Source of the DNA: Stenocarpella maydis | Lineage: Eukaryota; Ascomycota; Sordariomycetes; Diaporthales; Diaporthaceae | Length of the DNA stretch: 64,000 nucleotides | Assembly (NCBI GenBank): GCA_002270565.1 | Contig: NQMI01000183.1 | Location: forward strand, 1 to 64,000 | Direction: 5' to 3' | Shown: positions 1 to 64,000 of the stretch, one piece after another | Numbering within the stretch: position 1 is the first letter of the stretch | Layout: each line of letters starts with the position of its first letter | Program-made: the position numbers and the translations under genes | The notes under the pieces: model-generated | Databases searched by the model: none | Told to the model about the DNA's origin: nothing | The model's input: the letters and a program-made list of their open reading frames with translations, nothing else

Positions 1-174
1 AATTGAAGTTGGGAATAGTAGCATTGTTGACGAGGAGGGTGGTCGGAATCAGGGGGGGTGCGGAATGGGGGTCCACCATGTTATGCTAGTAGACACCAAA
101 GAGAGCACGAAGTTCACAGCAACCACATATGAGAAGGGGCGAGGGGAACCGGTCACCGTTCACATACCCAGGAT

Positions 175-360
175 ATAAAGATAGACTTCAGCAAGATCAT
201 GAGATGGTTCCAGCCAAATCCTATAACGCTCATTGGGATGGGCGAGGCGTGGGAAGATCTGGCTAATGAGACTGATCACTTCAACTTCTTGGGAGGTCTA
301 GATTCGGCGGTGCCTCTCATCCACGCCGCCACTTGCGTGCCATTCTTGCAAAATACCTAG
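175..360 (+). pseudogene. possible cytochrome P450 fragment
   Basis: An open stretch of about 61 codons ends in TAG at 358-360. Its translation, with segments such as DFSKIMRWF and GEAWEDLANETDHFNFL, resembles the helix C-E part of fungal P450s, where a W-x-x-x-D motif is followed by an FGE/LGE-type segment. No I-helix, ExxR or heme-binding motif follows, and no continuation was found downstream. It would be a remnant or a partial gene running off the left edge. The resemblance is by eye and weak; a chance ORF is possible. Confidence 0.3.
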
Positions 361-1732
361 GTATCTTATTTTCAAAGCTCTACCTTTGTCTATATGCGCC
401 CAGGGTCACCGATAAGGAGGGAATGGGAAGGTCAATAGGATGAGCGTTCCATCCCCACTGTCCAGGTAACTAGTTGCATAAAAATTTTTTTTTGAGTAGC
501 TGATGGCTGTGCAAAAGGAAAGGAATCGTGTGCACTCCAGCCACGCGTGCGGTGCACAGCAAAGGTTGCTTAAAACTTTATTGCGTTTGCTGCCCGCCGG
601 TCCGCATGAACGTCGATAGATACTATACATGCATGTTCCACCATGGTTGATTTAATTATTTGCACCGACCCTACCCCAGAGTGGCTTCGGCTGATGCTGC
701 CCTAGTCAGTGGCTTGGCTGGAACCTTGAGGACCGGTGGTGGTCAGAGTCGCGTCGACCCTCACCATGCGGACCACAGACTGCGATCGACAACGGTCTAA
801 GTACAGATAAGCAAGCACAACGGCGCCAAAGCCACAATGCCGCGCCAGCGCGCGATCCAAAGGGCATCTGATAGAGTTCGGTCACCAGTTTCAGAGTGGT
901 GGCGCCTCAATGGTCTATCTAGCCGAATTCCAGCCATTGCTCACCATTGCATCTTCCAAATCTGGTTGGTCACAGCGGAAGGAAGCGCACTGCACACCCC
1001 GAACTGTCTGATAGGGGATAACATCATGAGCTCTCGAATCACGCTATAAAGGAATATTCCATTCAACAGCTAGACTCCCGGGCAGCCTCGGATGGGAAAC
1101 AGAATCCTGAGAAGTAACCTCATGAAGCACAACTGCCTAGGGTATGAGATGACATTTTGAGGGACATTGAACTCTAGGAAGACTTCTCAACTCACGTCAG
1201 ACCGAAATGCAAAATGGCTTCACGATGGGTAGTCAGTGCGGGTTGCTTCCCTGCTCTCCGGAACCCTGTAAGCTGCATTCGGTAGCTTAGGGCGGTGGAA
1301 CTGTGCCCCTTCCGATATGGAGGCGGACAGCAGGGGGCGAACGACGTAATTCAGTGCTGCCAGTAGCTCTCGATGATGAAATCAGCCAGAATACACCTGG
1401 CATCAATTTGGTTTGAGTAGCGAAGTCATCGATGCATGTGGGAATGGTGACAGTATGCGGTAGTTTTATCTCCCAGATATGGGTCACATGGTCCAGTACA
1501 TTTTGGATCCTCAGCCTGAAAGGCCCTATCATCCAAGTACGAAACCGTCGACCCCTGCCCCTCACGGACACCAAAGTCTCCGGGAAGGACGGGGGCTGTT
1601 GCTTGCATGCGTCCATCAGGAGTTCGAGGACAACTTGTTGCTTGTTCAACAGGACACCCAAACCAGAATTTACAGCCCAAGGGAGGGACTAAAAAGGAAA
1701 GAAAAGAAAAGAATAAAAAAGGAAGAAATGGG
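361..1732. other. no recognisable gene
   Basis: Short overlapping ORFs occur on both strands but none shows a known domain, coding-like composition or convincing splice structure. The purine-rich tract at about 1690-1740 includes the Pol III terminator of the tRNA gene that follows on the minus strand. Confidence 0.6.
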
Positions 1733-1738
1733 AAAAAA
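1733..1738 (-). terminator. RNA polymerase III T-run terminator of tRNA-Pro
   Basis: On the minus strand six consecutive T lie 13 nt past the tRNA discriminator base at 1751. A run of four or more T on the sense strand is the standard Pol III stop signal. Its presence supports the tRNA above being a transcribed gene and not a relic. Confidence 0.75.
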
Positions 1739-1750
1739 TAATTCACAGAG

Positions 1751-1898
1751 GGGTCTGGCCGGGGATTGAACCCGGCTGGAATGCTGTTAGTACATGATGA
1801 ATTGACCCCTGCCACGGTGGAGAAAGACTTACGACCTCGCGCAATTTGAGCATTAGGGTGAACCCTAAGCGCGAATCATACCACTAGACCACCAGACC
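1751..1898 (-). tRNA. tRNA-Pro (AGG) with a normal 37/38 intron and a second, spliceosomal-looking intron
   Basis: Read on the minus strand, the 7-bp acceptor stem (1898-1892 with 1758-1752) pairs perfectly, GGTCTGG with CCAGACC. The A box (TGGTCTAGTGG) and B box (GGTTCAATCCC) are intact. The anticodon stem is CGCGC/GCGCG and the loop reads TTAGGGT, giving anticodon AGG at 1866-1864 (proline). C at 1751 is the discriminator expected for eukaryotic tRNA-Pro. Intron 1 is 19 nt (1862-1844), at the canonical position after base 37. The mature molecule closes only if a second insert, 1832-1776 (57 nt), is also removed. It lies exactly between the variable loop (AGGTC) and the T stem (CCGGG). It begins GTAAGT, ends CAG and has TACTAAC at 1792-1786, as in fungal pre-mRNA introns. 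Removing both gives a 72-nt tRNA including the discriminator. How the second intron is spliced is inference. Confidence 0.87.
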
Positions 1899-2176
1899 AA
1901 TTGATGAAAATCGGGCTTGATTGAGTTGTTTATACCCACTGATTAGAAAGAATGCAAGACTGAATGTCAGGAAGGGATGCAAACATTCGAGTGCTAAAGG
2001 CCAAATAATGAATTCCCAGATGAAGCACCGGGAAATTATTCCGCGGCATGCCCTCGTACCACTCCAAAATCCGTTTCACCTTGCAGCGCAAATCCATCAC
2101 AACCCCAGAGTCACAAGGCTCCTGCAGGTCCCATGCTCCAACCGGCCACTCTGTGACTCACTCAATTCGTAAATAA

Positions 2177-3559
2177 CTAGTAATGGCCATGTTCATTGGC
2201 ATCTGATATGCGGAATTTCCAACTCCAGTGCTTCTTCGGATCTTCGATCAAGTCCCTCATGTTCTTCGCAAAGGGCGCCGAGGGCCCTCTCATCAGCCCT
2301 CCTCTATCCAGGCACCTTTTCGCCGCTTCGGTTGCCAATACCGAATCCCCGACGCCGTTCCACTCGATAGCGGCGCGGTAATATGCTTCGTGTATCCGTG
2401 TCTCCAGGTGCTCGAGCTGGTAGAGTTCAATAAGTTGCTCTGCTTTGTCGGTCAGACTTCCGGTAGCGGGCGAGTAGTCGTCAAGATGTTTCCAGAGGGC
2501 ATGTATCTGCCTGACTCTTCTGTCCGACTCTGCGATCAAGTCCGGGCCAGAACTGCAGTGCTTGCAGGTGCAGTTAAATCCCCAGTGAGAACGCAGTTGG
2601 TGCTGCCGGGCGGCACGGTTTTGGATTGGGCTGTGAAGGGCAGTCAGCATTGTGTGGGAAACTTGGTGCTTATTGGAGTTTACTCGTAGTAGGCGATGCT
2701 CAGCTCTTCCCCAGCATGGATATCTCGAGCTGCGAAGACTTTTTGCGACAAGGTCGATGCGTCGAAGTAGTACCCGCTGTTGGGCCGACAGTCATGATTT
2801 AATCGTGATACTGCGAGTGCGGAAGTCAGAAACTAGCAACGCAAACACAGAGTATTGGAGGATAATCAAACCTTCGGTAAAAGTAGAATGAAAATCTTTC
2901 CCGCTCTGCAATTTAGTCCGGAAGTTGTTGGTAGCAAAGACCTTGTACACCTTGTCTTCGTAGGTTGTTGCGTCGTCATGAGTTGACAACTGGAGATACT
3001 CATGTTGGTGTAGAGGTGGCAAGGACTTGATTGCATGAGCCAGTGCCTCGGTGAGATGGGTCGTGCTCAAGTTATTGAATGCCACACCGTCAACCATGAC
3101 AGCTGGAGTCCGGGCAATAAGTAGCTCGCCCTGTCGAATATATCGCGTGGCAATGAGGCCAACTCCTTTCCCCAGTAGCTGTCTGGCTTCATAAGGCGGC
3201 ACTACGGCAGAACCGGCCGTCTTCGTATCCGCTTCCCGCAGCGCGAATGAGGATGACAAGTCTTCGAGTATTGCATCCGTGGTGATGAGTGCTATACCGA
3301 GGCCGCGGTTGAACCTCGGGTGGGTGAAAGTGCAGAATTGACTCCATCCCAGGCCGTGGCAGGCATCTCCCTTCCGCCACTCACTGTCCAATGGTTTTGT
3401 ATACCGTATCGGGGCAGCTGCATCGAGGGGGCACACAGCATGCTCATGCGAGTCAAAGTAAGGGGCAGGTGTGCAGAATGAGACTGCATCGGATAATGAC
3501 AAGCAACCAATGATGGATAGCAGCCACCACGGCAACGTTGCCCTTTGCCAGCAGGACAT
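2177..3559 (-). CDS. SET-domain protein with N-terminal signal peptide-like segment (SMYD/SETD5-like fungal family)
   Basis: Three exons (3559-2872, 2810-2684, 2630-2177) join in frame to about 422 residues. Introns are 61 and 53 nt; the first has the weak donor GTTTGA, the second GTAAAC with a GCTGAC branch site. The N-terminus has a basic start, a hydrophobic stretch (LPWWLLSIIGCLSLSDAVS) and then Cys-containing sequence, which looks like a secretory signal. SET hallmarks follow: KGVGLIATRYIRQGE near residues 130-145, the S-adenosylmethionine-binding NHDCRPNS motif at about 235, GEELSIAYYD at about 260 (created across intron 2), and a post-SET cysteine cluster (CTCKHC). Protein-lysine methyltransferases of this family normally act in nucleus or cytosol, so the leader is odd. 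Substrate is unknown. The C-terminal 120 residues are helical and lack an obvious domain. Confidence 0.85.
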
Positions 3560-4389
3560 GGTTGACGACGTGATTGAGTCGCATGGTCTTGCTCTTGTAA
3601 AGTTGGATGAATGGGCAGGGGATTTGCAAGCACGTCGCTAGTTAAAATTTGACCTCGCGGTCGTCAAGCCACGGTGACCGTGTTTCAGAACAATGCCCTT
3701 GTTACTTGCAGTGTTCCCGAAACCTTCTGCCGGCTCCCTGTAATCAATCAGACAGGACACCCAAGGGCCCGAGCACCGACCCAAGCGCGCCGAAGCTCCA
3801 CCACTTGGCTGTAGTGTAGAGGGCATTGACGCGATGGAACGACGGCAGCGCGACTCTAAAGAAATGTCTGTCATCCGGGCCCCTCCATTGCCGGCCCGGG
3901 CAGATATCGAATCGCTGATATCAACCGCCGGCTCACAAGCTTGGCCATTCTGCCGTCCAGCGCCACCTCCTCTGACAATGCAGCACACAGATGCAGGCTT
4001 CACAGTCGTCATTGGGTGTTGCACTCGTGCTTTCGCAACGGTTTCCCAACGGCCGATGCGGGGATGTCAGTCGGCCGACCTGTGTGGTTGTCGACAGCTG
4101 TGAGCTCTTTGGTCGAATCCCCTCCGTCTCGCACCAGATGACGTTCAGGCGACCATCTTGCCCCGAATCAGACTGGGCATGACGACTGATGGTAACGTCG
4201 ACGTGTTCGCCAGCTGTCGCGCTGTATTAACATTGATAGGTATATATTCAGGAGGTGCTGTCCCCCTTCCTGTGCTGGCGTCGGCGCTGAACACAACAAG
4301 ACGACCCTTCTTGCTAAATCTACGGCTCAAGGCATCCGCGCACTAACTGGCAAAACCATACTCTAGTAATAACACCAGTACAATCGGCC
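3560..4389. other. divergent intergenic region
   Basis: The SET gene (minus) and the small-protein gene (plus) are transcribed away from each other, so this 0.8 kb should carry both promoters. No clear TATA box, operator or conserved ORF was seen. The short ORFs on both strands look like GC-rich noise. Confidence 0.5.
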
Positions 4390-4739
4390 ATGAGCGGAAT
4401 CACCGGTAACGTAGCCACCCAAGCCCACGACGTCGTGGAGCAGGCCGAAGTCGAGGAGCAGAAGGTGAGCCGCTGCGCAATATTTGCGCCACGCCTGCCG
4501 CCTGCGTCACACTATTGGCACATCAACACGAAAAGGTGCAGGGAGACAAAGCCATCACCGGCGAGGGTGTGGGCGTCGAGGGTAGCAATGCGGCTGCCAC
4601 CGGTGGCCAACATGCAGAGGGCCAGGCCAAGTCCAAGCTAGACAAGGTCAAGGAGGCGCTGCACTTGAAGAAGCGATGGCGCCTCGATTCCCTATTTGGG
4701 AGTGGGCGCTTAGGTGGGCGGCTGGTCCGGGTGGGTTGA
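4390..4739 (+). CDS. small hydrophilic protein of unknown function
   Basis: Two exons (4390-4464 and 4536-4739) give a 92-residue product. The 71-nt intron has donor GTGAGC and acceptor AAAAG and is phase 0. The protein starts MSGITGNVATQAHDVVEQAE, is rich in E, K, A and G, has no cysteine or membrane segment, and has a lysine-rich KLDKVKEALHLKK stretch near residues 65-77. This composition is like small stress-induced or hydrophilin-type fungal proteins, but no family is recognised. The last ~15 residues (RWRLDSLF...) look unlike the rest, so the true C-terminus could lie at or near HLKK through another splice. Confidence is moderate because the gene is short. Confidence 0.5.
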
Positions 4740-6353
4740 GGCCCAAATTGTATCATGCAATGCAGGGTGTCGGTATCGCAAACTGCAGCAGAGATAACTT
4801 ACTCGTCTGTGGAGCGTCCGCTACCGGAATGTCGGTGATAAATAGTAATCAGACTGAACGCTCCAGAAGATGCTACGCTGTGCTGCCCAGTTCGCAGGGG
4901 AAAACGTGGCGCTGGCGCATGCAATAAGTAGTCTAAATCCTGAGGAACCCCGGGCATTCAGCCCTATCAGTCTTACTCGCAGGCTGCCACGGGCTTTTTT
5001 TCTTTTTTTTTGTTGCAGTGCTCGAAATAGGAACGCTCGTGATCATTGAGAATCCATGGCTGCGCCGGAGCTTCCTTCTCTGATGTCAGCTCACGGAGCG
5101 TAGTCGACCTCAGGATTCAGCCCTAAAAGCCGCGGATCAGGCACCCAATCCTCCGTTCGAGTCACTCGGGCAACCCGTAAGACGACGTGATAGCTCGTCT
5201 GTATTGCGGCCTGTCAAATAGGAGCGGATACCCACCCACTCAGCCCGTAAGCCGCCCACCCTAGAGCCGACGCCTGGCCACTAAGTAACCTGCAAGGGAG
5301 TGGCGGCTGAGATGCAAGGCCAAAATCGGGAATAGACTTCTTCCATTATCTGCGTCTGCTCTTTTTTTCTTTTCTTTTTTTCGACTTTCTCCACCCCCTT
5401 CGGGTGCCCTCCGTCGCCTTCCCAAGTTCGTGTTGTCTCTAGCTCGTCTATTTTCGAGATCAAGTCACACGGACATGGACCTGGATGCCTCGGCTATCGA
5501 GAGCCTACACCGGCATAGCATTTCAGGGCTTGCGGGTCGGCGGCCCACCCTCCTTTCTATATCACATCACATAGCGAGCCGAATGGGCCGTGTGCGTCTA
5601 CCGGCTGCAGGGAGCCGCATCCAATGTACCATACAAGTTATCTTCCGCCTCCCCGACGGGCAAGCTCATCGCTAATACAACCTAGCCATGTGCTCGGTGG
5701 AGCACCACGTGGGACTGTTTGGGGGCGGCTTGTGCCCATGGATCCTGGGGAGGATCACGGAACCCTGCATTGGTGGTCTACCCGACACCAAGTTACCTTG
5801 AGATGTTGGTTGCAAGTGCAGACATTTCGGAACTCTAGCTGAGGGAGGGCTCGTGAAGTTATCGGGGGGCGCACGTGGACGCCGTGCCCCATCCGACTCG
5901 AGTATCATTTTCGGACCGCGCCCCAAGTGGGGAGCGGCCGTTCTACCCGGCATCCACCTCGACCGACACATACCCAGGTGGGGGGGGGGGGGGGGGGATG
6001 ACTGGCTCGTGGGGCAATGCTGCTGAGGCACACCCTCTTTCGGTTTCCTGCCTGATTACACAGTCAGGAATGAGGCGATGCGATGAGGCAGCCTCGGGGG
6101 CATGACTCCTCTGTGAGGCTCACGTTGGCGATGGTGTGGGTGTGGTGTTCATCCCAACGGTCACGGCCTTCTTCTTTAAATACGGGAGGGTGTTCATGAT
6201 CATGCCCAGCTTTAAGTGAAGCGAATTAGATCCCTCATCCGCAGTTTAAATCATATTGATGGTCTCAACACTGTTGTTTATCGGCACCAAGTAAACAAAT
6301 ATCTGTTACTTGAGTGACAACCTACACCTCTATCCATATCAGATTGTGTTACA
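4740..6353. other. gene-free region with an 18-G homopolymer
   Basis: No ORF with family resemblance was found. A run of 18 G occupies 5980-5997, and a pyrimidine-rich tract lies around 5360-5395. The last 250 bases are AT-richer and should contain the promoter of the P450 gene that starts at 6354. Confidence 0.5.
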
Positions 6354-8018
6354 ATGGCGAACCTCCTAATGCTCACCACTCAGAAGATTGAGGGACTTGG
6401 TCTCCAATCAAAGCCTGCCGCAACAGGTGTTGTTGTCTTGCTCCTTTTCATTATATACATATCGATCACAAGGTTCATGACATGGCGTCGTCTGTCAGCC
6501 TTTCCCGGTCCGTTCCCGGCCTCCATATCATATCTCCCAATGCTGCGGATCCGTCGGTCTGGGAGGTCGCATCTCGAATACTTTGAGCTTTCTAAGCAAT
6601 ACGGCTCCCTAGTCAGAATCGGACCTAATGACCTCCTCGCATCCAGTCCAGACCACCTCCGCCGCATGTCGGCGGTGCGGTCAACCTACCAACGGAGCAG
6701 CTGGTATAAGGCCACCAGACTCGACCCGTACCATGACATGATGGGAAGCGTCATGGACAAACATGCCCATATGTCTCTACGGTCCAAATTGGCTGCTGGG
6801 TATATGGGCAAAGACAACCCTCGCCTTGAGTCTGATATCGACTCCCAGGTTCAATCTTTGGTCGACTTGATCAAGCGTGAGTACTTGTCCGGCGAGTCAG
6901 TCAAGCCGGTCGACTTCGGGAGACTGGCTGACTTCTACGCTCACGATTCCAAGTCTAAGCTCGCCTTCGGCAAGCCATTGGGCCTTCTAGAAACGAACAG
7001 GGACGTTCGTGGTATCATCACCATTGTCAAGCTTGCCCTAGAGTGGATCCAGGTATTCACGGATATACCACCTCTCCAGAAGATCTTCCTCTCAAACACA
7101 ATGCTCAAACTCCTTGGCCCTAAGCCCACGGACAGTTGGGGTGTTGGCTATCTTATGGGGATGGCCCGGGAATTCGTCTCCAGTCGTATGGGACCTGACG
7201 CCAAAGACCAACAAGACCTTCTGGTAAGTGTACAAATCACCAGTACTTCATTAATAGAACCAAAAATACTGATTCCACATCCAGGGATCGTTCCTCAGAC
7301 ATGGATTGGATCGGCGCTCGGCAGAGTCTGAGGTCATGTTCCCGATTATCGCAGGCTCAGACACTACCGCCAATGCAATCAAGATGACAATAGCGCACAT
7401 TACCTTGAACCCAAGGGTCGCATTAAAGCTCAAGAAAGAGATCGACCAGGCTATTGCTGATGGTGCTATCTCTCAGCCATCCACAAACGCGGAGGTAGTA
7501 AAGCTCCCATACCTCGAGGCTGTCATCTACGAGGGGCTCAGGGTCAACCCGCCCTTTGGTGGCCTCATAATGAAGCAGGTCGGCCCTGAGGGTGATACAT
7601 TCAACGGCCAGTTCATCCCTCCGGGAACAAGGATCGGGCACAGCACCTGGGCCGTCGCACACGAGGTGTCGGTCTTCGGCGCCGATTCAAACATATTCAG
7701 GCCAGAACGATGGATCGAGGCCGATGAGAAGACGAGGAGCATCATGCGGAAGCAGACAGACCTCGTCTTTGGTAGTGGAAGATGGGGCTGCCCCGGAAAG
7801 ACTGTCGCCTTCATTGAGTTAAACAAAGTTCTCATTGAGGTAAGCTTGAGATCGATCATTGGCAAGCGGAGACTTGAGGTACAGAGTACTGACTTTAGTT
7901 TCAGTTGTTACGAAACTTTGACTTCCAATTCATCAACAACCACGCTTCGCCAAAGAACTACCAGAAACTCTTCATGAGTGGCTCGTTGCCGATGAGCGTA
8001 ACGAGTCGCACTGCTTAA
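6354..8018 (+). CDS. cytochrome P450 monooxygenase (pisatin demethylase/benzoate hydroxylase-like)
   Basis: Three exons (6354-7223, 7285-7839, 7905-8018) encode about 512 residues, a normal fungal P450 length. Introns are 61 and 65 nt with donors GTAAGT and GTAAGC. An N-terminal hydrophobic anchor (residues ~25-43, VVVLLLFIIYISITRF) precedes the proline-rich hinge FPGPFP, so the enzyme should sit on the ER membrane. The I-helix oxygen-activation motif IAGSDTT spans the start of exon 2. The K-helix ExxR is in YEGLR, the PERW segment follows, and the heme-ligand signature FGSGRWGCPGK carries the cysteine. The final exon supplies LLRNFDFQF, typical of the C-terminal beta region. All catalytic motifs are intact. 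The substrate cannot be read from sequence. It lies 1.9 kb upstream of a tyrosinase on the same strand, so a shared oxidative pathway is possible but unproven. Confidence 0.92.
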
Positions 8019-9933
8019 TTACGGCCCCACTCCTATAACATATACAAGCAAGGTGCTGTGGCCTGTTTTTGGACCATAGTTGTCTCGAACTTGGAAAGGA
8101 ATGCAGGATTTGATTTATTCTTTTGTAGCATAGGCGTTCAGGCAGGCTTCTCTATTCGTACCTTGGATACCCTTAAGGCTGGACCTCCACCAGAATGACA
8201 GACATATCAAGTCACCATGATTTCATAAGTGCCCTTCTGTCTTCTTGTGCTTTCTTTATTTCATGGCGTAAGACAGCCGTGATAGTATGTGGGTTTCCCA
8301 CAGGGACAGGACTATAACTATGCCACAGGGAAAGCCTCAGGGAAAGCGCGCCGATTTTGATTGAAGCCTGCAGGGTGCAGCTTCATTGCGTTGGGAGTAC
8401 GTTGAATCCGATATCATTTTTGACCGTCTCCCGCCCTTGAAAAGAGAACAATTAATCTTTTTTCTGCATCTCCGTCCCAGTTGATCAAAAAGGCATGGGA
8501 TCTGTAAGGACAGCCAGCGTACAGGCCACAGGGTGGTTCATTGTCTGGGTTTACTTACTGTCATTGGCCCAAGACACCACCCTGTAACTGCCAAGTACCG
8601 GATTTGAAGGTGATATGGTTCCAGCCAAGCTGCAAGTGGCTCTTTTCATTTAGCCACCGCCGCAATTATCGTTAGGATTTTTACGATGAAGTTCCGCCCT
8701 ATATAACTCTCCAAAGCTTTTGTCGTTTCCTTTACAAATAAGAATGTGGAAATCTCCGATGTTAGACCTTCGTCTCTGGTTTCACCCCGTTATTCAGGTT
8801 TATGGAAATTTGCTTCGTTGAGAGCAAACAAGTATAGTTCGCGCCGCTTCACTTCGTCTAGTGTTCGATCGCGCATGCCGACTCATGGCACATATATGAA
8901 GATACTCGGGAATCGATGGTCTCATCAAGGGGTGGGAGCCTGGCGGGAACTGGGGCTATACCTGCACATCTAGGCCTACTATTGACACAGACATGATCCA
9001 GGATAGGGGACTTGCAGGCCTCTACTCTAGGCGCAATTTGTCGTTGCCACGTCACGTTTGGAAACGGGTACCAAATGAATATCTCTCTTGCGTGTAGATC
9101 ATCAAATCTATTGTTTATTGCCACATTAAAGAGCACCGACACTTTAAGTTGGGCCGCGATTATCGACAGGTCAGTGGTCTTCACAAGGGTTGCGCATGCT
9201 GCAAGGCTCGAACGCCAAAGGAGGCTTGGTTTACACCGCATCCAGCTGCATTCAAATGTTCCATGCTGGAGCTGAGAAATATCCATCCGATCGGAACTGC
9301 AGTTGAGAAATGGGTGTGGGTGAGACATTGGGATCGGCCATCCAAGGCATGTATTTACCCGGCTTGATTTCCAGAAGCACGCACTGTGCAACCGACGGAG
9401 TCTAGAAGATCATTTAAACTTCAGAAAACAGTTTACACGGAATTAATTTGTCCAAATGCACACTATACCTAAGTAGCTCTTCAGCCCCGATGCACATTGA
9501 GATCCCAAGTGTCACACCAATCATCTACATGGCGCCGGTGTGTACACAATAACAGCGAGAGTGTACCAAGCCGTGCGTTGTGCATCATCTGAGAGGTTTG
9601 AAATATAATAATAACTCGATATATAGTAGGAAAACCAAAATATATCAGAAAACTTCCAGTTTAGGTACACACGCACATGCGGCATAGCATCACAGTTGCC
9701 AAGACTTTCAAAGATGTAATTTGGGAAGACCGTTAGAATTCGATCCAGCGGTCAATGTGATTCAATAGGCTTCCTGTCTGTGTTTGCAGTAATGTGAGAT
9801 GAAGTAGCAAAGACCCGCCTACCCGAGGAAACATTGTCTCGGTCTTGATCTTGGTATAAAAAGAAGCCGCCAGTTGACAGTCCAAGGGAGCCTTCTAGAT
9901 GCCCTAAACCTCACATTCCACAGAAAAATCAGG
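8019..9933. other. intergenic region upstream of tyrosinase
   Basis: Nearly 1.9 kb without a supportable gene. ORFs between 8.7 and 9.4 kb on both strands lack domains and mirror one another, as expected for noise. The 3' part holds the tyrosinase promoter. Confidence 0.5.
9855..9861 (+). promoter_or_regulatory. TATA box of the tyrosinase gene
   Basis: TATAAAA lies 73 bases before the ATG at 9934 in the sense orientation, a normal distance for a fungal core promoter with a short 5' leader. No further upstream element was identified. Confidence 0.55.
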
Positions 9934-11593
9934 ATGTATTCCGCCCGAAGCTTCTTCTTGAGTGCCACCTGGTTGATTTCCTGGCTGGCCACCTCGGTCT
10001 GTGGGGGTCTATACCCCGAGGACGCTGTTGACCGTCTTGCGGCGGAGGGCCTCACCAATCTTGAGCATTATCTGAACAACCAGTCGTCCATAAGCAAGTG
10101 CACCCTCGACACAGCTGTGAAACGTCGCGAATGGTAAGTTACCTCACAAGGTCACCACAGGCATTTCGCTGCTGACTTGCTTTGTGCAGGAGCGATCTCA
10201 GTGTCCCCGAGCGTGAAGATTATATCAAAGCCGTCCTCTGTCTCCAGTCACTACCATCCAGGCATGATAAGGCTCAGGTCCCCGGGGCTAAGAGCAGGTT
10301 CGACGACTTTGTCGTAGTGCATATCATGCTGACACCCTCCGTGCACTCCACTGTGCGTTCAAATTCCCCCTTTTGCTTCACGCGAGTACAAACGGTGTGT
10401 CGTATATGCTGAGTCCTTCAGGCAAACTTCCTTGGTTGGCATCGGGTCTACATATGGTTGTATGAAAAAGCTTTGCGAGAGGAGTGTGGATATAAGGGCT
10501 ACCAACCTGTAGGTTTCCTGGACATCAAACACTAACCATTGTTTTTGCCACCGCTTATTTTATGATTTGTTAATGCGCTGTCAGTACAACAATTGGGCTC
10601 GGTATGCTTCCGACCCTGCACACTCTCCCATATTTAATGGAAACGCATCAAGCATGTCAGGAAACGGTGCTAAATATGCGTACGACGGTGTCTTTGCTGG
10701 AATTGGACGTATACCTCCAGATGAGGGAGGTGGTTGCGTGACTGATGGGCCGTTTCGAAAGTGAGTACTTTGGAACATTTCGTGTCTGGAAGCCTCTGGA
10801 TCTCGAACATGGGAGGTTGGCTGATAAGCAATATCTTAGCATGTCCGTGAATCTTGGGCCCATCGCTCCAGGCTCACCCTCGCTTCGTGTACCAGCCAAT
10901 CCTCAAAGGGACGGCCTGGGCCACAACCCGAGTGAGTTCTCTTGCCGACTTGCATTCGAAACAGAAGTTCCGGTTTTTCTTGGAGTGGAACTTGCATCTC
11001 ACTTCATCCATGTCATACCATTGCAGAGAAAACCTTCCTGTGCAGAGCAGCTAATAGATTGGCCTAGGATGTCTCCGGCGAGATATCAACAGATATAGTG
11101 CCGCACACACTACTGCAAACTACACTGAAGCACTCATAAAAACCAGCAGCGACGTGGGCACTTTTCAAGACAGAATGCAAGGGACCGGCCTGAGAGATAC
11201 TTATGGAATTCATACAGGAGGGCACTACACTATTGGGGGAGACCCTGGAGGCGTAGGTTTTACCAAAGATTGACGTCCCCCGCCTGAGATATCCGAGCCG
11301 CCGAAAAGCTGACGGGGTGCTGACAGGACTTCTTTGTGTCTCCTGGGGACCCAGCGTTCTACCTGCATCACGGGATGATCGATCGGGTCTGGTGGATATG
11401 GCAAACCCAGAAGCTTCCATCGAGACTGCACGAAATCTCAGGTGGTACCACAATGGGCGGCTTCCCGGGTGGCGCGCCTAGCAAGAATGGTACTTTGGAG
11501 GATGACATGGAGTATGGTGTGCTGGGTGACAAGCTCAAGCTGAAGGATGGGCTCGATACTATGGCAGGACCTTTTTGTTATGTCTATGCCTAG
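9934..11593 (+). CDS. secreted short tyrosinase (type-3 copper polyphenol oxidase)
   Basis: Seven exons (9934-10133, 10190-10352, 10422-10508, 10585-10760, 10840-10931, 11068-11252, 11327-11593) join in frame to about 389 residues. Every intron is GT-AG; the fifth (136 nt) is the longest. A signal peptide is evident (FFLSATWLISWLATSVCG). The CuA site has its three histidines in VVVHIMLT, PSVHSTAN and LGWHRVY. The CuB site has HTGGH plus FYLHHGMIDRVWW. NPRCLRRD is the conserved arginine/cysteine segment between them. The usual PYWDW box reads PYNNW. There is no long C-terminal cap domain, so it matches the short secreted fungal group that includes aurone synthase-like and secondary-metabolite tyrosinases. 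These oxidise phenols to quinones. Its neighbours are a P450 and a ferric reductase. Confidence 0.92.
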
Positions 11594-12901
11594 GCATTCG
11601 CACAATTAAGATACCTAACTACCTACTTATCGGCATCTTTTTGGTTCGAGAAGGATGTGGAGGCCCAGGGGTTTCAAGACTTTCTTTTTTTATATCTCAT
11701 TCGCAAGCACTGCAAAGTATTCAAATTGAGGGAAGAATTCATCCAGAAAGAATCACTTGAGAAGACTTAGGTAAATACTGTCCATCTGAACTGCTTCGGG
11801 TATAACATCAGATACAACAGAAGACCTCAACATAACAGACAAAGTGAAGGCTACATCTTCACATCCTTGGTTGAATAACTACATGCACCTTCAATTTCAA
11901 GTCTATCATTACATCAGCCACATCAGCTAGATAGAGTGATGATGTAGTCTAGTACAGGCTAACCCGTGGAAGACACATCACACCAACCTAGGTATGCATG
12001 CACTTGGTGCCAGACGTCTGCAGTTTCCCGTGTCACTTCTTTCTAGCCATGGCATAGACTGAAACACCAGTACCTGGGACCCCATTCACACGCCTCCGTG
12101 GCACTTTCACACCTCTCTTCAGTCACTGGCCTGTTCTTTCAGATGACACAATGCTGCGCTGTTTGCCTTCTGGTGTCATTAGGGTTAATTGACGCTCCAG
12201 GTTTGTCCCCTCCCACAAAGACTCGCTATTGAAATCCAAAATCGTTAGATAAGCGACTGATGATATTGGATACCTAGGTAATCAATCAGTACACATCGAA
12301 ACACGTATACAGACCTCTTTAGCTTCATAGTAGCACCGTCTTTATCAATTTAACACAGTTTCCGCCAGTTCTACTCGCACTACATATGGATACGGTGGCT
12401 GAGGACTCCAGTTCATTTTCCTATTAGGCAAACGGGTTTCTCCTCACAGCATGTGTTTCTGCGTCAGTGCCAATATAGTACGGCCAATTACCAGCCTGCA
12501 CGTTCCAAGGAGCGTCTCCGAGACCGACCAGACGCTAGCCGGTGCTCTGCTGCATTGTGCCAACCAAATTAGTCGTGGGTTGGGCGTGGCTGTGACGGCC
12601 GCCGTGCAAGCCTCCGGAAGTCCTTGTGCCAGAAGTCCAGCACGTCCTGTAGATTGGCAATCTCGCTGGTCCTCAAACCTTGACTGCCCAGGTGACCATG
12701 TCAGCCTAGTGCAATAGCCACCCGCCTTTTACTTGTCCAATGCCAACCGGCTATTGCAATTTCCCCCGATTCTTTATCAGCACAGCAGCCGGAAAGTCCC
12801 CAGGGTAGGGTCAGCCGGTCATGGACGAAGTGAAAGCCATTCGTTCAGATACATTACGCTAATATAATCAAGCTAATTATAATTTTTTATCAGCTTGATT
12901 A
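11594..12901. other. convergent intergenic region
   Basis: Tyrosinase (plus) and ferric reductase (minus) end toward each other here. The 1.3 kb contains terminator-type AT-rich sequence but no recognisable coding region. The 88-codon ORF at 12451-12717 has no family features. Confidence 0.5.
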
Positions 12902-14741
12902 TCATGCCTCCCATTTCGCAGAATACCACTCCAGATCCGCCACGAGCCATGACTGAGAACCCTGCCGCCCCCCAGCATCTCTGAGTTTCTTCCGTGTTGC
13001 TAAGCAGGCCGCTTCTGTTGAGCTCAAGAGACTTTCTGGCCCGGAAACATACACCCAGGCTTTGTGCAGCATGTCCGGGACATTGGTACTCATCGAGACG
13101 GCCAACAGCATATGTTGCATGCACTCTTCTGCATCTATGCGACCGGATTCGGAGCTGACATGAACTCGAATGGCCATGTTTGCGACTGGGGCGACCATAG
13201 CCTCTAGCTCCTTCCATTCAACAATATCGGTCATGGCCTTGTGGCGCACAGTCCAAACCAGTCGGAACTCTGCTTGTGTGTCCTGAGAGCGGTGTTTAAA
13301 CCACCACATAGCGAGGCTGTATGCTCCGGTTAGTCCAGTACCGCCGACAATGCATAAAACTTTTGAGGCAACTGCGAAGCCAACATCGCTCGCGCAATAA
13401 GGGCCCTCTACCCTCATTTCCACTTCCCGACGGCTCCCAACACCTGGCACAAATTCACCGAGTTTCCAAGTCCACTCCCTATCTAGCTTCTTTGGAATCT
13501 TGCCCTGCGCCCTTTGCAGTAAGAATACAGGTCCCTCCGCGCTTGAACCAACCTTGGCAGCCGTAAATGCATGGTTCCGTATCTTGCTGATTTCCGGGTT
13601 GTAAGACTGCACCGGGTGTGCGGATGCGGCTTCCTTCTCCGCCACGCCTGATTCCGCAGTGATTTTTGCTGATGCTGGAAGAGAAATTCTGTACCATCCT
13701 TCCCCGGCATTTTCGAGGGTCCCAACGAGCTTCTTGCCCAAGCCGCCGCTTGTACCTCGAAACAGTCTCCAACCCCAGTCCACAACCCACAGTATAAGCC
13801 CGGGGAGGAGGAAGTAGAAGTCGGTACTAGCATGTATGCTCAAGGCAAGGAAGGCCCAGAAGCTGCAGAACAAATGAACGTAGTAGAAGGTGTTATATCT
13901 CTTGCGTCGCAGGGCTGGAAGTGAGGTGATAATAATCGCAGTCATAAGCAGGAACCCCAACATTCCTGTCGGCAGTGTGGCGTAGTACCACCCACTACCC
14001 TGTTCTGCTTCCTCCATTGTTTGCGTGGGGTTGTCGATGTTGAAAGCCCTCTTCTGTTCTGGGAGCGCGGGGCGATACGCACCAACAAAAAACTTTGGAC
14101 GTCTATTAGTTGCGAGGATCAATCTGGATGAGTGTGGCTGTATCGCTTACATAATATGCTGCTCCATGTGCAAGAGATGCAATAAAAAGAAGATAGGCGA
14201 CCAGTTTGTGTGCGCACAGAAGCGTGCTCTGGTGCAGCCGGAACGCTTGTCCAAGCAGACTGTTGCGCGACACGGGAATGACTACCAGCCCCAGTAGCAT
14301 ATCTGCATGGTGTCCAATAATTCCTGTTAATGCCAGCCGAACATTTGCAGTCGCCCAGTCCAGCGGCACCGTCTTCATCGCCCAGTATTTCAGGAGCGGT
14401 TGAACCCAAAACCCCGTGGTTGCAAGAATCAAACCAACGAGCCATACCGAGACGGCGGCGCCGCCGAGGCTGACACGCTTCCGCAGGATGACAACTTCTT
14501 GCCGGACGAGATAGAACTGGCTCGTCTTTCTGGCTCTGTAGGAGGTGGCGCGCAAGAAGAGGAGGCAGCCAGTGCTAGCCAAGATTGAATAGAACGTTAT
14601 CACATAGAGTCGTGTCTCATGTAGCAAGTAAGACTCGGAGCACAGGGAGGCGTAGCACGGAGCATAGGTAAGTCCGAGAGTGAGCCCGAAACACACGATT
14701 ATAATAAGCAGGAGGGCAACGATGTGATACGGGCTCTTCAT
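12902..14741 (-). CDS. ferric/cupric-chelate reductase, FRE/NOX family
   Basis: Two exons (14741-14151 and 14092-12902) give about 593 residues. The 58-nt intron uses donor GTAAGC, branch site CTAAT and acceptor AAAG. The nearer AATAG acceptor would break the frame, so the downstream one was chosen. The N-terminal half has about seven hydrophobic segments. Heme-ligand histidines are plausible in GHHADMLLG, RLHQSTLLCAHK, YVHLF and SIHAS. The FAD-binding HPFT-type motif reads NHAFTAAK, with Ala for Pro. An NADPH-binding glycine motif (GGTGLTG) follows, and YVSGPESLL near the C-terminus matches the conserved CGP region. The enzyme should move electrons from cytosolic NADPH across the plasma membrane to reduce extracellular Fe(III) or Cu(II). 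Copper supply to the neighbouring tyrosinase is a conceivable link but is only inference. Confidence 0.9.
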
Positions 14742-15181
14742 GGCAAATGTAACCAGCTGCGAATGTAAGTGGGTCTGGGAAAGGAGCAGTGCAAGAAAGC
14801 TCTTCTGCCTGTATTTGAGAGATTTTCCATGACGCAGAAGTAACTCAGAATGCCAAGCAAATTTATTCCGTCAAAGTATTTGCTGTTTTATTTGTTTCCG
14901 TTGCGATCCTTCGTTACGTCAATGACTCTCCGCTCTCCCGTGGCTTCGGGTGCAAGTGCCCAGCCTCTAACCAGGGTGCAGCTGTAACATCATGGCCCCG
15001 GATTCCGGCCCCCCCCTGATTCCCGGCCACCCTGCACACAGTGTATTCACACCAAAACACACACGCTTTTTAATAGCTCATATTAAATCCAAATTAAATC
15101 CAACAACCCTAACCCTAGGCTCAAAGTATAATATTTTAGACTAATCTCTCTAAAATAATTATTAAATAGTATAAATATATT
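14742..15181. other. promoter of ferric reductase and border of the repeat region
   Basis: GC content falls sharply from about 15.06 kb. The left part should hold the reductase promoter. A short CCCTAACCCTA at 15107-15117 resembles two telomere units but is isolated. Confidence 0.5.
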
Positions 15182-15773
15182 TGTTAAACGGAACCGCTCA
15201 GCAGGGCGTTGGTACTCCGTGCAAGGAGTTACCCTAGACTTCGTTGTAAGGAGTTACCCTAGACTTCCTAGCAAGGAGTTACCCTAGACTTGCGAGTCAG
15301 GCGATTTTCGCTAAGTACGCCCAGTGCGTGCGTGACGCAAGATGAGTTTGGTGGCCGTGAGTCGATTATTTTGGCCTGCATTTGCACCTTAATTCAGACC
15401 TCTGCATTACCCTTATTTCTTACCCAAAAAGTATATGACTTAGTGCATTGGATAGCTTGATTTCTAAAGTTTGTATGTACTTAATTTGGGCATTGCTAGG
15501 GCTATGGTTGGCTGGCTGCTTGGAACCAAAGATGGTGTGTTGGAAGGGCGAATTTTCCGGCATTTGCAAATTTGCACCAGAGCCGACCGCAGCGTGCCCA
15601 GGGGTGAGACGACGTCGGAGGGTATATAAGGAGGGCTTACAGAAGCCCAACTTAATTCAATACAAAGTTGTCCAGACCACTGTCAATTGTCCGAATTCGC
15701 CTCAGGGCACCACACTGCGACCCTGCCGAAACACACGCTGAACTGAATGCTATTTTATAGCACAAATTCATCA
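15182..15773 (+). repeat. Ty1/copia-type LTR, copy 1
   Basis: A 592-bp unit begins TGTTAAACGG and ends CAAATTCATCA, the TG...CA ends of an LTR. It contains three close copies of AAGGAGTTACCCTAGACTT near its 5' end and a TATATAAGGAGG promoter-like element at about 15622. It is almost identical to 16876-17468 and related, in inverted orientation, to 62679-63272 and 61599-61970. It shows little RIP damage although it is flanked on both sides by AT-rich decayed DNA. No internal region follows directly, so it is a solo LTR or a mis-joined terminus. Confidence 0.85.
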
Positions 15774-16640
15774 GAATATTATTTATCCTTATGTCTTTTT
15801 AATAATAAGAGTCTTAAATACCCTTTAATATTTTATAAATCATTAAATAATTAAGTTTTACTAAAGGTGAGATCTTTATATATTAGGGTAGATTCCTTAT
15901 ATTAGTTATGATAGTTATTAATTAAGTAATAAAGAATAAATAAGTAATAATAAATAAGCTTATTCTTCAAAAGATTAGATTTATATTCTCAAGAAGGCTA
16001 ATATAATACTAATGCTAGAAGGTTAAACACCTTAAGTATAGCTGAAAAAGTATTTAGCATTAAGGAATCCTAAGTAAAACTTAAAAAATAAGAAAGGGGG
16101 AAGTAGTTAGCTAGTAAATTGAGTAATAATACTAAGAGAATACTTTATAGTAAATTAAGTAAAACGTTATATAGTAACTATAATAAGGCCAGATATAATA
16201 TAAGAATATATAAGAAAGAAAAAAAGAATTTGATAAATTAAATTCTGATTATATTGTATTAAAGTTAACCTAATTAGTATTCATTAATATAAATATATAT
16301 ATTAATAGTTTGAAATAAATTAAGGATTTAAGAACAAAGTTAATATTAATTAATATAAAGCATATTTTCCTTTTTAAACATCAGCCTGTTTAGATTAGTA
16401 ATATAGCTGTATTAATATCTTTAAATTAGTAAAATTCATTTATTTATTACTATAGTCTATCTAGTAGTAAACTATATTATATATTATTATTATAAAATAA
16501 TATTATGTTAAATATTTAAGTAAATTAATTAATATATAAATAAATTTAATATCAAAAAGAAATTAATTTAGTAAAATATTAATATTTATAAATTCTTTAT
16601 ATTTATTTGAAACTTTTTAAATTAATAAAAGTTTTTGTAN
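15774..16640. repeat. AT-rich RIP-degraded sequence ending in an assembly gap (N at 16640)
   Basis: The stretch is extremely AT-rich with TpA steps and no open frame. It ends at a single N at 16640, after which the sequence switches at once to GC-normal copia coding sequence. The N probably marks a contig join of unknown true size. Confidence 0.7.
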
Positions 16641-16875
16641 GACCCCCTACAGAGCTCACTCCTAGAGCCTATAGGCTATTCTGATAGCGACTATGCTGGG
16701 GATAAGGCCTCCTCTAAATCAACATATGGGTATGTATTTACCCTAGGAGGAGGGCCCATTTCCTGGAAATCAAAGCGAGGAAGCACTATAGCGTTATCAA
16801 CGCTAGAGGCTGAATTTATAGGGCTTATAGAGGCTACTCGGGAAATCCAGTGGCTTCAAGGGCTCTATATAGAAC
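16641..16875 (+). mobile_element. Ty1/copia RNase H fragment
   Basis: The reading frame encodes the C-terminal RNase H part of a copia polyprotein, with the recognisable segments GYSDSDYAGDKASSKSTYGY, PISWKSKR and STLEAEFIGL. It is undamaged by RIP. It runs straight into the LTR that follows, without the polypurine tract and the several hundred bases of spacer seen between the equivalent parts at 63.27-63.64 kb. This copy is therefore internally deleted or fused at the TAAA shared by both sequences. Integrase and reverse transcriptase are absent because the left side is cut by the gap. Confidence 0.85.
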
Positions 16876-17468
16876 TAAACGGAACCGCTCAGCAGGGCGT
16901 TGGTACTCCGTGCAAGGAGTTACCCTAGACTTCGTTGTAAGGAGTTACCCTAGACTTCCTAGCAAGGAGTTACCCTAGACTTGCGAGTCAGGCGATTTTC
17001 GCTAAGTACGCCCAGTGCGTGCGTGACGCAAGATGAGTTTGGTGGCCGTGAGTCGATTATTTTGGCCTGCATTTGCACCTTAATTCAGACCTCTGCATTA
17101 CCCTTATTTCTTACCCAAAAAGTATATGACTTAGTGCATTGGATAGCCTGATTTCTGAAGTTTGTATGTACTTAATTTGGGCATTGCTAGGGCTATGGTT
17201 GGCTGGCTGCTTGGAACCAAAGATGGTGTGTTGGAAGGGCGAATTTTCCGGCATTTGCAAATTTGCACCAGAGCCGACCGCAGCGTGCCCAGGGGTGAGA
17301 CGACGTCGGAGGGTATATAAGGAGGGCTTACAGAAGCCCAACTTAATTCAATACAAAGTTGTCCAGACCATTGTCAATCGTCCCAATTCGCCTCAGAGCA
17401 CCATACTGCGACCCTGCCGAAACACACACACGCTGAACTGAATGCTATTCTATAGCACAAATTCATCA
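16876..17468 (+). repeat. Ty1/copia-type LTR, copy 2
   Basis: Nearly identical along its whole length to the LTR at 15182-15773, including the triple AAGGAGTTACCCTAGACTT array and the TATATAAGG element. The first few bases of the TG terminus are replaced by the end of the RNase H frame. It ends ATTCATCA at 17468. Confidence 0.85.
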
Positions 17469-18429
17469 GAGTATTGGCAACCTGAAAAACTGGATCTACC
17501 CCAGCCTTGCCTAACCCTTCTAATTACCTCACGACTATAACTGGAGATCTATAGGCTTATACTTAAACTTCCTAGGCACACATCTAGTAATCTCGCCCAT
17601 AGCATCCGCACAAGTTTCCTTATATCCTATCTCAGTAGCTGCCTCAGTATACTTGCCTAGTGAGAGCTCTAAAGGAGGCATATTTAGAGGCTCATTAATC
17701 AAATCAGGATATGCATTAGTAATATAATTATAACTACTCTCGGAAATCTTTAGCATCTTAAAATCGCAAAAGTAACCCTTAATATAATAAATATAATTAG
17801 TACAAGCATTATCCTAAAATCCTTAGAGCAATTAGCACTTAAAGAAAGGGATTATAATGGGGATGATGCCTTAGAGAGTTATTTGGTTGCAATTAGCCCC
17901 TATCTGCCGCATATAATAATTACATGGGTTCGCATTATAACAACCAAAGAAGGCGATAAGGAGAGCCGGGCCCTAATGAAGGTCATTCCCCTAGCATAGT
18001 TAAGACATATACTTCTCATAAGGGCCACCATTTATATGCTTAATAAAAACATTATTCAGACCTCCTTTAATCAGAGTGCTAAGGCGAGACTACAGGTACT
18101 CACGAGCCTCTAGGGCTTTCAAGAAGGGAAAGAACAGTTTGAGCAGCTCAGATTTGCGTATTAAGGAGAGGGTCCACAGGACATAAAGACCCTTGCCTCT
18201 GCCCTTAAGGTTATATATCTTGATATTTATTACAAAGGCCTTATAAAGTAGTAATTTATAAACCTAGTTTTATAAAAGGATTGCATTTAGCTAAAAACAA
18301 GTATAGATACCCTCTTTATAGATAGGAGGAGGATTATATATTTTAAAGACCCCAATAACAAGAGGCAATTACTCCTTACCCTTTCCCTTCTCTTCTTAGC
18401 TTAATTAAGGAGGAGAAGACATAGTAATA
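17469..18429. repeat. AT-rich decayed DNA with a short unassigned ORF
   Basis: The region after LTR 2 is AT-rich and lacks a known gene. A 73-codon minus-strand ORF (17756-17535) contains LSLGKYTEAATEIGYKET. It has normal codon quality for this neighbourhood but no recognised family, and could be a leftover host or transposon fragment. From 17.85 kb the plus strand carries broken coding-like stretches with frequent TAA/TAG where CAA/CAG is expected, the usual RIP signature. Confidence 0.5.
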
Positions 18430-19090
18430 GTAAAGCTCATCTAATTAGAGAGGCTTAATGATTTAATAACGAGATTAATAATTAATAGTTAACAATACTA
18501 TTGGGGGGAAGTTAAAGAAAAGGATCAGTAGGGGGAAAGCAACTTTAAATACGAAAAATCAGAAAGGGGAGCTCTTATTAGAAGCATTTAAAGCAGCAAA
18601 GGTTGCTGCCTAACAGAAAAGGGAAGGAAGTTAAGTAATTCACTAGCTCAAGTAATTCACCCATCTTAAAGCTCCCCTTCTAATAAAAGCCCACCTTTCT
18701 ACCACAACCTCCAACCCAACTACTTCTTCTATAACCACTACACCTTAGCTAATCTCTAATTAGTGCAGCACAACTTGCATCATCAAGACTCAAAAGCTAC
18801 TACAACCATCAACCTCTACCCTTAAAACTCATCACCTCCCCTCTATTACCTAATTTCTCCTTACCTTAGCACCCTTTTCCCTAATCCAACTAATCAGAAA
18901 GATATCTTCCTTAAGCCAGCAAACAATAAAAAAAGGTAAGAGAAAGAAGAAGGGATCCCCATTAATCTAGTTCACAGCCATCAATAGTCCAAAAGGCCAA
19001 GTTAGCCCCATGAACAATCCTAACGCCCCCATGCCTACTATTGAGTACCCAGACCCTTTTAATCAGGTTAGCCTCAAAGCACAACTTTCA
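18430..19090 (+). repeat. dispersed repeat, inverted copy at 62020-62670
   Basis: This ~0.66 kb stretch is the reverse complement of 62.02-62.67 kb with many transitions. Matching landmarks include the GGTTGCTGCC region at 18.6 kb and the GGTAAGAGAAAGAAGAAGGG region at 18.94 kb. Both copies are RIP-degraded. It probably belongs to the 5' or gag-like part of a retroelement, but no domain can be read. Confidence 0.65.
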
Positions 19091-19299
19091 GCATTGCCCT
19101 TTATTATAAATTTTAATAATATCAACCCTATATAGCAGCTAAGATTTCCCAACCCATATAACATCCATAATTAAGGAAACTAGAATCATAGAGCTAGTAC
19201 AGACCTAATAAAAGACCCATTTAAAACCAGAATCCTTAATAACGGGTTAGCACTCTCCTAAGCTTTTAATATATCAGACCTTTCAGTACAACCGCCATT

Positions 19300-21460
19300 C
19301 TTTTAGAACCAAAAATAAGGGCACAGTGATTATATGCAGCAGGTGGTAAACACATATTTCAAGGGCATTAATCCCTATCCTTAGTTCAGAGACCCCCCTA
19401 GGCAGAAGAACCTATTTAGCACTTACTATAGCAACTTCCTTATAACCCTTTATAATGCAGAAGGTCTCCTAGCTCAAGAGGTATGCCTGCACACTAATTA
19501 TATTCTAGGGCTTATCAATTAGCAGCTAATTAATTTTAGCAACCTGGTCTTTATAGTGCCCATAACCTATAATATTAATAGAGAACCCCCCAGATTATAA
19601 AGATACCACTTACTAAAGGACAGCCAGAGGTTCATTATCCAAATCATGCATACCCCAGGCCATTAGGTATTAAGCATCTTTAATAGGGATACCAAACAAC
19701 TCAGTATAATTAATACTCATCCTGATTAGAGAACTCATGATAGGATGTACCCCCATATAAGGGACTGCATTGCATACTTCCTTACCCTTAGGCTACCTAA
19801 AGGATTTTCAAAACAAGCATACACAGCAGTCCAAATAAAGGTCACGCCGTAGCTGGGATTAACTGCCTATAAACTCCTTATAGCCACCTATATTGCCTTT
19901 TTCTTCCAAGAAAATCATAAAAAGAATAGCTGGAAGTTTAGAGACTGGATTAAAACTAGGCTACTTAAATCCACCCCTCCTAGCTTACCTACTAAGAAAG
20001 CCTTAGCTCTTATCTAAAGTTTTACTATCCAATTAGAAATCAATAGATCCAAGCATCCAATTAGGGGCATCCAGAATACTCTAATCATTAGCTACAATAA
20101 GTATAAGAGGCTTATAGCAGGAAAGAATATCATATACTCTCAAGCTAATATCTTAGAGATGAATAAGAGGGAAACCAAGTATTATACTACACCCAATATA
20201 GGATTAGAACCAAGATAAAATCTACTAGACTTCCTTATAGCAAGATTTAATAAAGCTAATCTTTTAAGGCCTACTAATATCCAGACTTCCAAATCAAGCA
20301 AAACTCCTATTACCCCTAACAGCTCAAAGAACCAGCCACCTATCCTAACATCTAAGACACCTAGTACAGCCGTGAAGAATCTAATCACAATATCTAAGCT
20401 TAGACTTTACAAGGACCCATCCAAGATACCTAAGCCTCTGCCTCAGGCAGATAGGGCATGGATATACGGAGAAGATGGTCTTAGAACACTAAGTAAAGCA
20501 AGAACTACTCTACAAACACCTAATTGAAGCAAAGCCAGAATACTATAGGGTAACCCTATTAAACTTCTCTCACAGCAAATATTAGAGGCAAGCATTAGGA
20601 ATATATCCCTAGAAGGAAATATAAATATAGGTAGGATAACCCTTAAGCAATCAGGTATCTTAAGGTCTTCATTATTATCTCTATCCTCTATTCCAGCTAC
20701 ACTATTACCACATTACCCATCACCCGCCGCAATAAAAATCATAACAATTTAAGAGCACAACCGGTATATAAGCAAGTAGGTAGGGACTAAGGAAGCAAAT
20801 TACTAGGTTCCCATACCAGTAATTAATAACAGCCATTAATCCTAGGCTTATAAAAAGGCGGCTAAGCAAGAGGAGAAGGATTGCAGACCGAGCATACTAT
20901 AGCAGAACGAGAGTAGGGATAAGCAGGCTAGGAATTAAGAGCTATAAAGAGTCCAATAAAGCTAAATTTAGGTGGCTTATCTAATTAGAGGAGGAAAGTA
21001 ATTTTGGTTGTTTTAGGCGAACCATTGCTTGTTCTTTACAATAGTCTGGAGAGGGGTATATTCCGGGGTCTAGGAGAACCAGCATATTTCGGAATCTAGA
21101 GGAAAACCAGCCTTAGCATTCCCCCCCCCCCCTCCAAGACTATAAGAAGGGGCCTTCCTGCATTGCTTTTAAGAAATTTCTAGTCCTAGAGAATTAATCT
21201 TTTTATACCCTATGAATTTATATCTGTCTGATATATATATGTGTATACTATGAAATCATTTCTTATGCCCTCTTTTTCTGCCTCTCCTTTTTAGCACCCT
21301 CTATTCCCCTTATAACTCTCCTATCGCGTTAGGGGCTCCTCTTCTTGCCTTCCACGCTCCTCTCAGGGTGGTTGCTTGATCAGGGCTCTGGCAGAACGTG
21401 TGCCTTTTTGTGTGTGTGGAGGTTTTGTCCTCTCGCTCTCCCCTCTGGGCCCGTTTTCAA
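19300..21460 (+). repeat. RIPed direct repeat, copy A (less damaged)
   Basis: About 2.1 kb that recurs in the same orientation at 22.6-24.72 kb, offset about 3.27 kb. Frames contain long near-open runs interrupted by TAA/TAG, for example around 19.85-20.02 kb with YIAFFFQENHKKNSWKFRDW. This suggests a former retroelement ORF of unrecognised class. The end is marked by a GC-richer segment (21.29-21.45 kb) finishing CCCGTTTTCAATA. A C-run lies at 21121-21132. Confidence 0.6.
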
Positions 21461-22599
21461 TAGTAATATTAAATTAATAATATCTAGCTAAAAGGGAGCA
21501 TATTTTAGTAAAAAGAGGAATTTGGACAAAGAAGGCGTAAGGAAAAAAAGGTTTAAAACTTCGGAATAAGAACTGTTAATTGAAACCTAATAAGCCTACT
21601 TATAAATACGTAGCGAAGATTTATTAATAAATAGGAAAGAGATAAGTAATTTACTTAATTAAGTAACTTATTATAAATTTTAATTTAGTTTTTAATATTC
21701 TTATCTTAATAGTAACTTCTAGAGTTCTACCCTTTAGCTTTTCCTTAACTCTCCTTTTCGGCTTTAGCTTAACTATAAATTTATGTCTTTTCTTCTACTC
21801 TTTATATCTACTATTTACCCTTAGGATATGAACTGTTTAGTTTAAAGCTTATAATAACCTTTATATTATTTTCCTTTATTTTAAGCTTTTAATTATTAAA
21901 AGCTAGTTATAAAATGAAGTATCTTATTAGGATTCCTACTTTTTTCAACTTAATCCTATTTATAAAATAAAGTTTCTCTTATAATCTTAATTTTATTAAT
22001 ATAACTTATTAGCTACCTTTACTACCTTTTAGTTAGGAAGCTCTATTTATAATTCTTATACATTACCTCCCTAATTGCTTATATAGTAGCCTTTAGAAGT
22101 ATAAGATTTCTTTAGCTTACCTTTTCTTAAAACCCCTATAATACCTAATTCTATCTTATTTAAGTACCTTTCTATTTAAGTATTTACCCCTAGCTACTAA
22201 TTAGAATAATATTATACTTAAATATAAAACTTTATATAAGAAAGAGCAATAATAAGAAAGAAGGCTCTCCTTTAATTTAGTTTACTTTTTAATACTTTAC
22301 ATAACCTAAGCATAATTATAAATAATCGTAAGATCCCTTTATTATTTATTAAATAGCTTAATATTTTTAATTTAAGAATTTAAAGATATAACATTTAAGA
22401 TTACTATTTATTATAACGTTTAATAATAATAAACTTAAGTAATAACCTTAATTTCCTAACTTATATAATATATAAAATAAAATAAATTAGGAGTAAAAGG
22501 TTTACATTAATCTCTTTAAAGACCCTTGTAAAATATAAATTCTTAATAATAGATTAGTACCTTTATATACTTTTAGAGGTAAGAATCCTATAATTTAAC
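21461..22599. repeat. AT-rich RIPed spacer
   Basis: Very AT-rich sequence between the two direct-repeat copies. No gene, tRNA or open frame could be supported. Confidence 0.6.
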
Positions 22600-24720
22600 C
22601 CTTATTTGTATTAATAATAATTAAGGGTATTGTAATTATATAAAAGAGATTATAAACTACTTTTAAGCTATTAAGTTTTACTCTTATATTTAAAATTTAA
22701 TTTAACTAAAAGATTTACCAGAAATATACTATAAAGACCTCCTAATAACCCTTTAGAATATAAGAGGCCTTTTAATATAAGAATAGGAACTTTATATCAA
22801 TTATATTCTCATATTTATCTAATAGTAATTAATTAATTTCTAGAATCTTATTTATATTATATAGATAACTATAGATCTAAATACTACGGGTATTATATTA
22901 AGTTTTCATTATTAAATGCTTAAGAATAATTAGAGATTTATCTAGATTATTATACCCCTAGCTATTAAGTATTAAGTGTTTATAATTAGATGAAGAAGAA
23001 TATTCAATATAATTAATACTTATTCTAGTTAAAAGACTTAGGATATTATATATTCATATATAAGGGATTTTATTAGATACTTCCTTATATTTAAACTAAT
23101 AGGAATATTTTTAAAAACCTAGTGTTAGTTAATTTAGGTTAAGGTAACATTATAAAAGGGTAGTACTACTTATAGGCTTCTAGTTGCAAACTATATGGTA
23201 TTTTTCTTTTAGGAGAACTAAGGGTATAATAACTAAGGCTTTAGTAACTAGATTAACTTTAGGCTTCTTATAAACAAGCTTAAATTTATATAGCTTAAAA
23301 AGTATACATTTCTAATTTCAAGTTTTAGTTTTTTAATTTAAATTAAGTAAATTAAGTTAGCTAATTAAGGAAGTATAAAATATCCTAATTATTAGCCTTA
23401 AATATTATAAAGAACTATAAAAAGACAAATATATTATTTACTTATAGTAAGAGATCTTTAATGTAAATAAAGAGAGATAATAAGTTTAAGGCTATACTAA
23501 TTATATTGATAAAGCTTAACCTATCTCTAATTAGCTTTCTAATTATATATTTTAAGACTATTAAATTTATAAGCCTAACTAATATATAGATCTTCTAGTA
23601 GTATAAATCTAAGACTTTAATATACCCTCTTAAAGAATAGTCTTTTATTCTAAGAACTAATACTTTTATTACTAAAGCTATAGATTTAATTAAGAATATT
23701 AGGCTTAATATTTATAACACTCTATTTAAAATATCTAACTTCATAAAGTAAATTAATAAGGCTTAGATTATTAAAGAGTAAGCGAGTAAGATTAAATAAA
23801 CCTTAGAATTAAGGAAGCCTATACCTAATTAGGCTTCTAGTAAGATACTTATACCTAATGCTATTAAAAGGCTGTTATAGTAAATATCTATTACTAATAT
23901 TAGAAACATATTATTTAAGCTTAGGGATATTATTATAAGAGGAGTAAATCCTATTTAATTAAGTGAGTTAAGGGTATTATTTAGATTATTTTACTTTAAT
24001 TTATATACTTAAGTATTTAGGTTTTTAATAATCTAAAGAGGATTATTATAATTTAAGAATATAATTTAAAAATAAAGAAGTGGATAGGGATATTTGGACA
24101 TATTTATTAGGTTCCTATACTTATAATTAGCCTCAGCTATATATACTAGGCTAATAATAAGTAAGATAAAATTAAATAAAAAGAGCTTAAGAAGATATCT
24201 TAGGAGTAGGCTATAAGTAAAAGTAAAACAGCTAAAACTTAAAAGCTTAAGAAGTAGAAGGGACATTAATAGCTTATATAAGTTAATTAAAGATCATTAC
24301 ATATAAACTTTATATTATAAATTATTATTTATTCTTATAATAATTTACAAAATAGTATATTTTAGAGTATAATAATAGGGAATTAAAAAGTTATACTTAA
24401 GCTATAAAAAGAAGTCTTATTATATTATCTTAAATAGTTTCTAGCTTTAGAATAATAATCTTTTTTACTACTTTTAATAATCCATCTATCTAATTAATTT
24501 TTATATATTATAAAATACCTATTTCCAATCCTTCTTTTTTATTTCTTCTCTCTTGAACTTTTTATTCCCCCTTTTCTGCCCCTTATTATATCCGAAGCTC
24601 CTCTAATTATACTTATTAGAGCGCTTAAGAGCTCTAGCAGAATAGTATACTTGATATTAAAGGGCGTTAGATATTTTCCCCATTATCCCTCTTTCTACTA
24701 GCCCATTTTCAATATATGTT
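22600..24720 (+). repeat. RIPed direct repeat, copy B (heavily damaged)
   Basis: It aligns by eye with copy A along its length: the segments around 22.95-23.05, 23.38-23.50 and 24.40-24.72 kb match 19.68-19.78, 20.09-20.21 and 21.13-21.46 kb. Most differences are C-to-T and G-to-A. It is clearly more AT-rich than copy A, so it has been through more RIP or is older. It ends CCCATTTTCAATA, as copy A does. Confidence 0.6.
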
Positions 24721-25384
24721 ATTTTAATTAATTTCTAATATATTCAATATTTAAAAAGATAGGTTAGTATAAGGATGAAATAAGAATTAGAGATATAAGT
24801 AGTACTAAAAAAGAACTATCTTACTAAAACCTTAATACTTATAAGCTTTCTTATTCCTACCCTAACCCCTTTAAATTAATAAAGTTAACTAAAATAAATA
24901 TTTAAATGAAGTTAGTATTAATTAGTCCTAACTTATATTGATTATTTAGCCCTAAAGGAGTGCTGAAGTCAGCGAAGGTTAGGTAAAGTTAGAAAAACTG
25001 CTAGGAACCTAACTGCTGAGCACTTAGTAAATCACGTTATATCTTTACATATATATTAAATATTATTAATATATATATTTAAATTAAAGAAGACAGAAGT
25101 TAAAAAATTAATCTACTTACTAATATAATATAATTACTAGTAAACTATATTAATTGTTTCTATAATTATTCATTAATATTAATTAGATTATAATTTATAA
25201 TTTAATAGGTTAAAAATTTATATTTATTATAAGGAGGAAGTAGTAGTGTAGTAGGTGTAGCTTATATAGCTAGTTTTGGTTTATATAGTAGGTGGTGGTT
25301 GCTTAGTTAGTAGCTACTTATAGTATGATGATTCTAATAGCCTATTGGTGTATAGTTGCATGCTACTATTGCTATAAGGGCAAT
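24721..25384. repeat. AT-rich RIPed sequence bordering the MFS pseudogene
   Basis: AT-rich, with a GTAG/TAGTAG-rich stretch at 25240-25330. The missing C-terminal half of the adjacent MFS gene may lie here beyond recognition. Confidence 0.5.
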
Positions 25385-26412
25385 GATTTAACCATTATTC
25401 CAGGCGTATAGAATGCTGCTAAAGGATATTGCTATGAGACTAGATAAGTATACTTTGTAAATGAGGAGTGTACCGATAAGTTCTAGTTCCGCAAACCTTT
25501 GTTTGTATGGTTTTTCTTGCTGCGGATTGTGGCTGGGATCATGAAGACGTAGGCAAAGGGGCGCAGGCGGCCCCGACACAAAGATTGATGTATAGAGCCC
25601 ATCTCCTATTCGTCAATTGGGATCCAGTCACCACTTTGAAACCGATACAAAAAGGCAGTCTTACCAAGTGGCAGCAGACTCTGCAAAGCCCCCACCAACG
25701 ATGGGGCCAAGGCAGGTGCCCAGTCCCTAGGAAATGCCAGTCGAACCTAAGAAACCATCAGTGAGGCTGAACATAGAGTCGAGAAAAGAGGATAGGTACC
25801 ACAATAAGAAGCGCGCTCCTGGTCACTCGTATTCACCGAGAGCAATATCATTGCACCAGTGTACATGTCGGCCCCTCCAAAGCCACACGAGCAAATCACA
25901 CGGCCCACGATCAAGGCGTCCATCGAAGGGGCTACACCGCAGATTGCTGATTCAGCCTCGAAGAGCGCCACGCAAAAAATGAAGAGCCATTTCGCATCGA
26001 ACTGGGTGTACACCTGCGCCCTATGTGCGGAGAGAGGCGGTCAGTAAGGGTTTGTCACTTAGAATATAGGGTAGACAACGTACCAGAAAAGTTTCGTCGA
26101 GGTTGATCCCAAAAGATATCCCACCGACATCCAAGGCAGTTTATCTACAGCTCCGAATTAGCGAATGACAGGCGGCTGTATGTCTGCCACGACGGTATTT
26201 TCCAGTGAGAAGAGAGTGGTGCAGGACAGGATGGCAACAACCACAAGTACCCATTTGGCACGGTGAACTGATCTTGGGGAGGTTGGGGTGCTGGTTTCCA
26301 CCTGGCCCTTCTCGCTATCGCTACTGACTGCCGTTGGGTCTTGCTCCGCGGCGGCATCAGAAGTTGCCATGCCGGCGCTGTTTTCGTTCTTTTGGGCCTC
26401 TTTCAAAAACAT
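25385..26412 (-). pseudogene. truncated MFS multidrug-efflux transporter with RIP-type stop codons
   Basis: The minus strand encodes the N-terminal half of a 14-TM-type fungal MFS exporter. It has a hydrophilic leader, TM1 (WVLVVVAILSCTTLFSL), the KLPWMSVGYLLGSTSTKLFW segment, then DAKWLFIFCVALFEAESAIC and GLGTCLGPIVGGGFAESAATW, and finally RWALYINL...ISFSSILYAWNNG. Introns are still visible (26084-26017, 25801-25750, and one near 25.62 kb). Reading is blocked by TAA at about 26160 where glutamine (CAA) is expected (VIR-stop-FGAVDKLPW). A TAG replaces tryptophan before GLGTC at about 25727. A frameshift follows YINLCVGAA. Both stops are C:G-to-T:A changes at CpA, the RIP context. Homology ends at about 25385, at the RIPed repeat block. 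Confidence 0.82.
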
Positions 26413-27367
26413 TTTCGGTGAGAATATTCACTCGGGAGGGTTATTTAACACTCAAACTAAGTGTTAATCTCTTGCGAACTGTAGTAGGCAGGTCCGAGGG
26501 GTGACGATTACCAGAGATGATTTAGAAAGTGACCTCGTTTTCAGTCCGTACACAGACGCTTCATAAGCCGTACGCACTCGGTTCCTATACTGCACACTAT
26601 TCAACGCTTGTATCCAGCGTCTGAACAAGGAATGGAAATCTTAATGCCGACGGCAGAGGGTCACAAAATAGAAACACCAGCAAGAAAGGAGAAAGTAGAA
26701 AAGGGGACCCATCCCGGTGCGGCGTTAGTATCGACTTGACCCGCATATAACTATGAAAATGCCCCATCGGCGATGTATGTAGGGTTATCACCGCGGACCC
26801 GAGTACACAAAATACTTCATTGTTACCTAGCCTCCTAGCCTCACTAAGCCACCTCAGGTCCGGATAGTGGTATTACCTATGAAGCTCTCGGGGCCGGCCC
26901 ACTTTATCAGCCAGGGATACTTTTTTGATTGCTACGGTGATTTGTCGGCGGCGCAAGGAACGGCTGTGGCTAGCATTCCATGCCGCCAGGGAATGCAACG
27001 TTGGCAGGGGTATAGGCGCATCGCGAAAGCTACACCGACGGGACGCATGCTGGGTCTTGTAGTACGGCATCATGCTTCCTTACATCATCCGGGTGTACTG
27101 CATGCGGGGATGGCTGCACAGCGTGCTCGCTATGTTGGCGCCATGAGAGAATCAGAACCCACCTCGACAAAGAAACCTGGAGAACCAGCCATGGGCGCGA
27201 TTCCGGTCCCGAGGTCAAGATACACGCCATTCAACGAGCTCGAGCGGGTTTATAAAAAACGCATGGCGTCTTGCCATGGAGTCATTACACGTCCTCTCAC
27301 ACCAGCATCCGAGCTGTGAGACGAAGTTACTTGCCAACAGCCACTGACACTGGTGCACTGCAACAAC
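26413..27367. other. intergenic, no gene seen
   Basis: No ORF with family features. The 150-codon plus-strand ORF at 26867-27319 is mirrored by ORFs on the other strand and lacks any domain. Confidence 0.5.
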
Positions 27368-28378
27368 ATGAAGGCCTCCACGACCGTTCTGACCACCCTG
27401 GCCCTGAATGTTGCCTTGGACTGGGCCGCTCCGGCAACCAAGACTGGACCAAGCAAGTGGCCAGAAGACAACCAGCTGTCCTGCGCGTGCATGTTTCCCT
27501 AATCCCACCCCAGGCCACAATGCTGGGCATGCTGTTCGCCAGGCACCGCCAGATCCGAGCTATACCACCTTAAATTTCTGCGGAGCGCAAAACTCCCACG
27601 CAGTTGAGCGACGTCGGCGAGGACTACAACATTAACGTGCTCTGGTACCTCCAGCAGCGCAAGATCCTCGTGACCAGCTCGTATAATCTCTCGGCTACTT
27701 ACTGCGAGCCCACCGGCCTGTCCGCCGCCAACACATCCGGATTGACCGTGCAACTACTTGTGCATGGCGCCACATACAACATGATTATGTGGGACTTGCC
27801 ATATGAACCCGAGACGTCCAGCTTGGTACAACCACGCCGCGGCCAGGGGCTACGCTACCCTTGCGGTAGACCAGGTCAATCCCGCGAGGTGGGGACACAT
27901 CCCGACTTCGTACACCACGCAGAGCACGCCGCGTTCGAGGGAGATCACCTGCTTTTACGGCAACTACGACGATGGGATCCTTTCTCTCGACTTTGAGCTG
28001 CGAGACTTCGACACGCTGGGAGCCTCCATCACCATTCCGTCGCACACAGTGTACGTGCAAAGTTAAACCCAGGTACTGGTCCTGTCTTCCTTGGGAACGG
28101 CGATGGTAAGTCAGACATTTTCATTTTCCTTTTTGCTCCCCCAAAAGAAATGAAAAGAGGCTGATAAAACTGTACAAAAAAAAAAAAAGATGCCACGTTC
28201 TGCGGCAGGAGGTGTGGTGTCGATCCGATTCCCTACGAGGTGGCCCAACTTTCCCAATGGGCGGACCAAGTCGTCAAGATCTACCCAGAGACGGGCCATG
28301 TCATCCATCTATCTGCACAGGACCATCACTCAACTGATTGAGGATACTCACGCGTTCTTGCTGAAGTGGGGCATTTGA
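27368..28378 (+). pseudogene. decayed secreted alpha/beta-hydrolase
   Basis: The region begins with a signal peptide-like start (MKASTTVLTTLALNVAL). It then holds blocks typical of a fungal secreted alpha/beta-hydrolase family: NLSATYCEPTG, LQLLVHGATYN-type sequence (VQLLVHGATYNMIMWDLPY) and YNHAAARGYATLAVDQ. The C-terminal block is GNGDDATFCG...ETGHVIHLSAQ, where the ETGH histidine would be catalytic. The blocks lie in different frames. There is an extra base at about 27826, an early stop after SCACMFP, a missing central part (nucleophile elbow not found) and another frameshift near 28343 before FLLKWGI. An 88-nt intron (28107-28189, ending in a poly-A-rich tract) is still recognisable. It is non-functional as assembled. 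Confidence 0.72.
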
Positions 28379-28962
28379 AGGGCGTTATCTCGACTATTGA
28401 TCAAAATGCCGCTTCCGGTGAAGATAAAGAGAGCCACATCAGCAACCTGTGGTTATCTGGCTTGACGCACGGAGGGTGTACGTGGCCTTTTTCAACTTGA
28501 TATTCTTGGGTCAGAGGTTAGGAGAATAGCAAGCTTGATACATTAGGTATAAATTAAAGCCTGGAGCCCTGCAGATACGCCACCCATGTCCACGCGGATT
28601 GTCTCTTGTCTGAGGCGTGGTCGAAGAGGGACTAGGGCGGCTGCAAATCCTGGGCACAACCCCTGTCACCCTGCAATCCTTCACGTCATGACCGAAGCAA
28701 TGCTTCGGCGGTGAGGAGTAGGCGATAGGGGATAGGGGATAGGCGACAGGTATCTCCGGTTTGTTCACACATGTGATTGTAGGGCGGAGGGAGGGATTGG
28801 ATGGAGCTCTTCTGGTGAACGTCTCACTGAGGAACTTGGACACAGTGCATCTTAGTTCATAATAAATTATTATTCCTGAGGCCTCTCGACCTTTCAAGTC
28901 CCAGAACAGTAGTTCGTCGGGTCCGGGAGCATTCATAGTCCATCAGACCCGCCAACACCAAC
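28379..28962. other. intergenic, promoter of the SDR gene
   Basis: No coding region. A short GATAGGGGATAGG direct repeat lies at 28722-28742. The 3' end should contain the core promoter of the dehydrogenase gene at 28963. Confidence 0.5.
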
Positions 28963-29889
28963 ATGCGTACTGTTTGGTTCATCACCGGAGCTTCCAACGG
29001 CTTTGGCCTGCTCCTTTCTCTGCGCGCCTTAAAAGCCGGACACAATGTCATCAGCACGATGCGCAACAAGTCAAAGGCAGCGCAGGCAGCCAAGTCTATC
29101 GAAGATGCCGGTGGCAAAGTCTTGGAACTGGACCTGACCGAGCCCCAGGCTGGCATAGCCAAGAAAGTACAAGACGCCGAGGCTATCTACGGCAAGATCG
29201 ATGTCCTCGTTAATAATGCTGGTTACTCTCTTCTCGGCCCTGTCGAGCTCTTCACGTAAGTCAGCATGCCCATGCACGAGAGACATCTCCAGTTCAGCAC
29301 TAAAAGAGGCACTTGTAGTGAAAAAGAGGCCAATCTCCAGATACAGACCAACTTGTTTGGCCCGCTATACGCTACCCAAGCTGTCCTTCCTGGCATGCGC
29401 GCCCGCCGGTCTGGCACTATCGTCAACGTTAGCAGCGTAGCTGGACAGGATGGTCTGCCTACTTGTGGTCTGTACGCAGCTAGCAAGTTTGCTCTCGAGG
29501 GTCTTTCAGAGTCCCTGTCGAGGGAGGCGGCCGAGTTCGGCATCTCAGTGCTGATTGTCGAGCCAGGCGGCTTCCGTACTAACTTCCTGAATGGCAGAGT
29601 AGTGAATGAAAAAGGCCTGGGCAAGAATAACGAGTATGAGGGCACTCAGGTGCACAAGACGATGAAGATGTTTGAAGACTACAATGGAAAGCAGCAGGGC
29701 GATCCGGGAAAGGCCACCGAGAGAATTTTCGAAGCGGTCACTGGGGAAGGCCAAGGCGGCCAGGTTAAGGGCAAAGTTCTGAGACTGCCACTTGGGAAGG
29801 ACGCTTTCGATAGAATCACCCAAAAAGTCGATCACGTCAAGAAAGACCTCGAAACAACCGAAAGTGTAGCCTATTCAACGGATATTTAG
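28963..29889 (+). CDS. short-chain dehydrogenase/reductase
   Basis: Two exons (28963-29255 and 29319-29889) encode about 287 residues. The 63-nt intron has donor GTAAGT. The Rossmann nucleotide-binding motif TGASNGFG is at residues 8-15 and NNAG at about 88. The catalytic serine is in NVSSVAG, and the YAASK motif supplies catalytic Tyr and Lys. VEPGGFRTNF is the usual segment after the active site. This is the classical SDR type, oxidising or reducing alcohols/ketones with NAD(P)(H). The GASNGFG variant is common in fungal SDRs annotated as oxidoreductases acting on retinal-like or small ketone substrates, but the substrate here is unknown. The gene is complete and lies between decayed genes. 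Confidence 0.93.
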
Positions 29890-31183
29890 AGATGCAAAGA
29901 GACAAGGAAGCAATACCCTGAGCGGAGCAGTGGCCAGTAACAGGATCTCGCGACTAACTACCTGCATTCAATATCATGTCAGAGAGGCTTGCAACATGCT
30001 TAAATTTGACGAGACCATAGGCTCGCTACGTGCAAGATAAATAGCATGTACGAAAGTTGAGTTGAGGGTCCTTGATAAAACAACTATGTTCCCTTTTTTC
30101 TTATAAAGAATCACCGGTCATAGTTCACCCAGCGTTTCATCATCGCCCACCCAGTACAAGCAATTAAGCGTGCAGCCTATTGTAATCAGTTTTAGATAGT
30201 TTTATTATAAGGCTAATATTCTTTTATTAATATTATATTTCGCAGCAAAAACTGGGTCTTCAACCGTTTATAATTATAAAAAGGGACTGTTATTGCTCTT
30301 TCTTTCTGAAGAAAATTGTGACTGGATTATAAAAATGAAACTAGAAAATGAAACTAGAGAGAGGTAAAGTCGCTAGAGTCAGGATACCATGAGTACTTAA
30401 GTACAAAGTAATGACTTCAAATCCGTTTCAAGCTGCATCTCTGCTACTAGTAGAGACTCTCGGAGGACGCAATCCAAATTATTGAATTTAATCTGTCGAC
30501 TTCTTATCTTTGGCAAAGCCAAATCCAGTTCCCCAATCTGTTGTTTGGGTTGATGAGTGGGCGGGCAAAATAAGTTACATTTTACGCTACGAGATGTGAA
30601 AAAAGAGCAACTGGCGTTAGGTGGAGCAGCATTTCACGTAATGGTTATGTGTTTCATAAACTTAAAGTGTTAAAGGGTTCCTCCTATACCTAATTGTCCG
30701 AGAGAACAGCCATCCCACTCTCTCGCTATGTCTCTCCCATGCCATCACGCTATTGATACTACAATCATTCATCATTTAAGGAAACCTCCACGCCTCCATC
30801 GTTTGATATACTCCGTCAGCAATTCATGGCCGATTCCTCCTACCCCACCTGGGCACGCAAGGGTCGCGACACAGCCCTAGCATTTTCCGTGCCGAGAACC
30901 ACGGAGCCGTTCCCCAGGCTCCGGAAGTGGCCTCGGAAGAACGATTCCAGCGAAGCAATGGAACCTGTCCTAGAAGCTCTCTGGAGCCATTCCTCATGGG
31001 GTAGCGCCTCGGCATACCTCCCTGGAAGGGAATAGGTAGACTTGACTATATAGCATAGAGCACCTGGGCACCGAGTGAGTCGGGAAGACGTCTGATGTTG
31101 TCTCTATTCTGGATCTTTCCCTCTAACATCAGGATTCAGGGTTATAGGAGGCCACGCTGGGCTAATCTTCATAACGAATAACC
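29890..31183. other. intergenic, no gene seen
   Basis: 1.3 kb between convergent genes (SDR plus, kinase-like minus). A locally AT-rich stretch lies at 30.17-30.35 kb. The 63-69 codon ORFs around 30.83-31.03 kb overlap on both strands and show no domain. Confidence 0.5.
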
Positions 31184-31990
31184 TCAGTCCTCCTCATCGT
31201 CCGGGACGGGGAGAAACCCCGCGCCGCGTCCGGTTTCCTCTTGTAATTCCGCATGGAGCGTATTCATCTCGGCGTCTTTAAGCCACTGGCCGTGCACCCC
31301 TTCACAAGTCCCAAAGTCAATCATCTTGGTTCAGCCGTCTCCGAGTATGAAGTTGTAGCGGCAGACGTCCCCGTGCAGCAGATCCAGGGCGTGGAGGCGG
31401 CCCCGGACCTCGGCGCAGCGGGGCAGGTCGTCGATGCCAGCGTGGCGGCCGTCGACCCTCTCAAGCAGGAAACCAATGATGCGACCCTCCTCGTGGATAT
31501 GGCCCAGGAACTTGGGCACAATGTCTGTGTCCTGAATGAGGCGGTATACATGTGTTTCCTGCTCGATTCGGGGAACCTCCCACTCGAAGCGCGCAATCTT
31601 TGCTATGTACGTCCGGACCGGTGCAGGCTCTTCCTTCAGCCTGCACTCGAAGGTGCAGAGGGCTAGGTATTTAATTCTTTCCAGCGAGAGGACGCCGAAT
31701 TTTTGCGGGTGCCATACCTCTGCCACCTCAGGTAGGGGTTGCAGTTCCAGTGACGACTGTAGATTTTGGCTCCCCTCGGCCCGTGAGACATGGGCGACGT
31801 TCCATCCGTCTTCGTTGTAAGGGAATGGCGGCAGGGAGTAAAGGGGCAAATCAAAGTCTTCGCAGGCCAATGTACCGGGTGCAACGATAACGTATTTGAC
31901 TCTCGCGCCACAGCCGATTCGAAGGTAACTCTCTGTACTCGGGTCCGTCTCCGCAGAGAGTACCCGAGGTGATTGCGAGGGTAATTCCAT
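31184..31990 (-). pseudogene. protein kinase-like protein interrupted by one in-frame TGA
   Basis: A 219-codon frame starts at 31990 and stops at 31331. The same frame then continues uninterrupted for 48 codons to TGA at 31184. The translation has VPRIEQETHVYRLIQ, PKFLGHIHEEGRIIGFLLE, the catalytic-loop-like LHGDVCRYNFILGDG, and after the stop TKMIDFGTCEG, the equivalent of the DFG metal-binding motif. Small fungal kinase-like or aminoglycoside-phosphotransferase-like proteins have exactly this HGDVNRYNF...IDF order. The TGA therefore lies between two catalytic motifs. It could be a CGA-to-TGA mutation, a sequencing error or, less likely, a read-through codon. Without the downstream part the protein should be inactive. 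Confidence 0.7.
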
Positions 31991-32384
31991 GAGAAGCCGT
32001 ATGAGCGGGTGAAAGATAATGTCTTGACGCCAGGTAAATCGAGCCTGAGAAAGATATCAAAAGTGATGAGGGACAGGAATAGGACGAATACAGAGAACGG
32101 AGTTGTTGCCAGGAGAAGGAAATCGGGTATTTCGATGTGCCCGACGAAAATCCAAGGCCCAATCTAAAATTAACAATAGATGACTGAGACGCAGCTGATG
32201 TACGCCAAGCGCCTGAACCAAGTGTTGGTATCTAATTACACGACCATGTTGTCGTGTTGGCTCACCAACGTGACGTTGAATTATCTTAGTTCGCGGCAGC
32301 TGCGCCGCCTCAGTAAGGCCGTCTAGGGCGTGGCCCTCGTCGACTCGCCGGTCTCTGATGCGCACCAAACACTCCCGCACGAGG
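31991..32384. other. intergenic, no gene seen
   Basis: About 0.4 kb between the kinase-like gene start and the thioesterase fragment. The minus-strand ORF running through it is antisense to the fragment and shows no domain. Confidence 0.45.
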
Positions 32385-32877
32385 TGATCGCGCACGTCGT
32401 ACCTAGGTGCGGCCGTCGGCGACCAGGCAAAACGACCCCGGACCCCGACGAGGGAGGAGGCCCTCGGCTGCATCGAGGCGCAGTTCATCCGGCACTCGCG
32501 CGTGCTGGAAAAGTACCAGCCGCCGCTCGGCGAGGGCAAGGACGTGCCTTGTGTGATGGCGAGCTGCATGCGTAACATGGACACTGAGCGACTCTGTGGA
32601 GTGGCTTACCCATGGCTCAACAACCCGGCTGCTCGAGAGGCGTCGATCGAGGGCTGCGGTCGGCTTCTTGGAAGGCAGGTCCCGGTGCTAGAGGTCGACT
32701 GCAACCATTGTGAAGTGTTCGATGTTGCTCATGTGGGTTTCCCTTCCGCTCGTCGCCACCGTTGGCCGTCTTTGACATGCCCAAAATTTACGAACTGAAA
32801 AATGGGCACAGGTCGCAGATGTTGCTGAAAAACTGGAACAAGCATGTCAAATCTGTGTTCTAAATGGGACCAACTAA
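32385..32877 (+). pseudogene. thioesterase C-terminal fragment (PKS/NRPS-type)
   Basis: An open frame from about 32385 encodes EEALGCIEAQFIRHSRVLEK, then YQPPLGEGKDVPCVMASC, VAYPWLNNPA and LEVDCNHCEVFDVAH. The 79-nt intron at 32733-32811 (GTGGGT...CAG) leads to VADVAEKLEQACQICVLNG and a stop at 32875-32877. This order matches the end of thioesterase-like alpha/beta-hydrolase domains that terminate fungal polyketide or non-ribosomal peptide synthetases. The histidine of the NHF motif would be catalytic; here NHF reads NHC. The nucleophile region and all upstream synthase domains are missing, and the frame is blocked by TGA at about 32382. It is probably the last piece of a lost biosynthetic gene. 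Confidence 0.5.
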
Positions 32878-33679
32878 GCCAGGGCCAACTATATTACTTA
32901 TATAGCCAGGACCCAACTGCCCAGCATCCCCTTCCACAGTATTTGAAGAGGTGGAGATCTGATCAGCACTACTTCCGCGCCTTTTGGAGGCCGGGGAGTC
33001 AACAGAAAACGCCTGTAAGAAGGGTGAAGGCCTCAGGCTCAGCGGTGTCGCTAGTCTTAAATACCACCGCTACTGAGTTACCCACACGCTGCGCCATTAC
33101 TGTGTGCCCTCAGTCGCTATACTTGAAACCACTACCATTACTCTCACGTAACTATGTAGCTACACCCTGGCGAGTCATGTTATCTGCTCAAGTGAAAATG
33201 GAACATCTCGTTCAGGCATATTGAGAGACAAAGCCAAGCTACAGCGACGATGCTCCATATTTGGGCTCATTGAAGTAAAGGCTGCCCGTAATATGATTTC
33301 CTGAGCAAGGAAGATCGGACAGTATCAAATGGCCTTGGGATTAGACAGAGGATCGTACTACTTTTGGCCATACTTAGGTATGATGCAATCATCCTGTAGC
33401 CAAGCTAGTGGACACGAAAACAGAGTGCAGAGCGCAGTCTTGTAGACTGAAACAAGGAGAATAACGCTTCTGGTAATAGCCTCCTTTATTGGTATTGCAT
33501 ATAGATAGAGCTAGATAAACCATGCGTTGGCCGCCTACACTTAGACCGCTGATAACTTTTATCCCAGATTAGTAACTAAGTTCTCTTTCTGACCAGTCGT
33601 GGAACTGGGAGAGTCACGGATATCTTGTTTTGAGATACCAGAAATTTAGTGCATGCATCTAACATTCCATCCTCTCTGC
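32878..33679. other. intergenic, no gene seen
   Basis: 0.8 kb downstream of both flanking genes. The 126-codon ORF at 32844-33224 shows no recognisable domain and partly overlaps the thioesterase fragment end. Confidence 0.5.
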
Positions 33680-35948
33680 CTAGTATAAATTGCGGTCAAA
33701 CTGGCTCAGAGCTGCATGGCCCCAATCCAGGCTCTCCACCAGGGCGTTGGCAGAGTCACCGGCTAGATTCGCAAATGCTTCGTCCCAGAACTCCTGACTC
33801 CTATCGCAGTCAGTCTCAGCCATGTTTGTGTCATTAAAAAGTCCATCTGCCAGGCTTTGGGTACTGAGTAAGGCGGAGTCAAACGGTTCAGCCTCCGGTT
33901 GGGGCACAAGCGGGTAAGTCGTCAATGCGCTCGGAGCGTTCGGGACTGGGCCAGATCTGAAGGAATGCCATTCGTGGGCACTATTTCGTGCGCCGTCCGA
34001 CACCATTTCCGACATAGTACCCTTGGTGTAATGGGCCAGGTTTCCCGTGGAAGGCATGTGAAAGCCGCCGGCGTTGGATGGACCTGGCCTTGAATCTCCA
34101 GCTGTAACAGGGACTGCCAAGGGTACAAAGGTTGCTCGAAGATGAGCCAGAAGACGATACCGAGCGGCAAGGTGGCTATTTCCTCGATGCGATATGCCTT
34201 CAAGGAGTTGCAGTGCAGCATTCATAGACTCGTTGTTGTGTTCGTTAGTCGGGAACGCCACACAGGCCATAACCAATACTATAGCAGCGGAAAAGGCATA
34301 GTCCGAGTCCATAAAGCCGTAAGTGGCGACCAGGTTCTTCTGAGCAGCGACCATCATCATGTTGATCGTATCTTTCGCTGCGTGGATGCACATCTCAACC
34401 ACGTTGGCTGTTGTTTGCGTCAAGCTCTTCCTCCAATCTGTCTCTTTATCTGCCAGGCCGGCCTTGAGACGCGATTGCACAATGTGAAAGAGCAGCGGCC
34501 GTGCCGCCATGTGTATGCAGTGCGAGTAGTAGAGCAAGGTTGAAACGGACTCTCTGCTAGTGCTTAGCTTTGCCGGATCGAACTGTAGTTCCTCGGGGAG
34601 GTCCCGTTGCCATTGAGATAGAGCCAGGAGGATGTTCTGCACAGCCACCATCAGACCGGGGCCCGATCTTGGCTTGCGGCGGTAGATACTAGTCATGATT
34701 TGCCCATTAATTTGGGAAAGCCTCGTGTAGTGCCTCAGCACGATCGCAGGACAGAATTCCGGCTCATTTGGGAGCTTCGAGGGGAGTTCGACGCCAATGT
34801 CTCCATCATGTATGGTGATTGGGTTCCCAGATTTGGCGCTGTTGATACGGTCGAGACTGTAGACACTCCACCAGACACGGCGCCTGTGCTCCCTGGCTTC
34901 CTCGTCAATGTCTGCACTTTTTGGCTCATGGTGGAGGCCAAGGTTGATAGCCATGCGGAGTGCTGAGCCAATGTATAAGGAAGACGCGTCTCTGCGGTTC
35001 AAGTTCTGCATAAAGAAGCCAACCAAGGCGAGAGTCTCCACGAAAATAACACTGCTTTGTTCGTGTAGGTCTGGCAGAAGTTGTAGTACGTGGGTGAAAT
35101 AGTCGAAGCCAGGGGGTCCTTCGTAACCAATCCATTGGTTGACTGAGTACATCTTACCAAACGCAAGGATGACTAGCAGTTTGGCGCATCTAAGAGAGGC
35201 AGCTTGGTCGACAATTTGGTTTGAGCTCTGATATACCTCCAGGAGCAGGGCCTCAAACGCTTCCGGAGATACGAATGAGAATATTGTGCCTATAAATGTG
35301 TACTGGGCTGCGAATAGTTGACGCGCAATGCTAATGGGGGGTAATCGAATGTGGTTCATGTTGGACAGGCGTCTGGACGGCAGTGCAGATCGATCATAGA
35401 ACTGGGCATCACAGTCGAGGCTGCCATCGTCAAACTGGAGAGAAGCCTTTCTGAAGCTCTTGAGAAAGTGGTCTGAGTGTGCTGGGCCCTTGAAACCTAT
35501 GCGACCGGACATCAGCGGTGGGCAGGGAAAAGAATAGGACGGGCATCTAACTACTTGTGGGGTTATCAGATACGTCCAGGTTGAGGTCTGAGAAAGCTTC
35601 TGGGAGCGTAATAGGGTCACCGTCTTCATCAAGTTGCCGCGCTGCTTCTGTGGGATTCTTAGCAGTAGGATTCCCTGGGATTACAGCACATCTCGACTCC
35701 AACTGAGAGACCTTGGATTCCAGCTCTCTCAAGTACCTGTAAATTGTTCTTAGCAGAGAGAATGATGAATTTCAGGTCAGATGGGTGCGGTATTAGGCGC
35801 ACGCTTCGTTTATTGTAATCCTCCTGGCTTCTTCATAGACACAGTCGAACCCACCAGAAGAGCATCTGGTGCATTTTGGACGATCCTTGGAGCAGTAAGA
35901 GCGACGCTTGCGACAGCGGTGGCATCTACGGCAGCGCGTCAGCGTCAT
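33680..35948 (-). CDS. Zn2Cys6 fungal-specific transcription factor
   Basis: Three exons (35948-35803, 35736-35555, 35496-33680) give about 714 residues. Introns are 66 and 58 nt. The N-terminus has the binuclear zinc cluster with C-x2-C-x6-C-x6-C-x2-C-x6-C spacing (CHRCRKRRSYCSKDRPKC, then TRC and FDC) at residues ~9-36. A short linker and a coiled-coil dimerisation stretch (YLRELESKVSQLESR) follow. The fungal transcription-factor homology domain follows, with the characteristic RRRVWWSVYSLDR near residue 325. The ATG at 35948 lies only eight codons before the first cluster cysteine; an upstream start was not found. Such factors often regulate nearby catabolic or secondary-metabolite genes. 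Candidates here are the SDR and the MFS transporter, but this is only positional inference. Confidence 0.92.
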
Positions 35949-37409
35949 GGAACAAACAGTATGGCGGAGCTGAGCTCAGTCCGCCATAAATCCCTCCTTC
36001 TCCCCTTCGCCCACTCCGCCCACCCTACGACTCTCAAGTAAGAAAAAACGGGCTTTATATTTAACTCACGCGACGGGTCTGACGATATATTCTTCGGCGG
36101 CTTGCGAACGCTTGGCCCCGAGTGAAGCTGAGGCCATACCTTGTGGAAGATGGAAAATGAGTTGAAATAAAAAGCAGAACAAGCGTCACGTAGACTAGGA
36201 CCGTAAGCTGTTCCTAGGCACCATCCGTGTCCCCACTGCCCCGGTCTCACGTGCTGAGGTAGCGGCCACTCCAGCAGAGCCTATTGCCTCGTGGATATGC
36301 AGAAAATGGCCTTTGTCCCAGGTAGGTGATCCTAGGGCGTAAGCGGGTCAGTCGCAGTAGCTTTATTGCACGTTTCAGAGGACAGGTGCAGCTATGTTCT
36401 GTTTGGCATGGATCAGACATCGAGGCTTGATTCTGCTAAGTAGGCAAAAGAAAGGAACAGTCGTTGGCATGCAGACCTGATGCTGACTAAGCATGATTAT
36501 GGCCGATAGCGGATCACGTCTCATCCCACTCGGCAAGTTCCAAGTCACATCATTTTAGCCTGATCATGTCTTTAGCTTTGCCCTCAAGTGCTACTACCAA
36601 GATCTCCAGAACCTAGTTTCAATATTCAGCGAGCCACTCCAGCATTCAGTGGGGTGATGCCTTGCGTCCGGGCTTTTCGGGCACACTGAGCACCTGCCAG
36701 CTTGAATGCAGTGGCCCGGCCCATTGTGATTTATAGGACCTTGGGGACTGCCCAGTGTACGCAGTTCAGCAAGGGGTGGTGCTTGAGCTGAGAATTCTTC
36801 TGAATACAAATGATATTCTTGGCCCAGTGAAATTCGTTCGGAGGAAACTTTCTAGTGGCAACGTATCGTCAGGACTACCTCTGTCTATCTATTTCGGTCG
36901 CCGTCCCGGGTGCTTGGTGGGCAGCCGAGGATCCGAAAGCCATAGCCCTACACTACCCTAGCAGTGACGAAGTGAGAGGTGTGCCCCGGTGGCCACAGCG
37001 TGGAAAGCTTGGTTATGATTTTCCAATGCCATCGCTTTGCTGAAAATATGGAGATAGTGTAGCATGTAACTAGAGGTGTGTCGAAATTTGGAGTTCAGTG
37101 TTCGCCAATATTCCATCAGCAGACAGCTTGGGACCTTAGCGGGGGGGGGTTGCTGGGTGAAGTCAATTTACTTAATGATGGTACTGCACACATGGACAGT
37201 CTCCCGCTCCTACCATATTTCGCTGAACACGAGTTCTAAATAGAAAGAAAGCTAATTAAAATATCTTAATATCCGCCCTTTTTACTCCTGGCCCTTGGTT
37301 GCTCACCCTCTTAGCCATTGTCTTAGTGTGAATTGATACTACTCGCATTTCGTTCGCTGCGTACCTGTTAGTTAACTGTTTAAGCCCAAACACACGTCTA
37401 TAACGCTCT
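35949..37409. other. intergenic region upstream of the transcription factor
   Basis: The first few hundred bases should hold the promoter of the Zn2Cys6 gene. The rest lacks recognisable coding sequence. A 9-10 G run occurs near 37141. Confidence 0.5.
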
Positions 37410-37640
37410 GAAATTTCGACCTACCAATTCCCAGGCTTCCACACCAGACACAGCTTTCGATCCTCTGCCAGTATCTTCGGGATTGGATGGTACTGGCTTT
37501 TAAGTAAGCAGAGATATAGTGTTCGTTGGCCCCGTGTGCCTCCCGGAAGTATGGGTTCTTCATGAGCCTGGCAATCCCGCGATGAAGTTCTGGACCCCTA
37601 CCGCTCCTGCAGATGATGTCCTCTAGCGACTGGTGGAATT
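37410..37640 (-). pseudogene. possible fragment of a LigB/DODA-type ring-cleaving dioxygenase
   Basis: The minus strand reads SLEDIICRSGRGPELHRG followed by IARLMKNPYFREAHGANEHY. This resembles the C-terminal part of aromatic ring-opening dioxygenases, in which a segment of the type FREAHPTxEHxLP carries a conserved histidine pair. Nothing recognisable precedes or follows it. The match is short and judged by eye, so a chance similarity cannot be excluded. Confidence 0.3.
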
Positions 37641-37754
37641 AGACGCCGTTCTCGTCTGGGGGACGTTACATGGATTTGAGGAGGAGTCGCCATGCCTAGG
37701 GTAACCCAATCAAAAACAACATTCCCACTGCTGATGAGACGTCATTTCCTTACA

Positions 37755-39115
37755 TCCAGGTGCAGAACGTAACAGTAACCCCAATCACCATCAAAAACGG
37801 CGGTCTTATCCGCTGTAACGTCTTTCGGCCAAAGTCCACTGACCGCGTGCCTGTCATTGTGACTTACGGGCCGCATGGCAAAGATATGCATGCCTCCGAG
37901 TGAGATTCTTCGTCCATTTAGATCCGTCAGCTGCTCCCTCAAACTCGCATGAGTAACAATAGGTTCTTTCCCCCATTCTCACGCGGATATAAATCCAAAG
38001 CATAAATCCCAGCACTCTTATTTCGAAGTCCCAGACCCCGAGTAATGCACCGCGCAAGGCTTCATCGTGGTTCGTGCGGATGAGACCGGCAGCGACCAGT
38101 CCCCGTGGTTTCTGAGCCCCGTGTCAGCTCAGGCCTGGGACGCGTTCGCAGAGTTGGTTGAGTGGCGTTCTGATCAGCAATGGTCTACTAGCAAGGCTGG
38201 CCTTGCTCTCGGCATCGGTTGCTATGCAGGTAGCCAGTGGGAGGGTCGCCGTGCGGCGTCCTCGTGGTCTTGCCCGCATCGTCCCGTACGAGGGCATGGT
38301 CGACTATTAGTTACCGTGACCGTTGCCGCCACGGCGTTATCGTGCTGGAACCCTTTCTCCAATTTTGGATGGAAAAGCACGCTCGGCTGAACCAGTACGG
38401 CCTTCCCGGGCGGTCCAAGGTCCAGCAAGGACCGGATACCATCGAAGGTGATCTCAGCAGAGAGGAGCTGAGGGAGAACCTAGTAGCCGATCAGGACATT
38501 GATAACCTCTTCCGGGACGACGAGTACTACGCCTCACGGGACTAGTAACTACAGTCGAGGGCATTGAGGTTCCCCCGCTCTCATTTGGTAACTGGAGCAT
38601 GCTCAACATTGTGGTGCACCTGCGTAGCAAGATCAAGGGATATACATGCTCGCAGTATCATGCTACAAGTTCCTCCGGGTGGGCAGTAGCCGCCATAGCC
38701 TGCTGTTTTATTCGGAGCAAAAGATCAGGGCACAACGTAATTTCCTCTTCGCTTTGCTGAAGAACGATGACTATCTTGCGTCGGCTGGACAGCGGGATGA
38801 CATCCAAGGGTCACATACCAGGCCAGAGAGGGCACATTCGATCACAAGAGCTTGGGGCCTGCCACAGGAGAGCTGCCCAGGTCCTCGTGGCGGGTTGCCC
38901 CGGAGTGGCCGTTGCCCAACACCAGGTAAACCAGGTACTTCCTGAGCCCCAATCTGTCGTTGACCCCTCGGTCGCCTGCCGCGGAATTCCACGACAGACT
39001 CTCTCACCCAGCAATGACGACTGAGAAAGAGGGACAGGTATTTCCATCGCTTCCTGAACCACTGCCCGATCCGAACAAGAGGCAGAATCTCCCGGCCACA
39101 TCATGGCCCACGTAA
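37755..39115 (+). pseudogene. decayed CocE/NonD-type hydrolase (X-Pro dipeptidyl-peptidase S15 fold)
   Basis: Ordered conserved blocks lie in several frames on the plus strand. They are CNVFRPKSTDRVPVIVTYG and GPHGKDMH (37.76-37.9 kb), FIVVRADETGSDQSP (38.07), AWDAFAELVEWRSDQQWS and LGIGCYAGSQW (38.13-38.23), RGLARIVPYEGMVDY (38.26), and YRDRCRHG, LEPFLQFWMEK and NQYGLPGR (38.3-38.4). IEGDLSREELRENLV to DDEYYASRD, VPPLSFGNWSMLNIVVHLRS (38.57) and EWPLPNTR/TRYFLSPNLSLTP (38.91-38.97) follow. The order matches a full-length fungal CocE/NonD hydrolase. Stops (after MHASE, VDY and ASRD) and at least three frame changes disable it. The nucleophile motif expected as GISYYAG reads GIGCYAG, so the catalytic serine is lost as well. 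Confidence 0.78.
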
Positions 39116-39236
39116 AGGTCAAGTAGCTGAAACGGTGCACGGTGCTACCGGCGGTTTCTCGGCTGTCGAAAGCTGGCCTGCCGGCGGGATACCCGGCGAG
39201 GCGGCCTCGCCGGCGACCGCCGTGGCGGCTGCTTCG

Positions 39237-39345
39237 GTGTGTCCCCCCATACGCACAACTCACCCCAGCCAACGACGCCGCCGTCGGTCTCAGTGCGCAC
39301 GAATAGGAACTGGCCCACGTGGAGGGGCAAGACCGAGCTGATCGT
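39237..39345 (-). pseudogene. possible enolase-superfamily (mandelate racemase/muconate lactonizing) N-terminal fragment
   Basis: One minus-strand frame reads LPLHVGQFLFVRTETDGG and then VVGWGELCVWGDT. This is the style of the N-terminal capping domain of sugar-acid dehydratases (RxETDxGxVGWGE). The continuation is arginine/proline-rich noise, and no metal-binding barrel motifs follow. Low confidence; if real it is a remnant. Confidence 0.3.
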
Positions 39346-40222
39346 GGGGGGAGGGGGGGGTGTGCCATATCCGCCGGCTTGGACGTGCCACAGGCCAATG
39401 TTGGTGACATGGAAAATGGGAGGAATCTGCCAGCCCAGATGCCCCCGAATAGTGGACGAAACTCCGGGTATTCGTAGTTAGAACACAAGAGTTGATTGTG
39501 CCAGTGCTTCTGCCACGCACAAATGTTCCGTCATTGGAATCCACCTACTTCAAGACAGTCTGCACGCTTTTGTCTGCCACATCAAAAAAAATGCCTCGGG
39601 CACCTCCGCGGCTGTTTCTACCCTCGAGTCCATAGTCACCGAGGCAAGGGATCAGTCACGTTGAGCCGAAGCATTCCTCCACCATCAGCTTGGATGCGGG
39701 CGGGCAGGGCCAGTATCACATGTTTCAACTTCACCGGACAACGTCAAGCGGCAAGGGATTATTAAGCCCGCTCTTAAAACATTATCAGTTGTCCCGTACC
39801 ACAACCCTCCTACATATGATCGGTAACTCAGCATACATGAGGGCTGGCCTGCGCTTTTCGTCCAGGCCCTCTTCATGAGCCCCTCTCCGCCGCCCTCTTC
39901 GCCGGGGCCCCTCGCCCAAGGTACGTAAGCGTCGATCTACGTCTCGCTCCGCTGATCCCTTGGCCGCTAGAGATTGACGATTAGTCTTGTAGGGCTGGCA
40001 GTTCGACTAGCGGCCCATGGTCTATGTTATAAATATCTATCCTTGTCATTAATTTGGTTGGTTGGAACCCCACACACTCAGTTATGGTGCCGATGGACTG
40101 CTGCTGGATATCTACTCTATAACCCAGACAAGGCAAAAACACGTAGTACTTTTTAACATTCATTACTCGGTCAACTAAGATAAACAGCCCTTGCCACCAC
40201 CTCGAATGTCCCCCCCACCTCC
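39346..40222. other. intergenic, no gene seen
   Basis: 0.9 kb downstream of the MFS gene, without supportable coding sequence. Short G-runs occur at 39346-39360. Confidence 0.5.
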
Positions 40223-42131
40223 TTACGCAGTCGCGAAGTGAAGCGGCCCAGACCATATCCTCAGCCTCTTGCCAAAGACCATGAGGAAGAGGATGATGCC
40301 GAACGCCGCGGCGACGATGGCGGCCTGGATGCCGAAGCTGACCCTCGTGCCCTGCTTCTCGGCCCACTGCACCTGGAAGTAGGATATGATGAAGCCGCCG
40401 AGGGTGCGGGCGTTGTTGAGGTGGGCGCTGACCTCGCCGCTGGCCTCGGGGTAGCTGTCGAGGCAGTAGCTGCTGACGGCGACGGTGGTGATCATGATGC
40501 CGTAGCAGTAGAGGCCCCAGGACACGGACAGGGCCATGTAGTGCCAGGCGCCCTCGAGGGCCTGGCCGACGAGCACGAGCCCGACGATCATGATCGGGGC
40601 GGAGAAGAAGATGGCGCGCAGGCGCACCTCGGGCTCGAAGTGGCCCTTGTGGGAGCGGATGTAGGTCCTGGCCAGGACGTCGTGCAGGAAGTGGCCGGTC
40701 AGCTCGCCCAGGAGGACCGCCACCACGGGGGTGAAGTAGAAGTAGCCGATCTGCAGGGGGCCGAAGTCGTAGAGGGGCGTGAGGAATATCGAGAGCGTGG
40801 TGTTGATGCCGACGACCCACGCAAAGGTGAGCATGTAGTAGGTCGCCGTCAGCAGCACCGTGGGCTTGAGGATGACCCGGACGACGCGCATGCAGGCCTG
40901 CGGGAACGAGTTGCGCAGGCGCCGCGAGCGGAACTGCGAGATGCCCACGAGCCGGGAGAGGCGGCTGCCCAGGTCCGGCTGCTCCACGGCCGGGATGCGC
41001 CGGTCGTAGTACGTCTCGTCGAGGAAGAAGATGACGAGGAGCAGGACGGCGCCCGTCAGGGCCGTGTACACCCAAAAGGGCGTGGGCCACGGCTTGAAGG
41101 CGGTCATGAAGGCCGCCAGGAGCGGGCCCATGTAGGGGCTCATGACGAAGAAGCTGGCCCATATGTTGATCTTGCGCGCGCGCTCGTGGAAGAAGAACAT
41201 GTCCTGGATGAACATCATGCCGCCGCCCTGGGTCACGGTCGAGAAGAAGCCGTTGAGGATGCGGGCGCCCATGAAGGACTCGAACGTATCCGCTCCTGCG
41301 CACCACGCGGCGGTGGCGAAGGCCACGACGAGGAAGTAGAAGGCCACCGGGAGACGCCCAAAGTACGCGGACAATAAGACGGCTGCGCAAGTTCGTGTCA
41401 GTCAAGGCCGGGCGGCCACAGCTCGGTCTGCCGCGTATCCCGGGGGCCCATACCGAATATGCCTCCCGCACCCAACATGAAGACGTTTCCTGCCTGTGAG
41501 TGGTTCACATTATCTGGCGTCATGTTCCATTCCCTGGTGGCGCATTAGAATCCCATGCTGTACGCGGGTCCTGCTCGGTGCCCAAAGGAATCGGGGCCGA
41601 ATACTCACGCCGCCTGGGGAATCAGCGTCACTGCCCCCGTTGCAGAGCCATAATCGGGCACTGCAGCGCCGGGAGTCAGCGGTCAAACAACTCAAGAACA
41701 AGTCTCATTCGGGGATATAACAAGGCCAAGGCCGCGATGCGCCCCCGGCTTCTGAGGCACTGGCTGGAGAAGGGGGGTTTCTGTTTCTGGAGAGGGAAAA
41801 TTGTATCCAAGAGATGCTTACGGAAGGCGGCAGCAGCTATTATGAAGAGGATCGTGTGCTTCTTCCTCCAGCTCCAGTTCAGGGGGTCCTTGGGGTCGTC
41901 ACTTGGCTGTGGGATGAGGCGGGTGTGGCCATCTGCAGCCAGCTTCACGCCCGTCTCGGGGGCGCCCCCGTCAGAGTTCTCGGCATCGAGGACGTAGCCA
42001 TCACTCTCGCGAAACTCGTGTAGCTCGTCCTTGGTCATGACCCTCCGGGTCTTTTCCAGGTGCCCCGTGGTGGCACCCGCCTCGACCTCTGGCTCCGAGG
42101 GTGTCGGGGACACTTTTTCGTCGACGGCCAT
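40223..42131 (-). CDS. MFS transporter, DHA1-type drug:H+ antiporter
   Basis: Four exons (42131-41822, 41660-41609, 41533-41454, 41382-40223) give about 533 residues, joined by introns of 161, 75 and 71 nt that restore the frame exactly. The cytoplasmic N-terminus is acidic and has LIPQPSDDPKDPLNWSWRKK, the segment that precedes TM1 in fungal TPO/Caf5-like transporters. About 12 hydrophobic helices follow, including AAFLPDYGSATG, GAGGIFAVLLSAYFGRLP and the TM4-5 region GARILNGFF...RARKINIW. A long central loop (DETYYDRRI) separates the halves. The start is chosen at the ATG preceding AVDEKVSPTPSE, since upstream is a pyrimidine/purine-rich leader. The cargo is unknown, likely a small organic molecule exported across the plasma membrane. 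The coding region is very GC-rich at third positions. Confidence 0.92.
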
Positions 42132-43735
42132 TTCTTTTTTCCTTTTCTTTTTTTTTTCGTGGAGGAAATGCCAATACTGTGTGGGACGTAGACCTGTTCG
42201 CCTGTGGGAGCCGACGGGCGAGCAGGAAGAAATATGAGAGCTCCGATAAGCGCGCACGAGTCGCAGGCGTTTATAGTAGAGGCAGGAAATACGTTCCACC
42301 GGCAAGAGTGCATTCGCGGCGAAGCCTCGGGCTGATCCACCAAGAGGTTGCAGCACTAGCCGGGAGATCGATACTACCTTTCCTTTCCCACAGCCGATGT
42401 ATCCGGAAGGCCTCTCTTAACTAGGGAGGTTACCTTCAACGGTCGGATGCTGCATGGAAGCGAGCCTGATGTGCGGAGATAATCCCGCCGCCCCTGAGCC
42501 AGTCGTCATGGCCTTGACTCAAGACAAGCCCTCCATCAGGTTCCCTGGCAGCTTGGTCCGTTGTCGTGCTCAGGGGCAGCTGGTGACCTTGAAGTCCCAA
42601 TATCGGACATTAGATCAATGGCCTGGTTGCGAAGCTTGTTGGCAAGGTTTCTCTGTGTTGTCACCAAATACGGGTTGAACTTTAAAGATACCTTTCCGAG
42701 ATTTCAGAGCAGGCATCCCCGGGCTGGTAGTTTGGCTAATAAGCACTGATTAAGTGAACAAGCTTTCCAGGTTGTATTTCCCCGAGCCTTTAGCCGACTC
42801 GCCGCGGCAGAGAAGCAGAGAACTAGCTCAAAGAGGTTGGTCTGCCCCGTCGGCCGCTGGCCGCCCGTCGTTATCCCCAGGAACTAAGTGGGCCATTCTC
42901 ACATCAGAACTTGGTCGCGAGGGGGGCGGGGGTGGATCTGGGGGAAAACGATCTGCCAGTCAGAGCCGTCAGGAGGATCGAGAGGATCAAGAAGGTAGAT
43001 ATCTGTTGCGGGGTAGCAAGGCCTTTACTCCAGTCTCCATCTCGCCCAGCGATCCGGCGTGGTGACCCTTGCCGTGGGCACTGGTAACCATCGTGAGAAG
43101 CAAGGCAGTGGTCATGCCTCCCGTGGCTACCCGTGGCACTTTGTATGAGCTCCTGCAAATTATAGTGTACATGTCATGGCCTTAGGCTAAACCTTGATGC
43201 ATCTGGCAGGAAGGGGTTCGTAGCATCAACGTCCAGAAGGTGGCGTCGGCAAAATCATAAAACATAAAATACTGGGGCCCGGTGGCCCGCTATGCACTCT
43301 CATCCACACGCATGCAGACAAGAAAACCCGGGCAATCTCTCAGGGGGACAGCTGAAAAGCCAGCGGCTGAAGGATCCACCTCTTGCTGCTGGACATCAAC
43401 ACCCGGGGATAGGAGGTGCGTCGTCTGCAGATGTCCCACTTGGTGAAACTACCCTATGCCTGTGTGTATGACCACGCACATACCGACGCATGTACGTCAG
43501 CTTGGAGCTCTTGTTTACTCAAGTTGAGTGGCCGGTAGCGCTTGTCCGACTCCGTGTCCCAGCTCCATTATCCTGCATCGGGCTCCGAACCGGGCCAGCG
43601 TGGTCGACCCCGGGATTGAACCGCGCGCTTCGGCCTTTCCCGGCCAGACTTAAGCAAGCAAAAACTGCATTAGGTGTGTGTATCCGACCAGCATATTGTG
43701 ACTGACGAATCTCTTGCAGCTCTAATCGTTTTCTA
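42132..43735. other. promoter of the MFS gene and gene-free DNA
   Basis: A long poly-T/poly-A type tract at 42132-42160 lies just before the MFS start. The ORF at 42754-43065 and other short ones lack domains. A tRNA B-box-like string near 43609 is discussed among the rejected items. Confidence 0.5.
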
Positions 43736-45327
43736 CACTACATATCCGCTGCTAGAACCTTCTTAATATTCTTAAGGTTTTGCTTTATAATATCTTATAA
43801 TTCTTACAGGTTATTAATCAGCTGCTACATACTGTAATCCTATTCCCTTATTATTGGAGTTTTAAGCAGCAGCCCCTACTGCCTTAGTAGATGCTAATCT
43901 TAAGCCTTATTAAGTATGTACACCCTGCAGATTGGTTTATTATAATCTGCCCATCAGTTAGGGTTTCATAGATATTTTAAGGGTATACAGGAGTCCAGCC
44001 TTATTAGGGCGCATCCCATCTTATTATATTTCTAGTATAGGTACTAATTCTTAAAGTTATTATATTTATATATTTATTTAATGTTTTTACCTAAATATCA
44101 TTAGGGAAACCAGTCATACTTAGTTTTCTCCCTTATATATTCCTTATATCCATTATAGATATATAATACCCAGGAGATATCTTTATACTTATTATACATT
44201 AGGCATGCGCGTCCCATATCTCCTGGCCTCCTGTATTTCTAAGTAGGCTATCTTATAGTTTCTTTAAAAGGTCTTCCTGCAATTATAACCGCTATAATAT
44301 CAGTTCTTAGGGCTAGAAGGGGCGCTTATCCTAGGTAGTCTTGCAGTTCCTTCCACTAAGTTTGTAGTGCAAGTATAACCTAAGGGATAGGTTTTCCTTC
44401 CATCCTAGGGTCAATCTGCAAGAGTTCCTCCCTATTTTCTACCGCTAGGGTTCTTCCCTGCTTCCCGGAAGCATTCTTAGGAAACCATCTGATAGCTTCC
44501 TTATCACTATAGTAAGTAGCATAGCTATCATTAAAGTAAGCTATCTAGCTAAGCAATATATATATTATTCTAGGCTTCTAGGGATTCTTTATTAATAGGA
44601 TAGGCTGCTACCATACCTTATCTTTCTAATATTTCTTATATTAGAACTTAGTATATTATGAGAAGTATAGACTATTATAAAGGTCTTCTTCATTAGGGTT
44701 ATAGAAGTTGCATCCTTTATCCGGGTCTTAATCTAAGTATACCTGATATTAGTTATACATATTTATCCTATAGATGCAGTACTTACTCATAAGTTCCCAT
44801 TACAGTTTAGATCTAGGTGGTTCTTATATACTATAGGCAGCCATATTAGCTTAATGGGTAGCTTTATTAGCCTATTAGGTTCCTTTAGGTACTAACTTCT
44901 AGTCCCTATTTTTCTTTAAAGCTCTATATTCTAAAGCAAAGTATCCTATCTTATTATAGTTATAGTACTTAATGCTTTTCTTATCCTTATATTAGGCAAC
45001 ATCCAGCTCCATAGGGCCTGCATGCTATCCCTACTAGGTGCTTAGTTTCTAATACTTCTTTTCTATATTTAGTTTATACTTATAGAATGGGGGTTATTTA
45101 GAAGTTTATCCTTTCTTTTTTAAGTATTATTTATAGAGTCTATTATTAGTTTAAATAGCCATTTCCATATAATATAGAAAATTATTTAGTTAGTTTATAA
45201 TTTTACTTAGTTTATCCTTTACTTTATCCTTTAATCTATAGTAGAATATGAATTTCTTTATATTATTAGTATAGTTGATTTTAGTATAGATTCACTAGAA
45301 TTCTACAGTATAATTAATTACTAAGCC
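43736..45327. repeat. AT-rich RIPed repeat block
   Basis: Base composition changes abruptly at about 43.74 kb to AT-rich, stop-filled sequence. GC-richer islands at 44.29-44.50 kb suggest a decayed transposon of unrecognised class. It ends at the 22-N gap. Confidence 0.7.
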
Positions 45328-45349
45328 NNNNNNNNNNNNNNNNNNNNNN
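45328..45349. other. assembly gap (22 N)
   Basis: A 22-N run separates the RIPed block from the 3' part of the desaturase gene. The true distance and the continuity of the two sides are unknown. Confidence 0.99.
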
Positions 45350-45389
45350 CAGTGCCCGGGGCGTGATGGGGGGGGGGGTGGTCACTCAC

Positions 45390-46480
45390 GGGGACATCAA
45401 GCAGGGTGATGCTCGACCGGTAGTCGCTGTCAGGCTCGTCCCGGTCCACGAGCGCGTGCTGGCCCCAGTTTCCAACCATCAGGCCGAGGCGCATGATGGC
45501 CAGGGGCAGCAGGAACACAAAGATGGACGCCCTCCAGTTGAGCTTCCACATGGCGTACTGCAGGGCGTAGCTGCTGAACTCCCAGAAGGCTGCCTTGAGG
45601 GCGAACACGGGCCTGTTCTTCCTGAGGAAGTAGAGCGGGAGCTCCAGCCAGATGAGCAAGTAGAAGCGCCCGACGTAGTGCAGGAAGTGCCAGACGCTGT
45701 CGCGCTGGTACCGGATGGTGGAGCTCAGGTCGTCGGGCCCGTTGCCCTCGACGTGGTGGTGCTTCACGTGGTGGTAGAAGTACGAGTTCCAGGTGTGGCC
45801 CATGAGGGGGTCCAGGAGGTAGGGGAAGGCGAGGTCGAACCAGGCGTAGGACCTGCTGAGGACGCCGCGGCCGTGGATGTGCTGGTGCATCATCAGGGTG
45901 TAGGCGCCCGTGTACGAGACCTGCATGACGGTGTGCATGACGCCGTGGGCCCAGGTGAAGTGGTAGAAGAGCCACAGGGCCGACGGCACCGAGGTGGTGA
46001 GGTACAGGATCAGGTGGGTGAGCATGACGACGTCGGTCTCGACGCGCACGACCGACCTGCCCAGCTCGACGTACGACCTGAGCAGCCGGTCCAGCACGGG
46101 CGGCAGCTTGCCGAGGGTGCTCAGGTCCCAGGTGTTGAAGACCGAGGGCTCGAAGGAGGCGCTGTCTGGGTCATTCATGCCCGAGATGACGGCCAGGGCC
46201 GCCTCATCACGGGCGGCCTCGTCCTCGCTGGCCACGGACACGGGATCCCCTCCTGTGAGCGAGTAACGTTTAGCAAGGCCTGGGGCCACCGGCAGGTCGT
46301 CGGGGATACGGGAACGGGTGTGCTACCATTGGCGGTCCTTGTGTGACCGTTGTCTCTGCCGGCGGCGTGGCCGTTGGCCGGAGGTCTTGATGATACATCC
46401 CTGATGTCGGCCTCGAGGTTCCTGAGAATCAGGGTGTCGGCCTTGGACAGCTTCTCGCTGAACACTATCCTGTGGTCCAT
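45390..46480 (-). CDS. membrane fatty-acid desaturase, 3' end missing at the gap
   Basis: Exon 1 (46480-46327) and exon 2 (46252-45390) join over a 74-nt intron (GTAGCA, branch GCTAAAC, CAG) to 339 residues, ending phase 0 at donor GTGAGT (45389). The following exon falls in or beyond the N gap. The protein has an N-terminal soluble region of ~120 residues, two to three hydrophobic hairpins (VMLTHLILYLTTSVPSALW, YFLLIWLELPLYFL-like) and two histidine boxes, HQHIHGRG and HHVKHHHVEGNG. These ligate the di-iron centre in the FA_desaturase family. The third HxxHH box is expected after LLDVP and is absent from the assembled sequence. The enzyme would introduce a double bond into an acyl chain at the ER. 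A truncation caused by the assembly is more likely than a biological one. Confidence 0.85.
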
Positions 46481-47360
46481 GGTGAAGGAGGGAGGGGGGG
46501 GAGGGCCGAGGATAACACCTTCACCCTGCCTGTGCTATCAACTGCCGGGGCCCTTCGCGCCGGGTGCACTCACTCACTGCTGGAGAAGTCCCCTGGCAGC
46601 GGACGACGGTGCGCCTCGATGCTCGTGAAACCGCGTGGCCTCGACGGTGGATAGGGCGCCTCTAGCTGGGTGAGTGCCCTGCGGAGAAAGCCTCGGGGCG
46701 ATCCCAGGTGAGTGGTAACGCAGTGTCAGGATACGTACTTGGCTCGCACGGGTGACGACGCAAGGGGCCGTCTGCGACTAGTGTAGTGTAGTCGCGCTCA
46801 GCGTGATGCAGAAGCAGACTTTTCTTTTTCCTCTCGGGGGTGCTGGCGGCCACGAGCCGGCCAATGCTCCGAGACCACGTTATGCTCTGGGCGGGGGGCA
46901 AAATGGTCTGACGCTCTGACCGACAGACTGACGCGTGAAGCAGTTGCAAAGGAAGTGTCTGGGGCTGAACCGGGATTACACTACCTACTATGTAGGTACG
47001 CAGTACGCAGTATGCTCCGTAGTCTACACCGGGACAGCACCTGGGGCTGGACCCTGAGTGCAGAGGGAGATCGCCAAGCAGCAGTCTCGATGCGTGCGTG
47101 TCCCGAGTCATGCACAGCCAAGACATACCTCGATATGCTGCAGTGTGTATTTCGTGGACCATATACCGAGTATATCAACCCAGACAGAGCCTGTTCTCCC
47201 GTGCCTGCTTCTCGCTGCTTCTTCCTCCGGGCACCGTCCCGGCGTCCGTTCTCTTGCACCATCGCACACTAGACATGTGGAGATGAGCCACAGCTTAAAG
47301 CCCGCCCCAAACACCTCAGGTCCCGGAATATGCCATACACCCCTACAGCAGAAGTCGTGA

Positions 47361-47361
<1 letters not shown>

Positions 47362-47392
<31 letters not shown>
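47362..47392. repeat. (CA)n microsatellite
   Basis: About fifteen uninterrupted CA units. Confidence 0.95.
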
Positions 47393-47393
<1 letters not shown>

Positions 47394-50300
47394 GCTCGGG
47401 TTCCTCGCCCGGGATGGTGGTGGGCAGGCATCGCCGGGGTTGGCCCGGCTTGGCCTGACCATGCGATCAGATCTGATGTGACCTGTAATTTCTGCACGGC
47501 GGCGAAGCCCTGCAAGGAATCGTAGGTGTTGTGGTACATGTATGTACCGGTCGACATTGGCAGCACTTGGGAGTAGATCACAGGAGGTGGATACAGATAG
47601 GGACCGCTCTCCCTATTGCCTAGGTACTTATTGCATCCGTATGACTAGTTGCCTAGCTAAGTACTGCGCTCAACAGGTCGTTGAGGGCATCTCATCCATC
47701 CATCCATCCATCATGGGCCATCGTATGCCGAGTCCCTGCGGGTGGTAGCCATCCGCCCGCGGACAGACGACACCACCACCTGTGCACCACAGCACGAGGC
47801 AGCCAGGCACATGGGATCGACTCTGCACTCGCCTGGACACGCCCGCCCGCCCTTCCCTCAGGCCCCGCCTGGCAGCTCCCACAGAGGCCTGCTTTCACCT
47901 GTCGGCCAGGACAACCCAGCATAGGTCGGCTCCGGACTTCCGGATCTCACCTTCCCACACCGTACACATGGACCAGCCCGATCTGACCAAACCTGCGGCC
48001 AGATGATGCGCACACCCGAGACACTGTTTGGTGTGACAACCCGCCCCCCCCCCCAGCACCGTGTGTTTTGGAAACTGCTGCATCATGGCGGCGCCCCGTG
48101 GCGAGGGGGGAGGAGTCGAGGGCCAGGATCGGGAGGCGGGTGCACATTTGATGCGTGGCACTGCGAGTCGCCGTTGCAGGGCAGCACTGAGACGAGCTCC
48201 AACGTGTAGTCACCACCGGCCGCCGTGCCACCCGCTCGGCGGTTGCCTCTCTGTGCAGAGCCCGCTGCCTGCCGAAAGGCTGTCTGGGCAGGGCGATGGA
48301 ACAGCTTGGGCTGTCGCCAGCAGCCTGAGACGGCCTGGCCATTGGGCGATGTGGCTTTAACACATGTCAGGGCACTTGTAGGGGTCTGTGGGTGTGATGC
48401 TGTATACATGGTTAAGTGCTGGTTATTCTGTGGCCGTGCACGAGAACGCACTCTTTCACTACCCCCCTAGGTACTTGTGAAAGCACCAGCTGAGTAGGGC
48501 TGTGTGGTTACCTAGCAGAAGGTGCATCTCCGCCTCCGCGCAATCAGTAATCAGCAGGAAAATTGGGCGCCCGACGGACAGCATCGTAGTCTTAGATCGT
48601 GCACCATGGATGAGCCATCCGGGTATTACATATTCCCAGCAACAAGATGCTCCACAGCATAGCAACCAAGGAGGAGAGGTTACACCAGCCGGGATCCCAG
48701 CAGTCTGAACAAATAATAGAATAACAACTCACGTACACAATGAGGCCAGCGGCCCTCTTAGTTGTGGATTCGCGACGCCGTGGGCCGCGAAAGCGTCACG
48801 GGAAACGGCCTGCTGCCGTCGAGATGCCATCATCCAGGGATATTGCACCCCTGTGTGTGCCTGTCCGCTCCCGCCCAGACGACGTCGACAAGAAACACAT
48901 CAGTCCATGCTGGAACCCGTCCGCCCGATGCCCCTCGCGGGACATTCAAGGTCACACCGGGACGGCAGTCGCATCGAGCCCACCCATTCTCATGCCGACC
49001 GGCCAAGGACGTCCCTCGCTGCGTCTCCAATCCCATGCGTTGGGAGGGGCATGAGCTTCACGGCTGGTCCCCAAGGCAGACGAGATGAAAAAGAGCAGGA
49101 ATCGGGGGGAGGGGTCGATGGCAGGGGACGGCGGGATTTACCAGAACCCTGGGAAGGATATCCTCAGCGATCTCCTGCAGGTCCGAGAGAGAAAAAGGCC
49201 TCAAGCCTGACTTCCGCCAGGCGGCTCCTGCATGCGGGTGGTCAGCGGCTGTTTGACGCCGTCTGGTTTCGTAATAAAGGGGCCTGACCAAGACATTGTC
49301 TGCATCCACGACAGGGGCCACCACCAGGACGACCTCGCGCTGAAGAGGTGGCGCCGTACGCACCTCGACCATGTTCCGGGAGGAGGGTTTCCAGATGGGG
49401 CTCTGGCTCGCCAATCTCCCCCGGAGCTGCAAGATGATGGATGCTGCACGATGATGTCCCACGGGCGGCCTAGCTGGACAGCCCACTCTTGAACTCGGCG
49501 GCAACCACGCGAGACATGACGGCACGCGCCCCCGTGATTTCGACTCGAGACCATGCAAGCAGCTCCCGTACACAGTACACGAACAGGCTCGAGGGGAGTG
49601 GGGCCCCTCTCAGGCGAGACCCTCTCCTGCCTGGGCCCACTGCAGAATCCTTGCGAACCAGCCCGCTCTGGAAACACAAGGTAGTATGTTGGTAGCGTGC
49701 TAGGCACATATCAAACCACCTGCTTGGCCGACTAAAATCTCCATAATTAGTGAGGCTCACCGGCAGTGGTGGCATAATTAGACACTGACTGCTTTTTGGC
49801 ACAACCTTCTCTGCATCGAGGTCGCCGACTTCTTGGGGCATGATGATGCGCAGACTGGCTGGCACCAGCAACCACCCAGGCTGAGGCTGGCGCAGGCCAG
49901 GATGCAGCTAGACCCCCACCTGGCGTTAGGCAGGATACAGCACGTGTGTTTGTGCTTGTGTGCGTGAGGCCTCGCTGACCGGCGGTTCAGACGAGGATGA
50001 GGACAAGGCTGTGCAGCCAACGGCGCTGTCACACAACCTTAAGGGCGCCTCGATGACAACTGAGCATCTGGAAAAGATCACCTGACAGACATTTATTATT
50101 ATCACTTAGTATTGCCTCTGCGGCAGGGCCTGCGGCCCAAGACAGCATCGTGTCTATTCCTGGACGACGCAGGCCTTCCGGATAGGGACAGTCGCACAGG
50201 CAGCATGCGCTCTGCCGGGCGCGGTCCCAACAACTGCCTGGCTGACTGGTCTCGTCGGGCGTGTGGACACACCACCCGGCGACTTGGCCACCCCACACGA

Positions 50301-51480
50301 GCCCACATCGAGACGGCTTCAGAAGGGCCTGCATATGTAAGGGTGTGGTGCAGCTGGCCTGACGCGTCGAATGGCGGCAGGGGGAAAAGCAACACGTCTG
50401 TGGCACATGCACATCGGGCCAATCTTCTTCAGTGGCATATGCGGGACGGAAGCAGGCAGAACCGGAAAAACCGACCTATCAATATCGGGGCTCCCCAGGC
50501 CTGTCTCAACATCCAGAATAGCCTGGACCAGAGCAGGAGAGCACCGCACACCACCACCCCTCCCTGCTCCTGCGATCTCCTCTGGCCACGCGCACCCACC
50601 CCTCCACTCCCGGGCAGGCCGTGCCCATGGTAGAGACGCGGTGGATAGGTGCCAGCCCGCGTGCGGGCACGCATGCGTGCGTGTGTGCGTGTGTTCCAAT
50701 GCCGGGCACAAGCACGGCCGGCACACCGGCCGGCACGGAAATGTGGGAGGGCGGAGACGCAGCAGAGGGCGCATGGCCGGATTATAGGCTCGAGGTCCCC
50801 AGCTGCGCACATGATTGGCGGCCACCCTGCTCGCCTGTGTAACCACCAAGAACATGATCGCACCTATCACGGGTTGCGACGCCAGCGCGCAATCCCTGCG
50901 CAGGCCGGTGCATCGAGGGGCCAAGGCCAAGCCACAGATGCTGTGTTGGGTCTGGGTGTTGCAGCAGCCAGAAGCACGCGGGCAAAAGCTGCGGGCGGGC
51001 GGGCAGCTCAGGCAGCTCGGCAGCCCAGGCAGGCCGGTCGTAGGACATGCAAGGAGGTTAGGAGGGAGGTACGGGCGATGGAGGATGTGGCGGGGAGGGG
51101 AGAGAAGGGGGGCGGCTGTGAACCAGATTGGGAAGAATGGGGGAGGGCCGAAAGGAGCAGACTGCGAGGGTGCACAACCTAAGGGCGTGATGACCAGCCT
51201 GCGAGGCCACAGATCTGGGACGACGGCTTCCGCTGCTGCTACCGTGATCCTGCTGGGTGTGTTTCCTGCTGCCGCTGCTCTGCCCTCCTGCAGCTGCCAT
51301 CGTCATCATCATCAGCAGCGCCGGCGGGTTCGCTGGACGGGGCGGCATTGAAATACCCACATGTATCCATCCGGTTGTGACACTTCCTCCATCCCGCCCC
51401 CCACAAGAACGGCTCGTCAACCGACACACAGGCACAGGACAGGAGCAGCCGCCAATGCAGCTGGGCCTTGCCTGCGCACC

Positions 51481-51528
51481 TGCTTGCTCCGACTGCTTGC
51501 TCCGACTGCTTGCTCCGACTGCTTGCTC
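51481..51528. repeat. short tandem repeat, unit about 13 bp
   Basis: Three to four copies of a TGCTTGCTCCGAC-type unit run into a CTCG-rich stretch about 240 bases before the C2H2 gene start. It may lie in the promoter or 5' leader. Confidence 0.8.
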
Positions 51529-51766
51529 GCTCGCTCGCCCGCTCGCTCGCCTGCTTCCCTGAAAGCTTGCCTGCTCGCCCTCCCAGCTCTGCACTCGAGC
51601 TTTTGGAAAACGAGGCACGCCTTTTCTGCGCCCTCGCTAACTGAACCCCCTCGTTGGTCCGCCGGAAGCGAGATCAACTACCTGTTCCCCCCAGGGCAAC
51701 CCCAGCGTCCCAAGTTGAACATCACCTCCGTCGCCGCCTGGATCCTGAGCCCTTCCTGGAGCGGCA

Positions 51767-53794
51767 ATGGCAAATGAAAGGAAGCCAAACAAGTCAGCAG
51801 CCCGCACTCCACGGCATGGAAGTAGCACCGCGGGCGCCACTACTACCACCACTGCCGGCAGCAGTAATAATAGCAGCAGCTTCAGCAGTGGCAGCGGCAG
51901 CGGCAGCAGCAGCAGCACCGTCGCCGCGGCCGGTGGGGGGAAGAAGCAAAGCAGGCAATACCGGCTCCCACACCCGCCTGTTCCTCACGCTCAGCCTTCT
52001 TTGCTACAGCAGTCGCAGCGGGTACCCGCGTCCGTCATCGCTTATCCCTCGGCACGACAGGCTGGCTACGAGCCGCCACAGGCCAGTGATCGTCGGTATT
52101 ACGCCTCTGGCGGCCGCGGCGCGGGCCTCACTGCCACACCGGCGGCCGCGGCGGCAGCGACAGCATCCGCGGGTGGTCTCTCCGTGCCGGCATCAGCAGC
52201 CGCAGCAGCCGCAGCCGCCGCCGGGCCCGCTGATGGCGCGACCGAGGCGGCGGTCCCGTCGGCCGACCCGGATATGATGGAAGCCAAGAAGGGACTAAAC
52301 AAATGGGGTGCCTTCGACTCGCTCAGCGGCTCCGGCACGGGCACTTTCGGCTTTGGACCCCTGCTGTTCCACCACGTAGATGAGACACCGCGGGACCCGT
52401 ACGACACCACCAACATGATGCTCAACGACCCCATCAGCTTCAACCCCATGAGCGCGATATCGTGGGCGAGGCTGGACGAGAGCCCTGCAAGCACCGGCGA
52501 GCTCGAGGCCGACCGCTCCTCCGCGGGACAGCAGCCGGACGGCACGGTCGCCGCTGCGTCCGGGGCCGCCAGCAGCAGCAGCAGCAGCAGCAGCCGGAAC
52601 GACGGGGTCAGCGGCCGTGCGAGATATGCCGATAGCCCGGCCAGCACGACGGCGAGCCCTAGGCATGGCAGCATCGCCTCGTATGCCTCCGACGTCTCCG
52701 ACTCTCGCACCTCATCCGTGGCGGGGAGCAGCGTCGGGAACATGTCTAGGACCTTGTCGGACACGAGTCTCGGAGCCCGGACGCGGAGAGGAGCACCGCG
52801 GGGCCACCGCCTGTCTTTGCCTCCCCATCCCCTCGCGAGCGCCTCATCCCTCGCGGTCAGCGGAGCTGCGGCGCCCGGGCGTGGGTGGAGGTTAGACAAT
52901 ACGGGGCCCGCCAGCCGCAGCAGCAGGCCTATCCAACCCAACAACCACCATCAAGCCGCAGTCCCATCTCCCACCGTGCCACCGCAAGTCACCAGCCCTA
53001 CACTGGCCAGTCTTATGTACCAACACCACCAACACGCTCACAACAACGTACACAACGCTCAAGCCAACACCGTCATGAACAACAAAGCTCCCAGTCCCGT
53101 CCACAACCTCCGCCGCCGCCGCCGCCGCCGCCACAGCAGCAGCAGCAGCAGCAAGGTCCAGCTGCAACAGTACTCCCGCCTCCACAATCACTTCCGCCTC
53201 CCCAATCACTCCCGGCTCCCCAGGTACCACCAGAGGCAGCGGCAACAGCGACGACAGACCTCCTCCTCTGCCTGGCCCCACACTGCAGCGCGCGCTTCCC
53301 CACCGAGCAGGAGCTGGCCGCGCACTACCGCGCCGAGCACGCGTTCAGGTGCACCTGGGCCTCGTGCTCGGCCGCCGGCTTCACGTCGAGCATGGCGCTG
53401 AACTGGCACATCAACGCCGAGCACCTGCTTATCTGCCCCATGCCGGCCTGCTGCGGCGCCTCATTTGGGAGCAAGAGGGCGCTCGACGGGCATATAAGGG
53501 TGAGTCGCCTTTGTCCCCGAGGGCTGTCGTGACCAGCGGATTTGGCTTCTGGCGTGTAATTCCTCGGCGAGGAGGGGGGGTAGCCAACTTATTTCTATTG
53601 ACACTCGAGTCTAGGGGGAATTCGTGACCTCTTCGGATTCGACACCGTCGGGGAGCTCGTCGTCGTCCGCGCCACGGAAGCATCCTCAGCAGCAGCAGCA
53701 GCAGCAGCAGCAGAATCACCATCGCGCGCGTCGCAGGTCGAAAAGTCCGAGTTTCTCACCCGGCCATCGGCCACCTCAGAGGGCGCGACGCTAG
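51767..53794 (+). CDS. C2H2 zinc-finger protein with long low-complexity N-terminus
   Basis: The start MANERKPNKSAART at 51767 opens about 370 codons rich in Ser, Ala and Gly, including the more conserved-looking LNKWGAFDSLSGSGTGTFGF and DPYDTTNMMLNDP. The zinc fingers are in another frame (codon register of 52885), reached between about 52.85 and 53.2 kb: CLAPHCSARFPTEQELAAHY, CTWASCSAAGFTSSMALNWH and CPMPACCGASFGSKRALDGH. A poly-Pro/poly-Gln tract precedes them. No convincing intron was found for the switch, so an indel or unusual splice is needed. A 115-nt intron (53500-53614, GTGAGT...CTAG) leads to the last exon, which ends RPPQRARR at 53794. The third finger lacks its second histidine. 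It is probably a nuclear regulator; the target is unknown. Confidence 0.75.
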
Positions 53795-54039
53795 GTCCTC
53801 GCCGCTTTCCCTCTGGTACTACCGGCATGGAAACAAAACGTGCTGCGATCACCGAGTCTTACTGGAGCGAAGTTGTATGGTTGAGAACGTTGGCCACGAG
53901 GTACGGCCATGGAAGGCCTGGCACAGGCGCTAGTTCTGGGGCAGTGCAAGCAGGCGAAGACAGGCGAAGACAGGTGGGTATAATTCTTGGTATTGGTATT
54001 GCATTCATGGGAAGCAGCCCTGGGCCAACAGCGGGAGGT

Positions 54040-56105
54040 TCAGCCGGGAAACCCGCCACGGGCCAGCTTCTTGGCCCGCTGGTCGCGCCTGTTGTGGTTG
54101 GCCCTCTGGCTCTTGTTGGCCTCCTTCCGCCGTCTCGCCTGCTCCGTGTCATGCTCGCCGCTTGGCCCGGCCACGTTGCCGCCGTCACGGCCAGGCCCGC
54201 CGCCTCCTCGTCCCCGCCCTCGGCCGCCGCGGCCTCGTCCTCCTCGTCCTCCACGCCCCCCGCCGTCGGTGTCGGATTGCTCCGTGCCAGATCCAGCCGG
54301 GCTTGCCCTCCAGGCCGTGCTCGTCAGCTCGTTCTGCTGGCCGGTGAATGTGCTCACGGCGCTGTACTTCATCTCCAGCCTGCGCTTCTGGTTGACGTTG
54401 CGAGACAGCATGACGGCCCAGCCCTCGATGGCCTCGTCGGTCATGCCCGTGTCGCTCTTGAGCTTGGTCCTGGCTGCGCTCCTGCGGGTGGCCTGGTCGC
54501 GCTCAAAGGCATCTGGCGTGCTCTGGTACATCCTCCAGAGTGCCTCCTCGTTGTCGTTGGCGGGATCCTCAGTCATCGTCGCGTCGACGGTACCCCCGAC
54601 ATCTGCGGCGTCATAGGTGTCATCACGCTCGTCGTCGTCCGAGTCGAAAGCCGCCAGCGCGGACAGGATGGCGGCCTTGTTGGGAGCGGTTGAGCGGTCG
54701 GCGAGGATGTCGTCGGCGGTCCTCTCAGGGGCCCTCTTGCCGATGTGAAGCTGGGAGGTGTCGACGGCCAGGCGGTCTAGCTCGTCGTCGTCAAAGACGT
54801 TGCGCCGAGAGGGAAGGAGCGGAGGTGTGGAGCGCGGTATGAGACTGGATCTTCTTCTTGGTTTCGCACGGTTGGTAGATCTGCTCGAGGAGTCAGTAAT
54901 AATGCATTAATATAATGAAAGAAATGTTGCACATACAGTTGCTCAGCACGATCCGCCGCGCTGAGGTGGGGCGGTAGTGAATCCTCGAGAAGATGTGCAA
55001 TAACCTGCTCGGTGTCACCGTATTCGTCCAACAGCTTCGATACAAAGCCAGACCCGAGCTCAGGGAAGAGGTCCTGCACTTGGGTTATCTGGCTCATGTG
55101 GTGGACATGGACATCGCCAGACATGGCGTCATGGTCGTCCAGGGCGATACCCTTTCCCTTCTCGATCCTACGTCTGATCAGGCGCTTCGGCTTCATGCCC
55201 GCTCCGGGCCTTCGGAAGGCGCCCAGGTCCATAATCATGTTCTTGGTGCGGGTGTTCTCCACCCCCGATGCCGAGAGCCTGTGCTCGATCTGCTGCAGCA
55301 GCGGTGTGGTGGTGACGAGCTCGGGGACGAGCGAGTCGTTGGCGCTGGTCGGCCCGGCCTTGTGGTCCTCGGCAGCTGTCTTGAGCGAATAGAGCTGGTC
55401 GGTGAGGAGGGAGAGCTTTGGGGGGCTGGTCTCGACCAGACCAATGAGGCTGAGGTATGTCGTAGTGATGATGACCTTCCTCAGAGGAGGATTCATGATG
55501 CGGTAGCACGAGATGAGACCGTCGAGAAACTCGCTCCCGGCCAGGAAAAATGATGCAGCCCAAGGGGAAGCGCTGATGAGGTGGTTGAGCCGGCGCAGGA
55601 ACTCCTCGACGGATTTCAGATCCCCCTTCAGGCCGTCATCCAGGTTCTTGATGAGGAACTTCTTGACAGGCCCTAGGAAGGCCTCGACCGTGTCTTGGGA
55701 CGAGGCTGACAGGGCAGAGAGGAGGCTATTGGCCCTCTTTTTGCTGTAGACGCGGCTGAGGTCGGACAGGAACTCCCACTGCAGCAGGGAGACTGGAGGG
55801 GAGTCAGACCTCAGGACGCGGGAGACGAGCAGGAAGCAGTCCTTGAGAAGCAGCCTGGCCGGGGGCGAGGTGCCAAGCAGGGCCGAGCCATGGGCAGTGA
55901 CCTCTCTCATGAAGGAGGTGAGGAAATGGGAGACTGATTTATCTGCGAGGGTCTGCTTGGAGAAGTCGGCGCCGGGAAGGGCGAGATGGGCCTCGGCCAG
56001 GGAGATCCAAGCAGCCAGGCCGGCGTTCCAGTCGTCGATTGACATCAACTCCTTCCACGCCGCGGTTGGGAACGGCGCAAAGGGGGGCAATGCGGTCGAG
56101 CCCAT
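54040..56105 (-). CDS. CUE3: CUE-domain protein, Cue3/ASCC2-like
   Basis: Two exons (56105-54937 and 54880-54040) with a 56-nt intron (GTATGT, branch TACTGAC, GCAG) give about 669 residues. The N-terminal ~300 residues are helical, as in the ASCC2 family. A CUE ubiquitin-binding domain lies at about 335-380 (ITQVQDLFPELGSGFVSKLL, DEYGDTEQVIAHLLED), with the expected FP and dileucine-type LL motifs. The C-terminus is acidic, then ends in an RGG/GRG-rich basic tail. In yeast, Cue3 is a subunit of the ribosome quality control trigger complex with Slh1 and Rqt4, which splits collided, ubiquitinated ribosomes. The architecture supports the same role. The RGG tail could bind RNA. It is divergently arranged with the uS10 ribosomal protein gene, itself a ubiquitination target in that pathway. 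Confidence 0.85.
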
Positions 56106-56120
56106 GGTGAGTGTCGTCTT

Positions 56121-56130
56121 GTGTGTGTGA

Positions 56131-56174
<44 letters not shown>
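56121..56174. repeat. (GT)n microsatellite in the CUE3-uS10 divergent promoter
   Basis: More than twenty GT units, slightly imperfect at the left end, lie about 15 bases upstream of the CUE3 start codon. They fall in the leader or core promoter of that gene. Confidence 0.95.
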
Positions 56175-56179
<5 letters not shown>

Positions 56180-56708
56180 GCCGTTGGGTGGGTGGTTTTG
56201 AGGGAAGCAGATGCGAAGCAGATGCGATGCAGATGCAGATGCAGATGATAAAAACGAAAGAATCACGGCATCTCGCACATTGCGTCTGGGCGAGCTGCCT
56301 CTCTCTTACATATGCATCGATCTCTCTGCATGTCCGTGGCCAAGGCCCATGTCACTCAACTGCTTGCTGATGATGGCGTCCACTCGGTTCCCTTTGCACT
56401 GTCCTGCAGTCAGCCAGGGACCTTGTCCTTGGCCGGCTGACTCATCATGATTCAAGCTCCTCCCCCAACTCGCGCTAGTCCAAATACGGATTAGCACTGC
56501 CCAAGCGCCCTCTGCAAAATTCCCAACCCTAACGGAAAACGCCCCACCAAATAATCCTGATATGAATCTTGTCGCCAGAAATCCACCCAGCTCTTCTCGT
56601 CCTCGTCAACCACTCACTCCAGCCCGCCAGCCTTCATCACTTTGCCGAAACGTTACCAACCGTTCGAGTCGTGAAGGAATACCCGTCCGTCCCATCCCAT
56701 CCGTCAAG

Positions 56709-57188
56709 ATGTCTTACCAGAAGCCTGAGAAGGGAGATTTTGAGGGTCCCGTACGTTCTTCCCTTACCCAATTGCATTCCTAGCCTGGACCAGCACGACA
56801 CACCACGACCACTACTGCTGCTGCTGCTGCTTCTCCTTCTCACATGCCAGATGCTAACAACACCCCCCAAACAACACAGAAGACCCACAAGATCCGCATC
56901 ACCCTGACCAGCCGCAAGGTCCAGTCCCTCGAAAAGGTCTGCACCGAGCTCATCGAGCGCGCAAAGGGCAAGGACCTGCGCGTCAAGGGCCCTGTCCGCC
57001 TGCCCACCAAGACCCTCAAGATCACCACCCGTAAGACCCCCTGCGGCGAGGGCTCCAAGACCTGGGACTGCTACGAGATGCGCATCCACAAGCGCCTCAT
57101 CGACCTCAACGCCCCCACCGAGATCGTCAAGCAGATCATCGTCAACATCGAGGCCGGCGTCGAGGTCGAGGTCACCATCGCCGCCTAG
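56709..57188 (+). CDS. RPS20: 40S ribosomal protein S20 (uS10)
   Basis: Exon 1 (56709-56750) encodes [15 protein letters not shown] 129-nt intron (GTACGT, branch GCTAAC, acceptor ACAG) is followed by exon 2 (56880-57188), giving 116 residues. The conserved uS10 core is complete: [39 protein letters not shown] and [17 protein letters not shown], ending VEVEVTIAA. It is a component of the small-subunit head and a site of regulatory ubiquitination by Hel2/ZNF598 in yeast and mammals. Codon use is strongly C-ending, as expected for a highly expressed gene. An intron early in the coding region is usual for fungal ribosomal protein genes. Confidence 0.98.
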
Positions 57189-58204
57189 AGCACCACGCCC
57201 GCCCATAGGGGTCCACGCCCGCCTGACCACCTGACATCCGATCCGAAATGCCGGGGGTACGCGGGTGCTGTGCGTGTGTGTGTGCGAACGAGCCTGGGCT
57301 TGCCTTCTCAGGTGCTGCTGGAAAGAACCACGTTGGTGGGCAACGTCAACTAGGGTAGTGCGGCACAACCAACAAGACGAGTCAAGTTCTCGAGTCACAT
57401 GTGCTTTCTGGATATGATACCCGTGCATTTATTGTCTGCGTCCGTCATTGTATCTGCACCCGTAACTCGCTTGGCACCTGTGCATCTATCCAACGTTGGT
57501 AAAGCCTACAATTGCTACTCTAAGTAACTGGGCACCGTGTGATAGGGACATGCGCCTTGCCACGTCATGACCATGATCACAGCCTGGATGCCAGAGTCGA
57601 GGCTCGGATCGAAGGCCAAGGCCCAGAGAACCACACAGTGCCCGGCATGCATGAGTACTACAGCTGTGCGGCCGTCACGGGAACATCAAGAGACGGGGAA
57701 GCAAGTGATTGGCATCTACGTCACCTAGAACCGGTGGTCGCGTTTTAGTGTTGTCTTATAGCAACAGACGCCAGTCGCCTTTCTAAAAACGCCTTCTGTA
57801 TGCCCCATCAACAGGTCTCTTGAGACATCCAATGCCGTAAGGCCGCCTCTGAATATGCAAAGGAGCTGCTCTTCTTCCGCCTCCCATACGTACATGTGAC
57901 AACACGCGCGCGCGCACACACACCTACAAACATGACATTGCCTTCCTGTATGCCTCCCTCCCTCTCTGCAAAACGCCGGTTTCCAATTCAAATGCCATCC
58001 ATGCATGCATCTGCGGGCTATGATAATGCCGTACGGTTCGAGGCCAGTGCCCACATCTCCAAACCTCACCTGGTTGGTCATTGCAATCACTTCAGTGATG
58101 GACCAACGGCTGATCAAAACTCAATATGGACCTGGGTTCTGTTTCTTGTTTTGTGTCATGTCTTCCCCTTTCTTCTTCCTTGTTTCTTCTTGTGCTTCAC
58201 CATC
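57189..58204. other. convergent intergenic region
   Basis: 1.0 kb between the ends of the uS10 and nucleoporin genes. It holds their terminators and a GCGC/CACA tract at 57903-57924. The ORFs entering from the right on the plus strand are antisense to the nucleoporin. Confidence 0.5.
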
Positions 58205-60712
58205 TCACAGGTCCCAGGTGCAGAACTCCCTGGGTGGCGGAGCCTCGGGCATGCCATGACCTCCGGCACCTGCGAGGGTGAACCGACCGGTCGAGACAAA
58301 CTGCTCGTAGGCCGCCTTCTCGCCATCCGTGTACTCCCGGTCGGGCTCCGTGTCCTTATAGTACGGCGGAGGGCCGTCCGGGAACCAGATCTTGGTCCAG
58401 CTGCCGTCAAAGTTCTGGATGCCTGGCACCTGCTTTGGCGCCTCTCCCTTCTCCGCCATCTCCTTGTATGTCACCTGCTTGCCCTTGAACGACAGCAGCT
58501 GGCCCGTGGATGCCTTTCTTGCGTAGCTGTCATAGGGCGGGTGCTGTCTGGTCGCGTTTGGCCCGTACGGGTTGGCTCCTTCGGGGGGCGCACCTGCGGG
58601 CCTTTGGGCTGGTGCGGCGAAGCCATTGCTTGCTGGTGCTGGCTGGGCAAAGGGGTTTGCCGGGGCCGCAGCCGGCTGTCCAAAGGGGTTCGCCGGGGCC
58701 GCAGCTGGCTGTCCCGCTTGTGCGAAAGGGTTGGGTGCTGCCGCAGGGCCAGGCGTGTCCATGGACACCTCAGGTGTGGTTGGCGGCTGCGCTGGCTGTC
58801 CGAAAGGGTTGCTGCTTGCAGTCGGTGCAGCCGCGAACGGGCTCGGGTTGCTGCTGGCTCCTCCAAGTCCTCCGAAGGGACTTGCAGAGGCTCCATTACC
58901 GCCGGCGACGAAGGGATTCGGCTTCGCGCCTAGCTGCGAAGGCTGACCAAAGCCGCCAGACGTCGTAGGCTGCGAGGGCTGGGCCGGTTGACCGAAACTG
59001 GGAGCACCAAATGGCTTGGCTGATGCGCCCAACGCCGAGGGCTGGCCGAAGCTACCTGCCGCCGGCTGTCCGAGGGTCGATGGTTTTCCGAATGCGCTTC
59101 CGCCACCAAGCGCCGAAGGCTGGCCAAAGGCACTCCCACCACCAAGCGCCGACGGTTGGCCGAATGCGCTCCTACCGCCGCCCAAAGCCGACGGCTGGCC
59201 GAATGCCGAAGGTTGAGCCGCCGCACCGGGCTGGGCAAATGGGGAGCTGCCGGTGGTTATACTCGCGGCGGTGCTGAAAGGGTTTGAATTCTGCACGAGC
59301 GCAGTAGGCTGACCAAAGGCGCCACCTGCTGGCGGGGCAGAGAAGGCATTTGCTGGCTGACTTGACTGGAAGCCGACGGGCTTGCCGACAGCGAATTCGC
59401 CAGTGCTTAGGGACGAGTTCGCCTGGCAGACGTCGTGGCGGTTTGGATGCGTGTTCTGCGATTGTAGGACGTAGTCGATGGCTCCATCTAGGTTGCCCAG
59501 CGCGCTTTGAATCCTAGCCTCCGCCTGGCCCCAGAGGCCCTGGATCTCGCTCAGCTGGCAGGCAGGTCAGCACATTTTGCCGCTGCTTGTTCTTCCCGTC
59601 GGTACCATGACTTACCGCGCCTTGCGCATTGCCAGAGGCCTCGCCAATCATGAAATGCAGTCGGATCTCCTCGAAGCTCTGCTCGATCGGGTAACCACCC
59701 CAGAGCTGCTCGGGCGCATCGCGGCCAGGTCCGTATGCCGACAGGAGCCATGATGGTCTCTCCTCTGCGAGATCTTTCTGGACGGTTTCTTTGCTCAAGG
59801 AGAACTGGTTGGGCTGCGCTGATGGCTGTCGCCCGAATCCACCTCTGTTGTTGTTGTTGTTGTTGTTGTTGTTGGAATTGCTCGAGAGCACGCTGAAAGG
59901 GTTCGCACTGGCATTGCCGTTTGCGCTGGGATGCTCGAACCTGCAGTTGTCTTGTAAGACGGAGAACGGGTTAGTATGCTGCGATTTGAACCGGCTGAGA
60001 AATGTGACGGGCGCATTGGGCGTCTTTGGGGTGTCGATCTGCATGCTGGCGTCGTTGGCCTGACGGGGAGCTCCGATGTCGAAGGCAGGACTCCGCGCAG
60101 AACGGACTGTAGGGCTCCAAATGTCCAATTCGACTGTCGCGACGGTGGCCAGCGCAGGCCAGACGCCCTTGTGGTCGAAGTTCGACTGGGCATTCGCTAA
60201 GGGGTTTTTTGGCCGCGTATTGGTATCCCTCACGGCGAGCGGGCTCGTCTTCGTACTGGTCGCGAAGCGCGCAGACGACAGGTCGAGAGGTTCGGGCTTG
60301 GACTTCTTGACGAGACTGGTGAGGACGAAGGGGATTGGCGCAGTGCGGACGGGGGCACGGCCGCCAGCAGAGAGGGTTGCCATCACGATGGTCAAAGGAG
60401 TGGGTTGCTGCTTTGTTTCGACTCGGCTCGACCCGACTGGCCGTTGGAAGAGGCGCAGGCAGTGTTTTATTTGTTGTTGAAGTCTGAGAGGTGGAATGGT
60501 GGTCCCAGTCGAGAAACGGGCGGGTTGGAATGTACAGCCGTCACTCGCTGCTGGGCTTTTGAGGGGGAGAAACAGGGGGGGATGGGAATGGCATCGAGGG
60601 CGCAGATGAAGCTTCGAAGGAGGGAGGAAATCAAAGCATTAAGCATCAAGCTGGGAAAACACCTACTGCCAAATCTGCAGCTACCCTGCTGGTAAAACTT
60701 GCAGATGGTCAT
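58205..60712 (-). CDS. NUP42: CCCH zinc-finger FG nucleoporin, Nup42-like
   Basis: Three exons (60712-60667, 59950-59616, 59554-58205) give about 576 residues. Exon 1 begins MTICKFYQQGSCRFG. Splicing GTAGGT at 60666 to the acceptor TTACAAG at 59951, preceded by TACTAAC, recreates a perfect CCCH finger (C-x7-C-x5-C-x3-H, completed by NNCRFEHP). An Asn run and then ~250 residues of FGQPS, PFG and NPF repeats follow, typical of phenylalanine-glycine nucleoporins. The C-terminus is folded-looking (KQVTYKEMAEKGEAPKQVPG, FDGSWTKIWFPDGPP). Yeast Nup42 lies on the cytoplasmic face of the pore and helps Gle1/Dbp5 release mRNA. Intron 1 is 716 nt, very long for this genome, and carries an ORF. Intron 2 is 61 nt. 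Confidence 0.9.
59951..60383 (-). other. coding-like ORF inside nucleoporin intron 1
   Basis: From ATG at 60383 an uninterrupted 144-codon frame runs to the 3' splice site of intron 1, in frame with exon 2. Third positions are mostly C or G, like real exons here. The translation has segments such as VRTAPIPFVLTSLVKKSKPE and ends SQHTNPFSVLQ. Exon 2 contains the similar ANPFSVLS. Either an alternative promoter inside the intron makes a nucleoporin isoform lacking the first half of the CCCH finger, or this is a remnant exon. No known domain. Confidence 0.45.
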
Positions 60713-61598
60713 TTCGCATCTTTTTCCTTTCGCCGGGCTTCAGAAGCTACCATTGGGTCGCAGATGGTGGGGTAGCTCTATTTAACAGGTGACGGCTTCA
60801 TTGTTGTTGGCGGGGATGGGATAGACGGCCTGTCCAGCAATGGCCAGACAATAGGCGAGGAGGAGCTTTGAAGTTGGTGGAGGATGGAATGTTGGAGGCT
60901 CACAAAGGAGAAGACGCGACGACGTGAGGGCCGTGCACGGGCCACTCCACTGTCTGTCCCCAGTCAAGTTCTTTATCTTATCAGCCTGGCCTGGCCTTCG
61001 ATCTCTACTATGGCGGTAGGGGTAATTTTAGGCACCCCTAGCAGGTAGGCGCCACAACATCCTTACTCACGCTATAACTAATTTTATATGGATTTTCTAA
61101 CTTTTATATTATAATTACTACTTTATATACTAATTATATGCCTTAATTATAGTAATATATCTTTTAAGTGGACTTAGAATTAAATTTATTAAAATGTTTC
61201 TAATATTAACTATATATTAAGCTTCCTTTACTTATTCCTGAAATTACTCCCCTATTAATTATTAAACTAATATGTAATAATCTTTTTATGTGACCACCAA
61301 TAGGTAGCATATAGCCTAAGAGAGGGCCCCTGGGCCTCCGGCCTAACCTTCCTCTTACCTGTAATGATCAAAGGGGTTTCCGAGTTCGTTAAACCTGAAA
61401 GATCAAGGATTTATGTTCGGAATACGTTGTTAGGCGGTTATTAAGCAATATTATTAACTTAATAATAATTACTAGTTGTAAGGCTATTTAATATTAGGGT
61501 TAAATACTTAGATTAACAACTAAAGAGTCTATTCTATAAAAGCTATCTAATATAGTAATAATTATATCCTTATATATTCTGACTCTTTATCTATTATC
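60713..61598. other. nucleoporin promoter, then AT-rich repeat border
   Basis: Normal composition continues to about 61.06 kb and should contain the NUP42 promoter. From there the sequence is AT-rich and stop-filled, with a brief GC-richer patch at 61.31-61.40 kb. No gene seen. Confidence 0.5.
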
Positions 61599-61970
61599 TG
61601 ATGAATTTGTGCTATAGAATAGCATTCAGTTCAGCATGTGTGTGTTTCAGCAGGGTCGCAGTATGGTGCTCTGAGGCGAATTAGGATGATTGATAATAAT
61701 CTGGATAACTTTATATTGAATTAAGTTGGGCTTCTATAAGCCCTCCTTATATACCCTCCGACATCGTCTCACCCCTGGGCACGCTGCGGTAGGCTCTAGT
61801 GCAAATTTACAAATGCCGGAAAATTCGCCCTTCTAACACACCATCTTTGGTTCCAAGCAACCAGCCAACCATAGCCCTAGCAATGCCCAGATTGAGTACA
61901 TATAAACTTCAGAAATCAAGCTATCTAATGCACTAGGTTATATACTTTTTGGGTAAGAAATAAGGGTAAT
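61599..61970 (-). repeat. truncated copia LTR, inverted
   Basis: Reverse complement of the 3' two-thirds of the LTR at 15182-15773, starting TGATGAATTTGTGC at 61599. It contains the inverted TATATA/CCCTCC promoter-like element. It stops at the single N at 61971, which lacks the triple-repeat part, so it may be cut by the assembly. Confidence 0.8.
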
Positions 61971-61971
61971 N

Positions 61972-62678
61972 ATATAGGGTTAATATTATTAAAGTTTAAA
62001 ATAAAGGGCAATACTAAAAGTTATGCTTTAAGGCTAACCTAATCAGAAGGGTCTAGGTACTTAATAATAGGTATGGGGCATTAGGGTTTTTCATAAAGCT
62101 GCTTTAGCCCTTTAGACTGTTAATAGCTGTAAACTAGATTAATAGGAATCCCTTCTTCTTTCCCTTACCTTTCTTTATTATTTACTAGCTTAAGGAAGAC
62201 ATCTTTCTAATTAATCAGACCAAGGGAAAAGGGTACTAAGGTAAGGAGAAATTAGGTAATAGAGGGGAGGTAATAAGTTTTAAGTATAGAGATTAATAGT
62301 TATAGCAGCTTTTAAGTCTTAATAATATAAGTTATACTATACTAATTAGAGATTAGCTAAGGTATAATTGTTGTAGAAGAAGTAGTTGGGTTGGAGGTTA
62401 TAGCAGAAAGGTAGGCTTTTATTAGAAGGAGAGCCTTAAGATAGGTGAATTACTTAAGCTAGTAAATCACTTAACTTCCTTCCCTTTTCTACTAGGCAGC
62501 AACCTTTGCTGCTTTAAATGCTTCTAATAAGAGCTCCTCTCTCTAACTTTTTATATTTAAAGTTGCTTTTTCCCCTACTAACCCTTTTCTTTAACTTCTG
62601 TTTAATAGTATTATTAACTATTAATTATTAATCTTACTATTAAACTATTAAGCCTCTTTAATTAGATAAGCTTTATTC
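61972..62678 (-). repeat. RIPed dispersed repeat, inverted copy of 18430-19090
   Basis: From about 62020 to 62670 the sequence is the reverse complement of the 18.43-19.09 kb repeat with many transitions. It directly abuts the LTR at 62679. Confidence 0.65.
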
Positions 62679-63272
62679 TGATGAATATGTGCTATAGAAT
62701 AGCATTCAGTTCAGCGTGTGTTTCGGCAGGGTTGCAATATAGTGCTCTAAGGTGAATTCAGACAATTGACAATGGTCTGGACAACTTTGTATTAAATTAA
62801 GTTGGGCTTCTGTAAGCCCTCCTTATATACCCTCCGACCTTATCTCACCCCTAGGCACGCTGCAGTAGGCTCTGGTGCAAATTTGCAAATGCCGGAGAAT
62901 TCGCCCTTCTAACACACCATCTTTGGTTCCAAGCCACCAGCCAACCATAGCCCTAGTAATGCCTAAATTAGGTACATACAAACTCCAGAAATCAAGCTAT
63001 CTAATGCACTAAGTTATATACTTTTTAAGTAAGAAATAAGGGTAATATAGAGGTCTAAATTAAGGTGCAAATGCAGGCTAAAATAATCAACTCACGGCCA
63101 CCAAACTTATCTTGCATCGCGCATGCACTAGGCGTACTTAGCGAAAATCACCTGACTCGCAAGAAGTCTAGGGTAACTCCTTGCTAGCAAGTCTAGGGTA
63201 ACTCCTTATAAGAAGTCTAGGGTAAATCCTTACAGGAAGTACCAACGCCCTACTAAGCGGTTCCATTTAACA
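62679..63272 (-). repeat. copia-type LTR, inverted, moderately RIPed
   Basis: A 594-bp unit. On the minus strand it begins TGTTAAATGGAACC right after the polypurine tract AGAAGGGG and ends ATATTCATCA. It has the same internal triple array and TATATAAGGAGG element as LTRs 1 and 2. The polypurine tract identifies it as the 3' LTR of an element that extends beyond the right edge of the window. Confidence 0.85.
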
Positions 63273-64000
63273 CCCCTTCTATTAAAGATATAGGCCTAAT
63301 AGGCCTATAGCATTTAACCCTTACTCTTAAAATAGAAATATAAGAGAGAAATATAAGTAAAGAAAAGCCCCCTTATAGAAAGAAATCTATCTACTAGAAG
63401 AAATAGTAGCTAGAGGAGCCCTATTAACCCTCTTCTAATCTACTAACTCTGCCGTAGGACCTAGTATAGCACTAGAACACCTGAAAATTTAGGTGCGGAA
63501 GGCTTTTGTAAGCCTGTCTGCTATCATTTTACTGTTCTTAAGGTATTTAACTTCGAGAGTCCCCTTCTAAACTTTAGCACATAGGTAATAGTACCTAAGA
63601 AGCATATATTTAGTTCATTAATAATATAAAGGTCTTAGCAGTTAGAGATAGCGCTAATTAATCTCCATAAGGATCGTTTAGCCTAGAAATAGGGGCTATT
63701 AAGTTCTTCATAGAGGCCTCGAACCTAGATTTCCCAAGTAGCCTCTATAAGCCCTATAAATTCAACCTCTAGCGTTAATAATGCTATAATGCTTCCTCGC
63801 TTTAATTTCCAAGAAATAGGCCCTCATCCTAGGGTAAATACATACACATACGTTGATTTAGAGGAGGCTTTATCCTAGTAATGCTACAAGCATAGCTATA
63901 GGCTCTAGAGAGAGCTCTTTAAATTAAAAAAAAAGGGGGGGAGTTCTTGACCCCTAGTAAAATACCTAATAGTAAGGTATTAATGGCTATTTAGATACCT
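63273..64000 (-). mobile_element. RIP-damaged copia element, RNase H end, continues past the window
   Basis: The minus strand from about 63930 to 63640 matches the RNase H fragment at 16641-16875 codon by codon, but with stops such as TAA for CAA and TTA/TAT changes. It is followed by about 370 bases of spacer, then the polypurine tract and the LTR. It cannot encode a working protein. Confidence 0.75.

Follow-up and report, generated by a model that had tools for sequence, protein, structure and literature searches.

Thirteen distinct inserts with the borders and branch-site motif of pre-mRNA introns interrupt the tRNA genes of Stenocarpella maydis, and they are very probably U2-spliceosomal introns in nuclear, Pol III-type tRNA genes, from which the spliceosome would remove them while TSEN would act separately on the ordinary introns at position 37/38. 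The inserts are 53-63 nt in length and are distributed over 12 distinct genes in five isoacceptor families, namely Pro(AGG), Pro(CGG), Lys(CTT), Ser(GCT) and Val(CAC). One of these genes lies in the window, which is the whole 64,000-nt stretch of DNA that was analysed (positions 1-64000 of contig C93). The observation made on this gene is confirmed and extends beyond it to further tRNA genes of the assembly searched (53.5 Mb, 312 contigs), the recurrence thus being described for one genome.

Anatomy of the tRNA-Pro(AGG) gene in the window

The gene and its surroundings contain the following features.

1931-1934, minus strand: TATA at -36
1751-1898, minus strand: tRNA-Pro(AGG) gene with two introns; 1751 is the discriminator base, and removal of both inserts gives a canonical tRNA
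1881-1891, minus strand: A box TGGTCTAGTGG, uninterrupted, read from the sequence
1844-1862, minus strand: ordinary 19-nt intron at 37/38, TSEN type, called by ARAGORN after removal of the second insert
1776-1832, minus strand: 57-nt intron of pre-mRNA type in the variable loop at 48/49, from the sequence, ARAGORN and the shuffle control
1827-1832, minus strand: 5' splice site GTAAGT of the 57-nt insert
1786-1792, minus strand: branch-point motif TACTAAC, with the branch A at 1787, 11 nt from the end of the insert
1776-1778, minus strand: 3' splice site CAG of the 57-nt insert
1762-1772, minus strand: B box GGTTCAATCCC, uninterrupted, starting 4 nt past the last base of the 57-nt insert
1733-1738, minus strand: T6 run, a likely Pol III terminator, beginning 13 nt past the acceptor stem

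A preliminary description of this DNA had claimed a tRNA-Pro(AGG) with perfect acceptor and T stems, and on the minus strand from 1898 to 1751 the pairing is indeed complete in both (7/7 and 5/5). The letters and ARAGORN likewise agree with its account of a 57-nt insert at 1832-1776 with GTAAGT, TACTAAC and CAG, and with the ordinary intron that it placed at 37/38 (19 nt, 1862-1844); the Pol III terminator proposed downstream corresponds to the T6 run at 1738-1733. When the 57 nt are deleted, ARAGORN calls tRNA-Pro(agg) with the 19-nt 37/38 intron and the variable loop AGGTC, and this variable loop places the insert at 48/49. The unspliced gene gives no tRNA with ARAGORN (bacterial and standard code) or with Rfam at gathering score. 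From the box consensus we take the two uninterrupted stretches listed above to be the A and B boxes, and the original proposal of a spliceosomal-type intron in a tRNA gene that keeps both promoter boxes is the best-supported reading of the locus. The 5' half of a tRNA-Pro has no match in the scanned collections of genome contigs and viral contigs.

Elsewhere in the window, a desaturase reading frame contains a short N stretch at about 45318-45350; its nearest named relatives come from Diaporthe citri, at 89% identity, and from D. ilicicola, at 88%, which fits the Sordariomycetes that the preliminary description had proposed for comparison.

Inserts in other tRNA genes

Five Pro(AGG) loci were located in the genome by DNA search, and all of them carry a second insert. 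The loci on C100 and C56 are identical across the 3,145 bases fetched, leaving four distinct Pro(AGG) genes; this identity reflects either a duplicated segment or a redundant assembly. Another B-box site is common to the same two contigs (C100, L003, about 464.8 kb; C56, L004, about 28.8 kb) at the same 23.6-kb offset. The insert of the window copy lies at 48/49 (GAGGTC/GTAAGT..CCAG/CCGGG) and that of the remaining Pro(AGG) genes at 46/47 (GAGG/GTAAG..AG/TCCCGGG), a difference in register of 2 nt. A pattern search that required CTAAC ahead of a B box added one Pro(CGG) gene with an insert at 46/47. The Pro(TGG) gene on C279 is without an insert. Intact Pro(AGG) copies elsewhere, which the preliminary description had named as evidence against its own reading, did not emerge: every copy found carries the insert, and a search of the genome for the uninterrupted Pro(AGG/CGG) junction GCGAGGTCCCGGGTTCAATCCC, allowing up to 3 mismatches, was negative. 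A more general pattern, GTAAG..CTAAC..GTTCRANNC with 4-34 nt before the last element, matches 13 places as against 7 for the reversed-pattern control; six of the 13 are the Pro genes with inserts, and the other seven were judged by their matched letters alone.

The restored 72-nt body is identical (72/72) in the four distinct Pro(AGG) genes and matches that of Pro(CGG) at 67/72 positions, whereas any two inserts of the four AGG genes are 42-52% identical. Pro(AGG) and Pro(CGG) have one insert position in common, yet their inserts are 39-49% identical, which speaks against a recent origin of the Pro intron. TATA occurs at -33 to -43 in four of the five distinct Pro(AGG/CGG) genes and was not found at that distance in the Lys, Ser and Val genes.

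DNA search for tRNA-Lys(CTT) gave six loci, five of which have a GT..GCTAAC..CAG insert inside the anticodon itself, in registers 34/35 (C258), 35/36 (C278, C123 and C44) and 36/37 (C276), followed in each gene by an ordinary 20-22-nt intron at 37/38. The sixth gene, on C292, is without the anticodon insert, its sole intron being a 66-nt one at 37/38. After removal the genes on C278, C123, C276 and C258 yield one 73-nt tRNA (73/73), the same as the C292 body, in a comparison that leaves out the C44 gene with its extra insert; the five anticodon inserts are 68-89% identical to each other. The extra insert of the C44 gene (L050, minus strand, about 53499-53835 of the contig) is 63 nt long, lies in the T arm at 53/54 and reads GTGAGA..GCTAAC..CAG; its 3' AG keeps a B-box-like AGTTCGACCCC, and one T-loop C is missing. 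The C44 gene has possibly gained an intron recently or is in decay, the latter being suggested by the further T-arm insert and the missing T-loop C. All six loci (L046-L051) have a common 3' flank, TCAATTCCCG, past the end of the tRNA. Since the C292 Lys gene and the Pro(TGG) gene are free of the insert, these two amino acids may not strictly require its splicing.

The tRNA-Ser(GCT) gene on C226 contains a 60-nt GTAAGT..GCTAAC..CAG insert at 32/33, in the anticodon loop, and is without a 37/38 intron. DNA search of the genome gave no second Ser(GCT) copy, and an uninterrupted Ser(GCT) anticodon arm was not found in the genome with up to 3 mismatches allowed. The tRNA-Val(CAC) gene on C246 has a 55-nt GTATGT..GCTAAC..AAG insert in the D loop (about 19/20), just past the A box, together with a 38-nt intron at 37/38; the AAG at the 3' end of this insert is unlike YAG.

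Across the five families the inserts are thus found at 46/47, 48/49, 34/35, 35/36, 36/37 and 32/33, in the D loop at about 19/20 and in the T arm at 53/54, and never at 37/38. Apart from the C44 Lys gene, the Pro, Lys, Ser and Val genes have A and B boxes that are intact by eye, and a run of at least four T starts within 31 nt in all 13 genes listed (the 12 with inserts and C292). These counts refer to the loci covered by a tRNA catalogue, in which the RF00005 search scored 63 of 1,343 candidates, and by a B-box survey, which listed 100 of 213 places and from which the further places up to contig C123 (80 stretches) were added.

Some other loci of similar appearance were rejected. In Val(AAC) loci L062, L064, L065, L069 and L073 and Glu(CTC) loci L058, L066 and L074, the CTAAC beside the B box belongs to the tRNA body; L060, L171-L173 and L177 are, by eye, not tRNAs with such inserts. 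Two B-box sites, L054 (C37:68004) and L068 (C236:45090), have T-stem pairing and CTAAC upstream, with no confident tRNA assignment. ARAGORN calls the tRNA-like gene L091 (C1:399880-400310) as Phe(gaa) with a 92-nt insert, which seems by eye to form a long hairpin, in a body unlike that of an ordinary tRNA-Phe. L127 (C43:93240-93900) is a tRNA-Leu(AAG) gene, and close behind it its 3' part occurs a second time as an incomplete copy. Among 66 distinct ordinary ARAGORN calls (L006-L168, a few of them weak or near-duplicate), 37 have a 37/38 intron of at least 10 nt, up to about 90 nt, and some further introns among these calls read as long variable arms.

Splice signals, restored tRNAs and alternative readings

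GT..AG borders and CTAAC are present in all 13 distinct inserts, and 9-13 nt separate the branch A from the 3' end (a distance computed for 12 inserts and read from the printed sequence for the thirteenth, that of the C44 T arm). RCTAAC occurs in 12 of the 13 and YAG also in 12, while the donor is a strict GTRWGY in 10 and has one mismatch in each of the other three (GTACGT, GTTAGT and GTGAGA). The fungal rules given in a 2017 survey of fungal U3 introns (PMC5832005) are GTRWGT, RCTRAY and YAG, with 6-36 nt between branch and acceptor. The Pro(CGG), Ser and Val genes were found by searches that required CTAAC, so that for them the independent evidence is confined to the GT-AG borders and the restored products; no such requirement entered into finding the window copy, the other Pro(AGG) genes and the Lys genes. 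When each of the 13 inserts was put through 20,000 mononucleotide shuffles, the three signals (a GTNNGY donor, an AG acceptor and, at 6-36 nt, CTAAC; the C44 T-arm insert itself misses the last base of this donor) arose together at most once. A P450 gene in the window has two coding introns, of 61 and 65 nt, with GTAAGT/GTAAGC, ACTGAT/ACTGAC and CAG, and the size of the inserts resembles that of these two, the only coding introns measured.

Alternatively, the inserts could be TSEN introns of the bulge-helix-bulge type that occupy non-canonical positions, like those of nucleomorphs and Cyanidioschyzon, and the GT..AG appearance would then be incidental. Non-canonical TSEN introns do occur in a few eukaryotes (PMC4090602), an ordinary 37/38 intron accompanies the insert in each of the 12 distinct genes except Ser(GCT), and the unspliced Val gene is also readable as Val(cac), with the right anticodon and a single 86-nt intron. 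This last reading scores 101.3 as against 111.2 after GT-AG removal; its D stem consists of three G-U pairs, and its anticodon stem is weaker. The TSEN alternative is very unlikely, since the signals that unite all 13 inserts occur together in none of 37 ordinary 37/38 introns (those of at least 10 nt parsed by ARAGORN in the fetched loci, 38 rows less L067, which is the Ser gene itself). A crude 4-bp test of boundary pairing matched 3 of 12 inserts, at no consistent place. When 12 Pro, Lys and Ser loci with inserts (C56 included in the count) were each read with a single intron at 37/38, eight took a wrong identity, three gave no call and one retained the right anticodon.

Removal from GT to AG leads ARAGORN to the expected anticodon in 11 of the 12 genes; the twelfth is the Lys gene on C44, which is recognised once both of its inserts are removed, though with a lower score (108.1 versus 113.4). 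For Ser(GCT), the best tRNA score among 3,510 brute-force deletions of 40-99 nt is that of the exact GT-AG deletion. The same procedure does not single out the GT-AG deletion in Pro and Lys, because ARAGORN is permissive towards short introns and long variable arms. A conserved host RNA, a diverged insert and fixed splice signals are together the pattern that selection on splicing would be expected to leave.

More improbable still is that these genes are decayed or pseudogene copies, unused, into which introner-like elements or chance sequences have inserted. Introner-like elements are known in fungi (PMC4457414), and the Lys gene on C44, with two inserts and one T-loop base short, would fit such a history. 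Decay is nevertheless difficult to reconcile with predicted bodies that are 72/72 and 73/73 identical despite diverged inserts, and neither pattern nor DNA searches found an uninterrupted form of Pro(AGG/CGG) or Ser(GCT). Furthermore, when the C44 T-arm insert and the complete Pro(AGG), Lys and Ser genes served as queries in DNA searches, tRNA loci alone were matched, which speaks against a near-identical high-copy element. Finally, it is extremely improbable that the mature tRNA keeps the Pro insert as an extended variable arm, a form that ARAGORN accepts in partial deletions. The insert varies between copies in sequence and length and by 2 nt in register, and inserts of this kind also split the anticodon of Lys, the anticodon loop of Ser and the D loop of Val, sites at which a retained insert should destroy the tRNA.

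Proposed processing, known systems and significance

If the inserts are spliceosomal introns, Pol III would transcribe each tRNA gene from its intact A and B boxes, and the spliceosome would recognise the GT donor, CTAAC branch site and AG acceptor and excise the 53-63-nt intron by two transesterifications. TSEN and tRNA ligase would separately take out the 37/38 intron where one is present. Because the GT-AG intron of Lys(CTT) lies inside the anticodon, its spliceosomal removal should come first, rebuilding the anticodon loop used by TSEN, which would act afterwards.

U6 is transcribed by Pol III, and a spliceosomal intron is removed from the U6 pre-RNA of some yeasts. The introns of fungal U6 snRNA and U3 snoRNA resemble the present inserts in placing GT-AG borders and a branch motif inside small structured RNA genes; the hosts described here differ in being tRNAs, from five isoacceptor families, and a 37/38 intron is present in most of them as well. 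Apart from U3 and U6, according to the fungal U3 survey, no small structured RNA is known to carry introns often; the survey also reports paralogues with and without introns as well as intron sliding (PMC5832005). Canonical tRNA introns, which TSEN and tRNA ligase remove from 37/38, are represented in 11 of the 12 distinct insert-bearing genes; the second insert departs from them in its mRNA-type signals and in its location in the D loop, at 32/33, in the anticodon, in the variable loop or in the T arm. The tRNA genes of nucleomorphs and Cyanidioschyzon merolae are similar in that they may contain more than one intron, in the D, anticodon and T arms, whereas the introns of Guillardia theta are 3-24 nt long and those of C. 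merolae are tied to bulge-helix-bulge motifs and the splicing endonuclease (PMC4090602). For eukaryotes, the same review of tRNA introns assigns the non-canonical ones to nucleomorphs and C. merolae; the word spliceosome is absent from its main text. The stwintrons and introner-like elements of Pezizomycotina are comparable as nested or recently gained spliceosomal introns (PMC8469720, PMC4457414); they reside in pre-mRNA, whereas here an intron of spliceosomal type abuts one of TSEN type and no sequence family was found. Among the literature matches listed, which cover titles and abstract openings and lie outside preprints and most subscription journals, none describes a spliceosomal intron in a tRNA gene, and a 2026 review (PMC13149111) holds tRNA splicing to be independent of the spliceosome.

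One consequence would concern annotation, in that the single-intron reading assigns eight of the 12 Pro, Lys and Ser loci to Leu, Arg, Gln or Thr and misses three. The existence of paralogues with and without the insert, in several registers, also makes intron gain and sliding testable in an RNA of known structure. If the inserts are spliced as proposed, two nuclear splicing systems would meet on single transcripts and Pol III tRNA precursors would be substrates of the spliceosome. The inserts likely represent a class of nuclear tRNA introns removed by the spliceosome, in Lys(CTT) before TSEN, and some decoding, such as that of AGC/AGU, for which the only Ser(GCT) gene found is interrupted, would be spliceosome-dependent; translation in this fungus would then depend directly on the spliceosome.
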